The position numbers were made by a program, and so were the translations under genes. Positions 1 to 64,000 of a stretch of 64,000 bases of DNA are shown piece after piece. Position 1 is the first letter of the stretch; the number at the start of each line of letters is the position of its first letter. The notes under the pieces were generated by a model that saw nothing but the letters and a program-made list of their open reading frames with translations, did no database searches and was not told the DNA's origin. The stretch covers positions 123,862,464 through 123,926,463 of the forward strand of contig OZ020592.1 of the NCBI GenBank assembly GCA_963971535.1, read 5' to 3'. The DNA comes from Notolepis coatsorum (taxonomy: Eukaryota; Chordata; Actinopteri; Aulopiformes; Paralepididae).

Positions 1-572
1 GGCACGACAACGCCTCTACTTCCTCAGGCGCCTAAGGAAGTTCCAAGTCAGTCAGAAGATCCTTAGGAACTTCTACTCATGTACAATAGAGAGCATCCTG
101 ACCGGCAACATCACCTCCTGGTTTGGGAATAGCACTGCACAAGACCGTAGCAGACTACAAAGAGTGACACGTTCAGCCGAACGCACAATTGGAGGGGGGC
201 TTCCCACCCTCCAAACATTTACAACAAGCGGTGCAAGGGGAAGGCTAAGAGAATTATTAAGGACCCGAGCCACCCGAACAACTGCCTCTTTGAACTGCTG
301 CGGTCAGGCAAGCGATACCGGAGTCTTAAGGCGAGCACAGAAAGACTCAGAAGAAGCTTCTATCCCCAGGCCATCAGGCTGCTAAACGAACAATAAACAC
401 TATGCAACAACCATCAAATGCACACAGCACACACACCCACACGCACACACTCACTCAAACAAACAACACACTGCAGCACCCACTCTCCACACTTTAGATC
501 ACACAAACACACTTTACACTTTATATTTATTGATAAAGGATTTGCACTACAACTCGTACACCTACTGTGAAT
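1..572 (+). mobile_element. L2-type LINE, 3' end of ORF2 and 3' UTR (first part)
   Basis: The plus strand encodes the C-terminal tail of an L2/Maui-like non-LTR retrotransposon ORF2: residues such as RQRLYFLRRLRKF, ESILTGNITSWFGNS and TRSAERTIGGGLPTLQ are shared with the copies at 29742-30720 and 55437-56510. The reading frame is broken near 290, so this is a dead, 5'-truncated copy. The CA-rich 3' UTR begins near 410 and is cut at 572 by a hAT element; it resumes at 1858. Confidence 0.85.
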
Positions 573-1857
573 TAGGGCTGGGCGATATGACGATATTATA
601 TAAATATCGGGTACAGTTCATTAACGATACACTTTTTTAACGTATTGTGGATATCGTGATGTTTTGCCCAAGAGGATTGTGTCGCGTCAATCTGGTCCAC
701 ACCCGTTCAAACTTTTGAACAACGCCGCCCCCACACACACTACTGCATCAAAGTTACTAATTATTATTAACAAAGGCATTCGTTTTGTGGCATTAACGTT
801 ATATAGTTAGTTACACGTTCAATAACATTAGCGTATTTACCCAAACATAGCAACGTCCGATGACGACATAGATAGCAAGCGTTACTGTTCATATCTCAGC
901 CCGTGCGGAGTTGTGCATGCCCATTCTGCGGTCTGTTAATAAAGTTTTCAATCAGACAGATGTATGGAAAGGCTTTTATTATAACATTCGTTGCAATAAA
1001 ATCATTATGGCTTGTTTAGTCATGCTGCGGTGCGCTGGTAATCACTCGTCTGCCACAGGGAGCTGTTGTTGTCGTTGAGCTGAGCTCAGCTCTCGTCAAA
1101 ATCAATTGCGGAAGTAAAAAACGCATAGAGCTTGCCGATTGGTGCTAAGAACAGCAGGGCGGGTTCAATCGGTGTGACGTAATTGGCAGACTCGACTGTC
1201 AATCAAAATTATGCTGTTGCCGGCTGAATGATCGAATGAATGAAAACGTTATTAACGATTGCAGAATGGGTACAATACAGTACAGCTCAATACAACAACA
1301 GTGGACTGGGGGATGAAGACCAGAAAAAGACTTTCGGCTTTTTTACATAAGGGTCCTCCATTTTCAATTCATCAAAACATTTAGAGACATACAAATATAC
1401 AGTAGTTTCATAAAAATGCTAAAATGCTATTTATTGATTGATTGATTGATTTAAAACTTTATTAACATATTGCAGAATGGGTACAGTACAGCTCAATACA
1501 TACAATTGTTAAGGGGATGCAGACCAGAGAAAGTCTTTCGTCTTGTTTACATCAGGGTCCCCCATTTTCAATTAATCATATTTCATATCTAAATCATATA
1601 ATATCTCATTACTAAATATATGCAATATATAATCTAATAATCCAATAATCTAAATCTAATATATAATATAAAAATGCTAAATGCATGGGTATTTTATTTA
1701 GTCTTTAATGTTAGCTTGCAAACTCAAATACTGTCTTGGTAAGCCTCATAATGAATTGTTTGGGGAAAAAAAGAAAAACATCGTGATGTGTATCGTGTAT
1801 CGCCGAAAGGTCAGAAAATATCGTGATATCATATTTAGGCCATATCGCCCAGCCCTA
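573..1857. mobile_element. Non-autonomous hAT transposon inside the L2 3' UTR
   Basis: The ends are inverted: TAGGGCTGGGCGATAT on the left and its complement on the right. The 8-bp target duplication ctgtgaat lies at 565-572 and 1858-1865. Uninterrupted versions of the same L2 site are present near 7290 (reverse) and 30420, which confirms the boundaries. No transposase is recognisable. The interior holds two pieces of a dispersed retroposon tail (about 1250-1375 and 1440-1575). The 8-bp duplication and TIR start support the hAT superfamily. Confidence 0.92.
1440..1575 (-). repeat. Dispersed retroposon 3' tail with ATTG-type microsatellite end
   Basis: This module contains gcagaatgggtacagtacag and ggggatgcagaccagaga and ends in (attg)n. 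It recurs at 935-960 and 1250-1375, at 48635-48750 (minus) and at 51560-51690 (plus). In the plus copy it finishes with aataaagttttcattcattc, which looks like a polyadenylation signal and a short-repeat tail of a LINE or SINE. The family is not identified. Confidence 0.6.
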
Positions 1858-2163
1858 CTGTGAATTGTACCTAAATTGCACCTCGTCCCATTTCTGCCTT
1901 GCACTATATAGTATTGTATATTAGTACACTGCACAGTATTGTATATTGTATGGTAACTACGTCTATTCTGCATCGAACATTGTACATATGTCTAAACTGA
2001 ACACTGTGACCTAATTTTTTTACTTCTAATTTTACTATGTTATTTTATTTCATACTTATCTTGTCTTGCACAGTCTCTGGAGCGTAACAGTAAGAAGCAT
2101 TTTGTATAAAAGTATTCTGTACTTCTGTATGACAAATATTAAAGAAACTTGAGAAACTTGAAC
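1858..2163 (+). mobile_element. L2-type LINE 3' UTR (second part)
   Basis: This continues the 3' UTR that stopped at 572, after one copy of the target duplication. It ends in the element's typical short tail, repeats of the type gaaacttga, near 2150. The same tail is seen at 30690-30725 and, reversed, at 6983-7010. Confidence 0.85.
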
Positions 2164-2312
2164 TTAATAAAGCACAGTGATGTATTAAACAGTGAGGGAA
2201 AGTGCATTTCAACAACGAAAAACACAGAAATCCTGAGTGCTGAACCTGAGTGCTGAGTGTGGAAGGCATAAAAAAAAGTCTTAAAGGAGATATATAATAG
2301 ATGCGTTTTGCC

Positions 2313-2480
2313 TAGTCCTTGTGATTTGGCCGTCTGAACTGTTATTTAGGGGGTTAGTCCTTGTGATTTGGCCGTCTGAACTGTTATTTAGGGGGTTAGT
2401 CCTTGTGATTTTGCAGTCTGGACTGTTATTTAGGGTTAAGGTTAGTCCTTGTATGGATTTGACCGTCTGAACCGTTTAGG
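2313..2480. repeat. 42-bp minisatellite, about four copies
   Basis: Units start with tagtccttgtg at 2313, 2355, 2397 and 2443. The first two are nearly identical and the last two diverge. The array runs into a G tract of about 20 bases. Region 2164-2312 shows nothing recognisable. Confidence 0.85.
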
Positions 2481-2505
2481 CGTTGGGGGGGGGGGGGGGG
2501 GGGGG

Positions 2506-3774
2506 CAGGGTTAGAAATTAAAAAAAAATTTCAAGGGCTTTTTTTGCCCCCCTTGATTGATTTTCGGGGGCTTTTTTTTGTATTTCGGGGGCACTGAATT
2601 TTTATGATAAACGGTAGGGGTGGGACGGTTCACAAAATGGACGGTTCGGTTCGTATCACGGTTTTGGGGTCACGGTTTTTCAGTTCGGTTCGATATACGT
2701 AAATTTTTATAAAAAAAAATGTAACACTCAAATCTAAACATGCTTCTCATTTATTAGAAAAAAAATAAAGTTTACAGTGTTACAGTGTTTACAGCCTTAA
2801 ATAATGTTTGGCACACAAAGACCGAACTGACTGAAAAATATAGGCTACATTTGTAGTATTAACTTAGTGCAAATAAACAATATGCTCAGCCAGCACTAGA
2901 CTTTCCTTTCTTTAATATAAACACAAAAAAACAATGTCAACCATGTTTAAATTCCCTGATTGTCAGTTCTTAATGAAAAGATTCGTGTTCTGCTTGAAAT
3001 TATTATGTATCTGTCTACATTTATTTAGACTAACATTATTTAAATATTGAGTGCAACTGTGGTGGATTACGTAATTCGGTGAGTTGGAACTATCTATGGG
3101 TTGGCGCCGGGTCCCCACGGACATTTTAGTGTCACGCACCTTCAGCTCAGGCAATGTTATTATCAGCTCCGGTAGCTCCGGTAACGTTAGGAGGTGATGG
3201 CATGCAGTGGGAAAGCGGCAATAGTCCCGGTTGGAGTTAGTAAAACACAGTTGTATGTTAGCCTTCTTGGATGTTGAATAAACGCCTATCATTGTCTTTA
3301 AACACCCGCCTCTCAGACTCCCATTTCCTCCTCTGCTAGCTAGTAGCTACGGTAACATTTCGTTGACTGTATTACCTCGCGGGCTGATTCTATAGTTAAA
3401 ACGTGCGTCGTGTTGTACAAACTGCTAACGCTATGGCAAGATGTGTGTATGCCTATGTAATGTTAATGGCTATGTTTTTAAAGTAATGAAGATTGATTTA
3501 GATTGTGCTTGCCATTTGTACACAAACTGACTAGCACCTGGCTCAGCTGCAGTGCTGCCAGCAGCAGCCAGTGCTCACCTCCGCCAAATGAATTTTTTTT
3601 TATTTGCGCGTCATCTGAACCGTACGATACACAGACGCGCCATTACCGGATAAATATATATATATAATTAGTAAACTGTCGGGGGCATTTTGTGCCCCCC
3701 TTAACTGATTTTCGAGGGCATTTTGTCCATTTTCAAGGGCATTATGCCCCAAGCCCCCGTTAATTTCGAACCCT

Positions 3775-3775
<1 letters not shown>
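2506..3775. mobile_element. hAT-like transposon inserted in a poly-G tract
   Basis: The ends are CAGGGTTAGAAATTAA at 2506 and the complement-type TTAATTTCGAACCCTG ending at 3775, both flanked by runs of G (2485-2505 and from 3776). An 8-bp target duplication of all G is therefore consistent but cannot be proven. Subterminal blocks rich in ggggcattttgtgcccc are shared by both ends. Inside, near 2617, is the start of another element with acggttcggttcg-type repeats. No transposase is recognisable. Confidence 0.7.
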
Positions 3776-3805
<30 letters not shown>

Positions 3806-4124
3806 TTACATACGTACTCCTTGCCGTCTGGCCAGGGTTATCAAGTCTTCAGATTAACAAGTCTAAACAAGCTGTTCAGAATCATTGCCCTTGGTGATGT
3901 CACAAGGGTCGTCACAGTATTGTACTGTGTGGGGTAGCCAGGCAAGGAAGGTGGAAGGAAGATTTAGACGGGACAATTAAGTGCACGTTTAATTTAGTGT
4001 AATATTAATTTAGTGGGTGATCCAAAAAATTCAAGAAAGTCATATGCAAATTGTTGAAAAGATACACAACGCGTCACCTTTAAAACAGCAGCCGAGCGAT
4101 GACTCAGAGCAGCCGGACGTAACG
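3776..4124. other. Poly-G run then unassigned sequence
   Basis: A G run of nearly 30 bases is followed by about 320 bp in which I recognise no gene or named repeat. Length errors are likely in the homopolymer. Confidence 0.5.
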
Positions 4125-4430
4125 GATGCTCCACGGGGGGCGACAGTGGCTCGGGAGGTAGAGCAGTCGTCTCGTCTGGCAATCCATAGGTTCCCGGTTC
4201 GATTCCCGCTCCTCCCGGGCAGCGTGTCGATGTGTCCTTGAGCAAGACACTTAACTACCTAATTGCTCTCGATGAGCAGGTTGGCACCTTGCATGGTCGC
4301 CTCCGCCGTCGGTGTGTCAATGTGTGAGTGAATGTGTGAGTGAATGGGTAAAATGTGAGTAACAAATTGTAAAGCGCTTTGGATAAAAGCGCTATATAAA
4401 AAAGCAGCCATTTACCATTTACCATGACGC
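4125..4430 (+). mobile_element. tRNA-derived SINE, family A, near full length
   Basis: The head has a box A-like stretch (gtggctcgggaggtagagca) and a perfect box B-like ggttcgattcc near 4195. The body carries cttgagcaagacacttaac and the tail aaagcgctttggataaaagc, the LINE-like 3' end common in fish SINEs. The same family occurs at 6136-6385 (plus) and, on the minus strand, at 10480-10560 and 10908-11180. It is Pol III-type and not a functional tRNA gene. Confidence 0.85.
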
Positions 4431-5099
4431 AGGGCGGCAGGGGAGGTGAGCGGCAGGTCTGGGATCAGCGGAGTGGGGAACAGACGCCTACAGTCCTCCA
4501 GCACTAAATATACACGAGCTTCCCGACAGCTACTTTGCTCCGGTTGCGTTAAGGCTCTATGGGGAGCGTTTGGGAGCAAGTGACTTTATAATGACCGCTA
4601 GCACTGAGTCTCTGGCAAGCTGGGACACACAATATGTCTTTATGTAATGCTTTTTTCCCCATCTAAAGTATTTTTATCAGCGGATGCTGTTGCCAAAATA
4701 AATCTTTCTCCAAGGATTAATAAAGACCGACTTCACACGATTTTACTAATTAATTTGTCCCTGATTTGATTTCGACTTCAATTTGTTCCGCCTCGTTTTC
4801 TCTCCGCAGTCGAGGCTCCTCCTCACAGAGCTGAAGGGAGGAGGGGACGTAAGCACTGTGTCAGCAAGTCAGAACCAAGACCGTATTCTTGCCATTAAAA
4901 CAAAATTAAAACTAAATCAACTATTTCAGTTCGGAGGAGAAAGTGGCAGGTTGGTTGAGAGAGTACATACGACACGGGAAATGTGTGTATTATCTCCAAT
5001 GGGATGAATGTTCAATGAGAATACGTTTTTTTTTTTTTTTTATCTTTATAGTTTGTGCTTTTAGAGTTTTGTTTTTATAGCTATTACTGGCTGATGCCT
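4431..5099. other. Unassigned intronic sequence
   Basis: I see no exon, ORF with recognisable similarity or terminal repeats here. There is only a T tract near 5025-5041. Confidence 0.4.
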
Positions 5100-5325
5100 C
5101 TGTCCTGGACGTATATGTGGGCATTTCATTGGTGAGTCTAGGAATGTAACCTGTTCTCCGATTGGTCTGTTGTCAATTCGGGGGCCATTTTCCCTGTGGA
5201 GGCCATTTTCCCTGTGGAGTATTTAAGCTCCATTGTTCTTTCTTTGTCATATGACCCTGATAAAGGCATGTTGCCGAAACGCCTTGGTTTTAAATTGCAC
5301 GAATAAAGAGCATTACATTTAGAAC
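5100..5325 (+). other. Possible retroelement end with hammerhead-like motif
   Basis: A short tandem of ggccattttccctgtgga is followed by ccctgataaaggcatgttgc and then cgaaacgcc, and by aataaag near 5305. The order CTGAT-A, short stem, GAAA resembles minimal hammerhead ribozymes of Penelope-like elements, but the core is not a perfect consensus. No protein supports the assignment. Confidence 0.25.
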
Positions 5326-6135
5326 GGCCTCCAAAAGAGTTGCTGAATTCTTCCCCCTTATTATCTCAGATATCAAACCTGCATGCGTTTACAGAAACAC
5401 AGGACGGGCCAAGGGTCTAGGCATGAGCCTGGCACGCGGCCAGGGAGCGTGGGTGACTTAAGGCTCTGGAGACGGGTTTGGAAGAGTGGCGGATCGCCCT
5501 GGCAAAGTGTGCAGGTGGACGCAGCCAAGTCAAGGGTTTTAGGGATTAGGTTTTGGACCAAAGCCGAGGGATGCGGACGTCCTTGCCAAGAGAGAAAGTG
5601 GACCCAGCCAAAGGAGCGTAGACAGCCCTGGGCGGGTGCCGAGAAGTGGGGCAGACCAGGTGCCACGGCGCCGGACGGATTTAAACGGCACCTTGGGAGT
5701 TAGAGAGTCAGCGGCTGCAGAGTTCTGCCTCGTCTCCTTCAACAGAAACCCTCTACGAATTAAAGCACAAGTTCCCCAAAGTCCGTCAGGAGATTGTGAC
5801 AACCCCATCCCTCTCCTACAGGTTGACTAAGGGATATACCTGGATATCTCAATTAACATGTGTGTCATTCACAGCCTGGCAATCAGACACACCTATTCAG
5901 TCACACCAGGAGGAGGAGTCACACCTGTGTAAAAGGACTGGCTTGTTTCTCATCTTATCACTTACACACACCACACACTGACTCATCCATGCACTCACTA
6001 CATTACTGATATTACTGATCCACTCACTTTAATTCCTTAGTTGTAAATAGTTTTATAGCTTAATTAAATAACTTTTCTTTAAAATCCTCAAGTACTTGTG
6101 TGGTCTCCCTTATTTTGTCTGAGCATGGTTCATGA
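5326..6135. other. Unassigned sequence
   Basis: Several short open frames on both strands show no recognisable similarity. Imperfect internal repeats of the type gggcc-aggg occur between 5400 and 5640. Nothing in this stretch supports a gene call. Confidence 0.35.
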
Positions 6136-6385
6136 CAAAATACCTGGGGTGACAGTCGTCTGGTCATCCAGAGGTTCCCGGTTCGATTCCCACTCCTCCC
6201 GGGCAGCATGTCAAAGTGTCCTTGAGCAAGACACTTAACCCCTAACTGCTCCTGATGAGCAGGTTGGGCACCTTGCACGGTCGCCTCCGCCATCGGTGTG
6301 TGAATGTGTGAGATGTGAGGAACAAAATTGTAAAGCGCTTTGGATAAAAGCTGTTATATAAATCATGCACCATTTATCAATTACA
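6136..6385 (+). mobile_element. tRNA-derived SINE, family A, copy 2
   Basis: This is the same family as 4125-4430. It has box B ggttcgattcc near 6180, cttgagcaagacacttaacc near 6222 and tail aaagcgctttggataaaagc near 6333. The box A part is shortened. Confidence 0.8.
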
Positions 6386-6860
6386 GTCTGTAGACTATAA
6401 TAATGTCCGAGGTGTTATCCTCCTCCGTGTCCGAGGCGTTATCCCCCACAAGACATTATCTCCGCCTCCGTCCCTTGTTTTTATTCCCACATGTTTCTCC
6501 CCGAGTGCCGATTGCCAACCATCCCTTGTAAAAAAAAGCTTTTGAAAGCCCTCGACCGGAAAATGTTCATCTGCATTTTGCATATCAAAACGTGTTCCTA
6601 ATCGACACAACCACAGCGAGACATGCCGCGTCTCAATCTCCCACGTAACTGCTTCCAATTTCATGCCATGCGCCCATTTTCATCATCGCAGGAGGTGGGC
6701 AGAGTGATTATCATCCTCATCCGTTCCTTTTCCAAAGAGCGGACGATGAAGATCGAGGTGGAATGAGAAAGATGTGGTCCCTGCGTTTGACCGTGTGACG
6801 GGTCAGAACGGGCCGCTGGGCTCGCGTGCCGGACCAGAACCTGCTACACTGGACTGCATT
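6386..6860. other. Unassigned sequence
   Basis: This looks like single-copy sequence. The motif gtccgaggcgttatcc is repeated near 6405-6440. No exon is recognised. Confidence 0.35.
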
Positions 6861-6982
6861 CACTTGACTCCCTATCCACTTTTAAGGAACAGTTGAAAAC
6901 GTTTTTATTCAGACAGGCTTTTAATTAATTTAAATTAATTCCTGGTTGTATACTTTGTTTATTTATTTATAATTGTTGTTTT

Positions 6983-7366
6983 CAAGTTTCAAGTTTCAAG
7001 TTTCTTTAATAGTTGTCATACAGAAGTACAGAATACTTTTATACAAAATGCTTCTTACTGTTGCGCTCCAGAGACTGTGCAAGACAAGATAAGTATGAAA
7101 TAAAATAACATAGTAAAATTAGAAGTAAAAAAATTAGGTCACAGTGTTCAGTTTAGACATATGTACAATGTTCGATGCAGAATAGACATAGTTACCATAC
7201 AATATACAATACTGTGCAGTGTACTAATATACAATACTATATAGTGCAAGGCAGAAATGGAGAAATGGGACGAGGTGCAATTTAGGTACAATTCACAGTA
7301 GGTGTACGAGTTGTAGTGCAAATCCTTTATCAATAAATATAAAGTGTAAGTGTGTTTGTGTGATCT
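6983..7366 (-). mobile_element. L2-type LINE 3' UTR, reverse copy inside another LINE tail
   Basis: This is the reverse complement of the L2 3' UTR at 400-572 plus 1866-2163, starting with (caagttt)n at the 3' end. It carries the uninterrupted form of the site used by the hAT at 573-1857. A short duplication ttgtttt borders both sides (just before 6983 and near 7373), consistent with insertion into the surrounding LINE tail. Confidence 0.8.
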
Positions 7367-7575
7367 GTGATTTTGTTTTTAGGACTGACATTTATGTTGC
7401 ACTCATAGTTAGTTAGTTAATTTACTTATGTTATGCCTATGCTTACGTTGTGTCAGAATTGTTTTATGTGTAGTGCGTTCATCTCTATGTAACTGTTGCT
7501 ATATGTTCTACTTCTGTGAAGCACTTTGTGATTTTATCTGTGAAAGGTGCTATACAAATAAAGTTGACTTACTTT
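7367..7575 (+). mobile_element. LINE 3' tail (family not assigned)
   Basis: Sequence such as gaagcactttgtgattttat followed by gctatacaaataaagttgac is a common 3' end of fish non-LTR elements. The likely upstream part is 6861-6982, split off by the L2 insertion. Confidence 0.6.
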
Positions 7576-8383
7576 GAGTACCCTGCACTGGGAGCTCAGA
7601 ACAAAGACGCTTCTCAAATATGAGGCTTAAATCAGCTACGGGCTAATTACCAAAGACAAACAAGGACAAACACGGTGGAGGGAGAACATGTATAACGGCC
7701 CGGTATGGCTCGCGTACGCCTCGAAAAATACAGCAATCAACTCAAGAGAGGCAGCAACACGTAATCCATTACTCAAACATGAAGAGCTTACGGTGAAATA
7801 GCCTCACACTTCATAGAATAACAGTAAGAGCATGTCTTCAATCACTAACGCTGAAGGACAGGGTGTGCCTTTGAAATACACAAACACACACACCATGCCA
7901 TTCAGTAGAAAAGAGAGGAAAGGCCGAGGGACAGTCCGTGTGGAGGCTCCCCCGGTCCGAGGGCTCTCGATGGGCTCTTGACCTCGCCGACGGCGGTGGA
8001 GGCAGGAAGATGCCGCGGGTCTCCGAGACCACTGGACCCGGACACATTTAACGGCAGCTGCTGCTCACGCCTGCTGCTCCTGGACGGAATCACGCGGCCC
8101 CCCCGCGCGGACGCACGTAATGAGGGCTGGAGGGCTAGGGCTAGGCCGCATACATCGTTAAATGCCTGCTTTTATTTGTTTATTTAACAGGGACAACAAC
8201 GCATGATAAATATATTGCACAGGTTGTAGCTAGAAGTGTCATCAGTAGTCCCTGGAGCGAGAGTAGGTAGTTAGCATAATGAGGCAAGAGACGCAGGTAA
8301 TAACAACACGTCTGGTTCATGAATTAACAGAATATCATCTGAGGGGCTGCTTCTACTGAAGTCTGATGTGGACTAATGAAATA
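7576..8383. other. Unassigned intronic sequence
   Basis: I find no exon or transposon ends that I can support. The sequence is GC-richer between 7930 and 8140. Confidence 0.35.
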
Positions 8384-8906
8384 CCGTAATTCCTCTAATA
8401 GTAACCCCGGCTTGTATTTGTTTCAACTGTAGCGGATACCAGGCTTGTATTAGGAGGAGGCATGTATAAGAGAGAGGCCTATATTTCTAATTTTCAAACA
8501 GATCATAATGAATAAATCAACATTTTGTGTCAGTTTGAACCCAGTAAAATGTACTGGGTTCATTTATTGAAACCAAGTACTGTATGAAATACGGTAGTAA
8601 ACAGTGCAATTACAGGTGGTCAAAAAAAGTTAAATAAAGTAAAATAGTGCAATCACAATACTGGTATAATAATAATAACTTCGTTTTATACAATTCTGAG
8701 GTAGGCTTACAGTCTTGGTAAACATTAACACCATACCATTATATGGTATTTACTGCACAGCCAGGCCAGCATATAACAACAATAACAAAATATACCCGGC
8801 TTGTATTAGGAGGCCGGCTTATAATTGCTTAGCTCAAGCGCGCACCCGGTCATTAATAGAGACCCGGTTTTTAATTGAATACCGGTTACTATTAGAGGAA
8901 TTACGG
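8384..8906. mobile_element. TA-flanked MITE, Tc1/mariner-like
   Basis: Inverted ends CCGTAATTCCTCTAATAGTA and the complementary end at 8882-8906 are flanked by TA at 8382-8383 and 8907-8908. The interior repeats the motif ggcttgtattaggagg in both halves and has no transposase. A TA duplication fits Tc1/mariner, but the superfamily is not certain. Confidence 0.75.
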
Positions 8907-9066
8907 TACCCGTCTATTTCTTTACACCCGAGGACAAGATTAGCTGCTTCTTCACACCCTGAAGCCTGAGGTGGACTGATGAAGCATAAAATAGATATAA
9001 ATCTCTGTACTGAAGTTGTATTTCTCTCCGTTTGCCTCTTGGACTCTTGGAAACGCAGCCTGTTGC

Positions 9067-10240
9067 TAGGGTTGGGTACCGTTCACATTTTGAACCGATA
9101 CCGGTAGCCAACGGTACCTTTTTTCTGTACTTTAGTCTCTAAAAATGTAATCTACCTACCTGAGTTGTAGAAAATGTGTCCAAACTGCAAATTAATTATT
9201 ATCATTATTATTTATTTAGAACAATGTTAATATATATATTAGAGGTGGGCATATATAATTTTTTTTAATCTAGATTAATCTATCTGCAATCCTGGATTTA
9301 ATCTAGATTAAAATGGCTCAAAAAAAAAAAAAAAAAAACTGCCGAAGGCATTCAAAATATGTGTGTTCTACCCAAATAGTGACCAGAAGTAAGTCCTTAC
9401 TTTTTCTTTCCTCCTTATGTTTCTCAGGCCAGGTGGCCCATTACACCATGAGCCCATCTCCCGTTTCCAAAATGCATTACAGACTGTTTGAAAAAGCTGT
9501 TTTGCTATGATAATTGGTAATGAAATATCAAAATAATGTTCAATAAGATGTACTTGTGTTTAATAAGTTGTTTTATTCAGAAGTTAACACAAATAAATAA
9601 TATTACCAGTACAGTACAGTATCTAGCACACTCTCAGGAGCAAAACAGAAAGAATCATTTCAAACTTGAACTATGTGACATGGCTTGAATCAACTGCTCC
9701 AGTGGAGTTGCTCAGTGGTCAATGGTGTCAACTGTGGTTGTACTGGGCAGCTCCCAGGTGTGAATGGAACTGTGTGAATGTGAAGCAGGGCGTTCCTGAA
9801 AAAGAGCATCTGTGCTCAGCGAACCTACCCTGGGTAAATAAAGGTTAAAAAAAAAAAAAAAAATGTAGATTAATGCGTTAATTATATTATCGCGCGATAC
9901 TAGTATAGCGTTAACGCAGCACGTTAACGGCCCAGCTCTAATATATATATAATATTGCAGTGAGCGCTGTCTGCATCTAGCTTTGTAAAGTGTAACCACA
10001 CTTGCAACCGTTTTCAGCTTGCCATTGCCCCGACTGCTTTGTTGTTGTTGAATCAAGTCAAATCCTAGGTACGCGTGTATTGTGCGCATGAACGTGCGGC
10101 ACACTTCATAGGTTTCGTTTCGCGGTAAACGTTGACGTCATCGGATCTTTTTTTTACAGTACCGAAATCTGGCACCGGTGGATCTCACGTGAATCGGTAC
10201 TTGGTACCCTTAAAAGTACCGGATTCGGTACCCATCCCTA
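9067..10240. mobile_element. hAT element hosting a second hAT
   Basis: Inverted ends TAGGGTTGGGTACCGTTC and GGTACCCATCCCTA lie between cctgttgc (9059-9066) and cctgtcgc (10241-10248), an 8-bp duplication with one mismatch. A shorter copy of the same family in the other orientation, without the nested insertion, is present at about 31390-31620. Part of the right half has acctaggatttgacttgatt-type sequence shared with that copy. Confidence 0.9.
9240..9940. mobile_element. Nested hAT element
   Basis: Inverted ends TAGAGGTGGGC and GCCCAGCTCTA are flanked by atatatat on both sides (9232-9239 and 9941-9948). The left subterminal region has repeated taatctagatta and the right one gcgttaacgcagcacgttaa. 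Inside is a LINE-like tail ending in gggtaaataaaggtt and an A tract (9790-9865). No transposase is recognisable. Confidence 0.85.
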
Positions 10241-10479
10241 CCTGTCGCACGCATCTCAACACAACTGGCTGTGTGATTAGTATTTAATGAATTCATGTGA
10301 ATGTGCCGTTTTAATCTCTTGTTTGCATCTTGGACACGAGGGAGACGGGGTGTCACTGTTGTTTCAGCTAATAGGGTTCCACTGTTTACCAACCGTTACA
10401 GACTGGGTGTAATGAGGAGCACTAGAGCTGGCACTCGTTTTTTCTTTGAACAAAAGCAAAGTGATATGGAATCTCTATA

Positions 10480-10560
10480 ACGGTAAATGGCAGCTTTTAT
10501 CCAAAGTGCTTTACAGTTTTGTTCCTCACATTCACCCAGCGATGGCGGAGGCTCATCCTT
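10480..10560 (-). mobile_element. SINE family A, 3' fragment
   Basis: The reverse complement of the SINE tail, here gcttttatccaaagtgcttt, is followed by the gatggcggaggc block. The tRNA head is absent. An (ATCC)n run lies at 10636-10662. Confidence 0.75.
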
Positions 10561-10708
10561 CCCACACGTTGCCTGGGAGGAACGTCACAAACGGCACTAC
10601 CTCCTGAGTCACTGTCACCCCATCCATGTCTACCCATCCATCCATCCATCCATCCATCCATCTGGAACCTGAGTTATATGTGGATCCAGGGAATGAGAGT
10701 GGACTCAC

Positions 10709-10784
10709 TGGGATCATCCAGTTGGCCAGGTCTCCGTTCTTGGACACCTGCATGGCTCCCAGCATCGTCAGGTTGATGTGACCT
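10709..10784 (-). CDS. oxct1: oxct1 exon (SCOT), sixth in this window
   Basis: The 76-nt exon encodes [19 protein letters not shown] followed by ANWMIP, a conserved stretch of the C-terminal half of mitochondrial succinyl-CoA:3-oxoacid CoA transferase. The acceptor is ttttcctcag with the first exon base A completing a glycine codon from exon 17385-17457. The donor reads CCA|GTGAGT. In SCOT proteins the next residues are a GKMVKGMGG-type block, which I did not find at lower coordinates, so the next exon probably lies outside the window. Confidence 0.93.
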
Positions 10785-10907
10785 CTGAGGAAAACAGAGG
10801 CAGAGACACCCGTCAGCGAATCAACCACTCCATCATCATCATCATCAGAGGTTTGTTTTTGATATACCGTATTACTGAGCAGAGGAACAGGGATATTGAG
10901 CAGAGGA

Positions 10908-11180
10908 ATGGCAAATGGTAAATGGCTGCTTTTTTATATAGCAGCTTTTATCCAAAGCGCTTTACAATGTTACTCACATTTTACCCATTCACTCACACAT
11001 TCACACACCGACGGCGGAGGCAACCATGCAAGGTGCCAACCTGCTCATCGGGAGCAATTAGGGGTTAAGTGTCTTGCTCAAGGACACATCGACACGCTGC
11101 CCGGGGAGGAGCGGGAATCGTACCGGGAACCTCCGGATTGCCAGACGACTGCTCTACCTCCCGAGCCACTGTCGCCCCCC
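10908..11180 (-). mobile_element. SINE family A, minus strand, with long target duplication
   Basis: This is a full-length-looking reverse copy. Tail motifs sit near 10920-10965 and the box B complement, ggaatcgtaccgggaacc, near 11120. It is flanked by direct repeats of about 27 bp (from 10880 and from 11181), whose shared core is gggatattgagcagagg, with one mismatch. Confidence 0.85.
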
Positions 11181-11266
11181 CAGAGGAAGAGGGATATTGA
11201 GCAGAGGTGCGCGTGTAAATGGCTAATGAACACAATTCAGAGGACAGCTGTTGTTTATTTCATTAA

Positions 11267-11401
11267 CCCTTTCACTGCTACACAACGGCATCCACGGAGC
11301 TAATGATGGGGCATCGCCGTCGGTTGTGTGATAGTAAAGGGCTAACCTTCTGTATTGTCACAGTGAAAGGGTTGACCGGCTGCCGTGTGGCAGTGAAAGG
11401 G
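11267..11401. mobile_element. Tiny TTAA-flanked MITE, piggyBac-like
   Basis: Ends CCCTTTCACTGC and GCAGTGAAAGGG are flanked by TTAA at 11263-11266 and 11402-11405. A further internal copy, cagtgaaagggttgacc, is present. A related fragment lies near 40682-40738. Confidence 0.75.
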
Positions 11402-11405
11402 TTAA

Positions 11406-11640
11406 CTTGGATTTACGAGCCAGCCCTGACTGAGCATCTGTCTTGGTTATAAAAGTCGACGTGCTCTTCTTCCGCGACAAGGTGCCGATTTTACAACGTT
11501 CACAGAGAATGAGTACATTTTGTTACACGGCCAATAAATTATTGTCGTAAATTTCTTCAGGCAGGAGTTCAACCATTTGAACTTTTATGACAATAAAAAC
11601 ATCAAAACGCCATCCGTCTTCCCCTCTCCCCCATTCTCTG
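11406..11640. other. Unassigned flank of the VNTR
   Basis: I recognise no feature in this 235-bp stretch. It leads directly into the minisatellite. Confidence 0.35.
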
Positions 11641-13995
11641 GTGGTGCCAGGGGAATACCAAGCAGAGGAGGTGCCAGGGGAATACCAAGCAGAGGAGGTG
11701 CCAGGGGAATACCAAGCAGAGGAGGTGCCAGGGGAATACCAAGCAGAGGAGGTGCCAGGGGAATACCAAGCAGAAGAGGAGGAGGTGTCAGGGGAATACC
11801 AAGCAGAGGAGGAGGAGGTGTCAGGGGAATACCAAGCAGAGGACGAGGTGCCAGGGGAATACCAAGCAGAGGAGGATGAGGTGCCAGGGGAATACCAAGC
11901 AGAGGAGGACGAGGTGCCAGGGGAATACCAAGCAGAGGAGGAGGTGCCAGGGGAATACCAAGCAGAGGAGGAGGTGCCAGGGGAATACCAAGCAGAGGAG
12001 GTGCCAGGGGAATACCAAGCAGAGGAGGAGGAGGTATCAGGGGAATACCAAGCAGAGGAGGAGGTGCCAGGGGAATACCAAGCAGAGGACGAGGTGCCAG
12101 GGGAATACCAAGCAGAGGACAAGGTGCCAGGGGAATACCAAGCAGAGGAGGACGAGGTGCCAGGGGAATACCAAGCAGAGGAGGACGAGGTGCCAGGGGA
12201 ATACCAAGCAGAGGAGGAGGATGTGTCAGGGGAATACCAAGCAGAGGAGGAGGAGGTGTCAGGGGAATACCAAGCAGAGGAGGATGATGTGTCAGGGGAA
12301 TACCAAGCAGAGGAGGAGGTGCCAGGGGAATACCAAGCAGAGGAGGATGATGTGTCAGGGGAATACCAAGCAGAGGAGGAGGACGATGTGTCAGGGGAAT
12401 ACCAAGCAGAGGAGGACGAGGTGCCAGGGGAATACCAAGCAGAGGAGGAGGAGGTGCCAGGGGAATACCAAGCAGAGGAGGATGATGTGTCAGGGGAATA
12501 CCAAGCAGAGGAGGAGGAGGTGTCAGGGGAATACCAAGCAGAGGAGGACGAGGTGCCAGGGGAATACCAAGCAGAGGAGGAGGAGGTGCCAGGGGAATAC
12601 CAAGCAGAGGAGGAGGAGGTGCCAGGGGAATACCAAGCAGAGGACGAGGTGCCAGGGGAATACCAAGCAGAGGAGGATGAGGTGCCAGGGGAATACCAAG
12701 CAGAGGAGGTGCCAGGGGAATACCAAGCAGAGGAGGTGTCAGGGGAATACCAAGCAGAGGAGGTGGTGCCAGGGGAATACCAAGCAGAGGACGAGGTGCC
12801 AGGGGAATACCAAGCAGAGGAGGAGGTGCCAGGGGAATACCAAGCAGAGGAGGACGAGGTGCCAGGGGAATACCAAGCAGAGGACGAGGTGCCAGGGGAA
12901 TACCAAGCAGAGGACGAGGTGCCAGGGGAATACCAAGCAGAGGACGAGGTGCCAGGAGAATACCAAGCAGAGGAGGAGTCAGGGGAATACCAAGCAGAGG
13001 AAGATGAGGTGCCAGGGGAATACCAAGCAGAGGAGGAGTCAGGGGAATACCAAGCAGAGGAGGAGCTGTCAGGGGAATACCAAGCAGAGGAGGAGTCAGG
13101 GGAATACCAAGCAGAGGAGGAGGTGCCAGGGGAATACCAAGCAGAGGAGGTGTCAGGGGAATACCAAGCAGAAGAGGACGAGGTGCCAGGGGAATACCAA
13201 GCAGAGGAGGAGTCAGGGGAATACCAAGCAGAGGAGGAGCTGTCAGGGGAATACCAAGCAGAGGAGGACGAGGTGCCAGGGGAATACCAAGCAGAGGAGG
13301 ACGAGGTGTCAGGGGAATACCAAGCAGAGGAGGAGGAGGTGTCAGGGGAATACCAAGCAGAGGAGGAGGAGGTGTCAGGGGAATACCAAGCGGAGGAGGA
13401 CGATGTGTCAGGGGAATACCAAGCAGAGGACGAGGTGCCAGGGGAATACCAAGCAGAGGAGGAGGAGGTGTCAGGGGAATACCAAGCGGAGGAGGACGAT
13501 GTGTCAGGGGAATACCAAGCAGAGGAGGAGGAGGTGCCAGGGGAATACCAAGCAGAGGACGAGGTGTCAGGGGAATACCAAGCAGAGGAGGAGGAGGTGC
13601 CAGGGGAATACCAAGCAGAGGACGAGGTGTCAGGGGAATACCAAGCAGAGGAGGAGGATGTGTCAGGGGAATACCAAGCGGAGGAGGACGATGTGTCAGG
13701 GGAATACCAAGCGGAGGAGGACGAGGTGCCAGGGGAATACCAAGCGGAGGAGGACGATGTGTCAGGGGAATACCAAGCAGAGGAGGAGGAGGTGCCAGGG
13801 GAATACCAAGCAGAGGACGAGGTGTCAGGGGAATACCAAGCAGAGGAGGAGGATGTGTCAGGGGAATACCAAGCGGAGGAGGACGATGTGTCAGGGGAAT
13901 ACCAAGCGGAGGAGGACGAGGTGCCAGGGGAATACCAAGCGGAGGAGGACGAGGTGCCAGGGGAATACCAAGCGGAGGAGGACGATGTGTCAGAG
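11641..13995. repeat. Codon-periodic minisatellite, 24-36 bp units, about 80 copies
   Basis: Units are built on gtgccaggggaataccaagc followed by a variable number of GAG, GAC or GAT triplets. In every unit I checked, length differences are whole triplets, so several frames on both strands stay open for the whole array. Plus-strand frame 1, read from 11587, gives an acidic repeat VPGEYQAEE (819 codons in all). The minus strand gives a proline/leucine-rich frame. The array lies in the oxct1 intron or region downstream of exon 10709-10784 in plus coordinates, that is, between exons 17385-17457 and 10709-10784. No splice sites, promoter or similarity support expression, so I call it a repeat and not a gene. 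Confidence 0.9.
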
Positions 13996-14251
13996 CATTT
14001 TCCAGAGCATTACACCAAATTGAACCTGGGACCCGGTGTTGAATAGAACGGTTCCGGTTAGTACACCGGTCGTAATAATCACCATGCTGAGTTACCACAC
14101 GGGTACAGACCCTCATCTGCAGCCTTGTTTACACTGTTATATTTAGTTAATTATATTGTATACACTAGGGCTGACCCCTATTAGTCGATTAGTCGACTAA
14201 TCGGTCGAAAGGAGCCGTAGTCGACTGCCAACCTCTTAGTCGAATACAAAA

Positions 14252-14320
<69 letters not shown>

Positions 14321-14689
14321 TAAAAAAATTTAAAAAAATGTATTCTCATTCTTTCCAAAAGAAAAGAGGCCTAGAAGCGTGGCTAACGCTAATGGCACGC
14401 ATACCAGAGGCTAACTGCCTACGAAAACAGGCACAGAGGCACTGAAAGAGGATTTCACCCATCTAATGAACACACTAGACTAGACAAATATCAAGATGTA
14501 TCCATCAGTGGACCAATTGCATGCTTTTGCAGAGGACAAGAAGCCTTCAGTCGACTCCTTCAGACATTAAGCACCCCCCACAGCCCAAATGGAATGATAA
14601 AAAATATAAAATATAAATATATATATCTCAGTCTCTCTCAAGCCTCCTGATTTTTTTTTTGAAAAATTCAGTTCAATTTCAAGTTATAA

Positions 14690-15118
14690 AATAAACTGGA
14701 CCAAATCAGCACTAATGTACCTAAGAACCACTCCTAACTCTGTGCTTGACCATGAGATCCCGGTTGTAACCCAATTTAAATATCTTGGTATTGATATATT
14801 TCCTTCAATTGAAAACGTTTTGTCTGTAAACTACAATAGAACCATTAGGTCAATCATAGACGATCTCAATCGATGGTGTAATATACCTGTCTCCCTTTCC
14901 GGAAGAGTCTCTATTATCAAAATGAACATATTACCTCGAGTAAACTTCTGTAGTTCCATGATTCCTATTGCCCCACCTGTTGCTCATTGGGAACAATTTA
15001 CATAGAGCAGTTCCAAAATGTATATGGCGAGGCAAGCGAGCTCGGGTTAAACTTACTACCTTACAAAATGAGCGGCAATCTGGCTGTTTAACTGTACCAA
15101 ATTTTAAGTTATATTTTC
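14690..15118 (+). mobile_element. L1-type LINE ORF2 fragment, sense piece
   Basis: The encoded protein includes QFKYLGIDIF, LNRWCNIPVSLSGRVSIIKM and NILPRV, the region just after the reverse transcriptase in fish L1 ORF2. The frame stops at 15003 and then continues with recognisable L1-like codons (KCIWRGKR) in another frame. It is a dead fragment. Confidence 0.75.
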
Positions 15119-15890
15119 TTTTTTTTTAACACATGTTTTTTTATTTTTATTTTTGACCTACAAACATTTACAGTAGAAATCCACTATAAATCACAGGGCT
15201 ATTACCGACATAATACTAACAATAATGACAGCCCGGTTTTTAAAATTAAAATAGATGTAGATTAAAGATTAAAGATATACACAGATTAATTACAATACAA
15301 TACAACACATAAATGCTCTTGCTAGTTCTTCCGACCCCCCCCCCCCCCCCCGCCGGACCCCCCTTGAATACATCCATTATTCCGTTTGATACCAAGGATT
15401 AAAAGTTCATATAATGCTTTATCCTCTCCACCACTTCTGACCAGATTGCTATGCTGGCTTCATTAACACCTAGAATTCGTGCGGTAGATATCTCTAGGTA
15501 AATCACATCAAGATAGGTAAGAATCCATACCCTCCGGCACATTTTATCAGGTTGAATCCAGCGTGATGCTATTAGCTTTTTGGCAGCCATAAGACCGGAC
15601 AAGATTAGCCTCTTTACAAGTACAGAGTGTGATAACTGAGAGACATCATTCAGCAACAATACAGAAGGCATTACAGGTATTGTCAAAAACAAAAATCCTG
15701 ATAATAGTGTGGTTATTTCTTCCCAAAATATCTTAACAGGCGGGCATTCCCAGTACATATGCATAAATGTACCACTCTCACCGTTTGTACATAAGGAGGC
15801 AAGGGGCAAGCCAATGCGTGTAGTTGGCAAATAATTAAAATGATGTTTTATGTGCATTGTACCTGTACCTTTCATCCAAAAATGAAATAA
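15119..15890 (-). mobile_element. L1-type LINE ORF2 C-terminus and 3' UTR, antisense piece
   Basis: The minus strand from 15875 to 15399 encodes GTFMHMYWECPPVKIFWEEI, LILSGLMAAKKLIASRW and VIYLEISTARI, the typical C-terminal end of fish L1 ORF2. The stretch 15119-15398 would be its 3' UTR, with a T run (A on the sense strand) at its left end. It is opposite in strand to the piece at 14690-15118. Confidence 0.75.
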
Positions 15891-16084
15891 AAATATATGA
15901 AAAAAAAAAAAAATATATATATATATATATATTATACTTTAAAAAAAAATTGACTAACGGCTAAATTTTGGCCAATCATAGTCGACTATCCAAATCCTTA
16001 GTCTGGGACAGCCCTAGTATACACCGTTTATTCTTCTAATATTTTTATATTTCAGATACAATTTCACTGCCTGTATGTCTTTCT

Positions 16085-16485
16085 TTTTTTTTTTTTTTTT
16101 TTGTCTTTTTCCCCCTCCATTTTCCTCCGATTTTCTCCCATCCCAATGTTAGTCGTATGCCAATTCCCAGTCCCTTCCTGGTCGCTGCGCACTTACCCCC
16201 CACAGTCAGATCATCTGGGAGAGTGGAGGCTACCACGTGCTTCCTCCGACACACGTCCAGCCAATCACCGCTTCTTTTCACCTGGCAGCGCGGATTCTCA
16301 TCGAGAGGGCGTAGCGTGTGGGAGGATCACACTATCCCCCTCAAGTCCTATCCGCGCTTAGCAGGCGCCCCGACCGAACTGTAGGAGTCGCTGTTTACAA
16401 CGACCCGGACCCACCCCGCCAGCTTCTCCCACCCTCTAATACAGCCAATTGTATTAGTGCAGACGGCCAGCCAAGCTGGTGACAA
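16085..16485 (-). mobile_element. tRNA-type SINE, family B, 5'-truncated
   Basis: This is the reverse complement of the SINE at 49391-49861, sharing aggagtcgctgtttacaacg and ttcacctggcagcg-type blocks. It is flanked by a perfect 16-bp duplication gcctgtatgtctttct at 16069-16084 and 16486-16501. The A-rich 3' end gives the T run at 16085-16103. The tRNA head is missing. Confidence 0.88.
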
Positions 16486-16529
16486 GCCTGTATGTCTTTC
16501 TACTATTACTCTGCCCATACCTGGACCTC

Positions 16530-16990
16530 CCCTCCCCCCTCTCTTGCTATGATGCCCGAATTTCCCCAAGGGGATCAATAAAGGAATATCTTGTCGTATG
16601 GGTATATCTACCCGTCCTTCGGATGAGACGCTAAACCGAGGTCCCGACTGAATTTGGTCGTTAAAGAACCCAGGACGTCTATCGTAAAGAGTAGGGGGTT
16701 CCCTGACGTTCCTGGCCAAATTCCCAATCAGGTCTCTGACATCAAGGCCACCTAATCATCCCTTCCCCCCTTAATCAGCTGATATCAATCCCTGTCTCCT
16801 GAGCCGTACAGCCATTGTGTGTAGTGTGATGTGTGCCTGGTGCCATTGAGCGTGCGTAGCCCAAGGTTGGGTGCTACCAGTGGTGGTGAAGGAGGCAATG
16901 TCCCTAACCCTACGTTGTGAAGCACTTTGAGTCTAGAGAAAAGCGCTATATAAGATTTTATGAATTATTATTATTATTATTATTATTATC
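16530..16990 (+). mobile_element. SINE with conserved central domain and L2-like tail
   Basis: The central part has ccttcggatgagacgctaaa, accgaggtcccgact and aacccaggacgtct, a domain common to fish SINEs of the V-SINE/Deu type. The tail gaagcactttgagtctagag with aaagcgctatataa ends in (att)n at 16966-16989. The promoter part is not clear, so the 5' boundary is approximate. Confidence 0.6.
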
Positions 16991-17060
16991 TACGCAAGGA
17001 TAAACCTGCAGACTGCAGCGAGGACCGTGCGCGTGAGAGATGTGTGCCGTGCGGCCTTAA

Positions 17061-17348
17061 AGGAAAACTCCAACATTTTGGGAAATTAGCTTATGTGCCA
17101 TCTACCCTGGAGTTAGACAAGAAGATACATACCTTTTTTCTTCTCTGTGCATGCAGTAGGAGTAGGAAGACGTGCACCGTTAGCCTAGCTTAGCGTAAGT
17201 CACTGGAAGTAGGTTCCTCCATTAGCCTAGTTCCCAACGTCTTCCTACTCCTACTGCATGCACAGAGAAGAAAAAGGTATGCATCTTCTTGTCTAACTCC
17301 AGGGTAGATGGCAAATAAGCTAATTTCCCAAAATGTTGGAGTTTTCCT
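17061..17348. mobile_element. TTAA-flanked foldback MITE, T2/Kolobok-like
   Basis: Long arms (about 110 bp each) start with AGGAAAACTCCAACATTTTG and are complementary over most of their length. TTAA flanks both sides (17057-17060 and 17349-17352). The start TTAAAGG with a TTAA target fits T2-type MITEs of the Kolobok superfamily. A (gataa)n run follows at 17351-17376, next to the oxct1 donor. Confidence 0.75.
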
Positions 17349-17384
17349 TTAAGATAAGATAAGATAAGATAAGATATTCCTTAC

Positions 17385-17457
17385 CCCCGAATCATGGCGA
17401 AGGACTCGTCACTGGAGAAGTAGGCGGCTCCGGGAAGCACCGTGACGGTCTCCTTTC
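17385..17457 (-). CDS. oxct1: oxct1 exon (SCOT), fifth in this window
   Basis: The 73-nt exon encodes [19 protein letters not shown] followed by AMIR, a highly conserved SCOT segment. The acceptor is ttgccggtacag and the first two bases GA finish a glycine codon begun by the preceding exon. The donor reads CGGGG|GTAAGG. The last two bases GG join the A of exon 10709-10784. The intron to that exon is about 6.6 kb and holds the VNTR, an L1-carrying hAT and several SINEs. Confidence 0.95.
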
Positions 17458-17649
17458 CTGTACCGGCAAGAGGGGACATCACGTCAGCGTTTAAGATAAC
17501 ATCATGTCGGGCATCTTTTGTTAGTCGTGACACGTGCAAATTAGCAAGAAAAGCATTTATTGAAAATAAGAGTTAAACAATCGAGTACCTAAGATGAAGA
17601 AACGTGTAAATCCGTTTGACGTTTTCAGGTGACCAATGTTTTCAAACTA

Positions 17650-17935
17650 TATTATCTAAAGATGGTAAGTTGGAATGTTGCGTTCATTCATAGTTAAAGA
17701 CAGTAGAGGTTGAGTACTTTATTATCTAAAGATGGTAAGTTAGAGTGTTGTGTTCACTCATAGTTAAAGACAGTAGAGGTTGAGTACTTTATTATCTAAA
17801 GATGGTGAATTAGAGTGTTGTGTTCATTCATAGTTAAAGACAGAGTAGAGGTTGAGTACTTTATTATCTAAAGATGGTAAGTTAGTGTGTTGTGTTCATT
17901 CATAGTTAAAGACAGTAGAGGTGGAGTACTTTCTG
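17650..17935. repeat. About 71-bp minisatellite, four copies
   Basis: Units begin with attatctaaagatggtaag and end with gtagaggttgagtacttt. The reverse complement of the same unit is found in three or four copies inside the Mutator-like element at about 21030-21290. Confidence 0.85.
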
Positions 17936-18535
17936 GTGGGATATCACTTTCACATTCTAAGTGATTTGGATTGAATTTGAAACTGCAAATATATGGGCTG
18001 TCAAAAATGTCAAAACGGACTTATATGGTTCTTCAGTGCAAGGTTTCATCATTATTATTATTATTATAGAAATATATATACCGATAGGCTGAATGTATTT
18101 CTGTGTTGTGTATCAATGATGCCCATAACTGTCGGAAAACCCTTGATTCTATCTTTCACTTGTACGTGAAGATGCATAGAGGATGGTCAGGAGAGAAGCA
18201 AGTACATCTCCGCCACAAATTAGACAAGATGCAGTACAATGAAGATCTTGTTTTTCAAACTCCTTGCACATTTCTTTTTACAGAAGGTATGTTAATGTGA
18301 CATTACTCAAAACGTTAGACATTTTGTTAAAATGACGACTAAAGCCCTTTGATGTCTGGTTCATCAGGCACATCCAGCTGAGTGGTGTAACATTGTATCC
18401 ATGTATCAAGCATCTATATAGTGTCTAGTGAACAGAAGGCCACGCCCCCTCTGTGCAGAGAGAGGGTGAGCTAAAACACTTACATCCAAACAAATGATGC
18501 TTCTGAAGCCTTTATGACATTAACGTTCCACTCAC
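17936..18535. other. Unassigned intron sequence
   Basis: I recognise no repeat ends or coding similarity. A short (att)n lies near 18048-18066. Confidence 0.35.
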
Positions 18536-18584
18536 CTGCATTGATCAGGTCTGCATCTACCTCATCTTCTGTGGGGTAGGGGCC
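18536..18584 (-). CDS. oxct1: oxct1 exon (SCOT), fourth in this window, 49 nt
   Basis: The short exon encodes GPYPTEDEVDADLINA, matching the SCOT segment that follows the active-site motif. The donor is GCAG|GTGAGT. The acceptor is ctatag directly preceded by (GC)n and a long (TG)n tract on the transcribed strand, with no ordinary polypyrimidine tract. Skipping this 49-nt exon would shift the frame. Confidence 0.93.
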
Positions 18585-18590
18585 CTATAG

Positions 18591-18618
18591 CGCGCGCACA
18601 CACACACACACACACCCA

Positions 18619-18672
<54 letters not shown>
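18591..18672. repeat. (CA)n microsatellite at an oxct1 3' splice site
   Basis: An almost pure CA run of about 80 bp, with two ccc interruptions, begins within about a dozen bases of the acceptor of the 49-nt exon. On the sense (minus) strand it is (TG)n. TG/UG tracts at 3' splice sites are known TDP-43 and CELF binding sites in other genes. Confidence 0.95.
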
Positions 18673-18676
<4 letters not shown>

Positions 18677-18799
18677 TATGTGTCACTCAGCCTGACCAAC
18701 CCTGATCTTTGGAGTCAGGAGACAGACACAATCACATCTTTCGGATTAGATGAGACATTGATTTTCTCTCCCGTCAACAAAAGGAACAACCCCCTTAGA

Positions 18800-19250
18800 G
18801 GAGGTGTGGAGGGAGGAGAGGAAAGGGAGGAAAGGAGAGGAGGTGTGGGAAGAGGAGAGGAGAGAAGAGGAGGGAGGAAAGGAGAGGTGTGGTGTGGTGA
18901 GAGGAGAGGAGAGGAGGTGACAGGAGAGGAGAGGAGGTGTGGAGGGAGGGAGGAGAGGAGAGGAAGGCGGAAAGGAGAGGTGTGGTGAGAGAAGAGGAGA
19001 GGAGGTGACAGGAGAGGAGAGGTGTGGAGGGAGGAGAGGAGAAGAGGTGTGGAGGGAGGAGAGGAGAGGAGGTGTGGTGAGAGGAGAGGAGGAGTGGAGG
19101 GAGGAGAGGAGGTGTGGAGGGAGGAGGAGAGAAAAGAGGAGGTGTGGCGAGAGGAGAGGAGGGAGGAAAGGAGGTGTGGTGAGAGGAGAGGAGGAGAGAA
19201 GAGCAGGTGTGGAGGGATGAGAGGAGGTGTGGAGGAAGGAGAGAAGAGGT
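18800..19250. repeat. GGAGG-rich minisatellite
   Basis: Imperfect repeats of gaggagaggaggtgtggagg and variants fill the stretch. Long open frames in it (Ser/Pro/Leu-rich on minus, Glu/Arg/Gly-rich on plus) are composition effects. Confidence 0.9.
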
Positions 19251-19388
19251 TGACAAGTCATTAGCATAGCTACGTTCCCAGTCAGAAGCTGGATACGTTC
19301 CCTACGCTACTGTACGTTCCCCGTCAGAAAACAACTGATGGGAAAGTCTTGTGAGAGCTACAGCCTTTGTACCTGCAGCCGGCAAGTA

Positions 19389-19561
<173 letters not shown>

Positions 19562-19784
19562 CTCAAACCTTCACAATACATAAGAGATCTGGCATAATTC
19601 CAATTAGAGCCTGCACTAAAATGGAGAAATATTATATATTCATCTCGCTACCTGCTCACAGCACAATCCACTGTTACATGTCTAACGATGATGAAAACGT
19701 CAGTATTCAGGCAGCGATATGCCACTCTTCCTCATTAGTTTGTTTATCCGGAAAACCCCCGGAAAACCCGGAGACGACTCTTAC

Positions 19785-19879
19785 CAGCCCCAGGATGCCG
19801 TTCTCACTCTGCAGGTGGACCGTGATGTCGGACTGGATGAAGTTACTGGCGAGCATCGGGATCCCAATGCCCAGGTTAG
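19785..19879 (-). CDS. oxct1: oxct1 exon (SCOT), third in this window, with catalytic Glu
   Basis: The 95-nt exon encodes [18 protein letters not shown] followed by [23 protein letters not shown] is the signature of family I CoA-transferases, and its glutamate forms the enzyme-CoA thioester intermediate. The acceptor is gagcccctcag and CT completes the alanine codon from exon 27110-27224. The donor reads CTG|GTAAGAG. SCOT is a mitochondrial matrix enzyme that activates acetoacetate with CoA from succinyl-CoA in ketone-body use. No coding defect is seen. Confidence 0.97.
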
Positions 19880-19994
19880 CTGAGGGGCTCTCTGTCAAGG
19901 ATCACCAGCCGGGGAATGAATGAAGTTTATTTTTCGGTCTTGTTTACACACCCGTGTGGACTTACAAAAGGAAAAGAAAAAAGAATCACAAATA

Positions 19995-20190
19995 GGGATG
20001 CTCGATATTGGCTTTTTTACCGATACCGATATAGTCCAACTCTTAATTTCCGATATCAACCGATACCGATATATGCAGGGTTCCCCCCCCCCCCCCCCCC
20101 CCCCCCAAAAAATTTAATAATTTCAGGTAATTGACATTACATATCTCTTGTTGGTAAATAAAGGTTATAAAAAAATATATATATTATTAT
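19995..20190. mobile_element. Truncated hAT-like end followed by poly-C
   Basis: The sequence tagggatgctcgatattggc and repeated accgatatcgatata-type words look like one terminal region of a hAT element. No matching right end was found. A C run (about 20085-20106) and a ggtaaataaaggtt tail precede the LTR at 20191. Confidence 0.4.
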
Positions 20191-20634
20191 TGTGGGAAGT
20201 TGAAGGAAGAGGCGATTCAATAATGCTTCAGTGACTTCCTACTTTATTCATTCACAGAATCAACACTGTGGGGTGGACGGTATGGTCTAAAATGTATATC
20301 ACGGTATAATTTGAAGCATAGACGGTAACGGTATATATCACGGTATCAGTGTTTCCGTTAGAATAATTTTTTTTGCCTGATAGGCAGGCTATATAAAGAA
20401 TGACATCCTCAAGGCATGTAGATTTATAATATTTTAACTTAAAACTAGGCTACTTTTGCGTATAAAGTCATTATATTCCAAATAAAATAAGTCCCGAGTC
20501 GAGACTCCGTGCTGCTCCCATTGCAAACAGCGGGGCTGGATTTTGCTGGAAGCATATGTAGCTCCAGAGCCGCAGAGCCAGTGGCTCTTTCAGGTCGTTC
20601 AGCCGTTTGGTGGGGGGGCGCTGTTGAGCGGGCC

Positions 20635-22510
20635 GCGTGTTGCTTAATAACAGCGGAACAGTGCAAAAATGCTTCCGCTTTCGTCACCGCACGCCACTAC
20701 GGTAAAGCGCCTTTCTTTTCACCCCGCTTAGACAAATGCTATGGCATTTCCGCGTACATTGCAACGAATCACTTGGAACCTCGGCTGTCTTTAACTATGA
20801 GTGAACACAACGGTCTTTAACTATGAGTGAACACAACGCAACATTGTAACGTTAACGTGTACTTTACTATGGAATATACATGTATATTATCGCGACGCGT
20901 CGTCAGACTAACCGCTGTTGTGAACACAACACATTGTAACGTTAACGTGTACTTCGCGACGCGTCGTCAGACTAAACAGTGTTGTGAACACAACACATTG
21001 TAACGTTAACGTGTACTTTACTATGGAATATCAGAAGAAACTACTCAACCTCGGCTGTCTTTAACTATGAATGAACACAACACTCTAACTCACCATGTTT
21101 AGATAATAAAGTACTCAACCTCTACTTGTCTACTGTCTGACTGAACACAACACTCTAACTAACTTACCATGTTTAGATAATGAAGTACTCAACCTCTACA
21201 GTCTTTAACTATGAGTGAACACAACACTCTAACTTACCATCTTTAGATAATGAAGTATGCAACCTCTACTGTATTTAACTATGAAGGAATTACAACCTTT
21301 ATTTAATGGTTAATATTTTGATAAAAGGTCATTTACTATATTTGTATGGCATTTACACTTAAAGTAGAAAAACAAAAGTAATCTGTAAAATAATAGTGAA
21401 TTTCCTGTGAAAAAACATTTATTTTTTACAGTGTACGTTACACACACAAATGCTACAGTCATTATGACACATTTTACAAAGAAAGTCTTGTATGAACTAC
21501 CAGTAATATAAATAATATTAACAACAAAAATGTTTTCCATCTTCATGTCAGATGATTTTCAAAAAGGAAAATGTACTACGCCTCTGTCGTCTACTCTAAG
21601 CCATCCTAGGTTGTCAAAGTGGGCAGGGGTGAGGTGGGTTCTAGACCCATGTTACTGACCAGACACTCTATATCAGTGATGTCTGTTTACTGCAGAGTGG
21701 AGGGACTGGGAGACTATGAGCTTCAATGTTTTGAGAGGATAATGTCTTGTATGAACTACCAGTAATATAAATAATATTAACAACAAAAATGTGTTCCATC
21801 TTCATGTCAGATGATTTTCAAAAAGGAAAATGTACTACGCCTCTGTCGTCTACTCTAAGCCATCCTAGGTTGTCAAAGTGGGCAGGGGTGAGGTGGGTTC
21901 TAGACCCATGTTACTGACCAGACACTCTATATCAGTGATGTCCGTTTACTGCAGAGTGGAGGGACTGGGAGACTATGAGCTTCAATGTAGTTAGCTTCAT
22001 GTTAGCTCCATGTTCAATCAATCAATCAATCAATCAATCATGTACAGTTAGCTGCATGTTAGCTCCATGTTAGCTCAGCAGTTAGCTCATGTTAGCTCAG
22101 CAGTTAGCTCATGTTAGCTCAGTAGTTAGCTGCGTGTTAGCTCCATGTTAGCTCAGCAGTTAGCTCATGTTGCTCAATCAATCAATCATGTACCTCGGCG
22201 CAGCTGAATAACAATAGGAGTGATCGCCTGCTGCGTCCATCACGTGTATGGTGATTAACCAAATTGAACCAAAGCGCCAAAGCGTGTTAATATGTAACCA
22301 AATTGAACCAATAATGTGTTATATGTGTCGAACCAAGGCGGGATCTCATGCGCGGGCACCTCGCGAGCACGCCGGCGCACGCACCTGAGCGAGCACGCCG
22401 CCGGTGCACGCACCTGGGCGAAGGAAAATGAAAGGCGCATTACCGTAGTGGCGTGCAGTGACGAATGCGGAAGCATTTTTGCACTGTTCCGCTGTTATTA
22501 AGCAACAGGC
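20635..22510. mobile_element. Mutator-like (MULE-type) element, 9-bp target duplication
   Basis: Inverted arms of at least 80 bp start gcgtgttgcttaataacagc on the left and gcctgttgcttaataacagc on the reversed right. A perfect 9-bp duplication gagcgggcc lies at 20626-20634 and 22511-22519. The interior has copies of attgtaacgttaacgtgtac (20830-21020), the reversed 71-bp unit seen at 17650, and a tandem duplication at 21485-21989. No transposase is visible. The same family, more intact, is at 47882-49200. Confidence 0.85.
21485..21989. repeat. Tandem duplication, unit about 245 bp
   Basis: Two nearly identical copies (21485-21729 and 21744-21989) share gtcttgtatgaactaccagt at the start and gagcttcaatgt at the end, with a short spacer. 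They lie inside the Mutator-like element. A subsequent run, 22015-22190, repeats gttagctcatgttagctcag. Confidence 0.9.
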
Positions 22511-23157
22511 GAGCGGGCCTGTGACCAGACCTGAAAGAGCCACTGGCTCTGCGGCTCTGCAGCTGCATGCTATTTCGCAAATCCACTGCTGCAGCCGTCC
22601 TCCCGTCGTTATCATAACACTACACACATATCATAATGTTTACAGCAAACTGTAGTTGATCACCAGGTATGTTTTATTAACGTAGAATAATTCATATAAG
22701 AAAAACGATAGGTAAGATCTCTTACCTTTCTCCACTGGTTAAAAATGCCAGGAACTGAAATTGAAACTTGCTGTGCGCCGCGGTGATATGTGTTTATTAT
22801 GAAATGACAATTGCGTGTTGACACGCCCAGTGCGCCCACTGCGCGAAGCCTCCTAAATAACTTTTTCCAGTTTGCACATATCTATTATCTATGACTAATT
22901 CGATCTATTTTTAGGGGCAAATGCGATTGAAATAGTCGCGCTGTGGTTACATGACGTCATTGCTATTTTAGAGCTGCCCTACCGGTTACACGGTATAGTC
23001 AAAATCCATACCTTAGAGCAAATTCATACCGTTTATACCGTATACCGTTTATACCGTCCACCCCTACCGTACACACACCTCCACTCCCCTATATCTCCTC
23101 CCCTGTGACGCGTCAACTTTGGCGTGAGACTCCCTTAATTTAATGTGACACCACACA

Positions 23158-26060
23158 GGCCCCCCCCCCGAACACCCAGAGTAGACATACCCTGCAACCC
23201 CAACCCATAACAAAAAAAAACCCAAAGTACTCAGCCCCTCGTAGGAGGCCTGACTACCCGACCATAACGACTGCGCTTAACAGTCAGGGGGGAAGGGGAA
23301 AGGGCACGAGCCGGCGGCCGTCCGCGCCGGCGGCGAAGCTGGACTGGGGGAGAGTCCGGGGCTGCTGCCGTGGTAGAGGCAGACACGGGCCGCAAAATTG
23401 CGGCAGGAGTGGGGTTGGGTGGACGGCCGCGGCGTCGGGGCTGAGCCAGCTCCACCGGCCCGTCCGGGGCCACGTGTGCAGGCTTCAAACGGTCCACCGA
23501 TATCCGCTCCTGAAGCCCCCCTCTGTCCACCATAAAGCTCTTGGGTCCCGCTTCCAGGACCCGGAAGGGCCCATCGTACGGAGCCTGGAGTGGAGATCGG
23601 TGGGCATCGCGGCGGATGAACACGTACGGGGCTGACATCAAGTCCTTGGGGATGTAGGACAGGGGAAAACAGTGATGTGCGGGCACGGGAGCGAAAGTGC
23701 TGGCAGCGTCTCGGATGGCCAAGCGATGAGTCGCAGCTGACCAGGGGGCTGTGGCACCTGGGAGGAACTCCCCAGGGACTCTCAGCGGCTGACCCAAGAC
23801 GAGCTCAGCCGAAGATGACTGCAGATCCTCCTTTGGGGCCGAGCGCAGGCCTAGCATGACCCACGGCAAACGGTCAACCCAATTACTGTCCGTAAGAGCC
23901 GCCCGGAGAGCCGCCTTCATAGTGCGGTGGAAACGCTCACAGAGACCATTTGCCTGCGGGTTGTATGCCACAGTGCGGTGGAGTTTCACCCCCAAACTCT
24001 CCGCCACGGCGCTCCACAGCTCTGACGTGAACTGGGGCCCTCTGTCCGAAGTTAGATCCGCAGGGGTACCGAAACGGGCCACCCAGGTCGAGATGAACGC
24101 CCGAGCCACGTCCGCCGATGTAGTGGATGACAGGGGCACAGCCTCCGGCCACCTGGTGGTCCTGTCCACCATGGTCAGCAGGTGAGTGAACCCCTGGGAG
24201 GGGGGCAGCGGGCCCATCAGGTCCACGTTAACGTGATCAAAACGTCTCTCCGGGATGAGAAATGGCCCCAGCGGGGCCTTAGTGTGCCGATGCACCTTGG
24301 CGCGCTGGCACGCTACACAAGAGGCAGCCCACCCCTTGACGTCCTTCCTGAGGCCCGGCCAGACGAACCTAGCCCCCACCAGCTTAACTGATGCCTTCAC
24401 CCCCGGGTGCGACAAAGCATGTATAGCATCGTAAATGCGGCGGCGCCAGTCAGCGGGGACCATCGGGCGAGGTCGGCCTGTGGAGACATCGCAGAGGATG
24501 TCTGTCCTGGAACACCACATCCTCCAGTCTCAGTCCTGTCGTGGCCGTCCTGAATGCCTGGATGTCCATGTCCGTGCACTGGTCAACTGCCATGGCTGCG
24601 TAGTCCACACCCAGGTGCACAGTGTTGACCCGCACTCTGGAGAGGCAGTCAGCCACCAGGTTGTCCTTGCCCGCCACATGCTGCAGGTCCGTGGTGAATT
24701 CCGAAATGGCGGACAGTTGGCGCTGCTGCCGTGCCGACCATGGTTCCGTGGTCTTAGCCATGGCAAAGGTCAGAGGCTTGTGGTCCACGAAAGCGGTGAA
24801 CTTCCGGCCCTCCAACAGGAACCTAAAATGACGTGTGGCGAGGAAAAGGGCCAGCAGCTCCCTGTCAAACGTGCTGTATTTCCTCTCATTGTCCCGCAGT
24901 GTCCTGCTGAAAAAGGCCAGAGGCTGCCAGGCGCCGGCCACCCACTGATCACACACCGCCCCCACAGCATAGTCCGAGGCATCGGTCGTGAGGGCTATTG
25001 GAGCGGCCGGGTACGGGTGTGCCAGCATAGTAGCGTTAGCGAGAGCAGCCTTAGCACTATCAAACGCCTGGACCCTCTCAGGGGACCAGTCCACCTCCTG
25101 ATTGTCCTTCTTGCCCCTTAGTGCCTCGTACAGGGGGTGCATCAAGAGAGCCGCTCCTGGTATGAATCGGTTATAAAAATGTACCATACCGAGGAACTCC
25201 TGTAGGGGCTTGATGGTGCGAGGACGTGGGAAGGCAGTGATCGCCTCCACCTTGGTGGGCAGAGGCACAGCTCCCTGTGAAGAGATGTGATGGCCCAGGA
25301 AGTCTATGTCTGGCCGGCCGAACTGACACTTGGCTGGGTTAACAATCAGCCCATGTTCATTCAGCCGCTGAAACAGCTGTCGGAGGTGCAAACAATGCTC
25401 CTCAGCAGATGTGCTGGCCACCAGGATGTCGTCTAAATACACAAACAAAAATGACAACCCTCGCAGCACAGAGTCCATTAACCGCTGGAAGGTCTGCGCT
25501 GCCCCCTTGAGTCCGAAAGGCATCCTTAAAAACTCGAAAAGTCCAAACGGGGTAATAACGGCGGTCTTGGGCACGTCTCTGGGATGGACTGGCACCTGGT
25601 GGTAGCCCCGCACCAAATCCACCTTGGAGAAAATGGTGGTCCCGGCCAGGTGAACAGAAAAGTCCTGGTTGTGCGGGACAGGGTAGCGGTCATGATCCGT
25701 GGCACTATTGAGGCGCCGGAAATCTCCACACGGGCGCCACTTCCCATCAGCCTTCGGAACCATATGCAAAGGCGAGGCCCACGGGCTGTCGGAGCGCCGC
25801 ACAATGCCGAGCTGCTCCATTGTGTCAAACTCCCCTTTAGCGATGGCCAGTTTAGCGGCGTCAAGGCGGCGTGCGCGCGCGAAAACTGGCGGACCGGCCG
25901 TGGGGATATAATGCTCCACCCCATGTTTTGCGACCATAGCAGAAAACGTGGGCACAGTCAGAGCGGGGAAATCAGCGAGAAGCCGCTGGTACACGTCCCC
26001 TGTGGCGAGGATGTTGGCGAGGGCAACGAGAGCCCAGCGAGCGCATTGCCCACTACACCA
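23158..26060 (-). mobile_element. Ty3/Gypsy pol fossil (RT, RNase H, integrase)
   Basis: On the minus strand, the segment from about 26000 to 24480 shows the reverse transcriptase (FVYLDDI near 25424-25444, MPFGLKGAAQTFQRLMD) and RNase H (TTDASDYAVGA, FDRELLA). The segment from about 24480 to 23290 shows the integrase with its HHCC-type zinc region, core residues in VNVDLMGPLP and SDRGPQF, and the NPQANGLCER motif. A Pro/Arg-rich tail follows. No gag or 5' LTR is seen. The coding part is broken about once or twice and the element looks old, given the stack of younger insertions in its 3' LTR. Confidence 0.9.
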
Positions 26061-26779
26061 CCTAGCCGCCTCAAAACTGTACTCCTGAATTATTTTATCC
26101 TTTAACCTCTTAACCTGCGGCCCCAAAAGTGGCCCTTTTAGTTTTTTGAGGACTGCATACTTTTTTTGCAAACCAAAACAACATACTTTATACTTATAGC
26201 ACATGCATGAGCCTGGTCTCTTTTGAACGATGACATTCTGAAGTGTCTGATCCCAGAAAGAAAATTCACTTTTAGTGCTAATGAAATAGAGTAACATAGG
26301 TCTGAACTTGAGTTGTAGAAAAACTTGTTACTCAAATTGTTTCTGTAGTAGTTAGTAGTCCAGAGGTAGCATTTCCCCAGAATGCCTGGAGGCTTACAAA
26401 TCCATACAGACCCATAGCCTGAAGCCTTATGTAGTACATGTCCAAATTTCATAAAGATCCATTCAGAAATGAGTGATTAGGAGCGATTTTTGTAAACTGT
26501 GTACAAAAGAAAAACTCAGTTTTCTCATAGACTTACATTCATTCGGCTGTTTTTCTCTTCCTGTTTTCGCTTCTTAGTTATTTTTTGTTTTTTAGATGCA
26601 TACATCCCCACGTGGGGTATCATTGGAAAGCCACACTCATTGGCTACAACCCTCCACAATCATTTTCGAGATCGCCAAATGATTGACAGAACTAGAGCCC
26701 CAAGAGTTGGGAGTGGTATTTTGCGCAATACCGTGTACTTTGAAAAACACAGATACTGTAGTGTACACTGTAAAGATAT
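26061..26779. other. Unassigned repeat-like sequence
   Basis: The left part starts with ttaacctcttaacctgcggc, which resembles the start of some TTAA elements, but I see no matching right end. Nothing coding is supported. Confidence 0.3.
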
Positions 26780-27016
26780 GACTGTCTGAGAGTTTAATCC
26801 CTTTTATTGTATTTTCTGTGATCTGATACTCTGTGTACTGTAATGCTATTTGGAATTATTTTTATATGTAGGAATATTGGAATAGATTTTTAAATGTATG
26901 CTACTATAATGTTATGTATGTATGTACTGTTTTGTTGTGTGTGGACCCCAGGAAGACTAGTTGTTGCTGCGGTGATGACTAATGGGGATCCGTAATAAAA
27001 TAAATAAATAAATAAC
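26780..27016 (+). mobile_element. LINE 3' tail
   Basis: The words ggaccccaggaagactagtt, taatggggatccgtaataaa and the end (taaa)n form a 3' tail common to fish non-LTR elements. The family is not assigned. Confidence 0.55.
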
Positions 27017-27109
27017 CCTGCCACCCCTAAGTAGGACGCGCCCCGTCTATCCGGACGTGTTCCGTCGCTCCAACAGGGAGGCACAGCAGAACTGGGCCTG
27101 AAAGGATAC

Positions 27110-27224
27110 CGTACATCCCGTCCTCAAACTCCAGCGCCGCCCGGCGGATGATCCGCTCTCGCACCACGTCAGACGCCTTCTTCGCTTTGGGCTTCTCATT
27201 CGGACCTTTCTGCACCGTGCGCCT
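27110..27224 (-). CDS. oxct1: oxct1 exon (SCOT), second in this window
   Basis: The 115-nt exon encodes RRTVQKGPNEKPKAKKASD, the charged linker between the two SCOT domains. It continues VVRERIIRRAALEFEDGMY, the start of the C-terminal domain. The acceptor is a good pyrimidine tract ending cctccag. The donor is ACG|GTATCC, weak because +4 to +6 do not match consensus. The final G pairs with CT of exon 19785-19879 to give alanine. Confidence 0.95.
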
Positions 27225-28093
27225 CTGGAGGAACGAGAGAAGCAGGAGAGAGAGAGAGGAAATAAGAGGGTGGGAAGATAGGGAGGTGTAGTGGTTACGT
27301 CATTGCCGTTTTTCGTGTTCCACCCTCTGTCCAATGCAACGTATTTCCCCATTGACCATTTCTAAATCGTCTCGTTTAAAACAAATAAAGCATGAACATT
27401 TGCATGGTGTACCTTTCTGTGCTTATTGATCCACAATATATAGCTCAACATGAAGATATTCGCAATTAATCATTAAAAAAAATCGTCGAATTTTATTTCA
27501 ACCAAAAATGCTTAAACAATAATGTTAGTGATAGAAGGGAACTCATTTTATGCAAAAATGGAAAGTTTCCAATTTCCATGCGGCAGAATTGTTACAATAG
27601 CCGATAATCCATTTTCCCAATGATGAATCCCTATACTGGGTGGACCTCGCGGGCGGTCCAAAGTGACGTCAGACTACACCTCCCTATAGAGAGGGATAAG
27701 AGAACAATAAAGAGACAGAGAGAGAACAATTTATTTCTACAGTTCAAAATGGACCACGTAATCAGCAGGGCGACACGAGATAAGGATTAAGTCACTTAAT
27801 CGTAAAACTGAAAATAAGGGAGAGCTCACCTGGGAAGGGCTCTGTCAAAAATGAGTTTAGTTCCCCCCTGAATAGTTGTGGAATTAACACAACTAATTCA
27901 CTACCTTCTGTGAATTATATTTACTACTGTTGCGCTGTCTAAGCCCCGATATCACTACACAGTTGAAATCTTTCTTTGACATATCTGCTCTCTCTCTAAT
28001 CCATTCGCCGTATTAGGATTTCAACAAGAGAAAAAACTCTTAAGTAGCGTAGAGGTCAGCGGTACCTCCAGCTTGGTCAGTCGTCCCTACAAA
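27225..28093. other. Intron sequence with one arm of an inverted duplication
   Basis: Positions 27295-27437 are the reverse complement of 30722-31232 without the hAT that interrupts the latter. The rest (27438-28093) is AT-rich and unassigned. Confidence 0.7.
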
Positions 28094-28275
28094 CACAATT
28101 GGCAGTGTTCGCGGGTGGGAAGCCGGTGGGGTATACGAGTCCTGGTCGTTGCAAACAGCGACTCCTACTGGTCGGAGCAGGGAGGGGATCTGGTGGAGAT
28201 AGTGTGAACCTCTGCACGCGTTACGTTCTCCCAGTGAAACTCCTCACTGGTGACTCCACATGTATCGGAGGAGGC
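28094..28275 (+). mobile_element. SINE family B, truncated, seeds a minisatellite
   Basis: Shares gcaaacagcgactcctactg, gtgactccacatgtatcgga and neighbouring blocks with the SINE at 49391-49861. Neither the tRNA head nor the SINE's 3' end is seen. At the position where the 3' part should follow, the 28260-29357 array begins. Confidence 0.75.
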
Positions 28276-29357
28276 ATGTGGTAGTCTACACCCTCCCCAG
28301 ACTGACAGTAGGGCAGCATGTGGTAGTCTACACCCTCCCCAGACTGACAGTAGGGCAGCATGTGGTAGTCTCCACCGTCCCCAGACAGTAGGGCAGCATG
28401 TGGTAATCTACACCCTCCCCAGACCGACAGTAGGGCAGCATGTGGTAGTCTACACCCTCCCCAGACTGACAGTAGGGCAGCATGTGGTAGTCTACACCCT
28501 CCCCAGACTGACGGTAGGGCAGCATGTGGTAGTCTCCACCCTCCCCAGACAGTAGGGCAGCATGTGGTAGTCTACACCCTCCCCAGACAGTAGGGCAGCA
28601 TGTGGTAGTCTACACCCTCCCCAGACAGTAGGGCAGCATGTGGTAATCTACACCCTCCCCAGACCGACAGTAGGGCAGCATGTGGTAGTCTACACCCTCC
28701 CCAGACTGACAGTAGGGCAGCATGTGGTAGTCTACACCCTCCCCAGACTGACGGTAGGGCAGCATGTGGTAGTCTACACCCTCCCCAGACTGACAGTAGG
28801 GCAGCATGTGGTAGTCTACACACCCTCCCCAGACCAACAGTAGGGCAGCATGTGGTAGTCTACACCCTCACCAGACTGACAGTAGGGCAGCATGTGGTAG
28901 TCTACACCCTCCCCAGACTGACAGTAGGGCAGCATGTGGTAGTCTACACCCTCCCCAGACCGACAGTAGGGCAGCATGTGGTAGTCTACATCCTCCCCAG
29001 ACCAACAGTAGGGCAGCATGTGGTAGTCTACACCCTCCCCAGACAGTAGGGCAGCATGTGGTAGTCTACACCCTCCCCAAACTGACAGTAGGGCAGCATG
29101 TGGTAGTCTACACCCTCACCAGACTGACAGTAGGGCAGCATGTGGTAGTCTACACCCTCCCCAGACAGTAGGGCAGCATGTAGTAGTCTACACCCTCCCC
29201 AGACAGTAGGGCAGCATGTGGTAGTCTACACTCTCCTCAGACCGACAGTAGGGCAGCATGTGGTAGTCTACACTCTCCTCAGACCGACAGTAGGGCAGCA
29301 TGTGGTAGTCTACACCCTCCCCAGACCGACAGTAGGGCAGCATATGGTAGTCTACAC
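28260..29357. repeat. Minisatellite of 36-46 bp units, about 27 copies
   Basis: Units read gcatgtggtagtctacaccc, tccccagac, then an optional tgaca or cgaca and gtagggca. The corresponding SINE sequence at 49700-49755 reads acatgtgatagtatctatca, accctccctagaccgacc, agtggggggcacatg. The unit is therefore the SINE segment between two catg-type words. It is a direct tandem array without unique spacers. Confidence 0.92.
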
Positions 29358-29440
29358 CAGGGGTCAGCAACCTTTTTGACATGGAGATGCCTTCCATGCA
29401 TCGTAATATTTTTTTCTCATAATCAGGTCTTTTTAATGAT
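29358..29440. mobile_element. hAT left end, truncated
   Basis: The terminus caggggtcagcaacctttt is typical of Charlie-type hAT elements. No matching right end is found in the window. Confidence 0.5.
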
Positions 29441-29741
29441 AATTTTGACATTATTACATCATTATTGTTATTGTTATTATTAACAATATTATTATGATAG
29501 TTGTATCAACCGACAGGGGGGGATTCGATGCAATGCAGACAAACAGCTGCATACAGTGCGACCATTTCACTCACATTTGCCCATTCATTTTTGGACACAT
29601 CACACACCATCGGTGTGTGTACTGTACGTGTGCTGTCATAGCTCCACCTACAGGCCTAATGGAGAACACCAGGATGTGAATGGAGGGTGAATGTGAGGTA
29701 TATCGTGTAAATAAGTTTTGATTGATCGCAAGACTACACTG

Positions 29742-30720
29742 TAAAAAATATATCTCCCTGAACGTCAGCAAAACAAAGGAGATGATTGTGGACTTCAGGA
29801 GGTCGGGGGTCAAGGACTACAGCCCCCTCAGCATCGACGGGGCACCGGTTGAGAGAGTGAACAGCTTTAAGTACCTCGGAGCCCACATATCAGAGGACTT
29901 GACATGGACCACACACATTGACAGTGTTGTGAAGAAGGCACGACAACGCCTCTACTTCCTCAGGCGCCTAAGGAAGTTCCAAGTCAGTCAGAAGATCCTT
30001 AAGAACTTCTACTCATGTACAATAGAGAGCATCTTGACTGGCAACATCACCTCCTGGTTTGGGAATAGCACTGCACAAGACCGAAGCAGACTACAAAGGG
30101 TGACACGTTCAGCCGAACGCACAATTGGAGGGGGGCTCCCCACCCTCCAGAACATTTACAACAAGCGGTGCAGGGGTAAGGCTAAGAGAATCATTAAGGA
30201 CATTAAAGACTCAGAAGAAGCTTCTATCCCCAGGCCATCAGGCTGCTCAACGAACAATAAACACTATACAACAATCACCAAATACACACAGCACACACAT
30301 CCACACACACACTCACTTTAAACAAACAACACAATGCAGCACCCACTCTCCACACTTTAGATCACCTAAACACACTTTATATTTATTGATAAAGGATTTG
30401 CACTACAACTCGTACACCTTACTGTAAATTGTACCTTATCCCATTTCTGCTTTGCACTATATAGTATTGTATATTAGTACAGTATATTGTATATTATATG
30501 GTAACTCAGTTACGTCTATTCCGCATCGAACATTGTACATATGTCTATACTGAACACTGTGACCTCATTTTTTTACTTCTAATTTACATGCTATACTATG
30601 TTATTTCATACTTATCTTGTCTAGCACAGTCTCTGGAGCGTAACAGTAAGAAGCATTTTGTATAAAAGTATTCTGTACTTCTGTATGACAACTATTAAAG
30701 AAACTTGAAACTTGAGAAAC
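29742..30720 (+). mobile_element. L2-type LINE, 3' part
   Basis: The open frame from 29722 encodes ETKEMIVDFRR-type residues (KTKEMIVDFRRSGVKDY), RVNSFKYLGAHISEDLTWT and SILTGNITSWFGNS, the C-terminal part of L2 ORF2. Compared with the copy at 1-400, a block after RIIKD is missing here. The 3' UTR runs to the gaaacttga repeats at 30690-30720 and has no hAT insertion. Confidence 0.9.
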
Positions 30721-30721
30721 T

Positions 30722-31232
30722 TGAATAAGCACAGAAAGGTACACCATGCAAATGTTAATGCTTTATTTGTTTTAGGGCTGTCCCCGACTAAGGATTTGGA
30801 TGGTCGACTATGATTGGCCAAAATGTGCCGTTAGTATAATAAAAAAAAATGATCATTCCATTTGGGCTGTGGGGGGTGCTTAATGTCTGAAGGAGTCGAC
30901 TGAAGGCTTCTTGTCCTCTGCAAAAGCATGCAATTGGTCCACTGATGGATACATCTTGATATTTGTCTAGTCTAGTGTGTTCATTAGATGGGTGAAATCC
31001 TCTTTCAGTGCCTCTGTGCCTGTTTTCGTAGGCAGTTAGCCTCTGGTATGCGTGCCATTAGCGTTATTCGACTAAGAGGTTGGCCAGTCGACTACGGCTC
31101 CTTTCGACCGATTAGTCGACTAATCGACTAATAGGGGTCAACCCTAATTTGTTTTAAACGAGACGATTTAGAAATGGGCAATGGGGAAATACGTTGCGTT
31201 GGAACAGAGGGTGGAACACGAAAAACGCAATG
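30722..31232. repeat. Inverted duplicate of 27295-27437, split by a hAT
   Basis: The arms aataagcacagaaaggtaca and taaacgagacgatttagaaa match, in reverse, the uninterrupted block at 27295-27437. The insertion at 30773-31146 divides them. Confidence 0.85.
30773..31146. mobile_element. Short non-autonomous hAT (relative of 14166-16016)
   Basis: Ends TAGGGCTGTCCCCGACTAA and TTAGTCGACTAATAG-type with caaccctaa are flanked by the 8-bp duplication atttgttt at 30765-30772 and 31147-31154. The empty site with one copy of the target is present, reversed, near 27380. Confidence 0.92.
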
Positions 31233-31283
31233 ACGTTTTCTACCGTACCTCTATTCTCTCCTCTACCGTACCTCTATTTAGAG
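31233..31283. repeat. Outlying piece of the splice-donor minisatellite
   Basis: Two units of accgtacctctattctctcc type lie here, identical to the array at 36688-40357. They are separated from it by two transposons. Confidence 0.85.
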
Positions 31284-32766
31284 CAGACCTGGGCATTGTA
31301 CGGCCCGCGGGGATGATTCTGACCGGCCCGCGAAAGATTACATGATTTTTTAACTTTTTTCTTTTCATGTCAACGTTCACACGCACAATATACGCTTACC
31401 TAGGATTTGACTTGATTCAACAACAAAGCAGTCGGGGCAAGCCGAGAACGGTGGAAAGTGTGGTTATTTGAAGTTAAGATTTTTTTTTTTCACAACTGAG
31501 GTAGGTAGATTACATTTTTAGAGACTAAAGTACAGAAAAAAGGTACCGTTGGGTACCGGTATCAATTCACAGGTACCGGTACCGTATCGGTTCAAATGTG
31601 AACGGTACCCATCCCTACTGAACACACAACTGCAGGGCAAGGGCATTTTTGCTCATGAAATGCATAGCCATGTGAAAGCCTTCATGACAAAGTTGCAATT
31701 AATTTCAAGGCAACTAGGCAGCAACAATCTCAAACACATGAAAACCCTGAAAGAAGTCAAACCATCAGCTGATCACCGGCACAGGTACTCATCCATGTTG
31801 GGAGCACTGCATGATGAATTTTCAAGGCGTTTTCAAGATTTAAAAAAGGTTGAGGATGAAATGCAGCTGGTTTCCTCTCCCTTTACCTGCAGTGTTGATA
31901 GTGCACCCACTGATGTTCAGCTTGAACTCATTGACCTGCAGTCTGATTCACTACTGAAAGAGCACTTTAAGTCAGCATCACTGCTAGAGTTCTACTCTGA
32001 TCTCAAGGAGGAGAACTTTCCAAACATGAGGAGACATGCTTAGAAGATGTTGGTTCTCTTTGGATCCACCTATATGTGAACAGACATTCTCAGTCATGAC
32101 GTTTACCAAGTCCAGGTACAGATCCTCTCTCACTGATGAACATCTGGCAGCTGTGCTTCGCATCTCCACCTCAGACATGCAACCTGACTTTGATGGACTT
32201 GTTAAAGCTCAACAGAGACTGGATTTATCACACTGAATGAAAAAAAACAAGTGAAATGGGACACTTGATATTTTTTTTTTCTTTTTTTTGCACAGTTCTG
32301 AAAACATTAAATGTTTAATATAGGCATGTAAAGTAAAAAAGGCTACTGGGACACTTTTCTTTACACAGTTCAGTGACATGTCTTGTTTATTTTGGCTATA
32401 AGATGATGTGATGTCTTTAGAAAGCTAAGAAAATCCTTGTTTCAATAGTATATAAAACTCAAAATAATAACTTTATTTGTATAGCACTTTTTCATACATG
32501 CCCTTTGTTAATGTTTCACATTTTGTTTATCATTTTGGAAATAAATTCTATTTGAATAAATGATATTTTTGAAAGCTAACCTCACCTTTTAATTGCCAAA
32601 TAATAACATACACTCTTACCAGGGGTCAAAACAATGCCATTTACTGCTTTTTATATAGAAATAAAGTGTATATTATGCATAATTGAGTTTGGAATTTTGG
32701 CCCGGCCCTCCAACATATTTTCAGTTGCTCATTCGGCCCCCTGGGAAAAATAATTGCCCACCCCTG
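31284..32766 (+). mobile_element. hAT element with transposase remnant
   Basis: Ends cagacctgggcattgtacgg and the reversed right end caggggtgggcaattat are flanked by atttagag at 31276-31283 and 32767-32774. It contains a fragment (about 31390-31620, minus orientation) of the hAT family seen at 9067-10240 and the 3' part of a transposase gene. Cut near the start, it lacks the transposase N-terminus. Confidence 0.92.
31624..32236 (+). pseudogene. hAT transposase C-terminal part (Charlie/GTF2IRD2-like), decayed
   Basis: The encoded residues HEMHSHVKAFMTKLQL, HRYSSMLGALHDEFSRRF, LLEFYSDLKEENFPNMRRHA and then LFGST, CEQTFSVMTFTKSRYRSSL and DEHLAAVLRIS match the C-terminal half of hAT transposases. 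These include the hATC dimerisation region known from domesticated proteins such as GTF2IRD2 and EPM2AIP1. A TAG at 32041-32043 and a one-base shift near 32075 break the frame. The catalytic N-terminal part is absent. Confidence 0.85.
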
Positions 32767-33182
32767 ATTTAGAGCCATATGAAATCCATTTTATTATTTT
32801 CCAAATTCCATAATTTTTTTTCCCAAATTCCGTTTTTTCCGTTTTAATATTTCAGAATTCTGTATTTTGCTTTTTATGCTCATTTTACCATCAGAAATAG
32901 TGTCTAATAAGTGGGAATGAATAAATGTCCACAATTGAATAAGATATAACCATCGTCCATTTAATGTTTTTAAGTGCTGAAACTCAGAAATAGTTACATT
33001 TTACACTATATTTTTCAAATAGTGACAAAATAAAAATGCACACAAAATAAAAATACACATTTCAAGTGTAAACAATAGATACAGCTAGCTACTACTGACA
33101 TTATCACAATGACAATGTCAGTAGCCTAGCTATATCTATTATATTGTGATGAAATATAGTAATGCATAATTTAGGCACCTTT

Positions 33183-33300
33183 AGTTTAGTTTATTTCGTT
33201 TATAAAGGACAGTGTGTACTGACAATCATTTGCATTAAACAAATGGAGGGTGCACCAGATTTAACAAGAAGCTATCATTTCCATCTATAGTCCTATGTTT
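33183..33300 (+). repeat. Direct repeat, copy 1 (copy 2 at 35231-35352)
   Basis: The words gtttatttcgtttataaagg, gacaatcatttgcattaaac and agctatcatttccatctata occur in the same order at 35231-35352. The two copies bracket about 2 kb. Confidence 0.85.
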
Positions 33301-33302
33301 AA

Positions 33303-33444
33303 GCATTACATCACGAGACAGAGTGGGTTATAGAAATTAGATCACGCCTATGGGTGGTTGTTAGGCCCGAGGCGCAGCCGAGGGTCGTTAGACCCCCATA
33401 GGCGTGATCTAATTTCTATAACACACTGTCGTGTGATGTAATGC
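33303..33444. repeat. Foldback palindrome, arms about 50 bp
   Basis: Left arm 33303-33353 (starts gcattacatcacgagacag) and right arm 33395-33444 (ends gtgtgatgtaatgc) are complementary with few mismatches around a 41-bp loop rich in cgaggcgcagccgaggg. It is probably a MITE. Confidence 0.8.
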
Positions 33445-33678
33445 TTTTATACAATGGCCGAATTCATCCAACCTTATTGCTATACAATAAACACACATTA
33501 ATTGAAGATTTATTGACAAAACCACCCGCAGAGAAAGTAGTAAAAAAAAAAGAGAAGTTGCCTCCGTGTGGAAGCAGCTCGGAGGTGCGCTGTTTCAAGG
33601 CAAGAAGTAAGTGAGCGTGTGTTATTGGTTTGATTGATTGATTGAACATTTTATTAATGTTTACCTTGTTTAAAACTG

Positions 33679-34220
33679 GTTAAGAACTGTTAATAATTTC
33701 ATTCTTAGATGCTTCTATAGAAAGTAGGTGCAAAAAAAAAGAAAGAAGTTGAAGATATTTTTTTTTAACCTACTTTCTATAGAAGCAGCTGGGAGGTGCG
33801 CTGTTTTAAGTGAGCGTGGGTTATTGAATTGATTGATTGAAAATTGTATTAATGTCCACCTTGTTTCAAACTGGTTAGACTTAGGCCCTCTTTCGAAGTC
33901 GCCCTCTTTCGAAGTCGGTTATGCTTAGGGTTTGGAATAAGGGCTGGTGGTCTATCGCCCTGCTCTAAAGATAAACTCTAAGCAAAACCGACTTCAAAAG
34001 AGGGCCTAAGCCTAACCAGTTTGAAACAAGGTGGACATTAATAAAATGTTCAATCAATCAATCAATTCAAAAGCCCACGCTCACTTAAAACAGCGCACCT
34101 CCCAGCTGCTTCTATAGAAAGTAGGTTCAAAAAGAAAATTAGCCTCCTATAGGGACGCAACTTCTCATTTATTTTTTTTGCCTACTTTCTATAGAAGCAT
34201 CTAAGAATGAAGTTCTTAAC
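33679..34220. repeat. Large inverted repeat, arms about 240 bp
   Basis: The left arm contains cattcttagatgcttctata, gcagctgggaggtgcgctgt and aaactggttagacttaggcc. The right arm contains the complements in reverse order, ending ctatagaagcatctaagaat near 34208. The centre is near 33960. Nested smaller inverted repeats (ctttctatagaagca) occur within each arm. Confidence 0.85.
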
Positions 34221-34667
34221 ACATTGAGTGCCATGCCCCTTCCGGGAAGTGACCACTTCCGTGCGGCCCATTAACCCCATATAAACATAGTTGTAGTTTG
34301 AAGAACTAAACCTATATTTTATAGTATCGCTATGGGTCTAATAACGCCCTCGAGTCTCATTGAGCTACTTCTGGTCAACGTGCAAATCCGTACATTTCCG
34401 TTTGATACCGTTTTGAATATGAACATAGTCCGGCCGCTTCTGAGCAATTCCAGGGAAAACACACGAAAACAGCGTTTTTGTGTAATTCAATAAACAAACA
34501 CGTTGTCATTTTTCACCTGATTATCGGATCTTCCTGAAATCAACGCTAGATCATCACTATTATCCTTTGTGGTGCACGCATGCAATGTGGTTTAGACCGG
34601 TCTACGTTTCCGGCACTCAGCGATCGGACGACAGAACCGTAGATCTACATGAACGGCACTGAAAGTG
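34220..34667. mobile_element. piggyBac-like non-autonomous element
   Basis: Ends cacattgagtgccatgcc and the reversed right end cactttcagtgccgttc are flanked by TTAA at 34216-34219 and 34668-34671. No transposase is present. Confidence 0.8.
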
Positions 34668-34671
34668 TTAA

Positions 34672-35020
34672 CACTTTGAGTGCCGGCCTCCGTGTCCTAT
34701 TTACCCCGTTGAATGCCACCACTCTATTCAATGACAGAGCACTTGCATTTGTGAACGCATAAACTATATCTTAAATTATGTGTCTAATACGACCGTCGCT
34801 TATCAATGACTTGTTTGCAGTCAACATTGTCTAAATGGATTGTTTTTTTTAATCGGTTCATTCCCGTTTGATGCCATTTTGAAAAACGCTCGTTTTTTGA
34901 AACTTTCAGAAAAAAAAAATATTCTGCAGGAATCGCGCTTTACGCTAGATTATCAATAGTATGTGTACTTATGCACGCTATAGAAGCGGGCTGAAAAATC
35001 TGTCGTTTGAATTAGTCGTT
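34672..35020. mobile_element. piggyBac-like element, right end lost
   Basis: It starts cactttgagtgccggcctcc directly after the TTAA that closes the previous element. Its body (aactatatcttaaattatg, acgctagattatcaatagta, gagaagcgggctg-type words) matches the element at 50368-52582. No right terminus was found. Confidence 0.65.
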
Positions 35021-35508
35021 ATGACGCTTTCAACACATCCATTCGTAAAGATTATTGTCCGCCATCTTGGCTTTTCCTATGAAAAATTCGAACTGGTGGA
35101 GTGATTGTAATTCGGTTGTGGGCGGGTTCTGGGATCACGAGCGTGGGTTATAAAAAATAACCACGTCTAACTTGACTGTTTCAGCCAATCAGAATCGAGA
35201 CATTCGCATGCTATTGTATAAACTGTAACGTTACATAGCTATTTAAGTTTATTTCGTTTATAAAGGACAGTGTGTGTACTGACAATCATTTGCATTAAAC
35301 AAATGGATGGGTGCACCAGATTTAGGAAGAAGCTATCATTTCCATCTATAGTCCACTGTAACGTAAATTTTTTTGCGGGTCCAGTCCACGGTACGTTGAC
35401 AGAATTTGCAAAACACCTTATCGCCGGAGGCATAAAAAGCATTAGGATACAGCTCTGCTCTGAATTTAGGGCTTATTGCGGAATTTCTTAGCTTCTTGAT
35501 GACATTAA

Positions 35509-36460
35509 CACTTTAGTTGCCAAAGGACGAGTTTAGGCGTCCTTCCCCGCCATGCTCAAGTTGCCGATGACGCCGTAACTCGTCTTTGATATCAATATTT
35601 CAAAAATCTGTGATCGGAATCATATTTCCTTTCCGGGGCCCTGAGACACAAGTGTGATCTCCTCTCAATCCTCTAGCGGTTCAAGACCGCCATCTGGTGG
35701 CCGATCGGCAGATAGAAAAAACGGATGTTACCTTTAACCCGGCAGGACTCACTCCATATGTGGTCCGGGCACTCGCTAATGTTAGAGAGACTCAGTCTTC
35801 ACACAGTGAACATCGATCGCTGCAAATAACTCGAAAAAACAACATGATTTGGACGTATATATTATTATACAACCTGGAAATGGACCGGGTATTTCAACAT
35901 CCCATAATGGAAAACTGTCTACCCCACGCTGATCGCCCAACGGCCCGCGGAGACTGGGGTGAGTTTTAGCGTGTAATATTACCGTGTTCGACACTAACTG
36001 CTATGATGAACATTTGACCCACATTAGATGAATGGTAAAACGTTGCCCACGGAATTATAAACGATCCCCCGCCCATCCGGTCAATATCAGATGATACGTA
36101 GAAACTTCTAGAAGTACGTCCAATTGAAATTTTTTATCTTGCACAGATTCCTACCAAACTGTATTTCATCATCAATATAATGTATTTGGGGCTATAAATC
36201 ACGTTCTGGAGAAAGCTGCAGAAAGAGATGAAAACATACTTATACTTTAGATCATATTTTAGTATGAATATGTGAATGAAAAAGTTTAACGTTGCTACAC
36301 CATGAACAATACATATAGGACCTTGAATGGGCCCTAATAATGGCAATCTAGCAATATAATTTAAAAAGTTATAGCCCTGCAAAGAAGGGGAACTTCTCCA
36401 TGTTAAATAGAGCTGGCAACGGATGGTATATCATGAATTTAACCTTAGGCAATCAAAGTG
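35509..36460. mobile_element. piggyBac-like element, about 950 bp, copy 1
   Basis: Ends cactttagttgccaaagg and the reversed right end cactttgattgcc lie between TTAA at 35505-35508 and 36461-36464. The interior (acaacctggaaatggaccgg, gaacaatacatataggacc) matches 45799-46744 throughout. Short open frames are not conserved between the copies, so it is non-coding. Confidence 0.85.
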
Positions 36461-36687
36461 TTAACACCGAAGCAGCCAGATGGCACACACTTGGACACTG
36501 CTGCGTGTTGTGTGTAACCGGGGGTCCTCGGTCAACATTTTCTTTGCACCAAACGTTCCATCTCCTCCCGAAAATGGAATTTCAGTCCAGATTAGACCAA
36601 ATTCTGCAATATTCCACGTTTTGCAGTCGGTTCCATTTTTATTGGTCAATTCCGCGATTCCGTGAACGCGGATTTCATATGGCTCTA

Positions 36688-39600
36688 CCTCTATCCTCTC
36701 CTCTACCGTACCTCTACTCTCTCCTCTACTCTCTCCTCCACCGTACCTCTATTCTCTCCTCTACTCTCTCCTCCACCGTACCTCTACTCTCTCCTCCACC
36801 GTACCTCTATTCTCTCCTCCACCGTACCTCTATTCTCTCCTCTACTCTCTCCTCCACCGTACCTCTACTCTCTCCTCCACCGTACCTCTACTCTCTCCTC
36901 CACCGTACCTCTATTCTCTCCTCCACCGTACCTCTACTCTCTCCTCCACCGTACCTCTATTCTCTCCTAAGGCTGTCCCGGAAGCCTGTTTTTGGGATTC
37001 AAACTTCGTCAGGGTTTTTCGAACTAACCATCGAACCTTCGTTTTTAATAAAAATGTAAAACAAAAATGTAATATTTTTTTCAAAAATCAGTTTTTTTAT
37101 TTTAATTTTTTTTATAAACATCCTCAAACTAAATCCTCAATTTGAATAAAGTGATTCATCTGATTAAATTAGTCTCTTTTTTATTAAATCAACTTTCTTT
37201 AATGAATATAACTCAGCAGTTTTTTTTATACTATAATATTAGTATTAGAAAAACCCCATTGGTTTAAACAGAATATATATATATTTTTTTTTTAATTAAA
37301 AATCTAAAATTCTAATTTTTATTTAGAATTCGAATGCCAACGTAACAAACGAACGTTCGAACATTCGGGCTCAGCCTTATTCTCTTCTCTACCGTACCTC
37401 TACTCTCTTCTCTACCGTACCTCTACTCTCTTCTCTACCGTACCTCTATTCTCTCCTCTACTGTACCTCTATTCTCTCCTCCACCACCTCTATTCTCTCC
37501 TCTAACGTACCTCTACTCTACCGTACCTCTATTCTCTCCTCTACCACCTCTATTCTCTCCTCTACCGTACCTCTACTCTCTTCTCTACCGTACCTCTATT
37601 CTCTCCTCTACTGTACCTCTATTCTCTCCTCCACCACCTCTATTCTCTCCTCTACCGTACCTCTATTCTCTTCTCTACCGTACCTCTATTCTCTCCTCTA
37701 CCGTACCTCTATTCTCTCCTCTACCGTACCTCTATTCTCTCCTCTACCGTACCTCTATTCTCTCCTCCACCACCTCTATTCTCTCCTCCACCACCTCTAT
37801 TCTCTCCTCTACCGTACCTCTATTCTCTCCTCCACCGTACCTCTATTCTCTCCTCCACCGTACCTCTATTCTCTCCTCCACCGTACCTCTATTCTCTCCT
37901 CCACCGTACCTCTATTCTCTCCTCTACCGTACCTCTATTCTCTCCTCCACCGTACCTCTATTCTCTCCTCCACCACCTCTATTCTCTCCTCCACCACCTC
38001 TATTCTCTCCTCTACCGTACCTCTATTCTCTCCTCCACCGTACCTCTATTCTCTCCTCCACCGTACCTCTATTCTCTCCTCCACCGTACCTCTATTCTCT
38101 CCTCCACCGTACCTCTATTCTCTCCTCTACCGTACCTCTATTCTCTCCTCTACCGTACCTCTATTCTCTCCTCTACCGTACCTCTATTCTCTCCTCCACC
38201 ACCTCTATTCTCTCCTCCACCACCTCTATTCTCTCCTCTACCGTACCTCTATTCTCTCCTCCACCGTACCTCTATTCTCTCCTCCACCGTACCTCTATTC
38301 TCTCCTCCACCGTACCTCTATTCTCTCCTCCACCGTACCTCTATTCTCTCCTCTACCGTACCTCTATTCTCTCCTCCACCGTACCTCTATTCTCTCCTCC
38401 ACCACCTCTATTCTCTCCTCCACCACCTCTATTCTCTCCTCTACCGTACCTCTATTCTCTCCTCCACCGTACCTCTATTCTCTCCTCCACCGTACCTCTA
38501 TTCTCTCCTCCACCGTACCTCTATTCTCTCCTCCACCGTACCTCTATTCTCTCCTCTACCGTACCTCTATTCTCTCCTCCACCGTACCTCTATTCTCTCC
38601 TCCACCGTACCTCTATTCTCTCCTCCACCGTACCTCTATTCTCTCCTCCACCGTACCTCTATTCTCTCCTCCACCGTACCTCTATTCTCTCCTCCACCGT
38701 ACCTCTATTCTCTCCTCTACCGTACCTCTATTCTCTACCGTACCTCTATTCTCTCCTCCACCGTACCTCTATTCTCTACCGTACCTCTATTCTCTTCTCT
38801 ACCGTACCTCTATTCTCTCCTCTACCGTACCTCTATTCTCTCCTCCACCGTACCTCTATTCTCTACCGTACCTCTATTCTCTCCTCCACTGTACCTCTAT
38901 TCTCTTCTCTACCGTACCTCTATTCTCTCCTCCACCGTACCTCTATTCTCTCCTCCACCGTACATCTACTCTCTCCTCCACCGTACCTCTACTCTCTCCT
39001 CCACCGTACCTCTATTCTCTCTACCGTACCTCTATTCTCTCCTCCACTGTACCTCTACTCTCTCCTCTACTGTACCTCTATTCTCTCTACCGTACCTCTA
39101 CTCTCTCCTCTACCGTACCTCTACTCTCTCCTCCACCGTACCTCTATTCTCTCTACCGTACCTCTACTCTCTCCTCTACCGTACCTCTACTCTCTCCTCC
39201 ACCGTACCTCTATTCTCTCTACCGTACCTCTACTCTCTTCTCTACCGTACCTCTATTCTCTCCTCTACTGTACCTCTATTCTCTCCTCCACCACCTCTAT
39301 TCTCTCCTCTACCGTACCTCTATTCTCTTCTCTACCGTACCTCTATTCTCTCCTCTACCGTACCTCTATTCTCTCCTCTACCGTACCTCTATTCTCTCCT
39401 CCACCACCTCTATTCTCTCCTCTACCGTACCTCTATTCTCTCCTCCACCGTACCTCTATTCTCTCCTCCACCGTACCTCTATTCTCTCCTCCACCGTACC
39501 TCTATTCTCTCCTCCACCGTACCTCTATTCTCTCCTCTACCGTACCTCTATTCTCTACCGTACCTCTATTCTCTCCTCCACCGTACCTCTATTCTCTACC

Positions 39601-40357
39601 GTACCTCTATTCTCTTCTCTACCGTACCTCTATTCTCTCCTCTACCGTACCTCTATTCTCTCCTCCACCGTACCTCTATTCTCTACCGTACCTCTATTCT
39701 CTCCTCCACTGTACCTCTATTCTCTTCTCTACCGTACCTCTATTCTCTCCTCCACCGTACCTCTATTCTCTCCTCCACCGTACATCTACTCTCTCCTCCA
39801 CCGTACCTCTACTCTCTCCTCCACCGTACCTCTACTCTCTCCTCCACCGTACCTCTACTCTCTCCTCTACCGTACCTCTACTCTCTCCTCCACTGTACCT
39901 CTATTCTCTACCGTACCTCTATTCACTTCTCTACCGTACCTCTATTCTCTCCTCCACTGTACCTCTATTCTCTTCTCTACCGTACCTCTATTCTCTCCTC
40001 CACTGTACCTATATTCTCTTCTCTACCGTACCTCTATTCTCTCCTCTACTGTACCTCTATTCTCTTCTCTACCGTACCTCCATTCTCTCCTCCACCGTAC
40101 CTCTATTCTCTCCTCCACCGTACCTCTATTCTCTCCTCCACCGTACCTCTATTCTCTCCTCCACCGTACCTCTATTCTCTCCTCCACCGTACCTCTATTC
40201 TCTCCTCCACCGTACCTCTATTCTCTCCTCTCCACCGTACCTCTATTCTCTCCTCCACCATACCTCTATTCTCTCCTCCACCGTACCTCTATTCTCTCCT
40301 CCACCGTACCTCTATTCTCTCCTCCACCGTACCTCTATTCTCTCCTCTCCACCGTAC
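36688..40357. repeat. Minisatellite made of the oxct1 exon 5' splice donor
   Basis: Units of mostly 23 bp (also 18, 20, 25 bp) read accgtacctctattctctcc plus tcc on the plus strand. On the transcribed strand this is GAGAATAGAG|GTACGGT, exactly the last bases of exon 40358-40465 followed by its donor. There are roughly 130-150 units, split by a hAT at 36968-37379. Higher-order copies are visible; for example, a block near 38700-38900 recurs near 39540-39760. The array ends seamlessly in the exon. Confidence 0.93.
36968..37379. mobile_element. Short hAT inserted in the minisatellite
   Basis: Ends TAAGGCTGTCCCGGAAGCC and the complement-type GGGCTCAGCCTTA are flanked by ttctctcc (36960-36967) and ttctcttc (from 37380), an 8-bp duplication with one mismatch. 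The interior is AT-rich with ttcgaa-type words and no gene. Confidence 0.8.
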
Positions 40358-40465
40358 CTCTATTCTCTTCTCGAAGCTGGCTCCCTGGACGATCCTGTGG
40401 ACGTAGATGCTGGGGATGTGGATGTCCTCCTCCGCGAAGGTTCCCACGTCCACCACCTCCTCCAC
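40358..40465 (-). CDS. oxct1: oxct1 exon (SCOT), first in this window
   Basis: The 108-nt exon (36 codons, phase 0 at both ends) encodes [19 protein letters not shown], then [17 protein letters not shown], the end of the N-terminal domain of SCOT. The acceptor is ctctctgtgtag. The donor is GAG|GTACGG. The last ten exon bases and the first seven intron bases are the unit of the adjoining minisatellite. The next exon is 13.1 kb away at 27224. If the first array copy were used as donor, 25 nt would be added and the frame would shift. The preceding exon was not found upstream within the window. Confidence 0.95.
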
Positions 40466-40482
40466 CTACACAGAGAGACACA

Positions 40483-40745
40483 CACGGAGAGAGAAGAGGG
40501 AAGATGAGCTCAGCCCGCCCATATGCCGTCTCTCGCAGTAGTAGTCATTGAGACACACAGAGAGACACACACAGCGAGACACACACAGAGAGACACAAAC
40601 GGAGAGAAGAGGGAAGATGAGCTCAGCCTGCCCAGACGCCGTCTCTCGCAGTAGCCATTTCACTGCCGCACTACCAAGCGGTTAACCCTTTCACTGCGAC
40701 AATACACAGAAGGTTAACACTTTGGTAGTGAAAGGGGTAGTCATT
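40483..40745. repeat. Local tandem duplication and TTAA MITE remnant
   Basis: Two copies of a block containing gggaagatgagctcagcc and gccgtctctcgcagtag occur at about 40495-40545 and 40610-40655. From 40682, ttaaccctttcactgcg resembles the MITE at 11267-11401. Confidence 0.6.
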
Positions 40746-40950
40746 GGGATGGAAGAACGTGGAGAGAATATCGCCGGTTAGAATTACTGGACCAGGAAAT
40801 AGCCTCCATCTAGGCCAACTATGGTAAAAAAGTACAGAGCGAAATGCCAAGGAGATAAGGGAGGTTTTGCTGATAAGGAAAGGGTATTTTAACCCCAACC
40901 CCTCCTCCTCCGGGGACCTGCCTAGTCAACGGCATTTATTCCTAAATATT
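40746..40950. other. Unassigned sequence
   Basis: I see no repeat ends or coding similarity here. Confidence 0.3.
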
Positions 40951-41455
40951 TTTTTTCAAAACTTTGTTTATTGAAGTTTTTTCGTTGCAATATGAGATGA
41001 ACACAAGGTCAAATTGTACACATATATGCCAGACGTATTGCACATATCGACATATAAGTAGTCAAAATATAGGTCTATTGAATGTAGACAATATACATAT
41101 TGCACAAAGCTACATATAATTAGTCAAAATATAGGTCTGTTGGATAAACAATATACATATTGCACAAAGCTATGTATAAATAGACAAAATATAGGTCTGT
41201 TGAATGTAAATAATATTCATATTGCACATATTAATTCTACAACTCTGTACATACATCTGATTAGCACTATTACTCAGTAGTACCAATTTATATATTTTAT
41301 ACCCAGTTTAATAACCTGTACATTGTATATTACTATTGCACTTTACTGTTAGATGTGCACTCTGGTTAGATGCCCAACTTATCTTCGTTTGTACTGTACT
41401 TGTGCTGAATGACGACGATAATAAAAATAATATTCTAATCTAATCTAAAAGGCAC
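40951..41455 (+). mobile_element. LINE 3' tail with internal tandem repeat
   Basis: Three copies of a unit of about 60 bp with caaaatataggtctgttg and acatattgcacaaagctac are followed by a tail gtactgtacttgtgctgaat and the end attctaatctaatcta. The family is uncertain. Confidence 0.5.
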
Positions 41456-41631
41456 GTTATGCGGCTGAGGTGGCTGGTTGTCAGGTTCGCTTCTGGTCAA
41501 AATGAAGATGTGTATGTGTTATTTCAGTCTAATGAGACAGTGATGGAAACTGATATTGATCTGAGCTCAACGTGACCACGGTGGAAAGTCTACAATGAGA
41601 CCCAAGCGCCTGGAAGCTTCTCCTCTTCACT

Positions 41632-41966
41632 AAAGGTCGGGCGATTCTGATTTTCTTTTATCTTCCCACGATCACGAAAGAGGAATAATCGAGATGAAAC
41701 TATTATTGTGCCGTGCGCGGCATCACTCTCGTTTTGCCCTGTGTGGTAAACGTAGCGCACACTTCCTTCGCAGCGACTCGCTGTTTGGTTATTTTATCTT
41801 CGGTAACTTGTAGAAGATAGCGGTAAACAAAAGGTAAAACAAATCTAGTCGTCGTCGTCATGTGATGTTCTCCAATCAATGAGTAACCACGTTGAATAAT
41901 CGTGATTTCAATATCGGTCAAAATTATTGTGATTATGATGTTTGCCATAATTGAGCAGCCCTACAT
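41632..41966. mobile_element. hAT-like element, degenerate
   Basis: The right end ccataattgagcagccctac is the usual TAGGGCTG-type TIR. The left end near 41638 (gtcgggcgattctgatttt) fits loosely. No clear target duplication. No coding content is seen. Confidence 0.5.
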
Positions 41967-41989
41967 TTTACCAGAGAATACTAGGAATG

Positions 41990-42475
41990 GAGCTCTCTCT
42001 CTCCTCTCCTCTGTCTGTCTGTCTCCATATTTGTCTCTCTCTTTCTCTCTCTCTTTATTGTTTTCCCCGCTCTCTCTCTTTATCTTTTTCCCCTCTCTCT
42101 CTCTTTATCTTTTTCCCCTCTCTCTTTATGTTTTTTCTCTCTCTCCGTCTGTCTCCATATTTGTCTCTTTCTTTCCCGCTCTCCATTTATCTTGTTCCCC
42201 TCTCTCTCTCTTTATCTTTCCTCTCTCTCTCTTTATCTCTTTATCTCTCTCTCTCTCTACTTCTCGAGGAGAAGGGAAGATGATTGCTGGGCCTCTCTCT
42301 CTCTCTACTTCTCCAGGAGAAGGGAAGATGATTGCTGTGCCACCATCTCTCTCTATCTTTTCTCTCTCTCTATCTCTCTCTACTTCTTCAGGAAAAGGGA
42401 AGATGATTTCTCTCTCTCTCTCCACTTCTTCAGGAGAAGGGAAGATGATTTCTCTCTCTCTCTCTCTCTCTCGTG
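41990..42475. repeat. CT-rich microsatellite/minisatellite
   Basis: Repeats of (ctct)n are broken by three or four copies of cttctccaggagaagggaag and atgatt. Long Ser/Leu-rich open frames are composition effects. Confidence 0.9.
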
Positions 42476-43359
42476 TACAGGTATGCGGGTCATTGGGGAG
42501 GTGAGTGCGTGGGCTTGGTTTCTATTTGTTGCAGACTTTAACATCCTTGTACAGTGAAGCAGGATGTGCATGTTGACAACAAGCCGCTGGCCTTTCTTTC
42601 CCCAAGAGTCTCTGAACTCTCCTGGTCCTTCCAACGCTAATCTATGTATCTTTCAGATTCCCGTCGCCATACAGCATATTGTACATGATGCTTGGCTCGT
42701 ATTTGTATGTGGAGACACTGCAGTTTCCAGCGCTAAACAACAAGAGATAACAGCCTGGCAGCAGGAGCAATGCTTTACTAAGCCTCAAAGAGAGAAAGAG
42801 AGAGAGAGGGGAGAGAGAGAGGGGAGATAGAGAGAGAGAGACAGAGAAGGGGGAGAGAGAAAGACATAGGAGATATAGATAGAGAAAGAGAGAGGGATAG
42901 ATAAATCCTCAAAAAAACGAGGTTAGAGCAAATGGATGGATAAAGAGAGAGCGAGGGGCAAGTAAGAGAAATCTGAGAAGTATACTGGAAGAAAACCGGG
43001 AGGGAGAGAGAGAAAGAGCAAACTTCCCTTCTCTTGAAGACTCTTATGGGGGGGGGAAATTACTTGAACACTTGAGAAGAAACCAAATTGACACAAGTCC
43101 ACAGGGAGAGAGAGAGAGAGAGATTTTGTAGATTTTATAAAAAAAACTAAAATGTTTACTAAAACTACAAATGATGCAACAAACCATTCAAAATAAAAAT
43201 ACTTTACAACTCAACAAAAAAAACAAAAACAAACAAACCCAAAACAAAACAAACAAAAAATCAATTAGGGACAACGATGCTGAAACTGAACCAAATTGTC
43301 ATTTGAATTTTCCCCCATGGAAAAAAATAACTCTAAATGATCTAAAGTTCTGGGTGCAT
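42476..43359. other. Unassigned; GA-rich tracts
   Basis: GA-rich runs lie at 42785-42905 and 43105-43123, and an A-rich stretch at 43140-43265. The part 42480-42780 looks single-copy but shows no exon I can recognise. Confidence 0.4.
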
Positions 43360-44460
43360 CAGAGAGAGAGAGACACCGGAGAGGCACTGTAGAAACCATA
43401 GTCCTGAGAAGAGCGTCTCTAGCTTCACCTTTCCCCGTGTGGTACAACACATCAGGCCTTTGTGCGTGTCCGACAGACTCCAGTCACAGCCTGTCCCGTG
43501 GATAAACAGGGCCGCCTCGTCAGCTGACCTTCCTCCTTCAGCCTTATCATGTATGCTCCTACCGTTCACCAGTTGTATATCACATGGCATCGATGATGTC
43601 AGGGGCTGAAAACAGAGCAGGGGGACCGAGATGCACTCTGGACCGACATCCTCATTAGACAGTTTGTTACCCTCGCCACCCCATCCGAGGCCGCCTTTTC
43701 CTTCCTGGTTCAGACGCCGCTCCAACATCACCTCCCACTCCCCCGTGCGGAGACTGGCAGCCCCCAGTGACTTCCCATCGAGCAGCCTGATTCGAGAGCT
43801 CAAGTCCCTGATGAAACCCATTCCGAACATAGGGTAGAAATTAACCAGCAAAGGCCGCATTGCCATCATCCTCCGAGGCTGAATCTGGAAACCGTTTAGT
43901 CCGGCGTAGAACGTGTTGAGCCCCACAGTCATATCTTCCAACCCTTGAACAAGGTAAAGGTGCCGGTAACATAAAAAGACGGCAGAGAAAACATCCCCCA
44001 TGATGACTCTGATGATAGGTTTGCTGAAGGAGTATGGCGTGGCCTTCCCATCGGGCATGAAAACGATACGCTCCGCTCCTGTCTCTGAATCCTCCATAAT
44101 CCCAGTCTTTACAAAGTTCCACAAATGTATAAGAGTATACGAGATGGGGGAGCTCCCGTAGCTCACCGCATATCTCGGCGCTATTTCTGCGTCGGGGAAA
44201 ACCGTGCTCGTCACGGATCTGGGGGAGACGAGTTCGATTCCCGGACCCGCCGTCATTTCTCAGAATGTCTTCCCCTGCTCTACATCCCATTTCAACCTGT
44301 TTCTGTCGGTCATGCTTGACCAGAAAAGCGATAAACGCTCAAAAATAAAGTAAAAAAAAAAAAAAAAATAGTATACGAGATGATCAAAAATGTCTCAGCC
44401 TCCTGGCCCCGGTAGCGGGACACCTTGAAATGTCCAGCCCTAAGTGACAACACACCAGTC
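43360..44460 (-). pseudogene. Alpha-mannosidase II-like (GH38) gene fragment, intronless, interrupted by a SINE
   Basis: The minus strand encodes ERIVFMPDGKATPY, FYAGLNGFQIQPRRM, VNFYPMFGMGFIRDL, SLGAASLRTGEWEVMLERRL, then PCDIQLVNGRSI, ADEAALFIHGTGCDW and VSLSLMHPEL. These match, in order, the middle and C-terminal domains of Golgi alpha-mannosidase II (MAN2A1/MAN2A2). Against those proteins, blocks appear to be missing before FYAGLNG and after GGLGWG. The N-terminal catalytic domain is absent. No introns interrupt it although vertebrate MAN2A genes are multi-exon. A SINE at 44147-44369 splits the upstream end. The 3' flank shows no poly-A on the sense strand. Most likely a decayed retrocopy. 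A lineage-specific relative is possible, since the frame stays open for about 280 codons. Confidence 0.6.
44147..44369 (+). mobile_element. tRNA-derived SINE, family C, with perfect target duplication
   Basis: Flanked by agtatacgagatg at 44134-44146 and 44370-44382. The head starts gggggagctcccgtagctca and has box B-like gagttcgattcccgg near 44230. It ends with an A run (44351-44368). It is inserted in the mannosidase-like sequence. Confidence 0.88.
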
Positions 44461-45798
44461 CCGTCAATAAAAAAAAACTCTCATTTAGAAATAAAAACGT
44501 AAAACTAAAAAAACAACAAAACTACACTGATTCCACTCCGTCTTCCACCGTACCGAGGCCCCGCAGTACCTCCTCCACCGTACTGGGGCCCCGCAGTACC
44601 TTCTGTACAATTTTTCTCATCCTGTATATCTCTGTGTCAGCAAAACGACCATCTCCTTGAAACCTCATATTTTTCCTTGCTGACAAAATAAACAACGCCT
44701 TATCTGGAAAGAATTGTGCTATGTCTACCCCCTTCCTGTTCTTTGTCATCCGTAAAAACATTTTCATTGCCTCCAATGAATAGCCCTCATTATCTGAAGT
44801 TGCAGATGCATCGCTCTCATATTCCTCATCACCATCAGCGCCCATCTCCGACCATGTACTCTCTTGTGTACTCTGTGTACTGCTGAGTACTTCCGTCACA
44901 CCTGTCTTCTTAGCTTGAGAGCTTGACAACCCAACTACTTCAATCTTCCTCTTCTGCCTAACAACCTTCATCCCGTCGTCCCCCTCTTCCATGTCAATAT
45001 CCTCCACTTCCTCCACCCTGACCCCCTCAACTGAGTCCTTTGACCCTGTTCCCTCAACAGTCCCACCCTCCTCTTGCCCATATATCTCATCCCCGCTGAT
45101 ACCAGCCCCTGCACCCTGTCCCTGCAGATCAACTACAGCCACCCCAGGTACACTTGCCACCTCTGTAATCCTTCCTACCACGACCCCCCCCCCTCATTTT
45201 CATCCCCTCCATCTGTCCCTTGTACTTCAACAGTCCCACTCTTCTCCTGGCTATCTAACGTGTCCCGGCTGACACAAGCTCCTTCTACCCCCCCCACCCC
45301 CCCACCCCCCCACATCTCCATCCCCACCATTCTTTCCTCGTACTGCATCTCCAGCCTTACCTACTCCTTCCATTTCCTTATCACTTCTATCTGGTACAAT
45401 AACCTTCTCAGAAGTCTCCCCACCACCCCTCTTCCCCTGTCCCCCCCCCCCCCCCCCTCAACCCCTTGATTCACACCCCAAGCTGCTCTTCCTTTCTTCG
45501 TTGCACTCTTCCCATCATTTGCCCCCCTGCTTGGCCCCTCCCCAGGGCACGCTTGTCTTTGATGCCCCTCCCTTCCACAACCAAAACAACGCATGTTTTG
45601 AGTCGTCGCAAAAAAAATATACTCAAACCCGTCTATTATTACTTTAAAATTAAGATCCAACTCGTCCTCACGTTTGTTCATTATAATGAACGTCTGCCTT
45701 CTGTGAGAAACCACATGCTGTAATTCAGGTGCTTTAAACCCCGAAGACATCTTCTTTAAGGGAGATACAATCTTCCCAAACCTGGCGAGTTCCCTTAA

Positions 45799-46744
45799 CA
45801 CTTTAAGTGCCGAAAACGTGTTTAGGCGTCTTTCCTAGCCATGCTCAAGTTGCCGAGGACGCCCTAACTCGTCTTTAATATCAATATTTCAAAAATCTGT
45901 GATCGAAATCATATTTTTCCTCCGCAGCCCTGAGACACAGTGCTCGTCTCCTCTCAACCCTCTAGCGGTTCAAGAGCGCCATCTGGTGGCCGATCGGCAG
46001 ATCGCCCAACAGGAAGTCACCCTTTGAACCGGTAGTACTCATCCAAATGTGGTCCGGCCACTCTCTATAGCTCCCGCGACTCCATCTTGAAACACTGGAT
46101 AATAGATTGCTCGCCCTAACTCAATAAACAACGTTATTTGGACGTATATACTATTATACAACCTGGAAATGGATCGGATATTTCTACATCCCATAATAGG
46201 AATATTTCAGTTCCACGCTCATCGTCCAGCGGCGCGAGGAAGCCACGGTAAGATTCAGCGTTATTCTCTAACGTCTTCTTTACTAACTGCTATGATGAAC
46301 ATATGACCCACATTAGATGAATGGTATAACGTTGCCCACGGAATTATAAACGCCCCCTCGCCCATCCGGTCAACATCAGATGACGTGTAGTAACTTCTAG
46401 AAGTACCTCCAGTTGACATTTTTTATCTGGCACAGATCGCTATCAAACTGTATTTCATCATCAATATAATGCATTTGGAGCTATAAATCACGTTCTGGAG
46501 AAAGCTGCAGAAAAAGATAAAAACATACTTTAGACCATATTTTAGTATGAATATGTGAATGAAAAAGTTTAACGTTCATACACCCTGAACAATACATATA
46601 GGACATTGAATGGGCCCTAATAATGGCAATCTAGCAATAGAATTTAAAAGGTTATAGCCCTGCAAAGAAGGGGAACTTCTCCATAGACAAATAGAGCTGG
46701 CAAGGGATGGTATATCATGAATTTAACCTTCGGCAGTTAAAGTG
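45799..46744. mobile_element. piggyBac-like element, about 950 bp, copy 2
   Basis: Ends cactttaagtgccgaaaacg and the reversed right end cactttaactgccgaagg are flanked by TTAA at 45795-45798 and 46745-46748. It interrupts the Tx1 ORF1 between the codons for LVGDELILT and LLRELARFGK. Same family as 35509-36460. Confidence 0.88.
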
Positions 46745-46879
46745 TTAATATAAGCTCGTCGCCCACCAACGGGGGAACATTTGCCAACGTCACCTTTTTT
46801 GCAGGTGTTGTGAGCGGCATCACAGACACAAACGTATGATGTATGACCAACCTGTCCGTTATCAGTTGATTTACTTTAA

Positions 46880-47305
46880 AGGGGAACTATCTTATAAATG
46901 GCCTTTTTGAGTGTTTAGCATTGTTTCCTAGCTATGTGAACTTATATTAATATGATCTATGTCTCTAATTCTCATATTGGCGCATTCTTCCAATTCTCCT
47001 CTCACAATATTCACCCTCACTGAACTGAGTCATTTGAAAATGTGATGATTTGTGATGTCAGAAAGACACCGCTGCATGTTAATGGTTAGTGTGGCATCAG
47101 GTACAAGATGAGCTGCACACAGTGGTTGGAGGCCAGGCTCAAAACGGCTCGAGATCTTGAGGTAGAAAAATGCTGTTTTTGAGGACTTGATTAGAAATAC
47201 AAAACAATGAATAAAAAATATATATATATTACAGAGGTGTTCCATACTCACAGGAATTGTGTAAAAGTGCCCAAATAGTGTAAGAAATAGTAAAATAGTT
47301 CCCCT
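46880..47305. mobile_element. TTAA MITE with AGGGGAACTAT ends (Kolobok/T2-like)
   Basis: The inverted ends aggggaactat and atagttcccct are flanked by TTAA at 46876-46879 and 47306-47309. It is inserted in the Tx1 ORF1 after the codons for FFCVDDLI. Confidence 0.82.
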
Positions 47306-47639
47306 TTAATCAAATCATCCACACAAAAAAAAACTCCCCCGTTCATCCTTGCCGCAGATTTAACGGCCGGAGCGCCTACCACTCTCGCAACAGCGAGACT
47401 ACAGTCCTCCACTGAACACGGAAAAGCCGGCGAGACCTTGAAACCATGTTTCCTGGTCAGCTTCACGAAATCCATGTCACCGCGACAGCACACAGCTGCC
47501 CAAGCGAACACTGACAACGCTACCAGCACACCACCAACACACAACCAGTCAAATAAACCACAGTCTAATTCACAATTTGACAAACAACATGAAGATAGAA
47601 AAGATAGAAAAGTACTTTCTCAGACTCTCGCACCACAAA

Positions 47640-47702
47640 CGCTTCCACCATACACACGCATGCGCACAGAGAGGGAGAGAGGGAGAGAGGGAGAGAGGGA
47701 GA

Positions 47703-47734
<32 letters not shown>

Positions 47735-47881
47735 ACACCAGAGTCATCGTCCCCCTCTCTGGGGAGAATACCATGACAGCATCATTATCCCCATTCATCT
47801 TCTTCTTCTACTACCACTATTCCCCATGCTTAAAGGGGAATGCCACTCATTTTAAGAATCCACATAATGCCGTGCCTGTGG
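47640..47881. repeat. GA microsatellite and short flank
   Basis: (GGGAGA)n and (GA)n occupy 47667-47732 upstream (on the minus strand) of the LINE ORF1. The rest to 47872 is unassigned. Positions 47873-47881 are the left target duplication of the next element. Confidence 0.8.
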
Positions 47882-49200
47882 GCGTGTAGCTTAATCCCAG
47901 CGGAAGAGTCGCAGAACGCTTCCGCATTCTTCGCCGTACGCCAGTACGGTAATGCGCATTTCCTTTTCCTTCGCCCAGGCGAATGAGATCCCCGCTTGGT
48001 TCGCCGCTTTGGTTCATATTAATCACATATTAACACGCTTTGGTTCATATTAATCACATATTAACACGCTTTGGTTCATACTAACGCGCCATATTAGCAC
48101 ACATATATACACGCGATGGACGCAGCAGGCGATTATATTAATCACATATTAACACGATTTGGTTCATATTAATCACATATTAACGCTAACGCGCCATATT
48201 AGCACACATATATACACGCGATGGACGCAGGCGATCACTGCTACTGTTATTCAGCCGCGCCGAGGTACATGATTGATTGATATGTACTTTACATATTATC
48301 CAAACGAGGACAACGCAGCTGTCAACTGTACTTTACATATTATGGAATACATGTATATTATCGCGACGCGATTCACTCGCTGTCAACTGTACTTTACATA
48401 TTATGGAATACATGTATATTATCGCGACGCGATTCACTCGCTGTCAACTGTACTTTACATATTATCCAAACGAGGACAACGCAGCTGTCAACTGTACTTT
48501 ACATATTATGGAATACATGTATATTATCGCGACGCGATTCACTCGCAACGCCATAATGTTATTTCCCTGTACATTGTAACGATAACACAACGCAGCTGTC
48601 AACTTTATTTTGTAACATTGTTTTTTTGGTCATTCATAAAATTGATTGAATGAAATTGATTGAATGAAAATAACAGATTGCAGAATGGGTACAATACAGT
48701 ACGGCTCAATACACACAATTGTTAAGGGGATGCAGACCAGAGAAGTGAATTTCCTGTGAAAAAACATTTATTTTTTACAGTACGTTACACACACAAATGC
48801 TACATTATGACAAATTTTACAAAGAAAGTATATTTAGATTCAAAGACTATTTTAATAGCTTTCTTTGAATACACGGTTTCTCTCCTGTGACGTACAAATG
48901 CATGTACCTCGGCGCGGCTGAATAACAGTAGCAGTGATCGCCTGCTGCGTCCATCGCGTGTATGTGATTAATATGATTAATATGAACCAAAGAATATGAA
49001 CCAAAGCGTGATTAATATGAACCAAAGCGTGTTAATGTGTCGAACCAAGCGGGGATCTCATGCGCATGCGCGAGCGAGCACCTCGCGGGCACCTCGCGAG
49101 CACCTGGGCGAAGGAAAAGGAAATGCGCATTACCGTACTGGCGTGCGGCGAAGAATGCGGAAGCGTTCTGCGACTCTTCCGCTGGGATTAAGCTACACGC
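47882..49200. mobile_element. Mutator-like (MULE-type) element, long TIRs, 9-bp target duplication
   Basis: The left arm 47882-48270 starts gcgtgtagcttaatcccagc, and the right arm 48899-49200 is its inverse. Arms of about 300 bp include tandem copies of cacgctttggttcatattaa. The perfect duplication tgcctgtgg lies at 47873-47881 and 49201-49209. The middle has three copies of a unit of about 60 bp with catgtatattatcgcgacgc and a retroposon tail (48635-48750). No transposase is present. The 9-bp duplication and long TIRs point to Mutator-like elements. The terminal sequence is shared with 20635-22510. Confidence 0.9.
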
Positions 49201-49390
49201 TGCCTGTGGCCCTGTGACAGTCAGTTCAGTCAGTATTTGTGAACACACACCGCTCTCTCCTGAAGCTAGAGGTCAGAGAGAAACCCCTCCAGGTCGCAAC
49301 TGACCACAGGTAACCAGGATTACGTAATCAGATTATGAAAAATAAGTAACTATAATCAGCCCGGATTACATTTGGAAAATGTGTAATTCG

Positions 49391-49861
49391 GTGGCTGGGT
49401 GGCGCAGCGGACTAAGCGCTGGTCACCAACGCGAGAGACACTGGTATCGAATCCGGCTGTCAGCATTGCCTCCGGCTTGGCCGGCCGTCATACTGGCTCA
49501 ATTGGCAGAGTCAGCGGGAGGGGAGTCGATGGGTGGTAATCTGGACGTTGTAAACAGCGACTCCTACAGGTCGGTCAGGGCGCCTGCACAGCGAGGAAGG
49601 GAGATGGTGAGGGTAGTGTGAGCCTCCCACACGTTACACCCCACCAATGAGAGTCCACGCTGGCAGGTGAAAAGAAGTGGCTGGCTGACTCCGCATGTAT
49701 CGGAGGGGACATGTGATAGTATCTATCAACCCTCCCTAGACCGACCAGTGGGGGGCACATGCGAGCAACGACCAGGAAGGGGAGGGAGGAATTGGCATGA
49801 CTAAATTGGGATGGGAGAAAAACACAGAAAAACAGGAGGCGAAAAAGTGGATAGAAAAAAG
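49391..49861 (+). mobile_element. tRNA-derived SINE, family B, full length
   Basis: Perfect 14-bp duplication aaatgtgtaattcg at 49377-49390 and 49862-49875. The head has a box A-like tggcgcagcggactaagcgc and box B-like ggtatcgaatcc. The body is about 470 bp and ends A-rich. Relatives: 16085-16485 and 28094-28275. Confidence 0.92.
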
Positions 49862-49875
49862 AAATGTGTAATTCG

Positions 49876-50274
49876 ATTAAAATCATCAGCAAAGACAAAA
49901 GGAAACCTGTAGACGTTTTACGCCAGAATGTTTTTGTAAGGATCATTTGATTTGATCAACTGTGACTGCTGAATATAATATATTTATAATATATAACATG
50001 CAACATTCACAAATATTGATATGATTACAAAAAAATAAGCATTTGTGGAAATTGCAATGTTTGAATTTTGAAGTAATCTAAATCTAAATGCACTCTGTTT
50101 AGACTACAACTGTTTTGTAATCCAAAGGATTTACATCACTTATTACAAAAATCGCCACGTAATTCAGTATTCCAATAACCGACTACATCTCAAAGTAATC
50201 TGATGCGACTCTGTCGGATTGGCAACACGACTGGGATGTAACAATGGGTGGGACTATTGACTCCCGATGATGGC
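49876..50274. other. Right part of an unassigned repeat hosting the SINE
   Basis: Words such as ggattacgtaatcagatta (49318) and acgtaattcagtattccaat (50158) on either side of the SINE suggest one older TIR element, roughly 49310-50210. The ends are too diverged to call. Confidence 0.4.
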
Positions 50275-50367
50275 GTGAGACGTTGGGGTGGTAACGTAAC
50301 ATAATGGGCAGTATTCCCTGGTTAACGAGGCATTGGCGTGGTAACAATGGGCGGTATTGCCCTTTAA
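50275..50367. repeat. About 46-bp minisatellite, left part (right part 52583-52770)
   Basis: The unit contains ggtggtaacgtaatgggcgg and tattgccctttaagtgaggc. About two copies lie left and four right of the piggyBac-like element. The element sits exactly at the TTAA of one unit. Confidence 0.88.
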
Positions 50368-52582
50368 CTCATTCAGAGCCACGCCCCTTTGACCATATTA
50401 GGGCTAACGTGCCAGTAAGGAAGTCAATGGGAGGTCGGGGAAATTTGCGAACGCCTAAACTATATCTTAAATTATGGCTATGGGTCTAAAACACCCCTTG
50501 CTTATCAATGACTTGCTTTCAGGCAACATGTACGAAACGGATTGTTTTTTCATTGGTACATTTCCGTTTTATACCGTTTTGAAGAGGAGTATAGTTTGAG
50601 ATTTTGGAGAATTCCAGAGAAATTCCGCGATAATAGCCCTTTACTGGAATACACAAAACACGTTGTCATTTTTCGGCTGATTTATGAATCGTTTTCAAAT
50701 AAACGCTAGATTATCGATAGTATATGTGTACTTATGCACGCTAGAGAAGCGGGCTGAAAAATCGATTATCCATGCCGTGGATACGGCTAACGTTACGCAC
50801 ACACACACACACACACACGCTGCGATGGCGGAGAAAATTTGAAAATCTGATTACCCCAAGATTGGTAAAATAGAGTCCTTACCTCACATCAGATGTTCTG
50901 CAAAAAGATTAATCCAATTCCTGATCGCCATTCCAAATATTGATCATATTTATTGATCCAACGTTATAGCACCAAAACACATAATCAACGCTGCTCCCAG
51001 TGGGGGGACTCAATGCAATAGTATCCAGCTGCATGCCAAAGAAGTAAAACATGGACCGGACTTATTTTTTTGATGCACAGTCCCACCCAATCCAATGATG
51101 TGCAATACCATCCGGGAGACGATAGGCGGCGGTATTTGCCCTTTTCGAGCTCAGACCCATTCCCAATGATAACGTCAGGCTGGATGCAGGGCTGTACGTT
51201 AACTTTTTTTGCACATAGCACTGGTGCTACAGAGGTTGATAGTTTTGTAGCACAGGCCAAAATCTTGTAGCACAAGTATAAAACGTGTTATATTTGTAAC
51301 AGTCACAAATGTGCCTATTGTATTTGTGTTATTTAGTTGCAGTGCCATGTTTGGCTGTCATTTAGTATATCGCCATGTGTTATTATTACTATGATACTCT
51401 CATATGCTATTTTCAATTAATATCATAAACAACATAAGGAATATTAGCATAATTTTGAGTGGACTGAAGGAATGAGTCAGCGTTAATAGTTTTAAATGCA
51501 AATAATTTATTGAAACATAGAAGTGGGGTCAGTTGGGACACACACACACACAATGTGGGACCCTGATGTAAACAAGACAAACGTCTTTCTCTGGTCTGCA
51601 TCCCCTTAACAATTGTGTGTATTGAGCCGTACTGTACTGTACCCATTCTGCAATCTGTTAAATAAAGTTTTCATTCATTCACACACACTGTTTCAACTCA
51701 CCACCCCCGCATCATATTGTAGTCTAGTCTGTCTTCAAACTTCCACTCCTCTCGAAACTTGTTTATATTTGAATATCAACATTATCTGTCCATCCTCAGT
51801 TTACTATAATATACTCCTGTCCTGAGTCCTGACTAGTGACTTCATCGTCTTTCCAAACGCACGCACACACACACACACGGGGAAGGGGAGAGAGTGCCCC
51901 CCCATTTCCCTTTCCCCAGTCCACACTGTGTCTGCTGGCTCTGCCTCTGATCAGGATTAGCTTGTTAGCTTGCTAACGTTGTAGTGATTGTAATGGTACA
52001 TAAACGTTAATTTCGGGCGATGTGCGCATAAAGGAATGGCGACGGTGCAAAGCATGTAGATGCATTTGACCCGTTGTGAGAAAAAAAAAACACCACAGAC
52101 TTATTTCGGGACGTGTAGGCGCACTGCTGTGTTAACGCAGCAGTGCGCACCAACCGACCAACGCGCTGCTCTGCTTGCAAAAGCACGGATAGGGCGGATA
52201 TGACTCGTCGAGTTGTCACAAGAGTTTTTTCAAAATAAGAGTATCATATGCACCTGAACGTTGCTAGCTTTCGGAGCCTAGCTGGAGCTGCGTGTGGGCA
52301 GAAATGAGACCCGCTACAGGATTTTCAAAATAAGAGTATCTATATGAACCGAATCCCTATCGCACCAGTGCTATTGAAGTAAATCCATCCATCGCACAGA
52401 CCGCTGTTGCTGTAGCACGTGTGATATATATGTCGCACTATACTGCCCTGCTGGATGGATGAAAAATTTATGGATATTGAAGAAATAAAAGAAATAACGA
52501 TTAAAACCTGAGTTTTCTTGGGTCTTGGCACTCAACGCATGGCGAGTTAACCCGACTAATCTCATGGTTGGCACTGAATGGG
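50368..52582. mobile_element. piggyBac-like element, 2.2 kb, with internal insertions
   Basis: Ends ctcattcagagccacgcc and the reversed right end cccattcagtgccaacc are flanked by TTAA at 50364-50367 and 52583-52586. The left third resembles 34672-35020. The interior holds a retroposon tail at 51560-51690 and short CA tracts. No transposase is seen. Confidence 0.8.
51560..51690 (+). repeat. Dispersed retroposon 3' tail, plus orientation
   Basis: Contains ctctggtctgcatcccctta and gtacccattctgcaatctgt and ends aataaagttttcattcattc. See 1440-1575 for the family. Confidence 0.65.
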
Positions 52583-52770
52583 TTAAGCGAGGCGTTTGGG
52601 TGGTAACGTAATGGGCGGTATTGCCCTTTAAGTGAGGCGTTGGCATGGTAACGTAATGGGCGGTATTGCCCTTTAAGTGAGGCGTTTGGGTGGTAACGTA
52701 ATGGGCGGTGTTGCCCTTTAAGTGAGGCGTTGGTGTGCTAACGTAAAGGGCGGTATTGCCCTTTAAGTGA

Positions 52771-53114
52771 CTTGGCCACGCCGCCTGCTCATCCCGTTCA
52801 CACAGGGGGCAGGCGGGCGTTTCACAGACAAATTGAATTGAATCCCTCCTTATCTCAGCGTTCCTCCCTCAGCGCCGACTGGGAGGGGAGCTGGAGGCTG
52901 AGCGCGGAGCCCCATCTCATGTTGTCATGGATACGGAGGCTTCGGTTGACGGCGAGCCAGGGCGGCTCAGGACAGAGATAAAGTGATTTTAGAGTCTCTC
53001 TCTCTCTCTCTCCCCTGTTTATTCTGCTAGAACTCTGGTAACCGGTGAGGCTAAAACCGCTAAAACTATCACTTGAACAAAATGTCACTTTATAAAAATA
53101 GAAAGTCACTTTAA
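52771..53114. other. Unassigned, with a short (CT)n
   Basis: A (TC)n run at 52995-53013. The rest is GC-rich, with no exon I can recognise. Confidence 0.35.
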
Positions 53115-53405
53115 AGGAAGGAGGTACTAATAGTATAGTTTAGACACACTAAGAATTAAAATTGTAAATTGTATATAGTATAGTAGTTAAGTAGTGGACT
53201 GTATATAGGAACCAGTTTCTCAGGAACTCAGCATGTATTTTCTTTTTTTACCATGCATATCTTGTGTCTTACCTATTTAATTTAGTCTACGTTTCTTTTT
53301 TTCTATGCCTATTTTATTATTGTATTATTGCACAATCAATGCGGGCATGACCACCCGCATTTCACTGTATGCCCTGGTATGTATGTGACAAATAAACCTC
53401 TTGAT
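53115..53405 (+). mobile_element. L2-type LINE 3' tail
   Basis: Contains gcgggcatgaccacccgcat and gtgacaaataaacctcttga, matching the end of the L2 at 56430-56500. No coding part is present. Confidence 0.7.
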
Positions 53406-54046
53406 TCGTGAGGCTCCATAGAGGAAGGGGAGACATAGGAGAGAGTAGGAGCTTCACGTGTCCTCCCACACACACACACGTCTTCTGCTTTCAGGGCATG
53501 ATCAGTCTCGCTGCAGGAGCGATGATTGGCAAAGTGGGGTCTTTAATAAATGACCCGACTCAGCGAGACATAAAGCGTTGAAGATTGAGACGGCGGTATA
53601 TACAATTTTCTCTGTTTTATAATATTTCCTGACACGCTTTCAAAAAGGAGGTAGGGCCAATTCAAATCCTTTTACAAAGGCCTGACCCAAATCCAGTCTC
53701 TTCAAATAAGTGAAGAATCAAAAGACTATATTATACAAGCGCTCCAGACCCACTTCTCCACCGGTAGTAGCACCAACATGTGATTTGGTCACACCCTTTT
53801 TGTTTTGACGTACAGCGCGGTATTTATTAATCAATGACCTTGCGTGCCGATGGAACAGCGGTCTTCATTTGCATAGCCTAGTTTCTCTGCCACGAACGGT
53901 ATGGCGTCATCGACCGGGGTGGAGGCAGTAAACTGGCCATCGTCGTCGGCATAGGTTGGGATTCACCATCGATACTTCTATACCTACGTATACACCTGCA
54001 TATAACCCATCTGTATGATGCTGTATATACCGTATATATTATGGGT
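53406..54046. other. Unassigned sequence
   Basis: No recognisable gene or repeat ends. Confidence 0.3.
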
Positions 54047-54340
54047 GGGTGGAAAAATCGATACGTAGTAGTATCGCGATACTTTGCGTGGTGATACTGT
54101 ATCGATACAGGGACGCCAAGTATCGATATTTAATTATTCATAAAAAAAAATATATATATTTTTTGTATAAGGAAGTTGCATTGTTAATTTCAATACCTGT
54201 AATAGTACAGTAGTCCACACACACATGTGCATTCAGTTAAGTTGGAATATGACTGTAATACAAACAGTTCAGTTTGTCAGGTACATGCAACACAGATTAC
54301 ATATTGCAGAATACCATGTTCTGCAATAAAAATGATTGAA
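54047..54340. mobile_element. Possible hAT left end, truncated
   Basis: gggtggaaaaatcgatacg and repeated tatcgatac words resemble a hAT terminal region. No right end found before the L2 at 54345. Confidence 0.35.
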
Positions 54341-54344
54341 GTGA

Positions 54345-54579
54345 GATGAACAGACTGAACTCAGGGTGGGGGGTCAGACCTCCAACACCATCACCCTGAG
54401 CATTGGGTCCCCCCAGGGCTGTGTTCTGAGCCCCCTGCTGTACTCACTATACACACATGACTGTGTGGCCAAGTTCAGCTCCAACTCCATAGTGAAGTTT
54501 GCGGACGACACAGTGGTGGTGGGGCTGATCTCGGACAACGACGAGAAGGCCTACCGGGAGGAGGTTGAGGTACTGGAAC
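54345..54579 (+). mobile_element. L2-type LINE ORF2, reverse transcriptase part
   Basis: Encodes SIGSPQGCVLSPLLYSLYTH and VKFADDTVVVG, with the FADD catalytic motif of the reverse transcriptase, then EEVEVLE. The 5' part is missing. Cut at 54579 by a hAT; continues at 55437. Confidence 0.92.
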
Positions 54580-55436
54580 CAGGGTTTCCGTTAGCCGGTA
54601 ATTACCTGTATTTGACCGGCAAAATCTGTTGAAGTCCGACATATTTAATCTCTCCGGTCTTAATGTCCGGTGAAAATAATTCCCGCTAAGCACAATTTGA
54701 TTATTTGAATTGTATTAAAATAGGCTAAAATTAAATAGCCTATGCGATGAACGAAACAATCATTACATTTGTTTCATCGTTGCTTCACCAAGCAGGTATA
54801 ATAATGACAGCGATGTTGTCAGCGGGAGCTTAGTGCTGGGTTTCCGAGTGCATGCAGCTGCAGAGCCACAGAATCCACCATGTGTGCCGGCACAGTGCAG
54901 TACTCCAATTCAGCCATTGGCAATTCCGCTGTTGGGTGGGGGGCGCTGCTGAGCGGTCCCCAGATAGGGCCTGAAAACAGCTGAATCTGCTGCTCTGCAG
55001 CGGCATACTCTCGCAAATAAGTCGTTGGGAGGTGGAGAGTCATCACGCAAACCCACGATAATGTTCCAGTCTCTCTCTGCCAAATTTCTCAGTTCTTCGC
55101 TTGATATAATTAATACAAATGTCCAATATAACGGAATTCGTTAGCTCATAAAAATGTGATTATAACAGACTGCTGTTTATTAATGTCGGGCCGACTGCCC
55201 ACAGACACCTATTTGATTTAAAGTCAGCAGCAGCACGGAGTCTCGGGACTTATTTTATTTGGAATATAATGATTGTATACGCAAAAGTAGCCTAGTTTTA
55301 AGTTAAAATATTATAAATCTACATGTCATTCTTTATATAGCCTGCCTATCAATTGTTTTTAAGCTCAATAAACTCTCACCGGAATTTCTCTCATTAGCCC
55401 TGAGACCGGCAACAATTTTTTCTAACGGAAACCCTG
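54580..55436. mobile_element. Non-autonomous hAT in the L2 reverse transcriptase
   Basis: Perfect inverted ends CAGGGTTTCCGTTAG. Perfect 8-bp duplication actggaac at 54572-54579 and 55437-55444. Removing the element and one duplication leaves a sensible L2 sequence (VLERWCQDNSLLLN). No transposase. A relative is at 20349. Confidence 0.96.
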
Positions 55437-56510
55437 ACTGGAACGCTGGTGCCAGGACAACAGCCTGCTCCTGAACATTGGTAAAACCAAGGAACTGATC
55501 GTGGATTTTAGGAGAAGACAGCAGGAGACACACACACCACTGAGGATAAACGGGGCTACCGTGGACAGGGTGAACAGCTTTAAGTAACTGGGGGTCCACA
55601 TCTCAGAGGATCTGACATGGACAACACACATAGACTCAGTCGTAAAAAAGGCGAAGCAGCGCCACTACCACCTGAGACAGCTAAGGAAGTTCAGAGTATC
55701 TGGGAAGATACTCCAGTCCTTCTACTCCGGAGCTGTAGAGAGCATCTTGACTGGAAACATCACTGCCTGGTATGGAAACAGCACGGCACAGGACAAGAAG
55801 GCCCTACAGAGAGTGGTGCGCTCAGCCGAGCGTACCACGGGTATTGCACTACCACCCCTGCAGGTTCTATACAACAAGAAGTGCAAATCCAGAGCCTGCA
55901 GAATAATGAAAGACCCTCACCACCCCAACAACAGCCTGTTCATGCTGCTGCGGTCGGGCAGACGCCTGCGAACACCAGCTACTAGGACAGAGAGACTTCG
56001 GCTCAGCTTCTTCCCCCAGGCCATCAGAGCCTTGAACACTGAACTCTCCACACACAAGCTCACATGAGCACACACACGACACACACACTGTACACGCTCA
56101 CACACTAGCAGCCACTTTAACATGAGCAAACACACACTCATGCTGCACACGCTCACACTTATGGTCACTTTACAAAAGGAAAGGTCACTTTAAGAATAGT
56201 ATAACTTGAGATTGTATAATATAGCATTGTATAGCAGTGTACATAAAGACCCAGTGCCTCATCCGTAGCTAACAGTATATTGCACTACCACAGGACCTAG
56301 CATGTCCTACCATGCTCTGTAAATAACTCATGTACATATACCGATATGCCCTACTTTGTTTACTTGTTTTATTGCACAATGTCGTTCTATTGGATTCTAT
56401 TATATATTACTATTGTATTATGCACATCGTTGCGGGCAAGACCCCCCGCATTTCATTGTATACTTGTATGCCGTGACAAATAAAACTCTTGACTTGACTT
56501 ATTTTATTCG
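55437..56510 (+). mobile_element. L2-type LINE ORF2 C-terminus and 3' UTR
   Basis: Encodes NSLLLNIGKTKELIVDFRRR, then SILTGNITAWYGNSTAQDKK and RSAERTTGIALPPLQ, up to FFPQAIRALNTE near 56040. A TAA replaces the tyrosine codon of FKYLG near 55584. The 3' UTR ends tgacaaataaaactcttgac and a (ttgac)n-type tail at about 56500. Confidence 0.92.
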
Positions 56511-56558
56511 ATAAAACATGGACAAAGTTTTACTTTGCAGTTGAAAAAAGGTAATTGT
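56511..56558. other. Short spacer between L2 tail and BEL LTR
   Basis: Unassigned 48-bp spacer. The target duplication of the BEL element cannot be checked, because its other end is outside the window. Confidence 0.4.
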
Positions 56559-57992
56559 AACTGAGGGGTACAATTCCCTGACTGTATTACTAGATATGAT
56601 ACTTACTACCACTACCTTTGTACTTAATATTCGGCCACCCAGTACTCGGCATAAATATATTATGATGAACACTGTCACGTAGATGAAACGGATCCAACAC
56701 AAATGTACGAATTAGAAATAGGTCTTTATTTCTACACAGCGATGGTGTGTAGAGCAAGCACTTAATCAAATCAATCACATTTATGAATGGGAATTAGTAT
56801 GCACTTTTATGGCAAGAGTATTCGTCGGTATATCAATAGAGAATGTCCAATCTCTGAAGGCGCAGGTGGTACATATACGACCTGGAATAGTTTAAGGAAT
56901 AACAGCAATGGTACTTTAATGATTATAGGCTGGATACACTAGGGGGGGTTAATCCGGTCGCTTGTAAGCCGACAGGAGTAGGAAGGGGGGGGGGGGGGTA
57001 GAGTCCGGCCGCCTCATCCGGCCAAGGGTATCCCAGGTGAACCCACTGTAGTGCCGTTCAATGCGCCGGCGATCCTTGGACCACAGATGAAAGCAGGTGG
57101 ACTCTCTGTGAGCCGGCTCTCTCCGGTCCACGGGGGAGAGACGTGAAGCGACCTCGTCTTGCAGAGCGTCTCCTCACCTTGCGTCCTCTCCAGGGGGGGG
57201 GGTTCCAACACACGGCAGTGTCGGGGGTCTTTATCCATGGAATAATCAACGTATACAAAGCATAATCCGTGCCTGGGAAGGCGGGCTGTCGTCGGTAGAA
57301 TAATCCGGTATACAGGTCCACTCGCTCGTCGGCTCTGGGGCTCCTCGGGTGCAGCTTCACGTGGGGTCAACCACCCTGGATAAGCAGCCAGTTCTCTGCC
57401 CGAAACGATGGGGTACTGACTACGGTAGTATTCTCACCGCACGAAGCACTATATATTAACAGACTATTATTAGCTTAATAGACTACGTCCAACTCGACGA
57501 TATAGTGCCAAATATGACTATTCAAATATTAATATACACGATGTCTCAATACCGATGGTAGGCGAACTTGGCCTTACTCCCACACGTGGCGTCGCGGGGA
57601 GGCTTTACGTCTGTGACTCTATTGGAGGGTAAGAAACTGGACTGAAAAGAAAGTCCTACTTTAGTAGCGCAGTATATATACGCACTATGAACAAATAGTC
57701 CCATTAGTGGTGCGGTAGCCAGATTCCTACGCGGAACTAGGACTTGTTCGTACATGTTGAGCGGTACGTTTGAACTGGGTCTGAGGGGTATGGCAGCCTG
57801 GCACCAAGGTCTCGACCAATAGTAGAATGGAGACTATTATGGGATGTTCAGTAGGCTAGAATGGATATTCAATGCATATTGTACAAGGAATATACAAGGG
57901 ATATCAGGGAATATTAGAGAATATACAAATACAATTAAATATATATATATAAATAAATATATATATTCGGTTTAATCTGGCCCTTCACAACA
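56559..57992 (-). mobile_element. BEL/Pao 3' LTR
   Basis: About 1.43 kb. On the minus strand it begins TGTTGTGAAGGGCC at 57992, preceded by a purine-rich tract (cagggggtggc). It ends in the aattgtacccctcagtta region at 56559. The part from 56559 to about 57370 is nearly identical to 63188-64000; the main visible difference is a G-run length near 56990. Confidence 0.9.
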
Positions 57993-60900
57993 GCCACCCC
58001 CTGATTGGTCCCAGACCTAATCAGTTAAACAGAGACAGATTAATCGCGTTGTCTATTTACACATAAGGGTCTGCTGTAGGGGTCAGTCAACTTCACAAAG
58101 TCATAGGGTTATAGGGTCATGGTCATCATCGATTGTGTCTGGGAGTCGGGGCAGTTCTATGAGCCTCGCCACGGGACGGGTGTAAGTGCGACCCTGGACG
58201 AGCACTTCAGCTGCTCGGACCTTGCCGTCGGCACCGGTGATCACTTTGCTTACGCGGCCGGCCGGCCACATAGCTCTGGGCAGTGATTGATCAATAATCA
58301 TGACGACTGTTCCTTCTGTCAAATTGTCTCTCTCCTTTACCCACTTCTGGCGGGTCTGTAGAGACGGTGGGTAGTGCAGTAGGAAACTGCTCCAAAACTT
58401 GTCGGCTAATACTTGGCTGTACCTCCACATTCGTCGGCCGTTCGCTTCTTCAGGCCGGTACATTGTCTGGGGTAACGCGGGATCTAGCCGCCCCATCAGG
58501 AGTGTGTTGGGGGTAACTGGGTAGATAACAGTGCTCAATCCACAGAACACAGGCTTCTTATTTTCCACCTCCTCTGGACTTGCTTCCCTCGGGATAGGCA
58601 TGGGCCACTGTCCTTCCGGGAGTCTTAGGAATGCGGGGCCGTCACTGTAAGCATTGTGACGGGTGAGGTCATCCAGGGGCATTCCCCGGGTGATGACGTC
58701 AGCTGGGTTCTGTTTTGTATCAACGTAGCGCCACTCTGTTTCTCCGGTTAACTCTTCGGTTAAGTCTTGAATCTCGGTGACTCTGACTCCCACGAAGACT
58801 TTGTACTTGCATGAGTCCGATTTGATCCAGGCGGGTACTGTCGTGGAATCTGACCACAGGATTGTTCTAGACACCGGTATGGTGAGCTCACGTTGGATGA
58901 GCGTGGCTAGGTGCGCTCCGGCTAGGGCTGCGCAGAGCTCTAGGCGTGGGATAGATTGTTGCTTGCGTGGGGCTATTCTCGAGCGGGCGAGGACAAATGC
59001 TGTGTAGATCTCTCCCCCCCTTTCTTGGGCCCGCAAGTAGGCTACTGATCCGTATGCGACCTCTGAGGCGTCACTGAAGACGTGTAAGTCCATTTTACAT
59101 GTCTCTGGCCTCACCGTGGGTGGGAAGTAGCTTCGGCGCATATTAACGCCTGGGAGTGAGTGGAGCTCCATCTCCCACTCTCTCCAGGTGGATGCAAGGT
59201 GTGCGGGAATGGGGTCGTCCCAGCCCTGGTCCTTGTCCCACAATGCTCGTACAATCATTTTTGCCCTGGTGGTGTACGGTAGAATACATCCTAGCGGGTC
59301 ATATTGTCGGGCGAGTGTTGTGTACACACTCCGTCTGGTGGTCGGCGCCGCCGCCGGCCTTCCCTGCTCCGTAGTCAGGGGCTTGTGTCTGTAGTGAAGC
59401 GAATCTGTTTTGAATCGCCACACCAATCCCAGGGTCATCTCCTGGGCTTCTCCCGGGATTGTAGCCATCCAGGTCTCGCTGCTGGCTGCCTTGTCCTCGG
59501 AGGAGAGGCTGCGCAGTACTTGCGGATCGCTGCTGGCCCACTGCCTGAGATCAAAGCCGCCTTTGATCAATGAGGCGCGGAGTTTAATCAGGAGAGCCTC
59601 GGCTTCTTCCTGGGTTGAAAGGCTTTGTAGACAGTTGTCTACGTAGAAGCTGTTCTTTACGCTGTGTCGGACCTCTTCGTCCGCTGCTGGGTCCTCTGCT
59701 ACATGTTTCTGTAGTGCAAATGTAGCACAGCAGGGGCTGCACGTCGTTCCGAAGGGGAGGACTTCCCATTGGTAGATGGCTGGGTGCTCATCTCCTGGCT
59801 TCTCTCTCCATAGGAACCGTAACAGGGGCTTGTCCTCCTCTACTAATCTCACCTGCAGGAACATTCCTTTAATGTCCCCGCTGATGGCCACCTTTTCCTG
59901 GCGGAAGCGGAGTAGAACGCCGAGTAGGGAGGGGCCGAGTGTGGGACCGGGCAGTAACTCTTTATTCAGATTTTGGGATCCGATCTGGTAGCTGCAGTTA
60001 AATACTATGCGGTCTTTACCGTTGTGATGGACCTTGTGGTGAGGCACGTACCACGATTCAGTGGTCTGGTCAGCCTCTTTAATGTCCATCTTTGTGACGT
60101 GTCCCGCTGTGATGAGCTTCTCAATCTCAGCGCGGTATACACTCTCTTGGGCGGGGTTCTTGGCTAAGCGCCGCTCCGTGTTCAGCAGGTACCGTTCTGT
60201 GGCGTCTGTCTTGGCGTGGAAAGTAGGCATTCCTTCTCGCCGCAGGAGTGGCGTGGCGTATCTCAACACGCCGTTGACCGGGACTCTCTTGGTCCCTGTC
60301 TCGAGGAGGTGAATGGCGTAAATGTCATCTTTAGAGCGAATGTCTTTCTTTCCGTTCTTAAAGGGCATTTGTTCCAAGGTCCATAGCCGCTCTACGTGTT
60401 GCAGGAGTGCGGTTTCTCCCTCTGTGACTCGGGAGTGGAGACATCTAGTGGCTGTACTTCGGTTGAGAGATTTGGCGAGCGGGCCTTGGAGAGTCCATCC
60501 CAAACGGGTCTCGACTGCTGCAGGACAGCCTCGGGGTCCGGTATGAACCCGGTCTATCGGGACAATGAGGTCTGCATGGTCGGAGCCTATCAACAGGGTC
60601 GGCATAGCATTGTCTATGAGCGGGATCGGTAACTTGCGCAGATGTACATATTTCTCCATCAGCTTGGCGACGGGGTATGTGTACCGCGACAGTCCTATTT
60701 CTTGGCTGGTGAAAGCGTCTGTAATCTGGTACCGTCGCTCAGGCTGGCCGCTTGCTGCGATAGAGAATGAGACATTCTCGCCCTTTATCGTCTTCAAATC
60801 TCGTCTTATTGTCCGAATTGTCATTTGGGTTTCGCTTCCCCGCAGCCCTAGCTGGGCCGCAGCGGAGGCGAGCAGAAGGGTCTTCTCGGACCCGTCATCG

Positions 60901-63187
60901 AGGACGGCGTAAGTGTCCAGGACTTTATTCTGGTAGCTTAGTGTCACACGCACTACTTTTAGGAGTACTCGGGCTCCACTGCTGCTGGCGGGATCGATGT
61001 ACATGACGCTCGCTTTGCTGCTGGATGGTGCGGGTGAAGGGCGCCGTCTGTTACTGTCGTGAAGTATGTCCAGATGGGCTCCATCGCACTTGGTGCACCT
61101 TTTCTTTAAGCGGCATTCGGCTGCCATGTGTGAGCGCGCACAGCGAAAACAGCGCTTGTTGGACTTTATCCATTGACTTGCTTCCTCCGCGTTCAGCTTG
61201 GGGAAGGAGTCACATTGCGCTAGCCAGTGTTCTTTCTCACAGTAGGGGCACACTATCTTCCACTTCTCCGTTCTGGAGGGGGTACTGTGGCTCCTGCTGC
61301 TCGGTACTGACTCCGATTGGTGCATCACAGTCACCGATCTTCTTCCATCATTTAGTCGTCTGGTTCCTTCTCTGGAGCCAGGGGTGCTCCGTCCGAATGT
61401 ATCTAGCCGTAGGCTGCTGACTTCTCTCGCCAGGAAGTCTGCTAGATCGAGGAGGTTCGGTTCGGGGCCATTCGGGTCTCGGTGGTCTCTCTGTCGCCTA
61501 AAACGCTCCTGTCGAGCGGGCGGCAGCTTCTCCAAGATCCTTTCCACATTTGAGTTGGCGTAAAGTTCATGCCTCCCCTTCTCTCTCTGCGCTCCCAACA
61601 TCCCTACCAGGGACTGCACTCTGATGGACAGGTCGTCCAGTGCTCGATTGTCTATTGCTGGGGGTAAGCGGTCGATGTGTCGGATCTCCTGGATCACGTA
61701 ATCCCATATGCGCCCATACCTCTGGTCCAATGCTACCAGCGCTGCTGTGTATGGGGTGGTGGAAGTCGCGTAGGCGAGCGCTATATTATGTGCGCGGGGT
61801 ACCTTTAAGTGCTTCAGTAGGATGGCGTATTTGTGGCGTTCATCCAATACATCCACCAACATGGTCTCCAGACACATGCGGAGTTCTGTATACTGGGCCC
61901 GGTTCTCTTGGGTGAAGTCGGGTACCATAGGCGTGCCAATGTATGACGCCGACTGTGGATACATCGGCGAGCGTTGGGGGAGAGGCCTCCCAGGCGAGTC
62001 TCCTCCCGCTCCTTGGTATGGGCTGGTACCGGCAGTGTACCATGGCCCGCTTGTCCAGGTGCTGTTCCTCGGTGCGGGTCGTGCGTCGTGCTCACCCGGT
62101 GGAGTCGGGGGTCTGTAGCGCAGCTCCGCGGGAGTATAGCCTGGGCTGTACCGGACCTCCTGGTCCGGTAGAGTACTGTGCTGTCGTCGGGCGTGGTTCT
62201 CCTCCTCTTCCTCTTCGTCTTCAGTTAGGTCATCCAGTGCTTGTAGTCTCTGGTTTAGCCTCTCCACAGGATATGCTGCTCCTTCCCGGTTGCTAGGTCT
62301 CGCTTGGACCGGTGGGGGGAGGTGGTCTGTGGGGGGTATAGACCTCGTCTGTTGGTCAAGTTCAGGGTTGTTTACTCGGCTAGGGGATGCCGCCCTGGAG
62401 GTGTGTCTAGACGAGTTCCTGGAGCCTCTGGCGGAGGGAGAGGGTGTTGTCCGTCTGATCAGCTGTTCTATTAGTTGCGCTTGCTGTCTGTCGCGCTCTG
62501 CGTCCCGTAGAGCACCAGCAGCTGCTCGCTGGCTGTCTGCTCGGTCTCGGGCCACATTCTCTTCTCTCTGAATGCGTCTTATTTCTAGACGTATATGCTC
62601 TTCTTCGCTCCGCTGCTGGATCTGCAGTCGGTCGCGTTCAGCAGCGGCGTTCAGGCTGATGAGGAAGGCCTGCTGTAGGGTCCTCTCTGCCTCGCTGGGA
62701 GAAGGCGGTTGTATAGGGGAGCCTTCCCTCGGGGTACTCCTTGCGGAGCCTTGGAGCTCTATCTCCACGGTGCTCTCCCCGTCTTCTTCCGTGCCGAGTT
62801 CTCTCTCGGTAGCGTTGTATTCCTCCCGGGACTCATCAGGGACTACTTCTTCAGTACTGGCGGGGTGTGAAGTCATGTCTGGTTCCCACTGGTCCCCACC
62901 GTGAACTTGGTCAGTTACATTAGAACCCGTAGGGGCCTCTATGGTCGGGGTAGTCTGGGCATTGGGGTTAGACATACTTTTACTTTCTAGTTTTACCGCG
63001 TTTACTGTTAGTAGAAGACTAGGTTGTTGACTGACAGCGTAAGCCTCTAAGTACTGAGGGAGCCGTCGTTCGCGCTGCGGGCGTTGGTTAGGAGGATCGT
63101 TTCGTGGAGTGTTCATCATAGGCCATTTCAATATTAATAACACTATATTAATATTACACTAATTACCCTCCGGCTCGAAGGACCAAT
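57993..63187 (-). mobile_element. BEL/Pao internal region (gag-pol), young
   Basis: A single minus-strand open frame of 1680 codons (63143-58101). Parts in order: a charged N-terminus with RERRLPQYLEAYAVS; a DUF1759-type gag region (MLVDVLDERHKYAILLKHLK); Cys/His knuckles (CFRCARSHMAAECR); an aspartic protease (AVLDDGSEK near 60900); a Pao-type reverse transcriptase with the YVDN motif near 59640; RNase H (HVFSDASEVAYGS, LWSDSTTVPAWI) and a C-terminal DUF5641-like segment (WPAGRVSKVITGADGKVRAA). A primer-binding site lies next to the right LTR. The element looks almost whole but incomplete, with about one break. The near-identical LTRs imply a recent insertion. Confidence 0.92.
63169..63185 (-). 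promoter_or_regulatory. Primer-binding site, tRNA-Tyr type
   Basis: On the minus strand TGGTCCTTCGAGCCGGA starts a few bases after the 5' LTR. It is the complement of the 3' end of animal tRNA-Tyr (CCGGCTCGAAGGACCA with the added CCA). This marks the right LTR as the 5' LTR and fixes the strand. Confidence 0.75.
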
Positions 63188-64000
63188 TTTAACTGAGGGG
63201 TACAATTCCCTGACTGTATTACTAGATATGATACTTACTACCACTACCTTTGTACTTAATATTCGGCCACCCAGTACTCGGCATAAATATATTATGATGA
63301 ACACTGTCACGTAGATGAAACGGATCCAACACAAATGTACGAATTAGAAATAGGTCTTTATTTCTACACAGCGATGGTGTGTAGAGCAAGCACTTAATCA
63401 AATCAATCACATTTATGAATGGGAATTAGTATGCACTTTTATGGCAAGAGTATTCGTCGGTATATCAATAGAGAATGTCCAATCTCTGAAGGCGCAGGTG
63501 GTACATATACGACCTGGAATAGTTTAAGGAATAACAGCAATGGTACTTTAATGATTATAGGCTGGATACACTAGGGGGGGTTAATCCGGTCGCTTGTAAG
63601 CCGACAGGAGTAGGAAGGGGGGGGGGGGTAGAGTCCGGCCGCCTCATCCGGCCAAGGGTATCCCAGGTGAACCCACTGTAGTGCCGTTCAATGCGCCGGC
63701 GATCCTTGGACCACAGATGAAAGCAGGTGGACTCTCTGTGAGCCGGCTCTCTCCGGTCCACGGGGGAGAGACGTGAAGCGACCTCGTCTTGCAGAGCGTC
63801 TCCTCACCTTGCGTCCTCTCCAGGGGGGGGGGTTCCAACACACGGCAGTGTCGGGGGTCTTTATCCATGGAATAATCAACGTATACAAAGCATAATCCGT
63901 GCCTGGGAAGGCGGGCTGTCGTCGGTAGAATAATCCGGTATACAGGTCCACTCGCTCGTCGGCTCTGGGGCTCCTCGGGTGCAGCTTCACGTGGGGTCAA
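63188..64000 (-). mobile_element. BEL/Pao 5' LTR, runs off the window
   Basis: 813 bp of the right LTR, a direct repeat of 56559-57370. Its outer end lies outside the window. Confidence 0.93.

Follow-up and report, generated by a model that had tools for sequence, protein, structure and literature searches.

The question raised by the oxct1 gene of the fish Notolepis coatsorum is what more than a hundred copies of one splice donor, standing in tandem behind the exon to which that donor belongs, mean for the gene: a device that shapes its splicing, or a repeat that the gene tolerates. The copies lie in a window of 64,000 nucleotides, the whole stretch of DNA that was analysed, and positions given below are those of the window unless a contig or another locus is named.

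An oxct1 exon that opens a tandem array

The middle exons of oxct1 (SCOT) lie on the window's minus strand. When the fish's own genome was searched with the human SCOT protein, 15 matches emerged, 14 of them in gene order on contig C24 (123.747-124.066 Mb), the leftover match, on C4, being at chance level (E 3.23). No second copy of oxct1 was found in the genome with the human protein as query, at the sensitivity of that search. The exon in question (40358-40465, minus strand; 36 codons, VEEVV...EKRIE) was delimited by protein homology, an AG acceptor (..tgtgtag/GTGGAGGAG, the slash marking the splice junction) and a GT donor (..GAGAAGAGAATAGAG/gtacggtgg), which places the junction GAG/GTACGG between 40358 and 40357. 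The next exon (RRTVQKGPNEKPKAKKASDVVRERIIRRAALEFEDGMY; 27110-27224, minus strand), also recognised by protein homology, follows after an intron of 13,133 nt, and an additional short exon, for residues 351-362, is present in the window as well. When exon 40358-40465 is joined to its successor and to a portion of the exon after that, the translation can be aligned with solved SCOT chains (for example 2nrb) without a gap. The residues EKRIE at its end are shared with the pig and human proteins, and the protein is continuous, with no gap, across the joint EKRIE/R, a position at which human OXCT1 presumably also has an intron. By eye, the pyrimidine-rich intron end before the acceptor occurs twice (40466-40660), the upstream copy lacking an AG.

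Tandem Repeats Finder (TRF) places the start of a 23-bp array within this exon. The main array (37378-40372, minus strand) holds 133.5 copies, among them variant units and multi-unit blocks that are duplicated; with this period and copy number it is a minisatellite, and one whose units carry 5' splice-site sequence and which abuts the exon. A second tract of the same donor array (36686-36968, minus strand; TRF) includes three 35-bp units without the donor. The span of the array is not single, because an interspersed element of 409 bp (36969-37377) splits it; this element has the ends AGGCTG...CAGCCT and at least 49 matches, with 40 of 2,096 first-look candidates scored. Past the second tract, 5.4 kb of intron (31300-36680), consisting partly of interspersed repeats, separates the array from a two-unit island of the 23-bp repeat (approximately 31239-31278, minus strand). 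About 2.4 kb of this 5.4-kb stretch is matched by interspersed repeats at other places, with 99% identity over 960 bp and 94-97% over about 1.4 kb (40 of 26,011 candidates scored); for its middle part, the matches listed comprise only the sequence itself, in inverted orientation and on the same contig. The 960-bp element (35505-36464) is 99% identical to dozens of genome copies among the matches listed, and is probably very young because of this identity.

For the count, a junction was defined as one of the strings TAGAG, TATAG, TAGAT and TGGAG with GTA or GTG directly behind it. By this pattern, the exon and array contain 144 tandem exon-end/GT junctions, real donor included (143 in a slightly shorter slice), and GAG/GTACGG, the end of the exon with its own donor, is the first of them. 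The 9-mer GAGGTACGG is found in 115 of the 144, again with the real donor included, which leaves 114 identical decoys; GAGGTGGTG occurs in 12 and GAGGTACAG in 10, the rest being single or double cases. Of the 142 intervals between junctions, 111 measure 23 nt, and there are 26 different unit strings in the array, one of which contains the insert. The original prediction, that the exon end and its donor form the first unit of an array of 130-150 copies, was right on both points. At least 96 genome places were listed for an exact 17-mer of the array, every one of them in the oxct1 intron, and the window also has 96. A dispersed satellite is thus not seen as far as exact 17-mer copies go, those listed (a lower bound) lying in this intron alone, although diverged copies may occur in other places.

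Origin of the array and its genomic background

Sequence comparison identifies a founder-like stretch of 23 bp (40350-40372, minus strand), made up of the last 15 nt of the exon (GAGAAGAGAATAGAG) and the first 8 nt of the intron. Unit type E, present in 8 copies, consists of GTACGGTA followed by GAGAAGAGAATAGAG; it thus retains the last 15 nt of the exon unchanged and equals the intron start in seven of eight bases, with A in the unit and G in the intron at +8. Of the other 143 junctions, 8 have the entire 15-nt exon tail and a further 109 have 11 nt of it, which makes 117 with at least 11 nt in common. Exon 40358-40465 is most likely the source of the array, because the exon end encodes EKRIE like pig and human SCOT. 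Invasion of the exon by the array was judged unlikely in view of the same conservation, with conversion at silent positions being possible.

Stretches of 20 and of 18 units are repeated identically within the array, the maximum in 200 shuffles being 7, and growth was therefore by blocks; repeated blocks of 18-20 units are typical of minisatellite turnover. The array probably began as a short tandem duplication across the oxct1 exon-intron junction, taking in about 15 nt of exon and 8 nt of intron, which unequal exchange or slippage, as in minisatellites genome-wide, would have expanded to approximately 140 donor copies, and which later insertions would have divided. This is the direction and process of expansion that we infer, and the array would be older than the 409-bp element and the insertions in 31300-36680.

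When the 112 units that measure 23 bp are compared column by column, variation is found in 5 of the 9 donor columns and in 6 of the 14 others, so that there is no clear sparing of the donor. Cells departing from the commonest base make up 16 of 1,008 in the donor and 84 of 1,568 elsewhere, counts that lean towards sparing and that are not independent, copied blocks being counted many times. Another 13 units, outside the set of 112, have lost two bases inside the donor. A donor reservoir under selection thus receives no support from the column counts, whereas the cell counts lean the opposite way.

The frequency of minisatellites in the genome was estimated from twenty 10-kb pieces on seven contigs, taken at round coordinates. 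They contain 28 arrays with a period of at least 10 and at least 5 copies, distributed over 13 of the 20 pieces, and 10 of these arrays have at least 20 copies. Minisatellites occupy 26,782 of the 198,621 bases sampled (13.5%), of which 16,782 lie outside one piece, L039 (C9:30000001-30010000), that is a 27-bp array over its entire 10 kb.

Two other junctions of oxct1, both on C24, are also caught up in repeats. The acceptor of exon 135-196 is present four times, together with approximately the first 19 bases of the exon, in steps of 79 bp (locus L009, 1655-1939), and each of the three upstream decoy acceptors leads to a stop after 8 codons (GTLAERMV or GTLAEMMV). The donor of exon 417-447 is repeated with the exon end at +88 (locus L017, 1407-1573); an extra short donor copy is found in a G-rich stretch between these two copies. 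In all, 3 of 30 oxct1 junction 20-mers (two of the 15 donors and one of the 15 acceptors) have another copy within roughly 1.5 kb. For random 20-mers drawn at these loci, excluding the locus of the array itself, the figure is 342 of 1,857; this control is mostly intron, which can repeat more freely than exon ends. Junctions are not over-represented among recurring 20-mers. The minisatellite share of 13.5%, the other oxct1 junction repeats and these two proportions together mean that junction arrays are expected in this genome without selection, and they leave the special reservoir role that had been suggested for the array unsupported. Such arrays are not everywhere, because none crosses a junction in the 11 exons inspected among 56 matches listed for the Cpn60/TCP-1 family. 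Three of these exons came from two pieces chosen for a long open frame and eight from ranks 3-10, the eight being viewed with flanks of 150 bases only.

Further repeats at oxct1 lie apart from the exons. Another purine-rich 23-bp array (locus L014, 1668-1812; 6.2 copies, GAGAGGTAGGGG units) is located near oxct1 exon 27-66, upstream of an exon that it does not touch, and long minisatellites in the introns at 11643-13993 (33 bp, 75.2 copies) and 28274-29358 (42 bp, 26.5 copies) are clear of the exons found.

We consider it probable that a minisatellite was seeded at the exon end, was expanded by the process that operates genome-wide, and is tolerated by the gene rather than being a built device, the array being nearly neutral or mildly costly. 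In a gene found once, some cost should come with about 140 donor copies at one junction, and their presence may argue for function.

Reading frames, donor strength and donor choice

The consequences of using a decoy depend on which copy is chosen. Copy 2, the first decoy, adds 25 nt and causes a frameshift, a consequence that had been foreseen and that translation bears out. Through the second decoy (copy 3), an in-frame segment of 48 nt, or 16 residues, is added (40310-40357, minus strand; by translation). The predicted site of this insert is between EKRIE and the R of SCOT, which we take to be the linker between the two SCOT domains. The frame remains open through the next exon for two of the 144 donors, the real donor and copy 3 (+48); the 142 others, copy 2 included, encounter a stop codon no later than the end of that exon, and reading through into the array meets a stop after 22 codons.

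Donor strength was scored roughly, with a human matrix, for 14 oxct1 donors, leaving out that of the exon encoding residues 351-362, the donors and acceptors of the other exons being placed by eye against the protein. The real donor scores 7.03 bits and its U1 duplex -7.4 kcal/mol, compared with -14.0 kcal/mol for the consensus. The real donor is ordinary to weak, because it ranks 10th of 14 by both measures, and the same holds for its identical copies. Counting the real donor itself, 131 GTs of the intron reach or exceed its score, of which 117 lie in the array region and 14 in the other 9,463 nt. The expectation that this intron offers over 100 donors equal in sequence strength held, 115 junctions sharing the 9-mer.

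Most transcripts are probably spliced at the real donor, because transcription reaches it before any other copy and it defines where the exon ends. For donor choice and mRNA decay we infer further that occasional use of a downstream donor would produce mostly stop-containing mRNAs, which would be removed, and possibly, through copy 3, a small isoform that stays in frame and gains 16 residues.

A more active part for the nearest copies, in which the first few are routinely used to give several mRNAs, with copy 3 yielding a longer SCOT isoform, is unlikely. It would resemble the human gene IFI6, in which, according to papers citing the original report, two downstream units of the repeat serve as donors. 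An identical 11-base site is present in copies 1-4, and the +48 copy is in frame and open. Solved SCOT chains differ in length from pig SCOT over 106 aligned residues, 1ooz being six residues shorter and 4kgb, 6lp1 and 9xmy 2-3 residues longer, as judged from alignment coordinates only, which do not display where the differences fall; the best-scoring stretch of the 1ooz match stops exactly after EKRIE. Routine use is opposed, however, by the frameshift that comes with copy 2, the decoy nearest the real donor, and by the rank of the real donor's strength, just 10th among the 14.

It is unlikely that amplified junctions recur in the genome and that in oxct1 the donor array also measurably sets the output of the gene, whether through the copy-3 isoform with its extended linker or by trapping U1 and so tuning the removal of the intron. 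If this were true, ketone-body use would vary with array length.

Trapping of U1 in its own right seems improbable. More than 100 copies would compete with the real donor, so that the output of oxct1 would be lowered or regulated by intron retention, or the intron would be shielded from premature polyadenylation. Competition for U1 may occur. In its favour, 117 GTs of the array region equal or surpass the score of the real donor, compared with 14 over the rest of the intron, and both the promotion of intron retention by decoy splice sites and the protection by U1 against premature polyadenylation are described in the literature. Each copy is weak, however, with a duplex energy little more than half that of the consensus, and a reading of the sequence finds no acceptor-like pyrimidine tract in the purine-rich array. 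Recursive splicing through an AG/GT ratchet was rejected on the same reading, the sense strand of the array being purine-rich and without a polypyrimidine tract before AG. An assembly artefact, with the array collapsed, expanded or misplaced, is very improbable: tandem arrays are difficult to assemble, but exon and array are joined without a gap on a contig of 137 Mb, and distinct unit variants in block order, an inner element and a separate island are unlike a simple artefact.

Known donor-bearing repeats and the significance of the array

The human IFI6 minisatellite supplies several splice donors, and two downstream units are used (Turri 1995, as described in papers that cite it). The novelty originally claimed for the oxct1 array is therefore not borne out at the level of the class, which was already known; copy number is the striking part. 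As in IFI6, so far as those citing papers describe it, the oxct1 array is a minisatellite whose units contain splice-donor sequence; several units are reported to be used in IFI6, and the downstream oxct1 copies are candidate donors. The IFI6 minisatellite reportedly has roughly two dozen copies of a 12-nt unit, fewer and shorter than the 144 junctions and the 23-nt unit of oxct1.

Three other systems may be compared with oxct1. Internal tandem repeats at exon-intron boundaries occur in human genes in segmental duplications and can alter splicing (PMC2812944); these average four units of 30 bp, in contrast to more than 140 in oxct1, a gene found once. In the potato RdRp gene, an intron was gained via tandem duplication across an intron-exon boundary (PMC4974935). 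There, as in oxct1, tandem duplication copied a splice junction; in potato the outcome was a new intron. VNTR6-1 of TERT, an intronic 38-bp repeat of tens of copies, influences splicing (PMC11830802); it and the oxct1 array are both intronic minisatellites, but VNTR6-1 is tied to the formation of G-quadruplexes and the oxct1 array consists of copied donors. No case of more than 100 tandem donors was found among the open-licence papers listed in searches for donor-bearing minisatellites and tandem repeats.

The structure is real and striking, and its effect on oxct1 splicing should be easy to test. One exon followed by more than 100 identical donors, mostly in steps of 23 nt, amounts to a natural experiment in 5' splice-site choice, in which counts of junction reads would tell whether position, exon length or transcription order is the deciding factor. 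As oxct1 also has an acceptor array of four copies, both types of splice site are testable in the same gene. The finding suggests that minisatellite-rich genomes keep trapping splice junctions in repeats, and that this is a source of variation in splicing.
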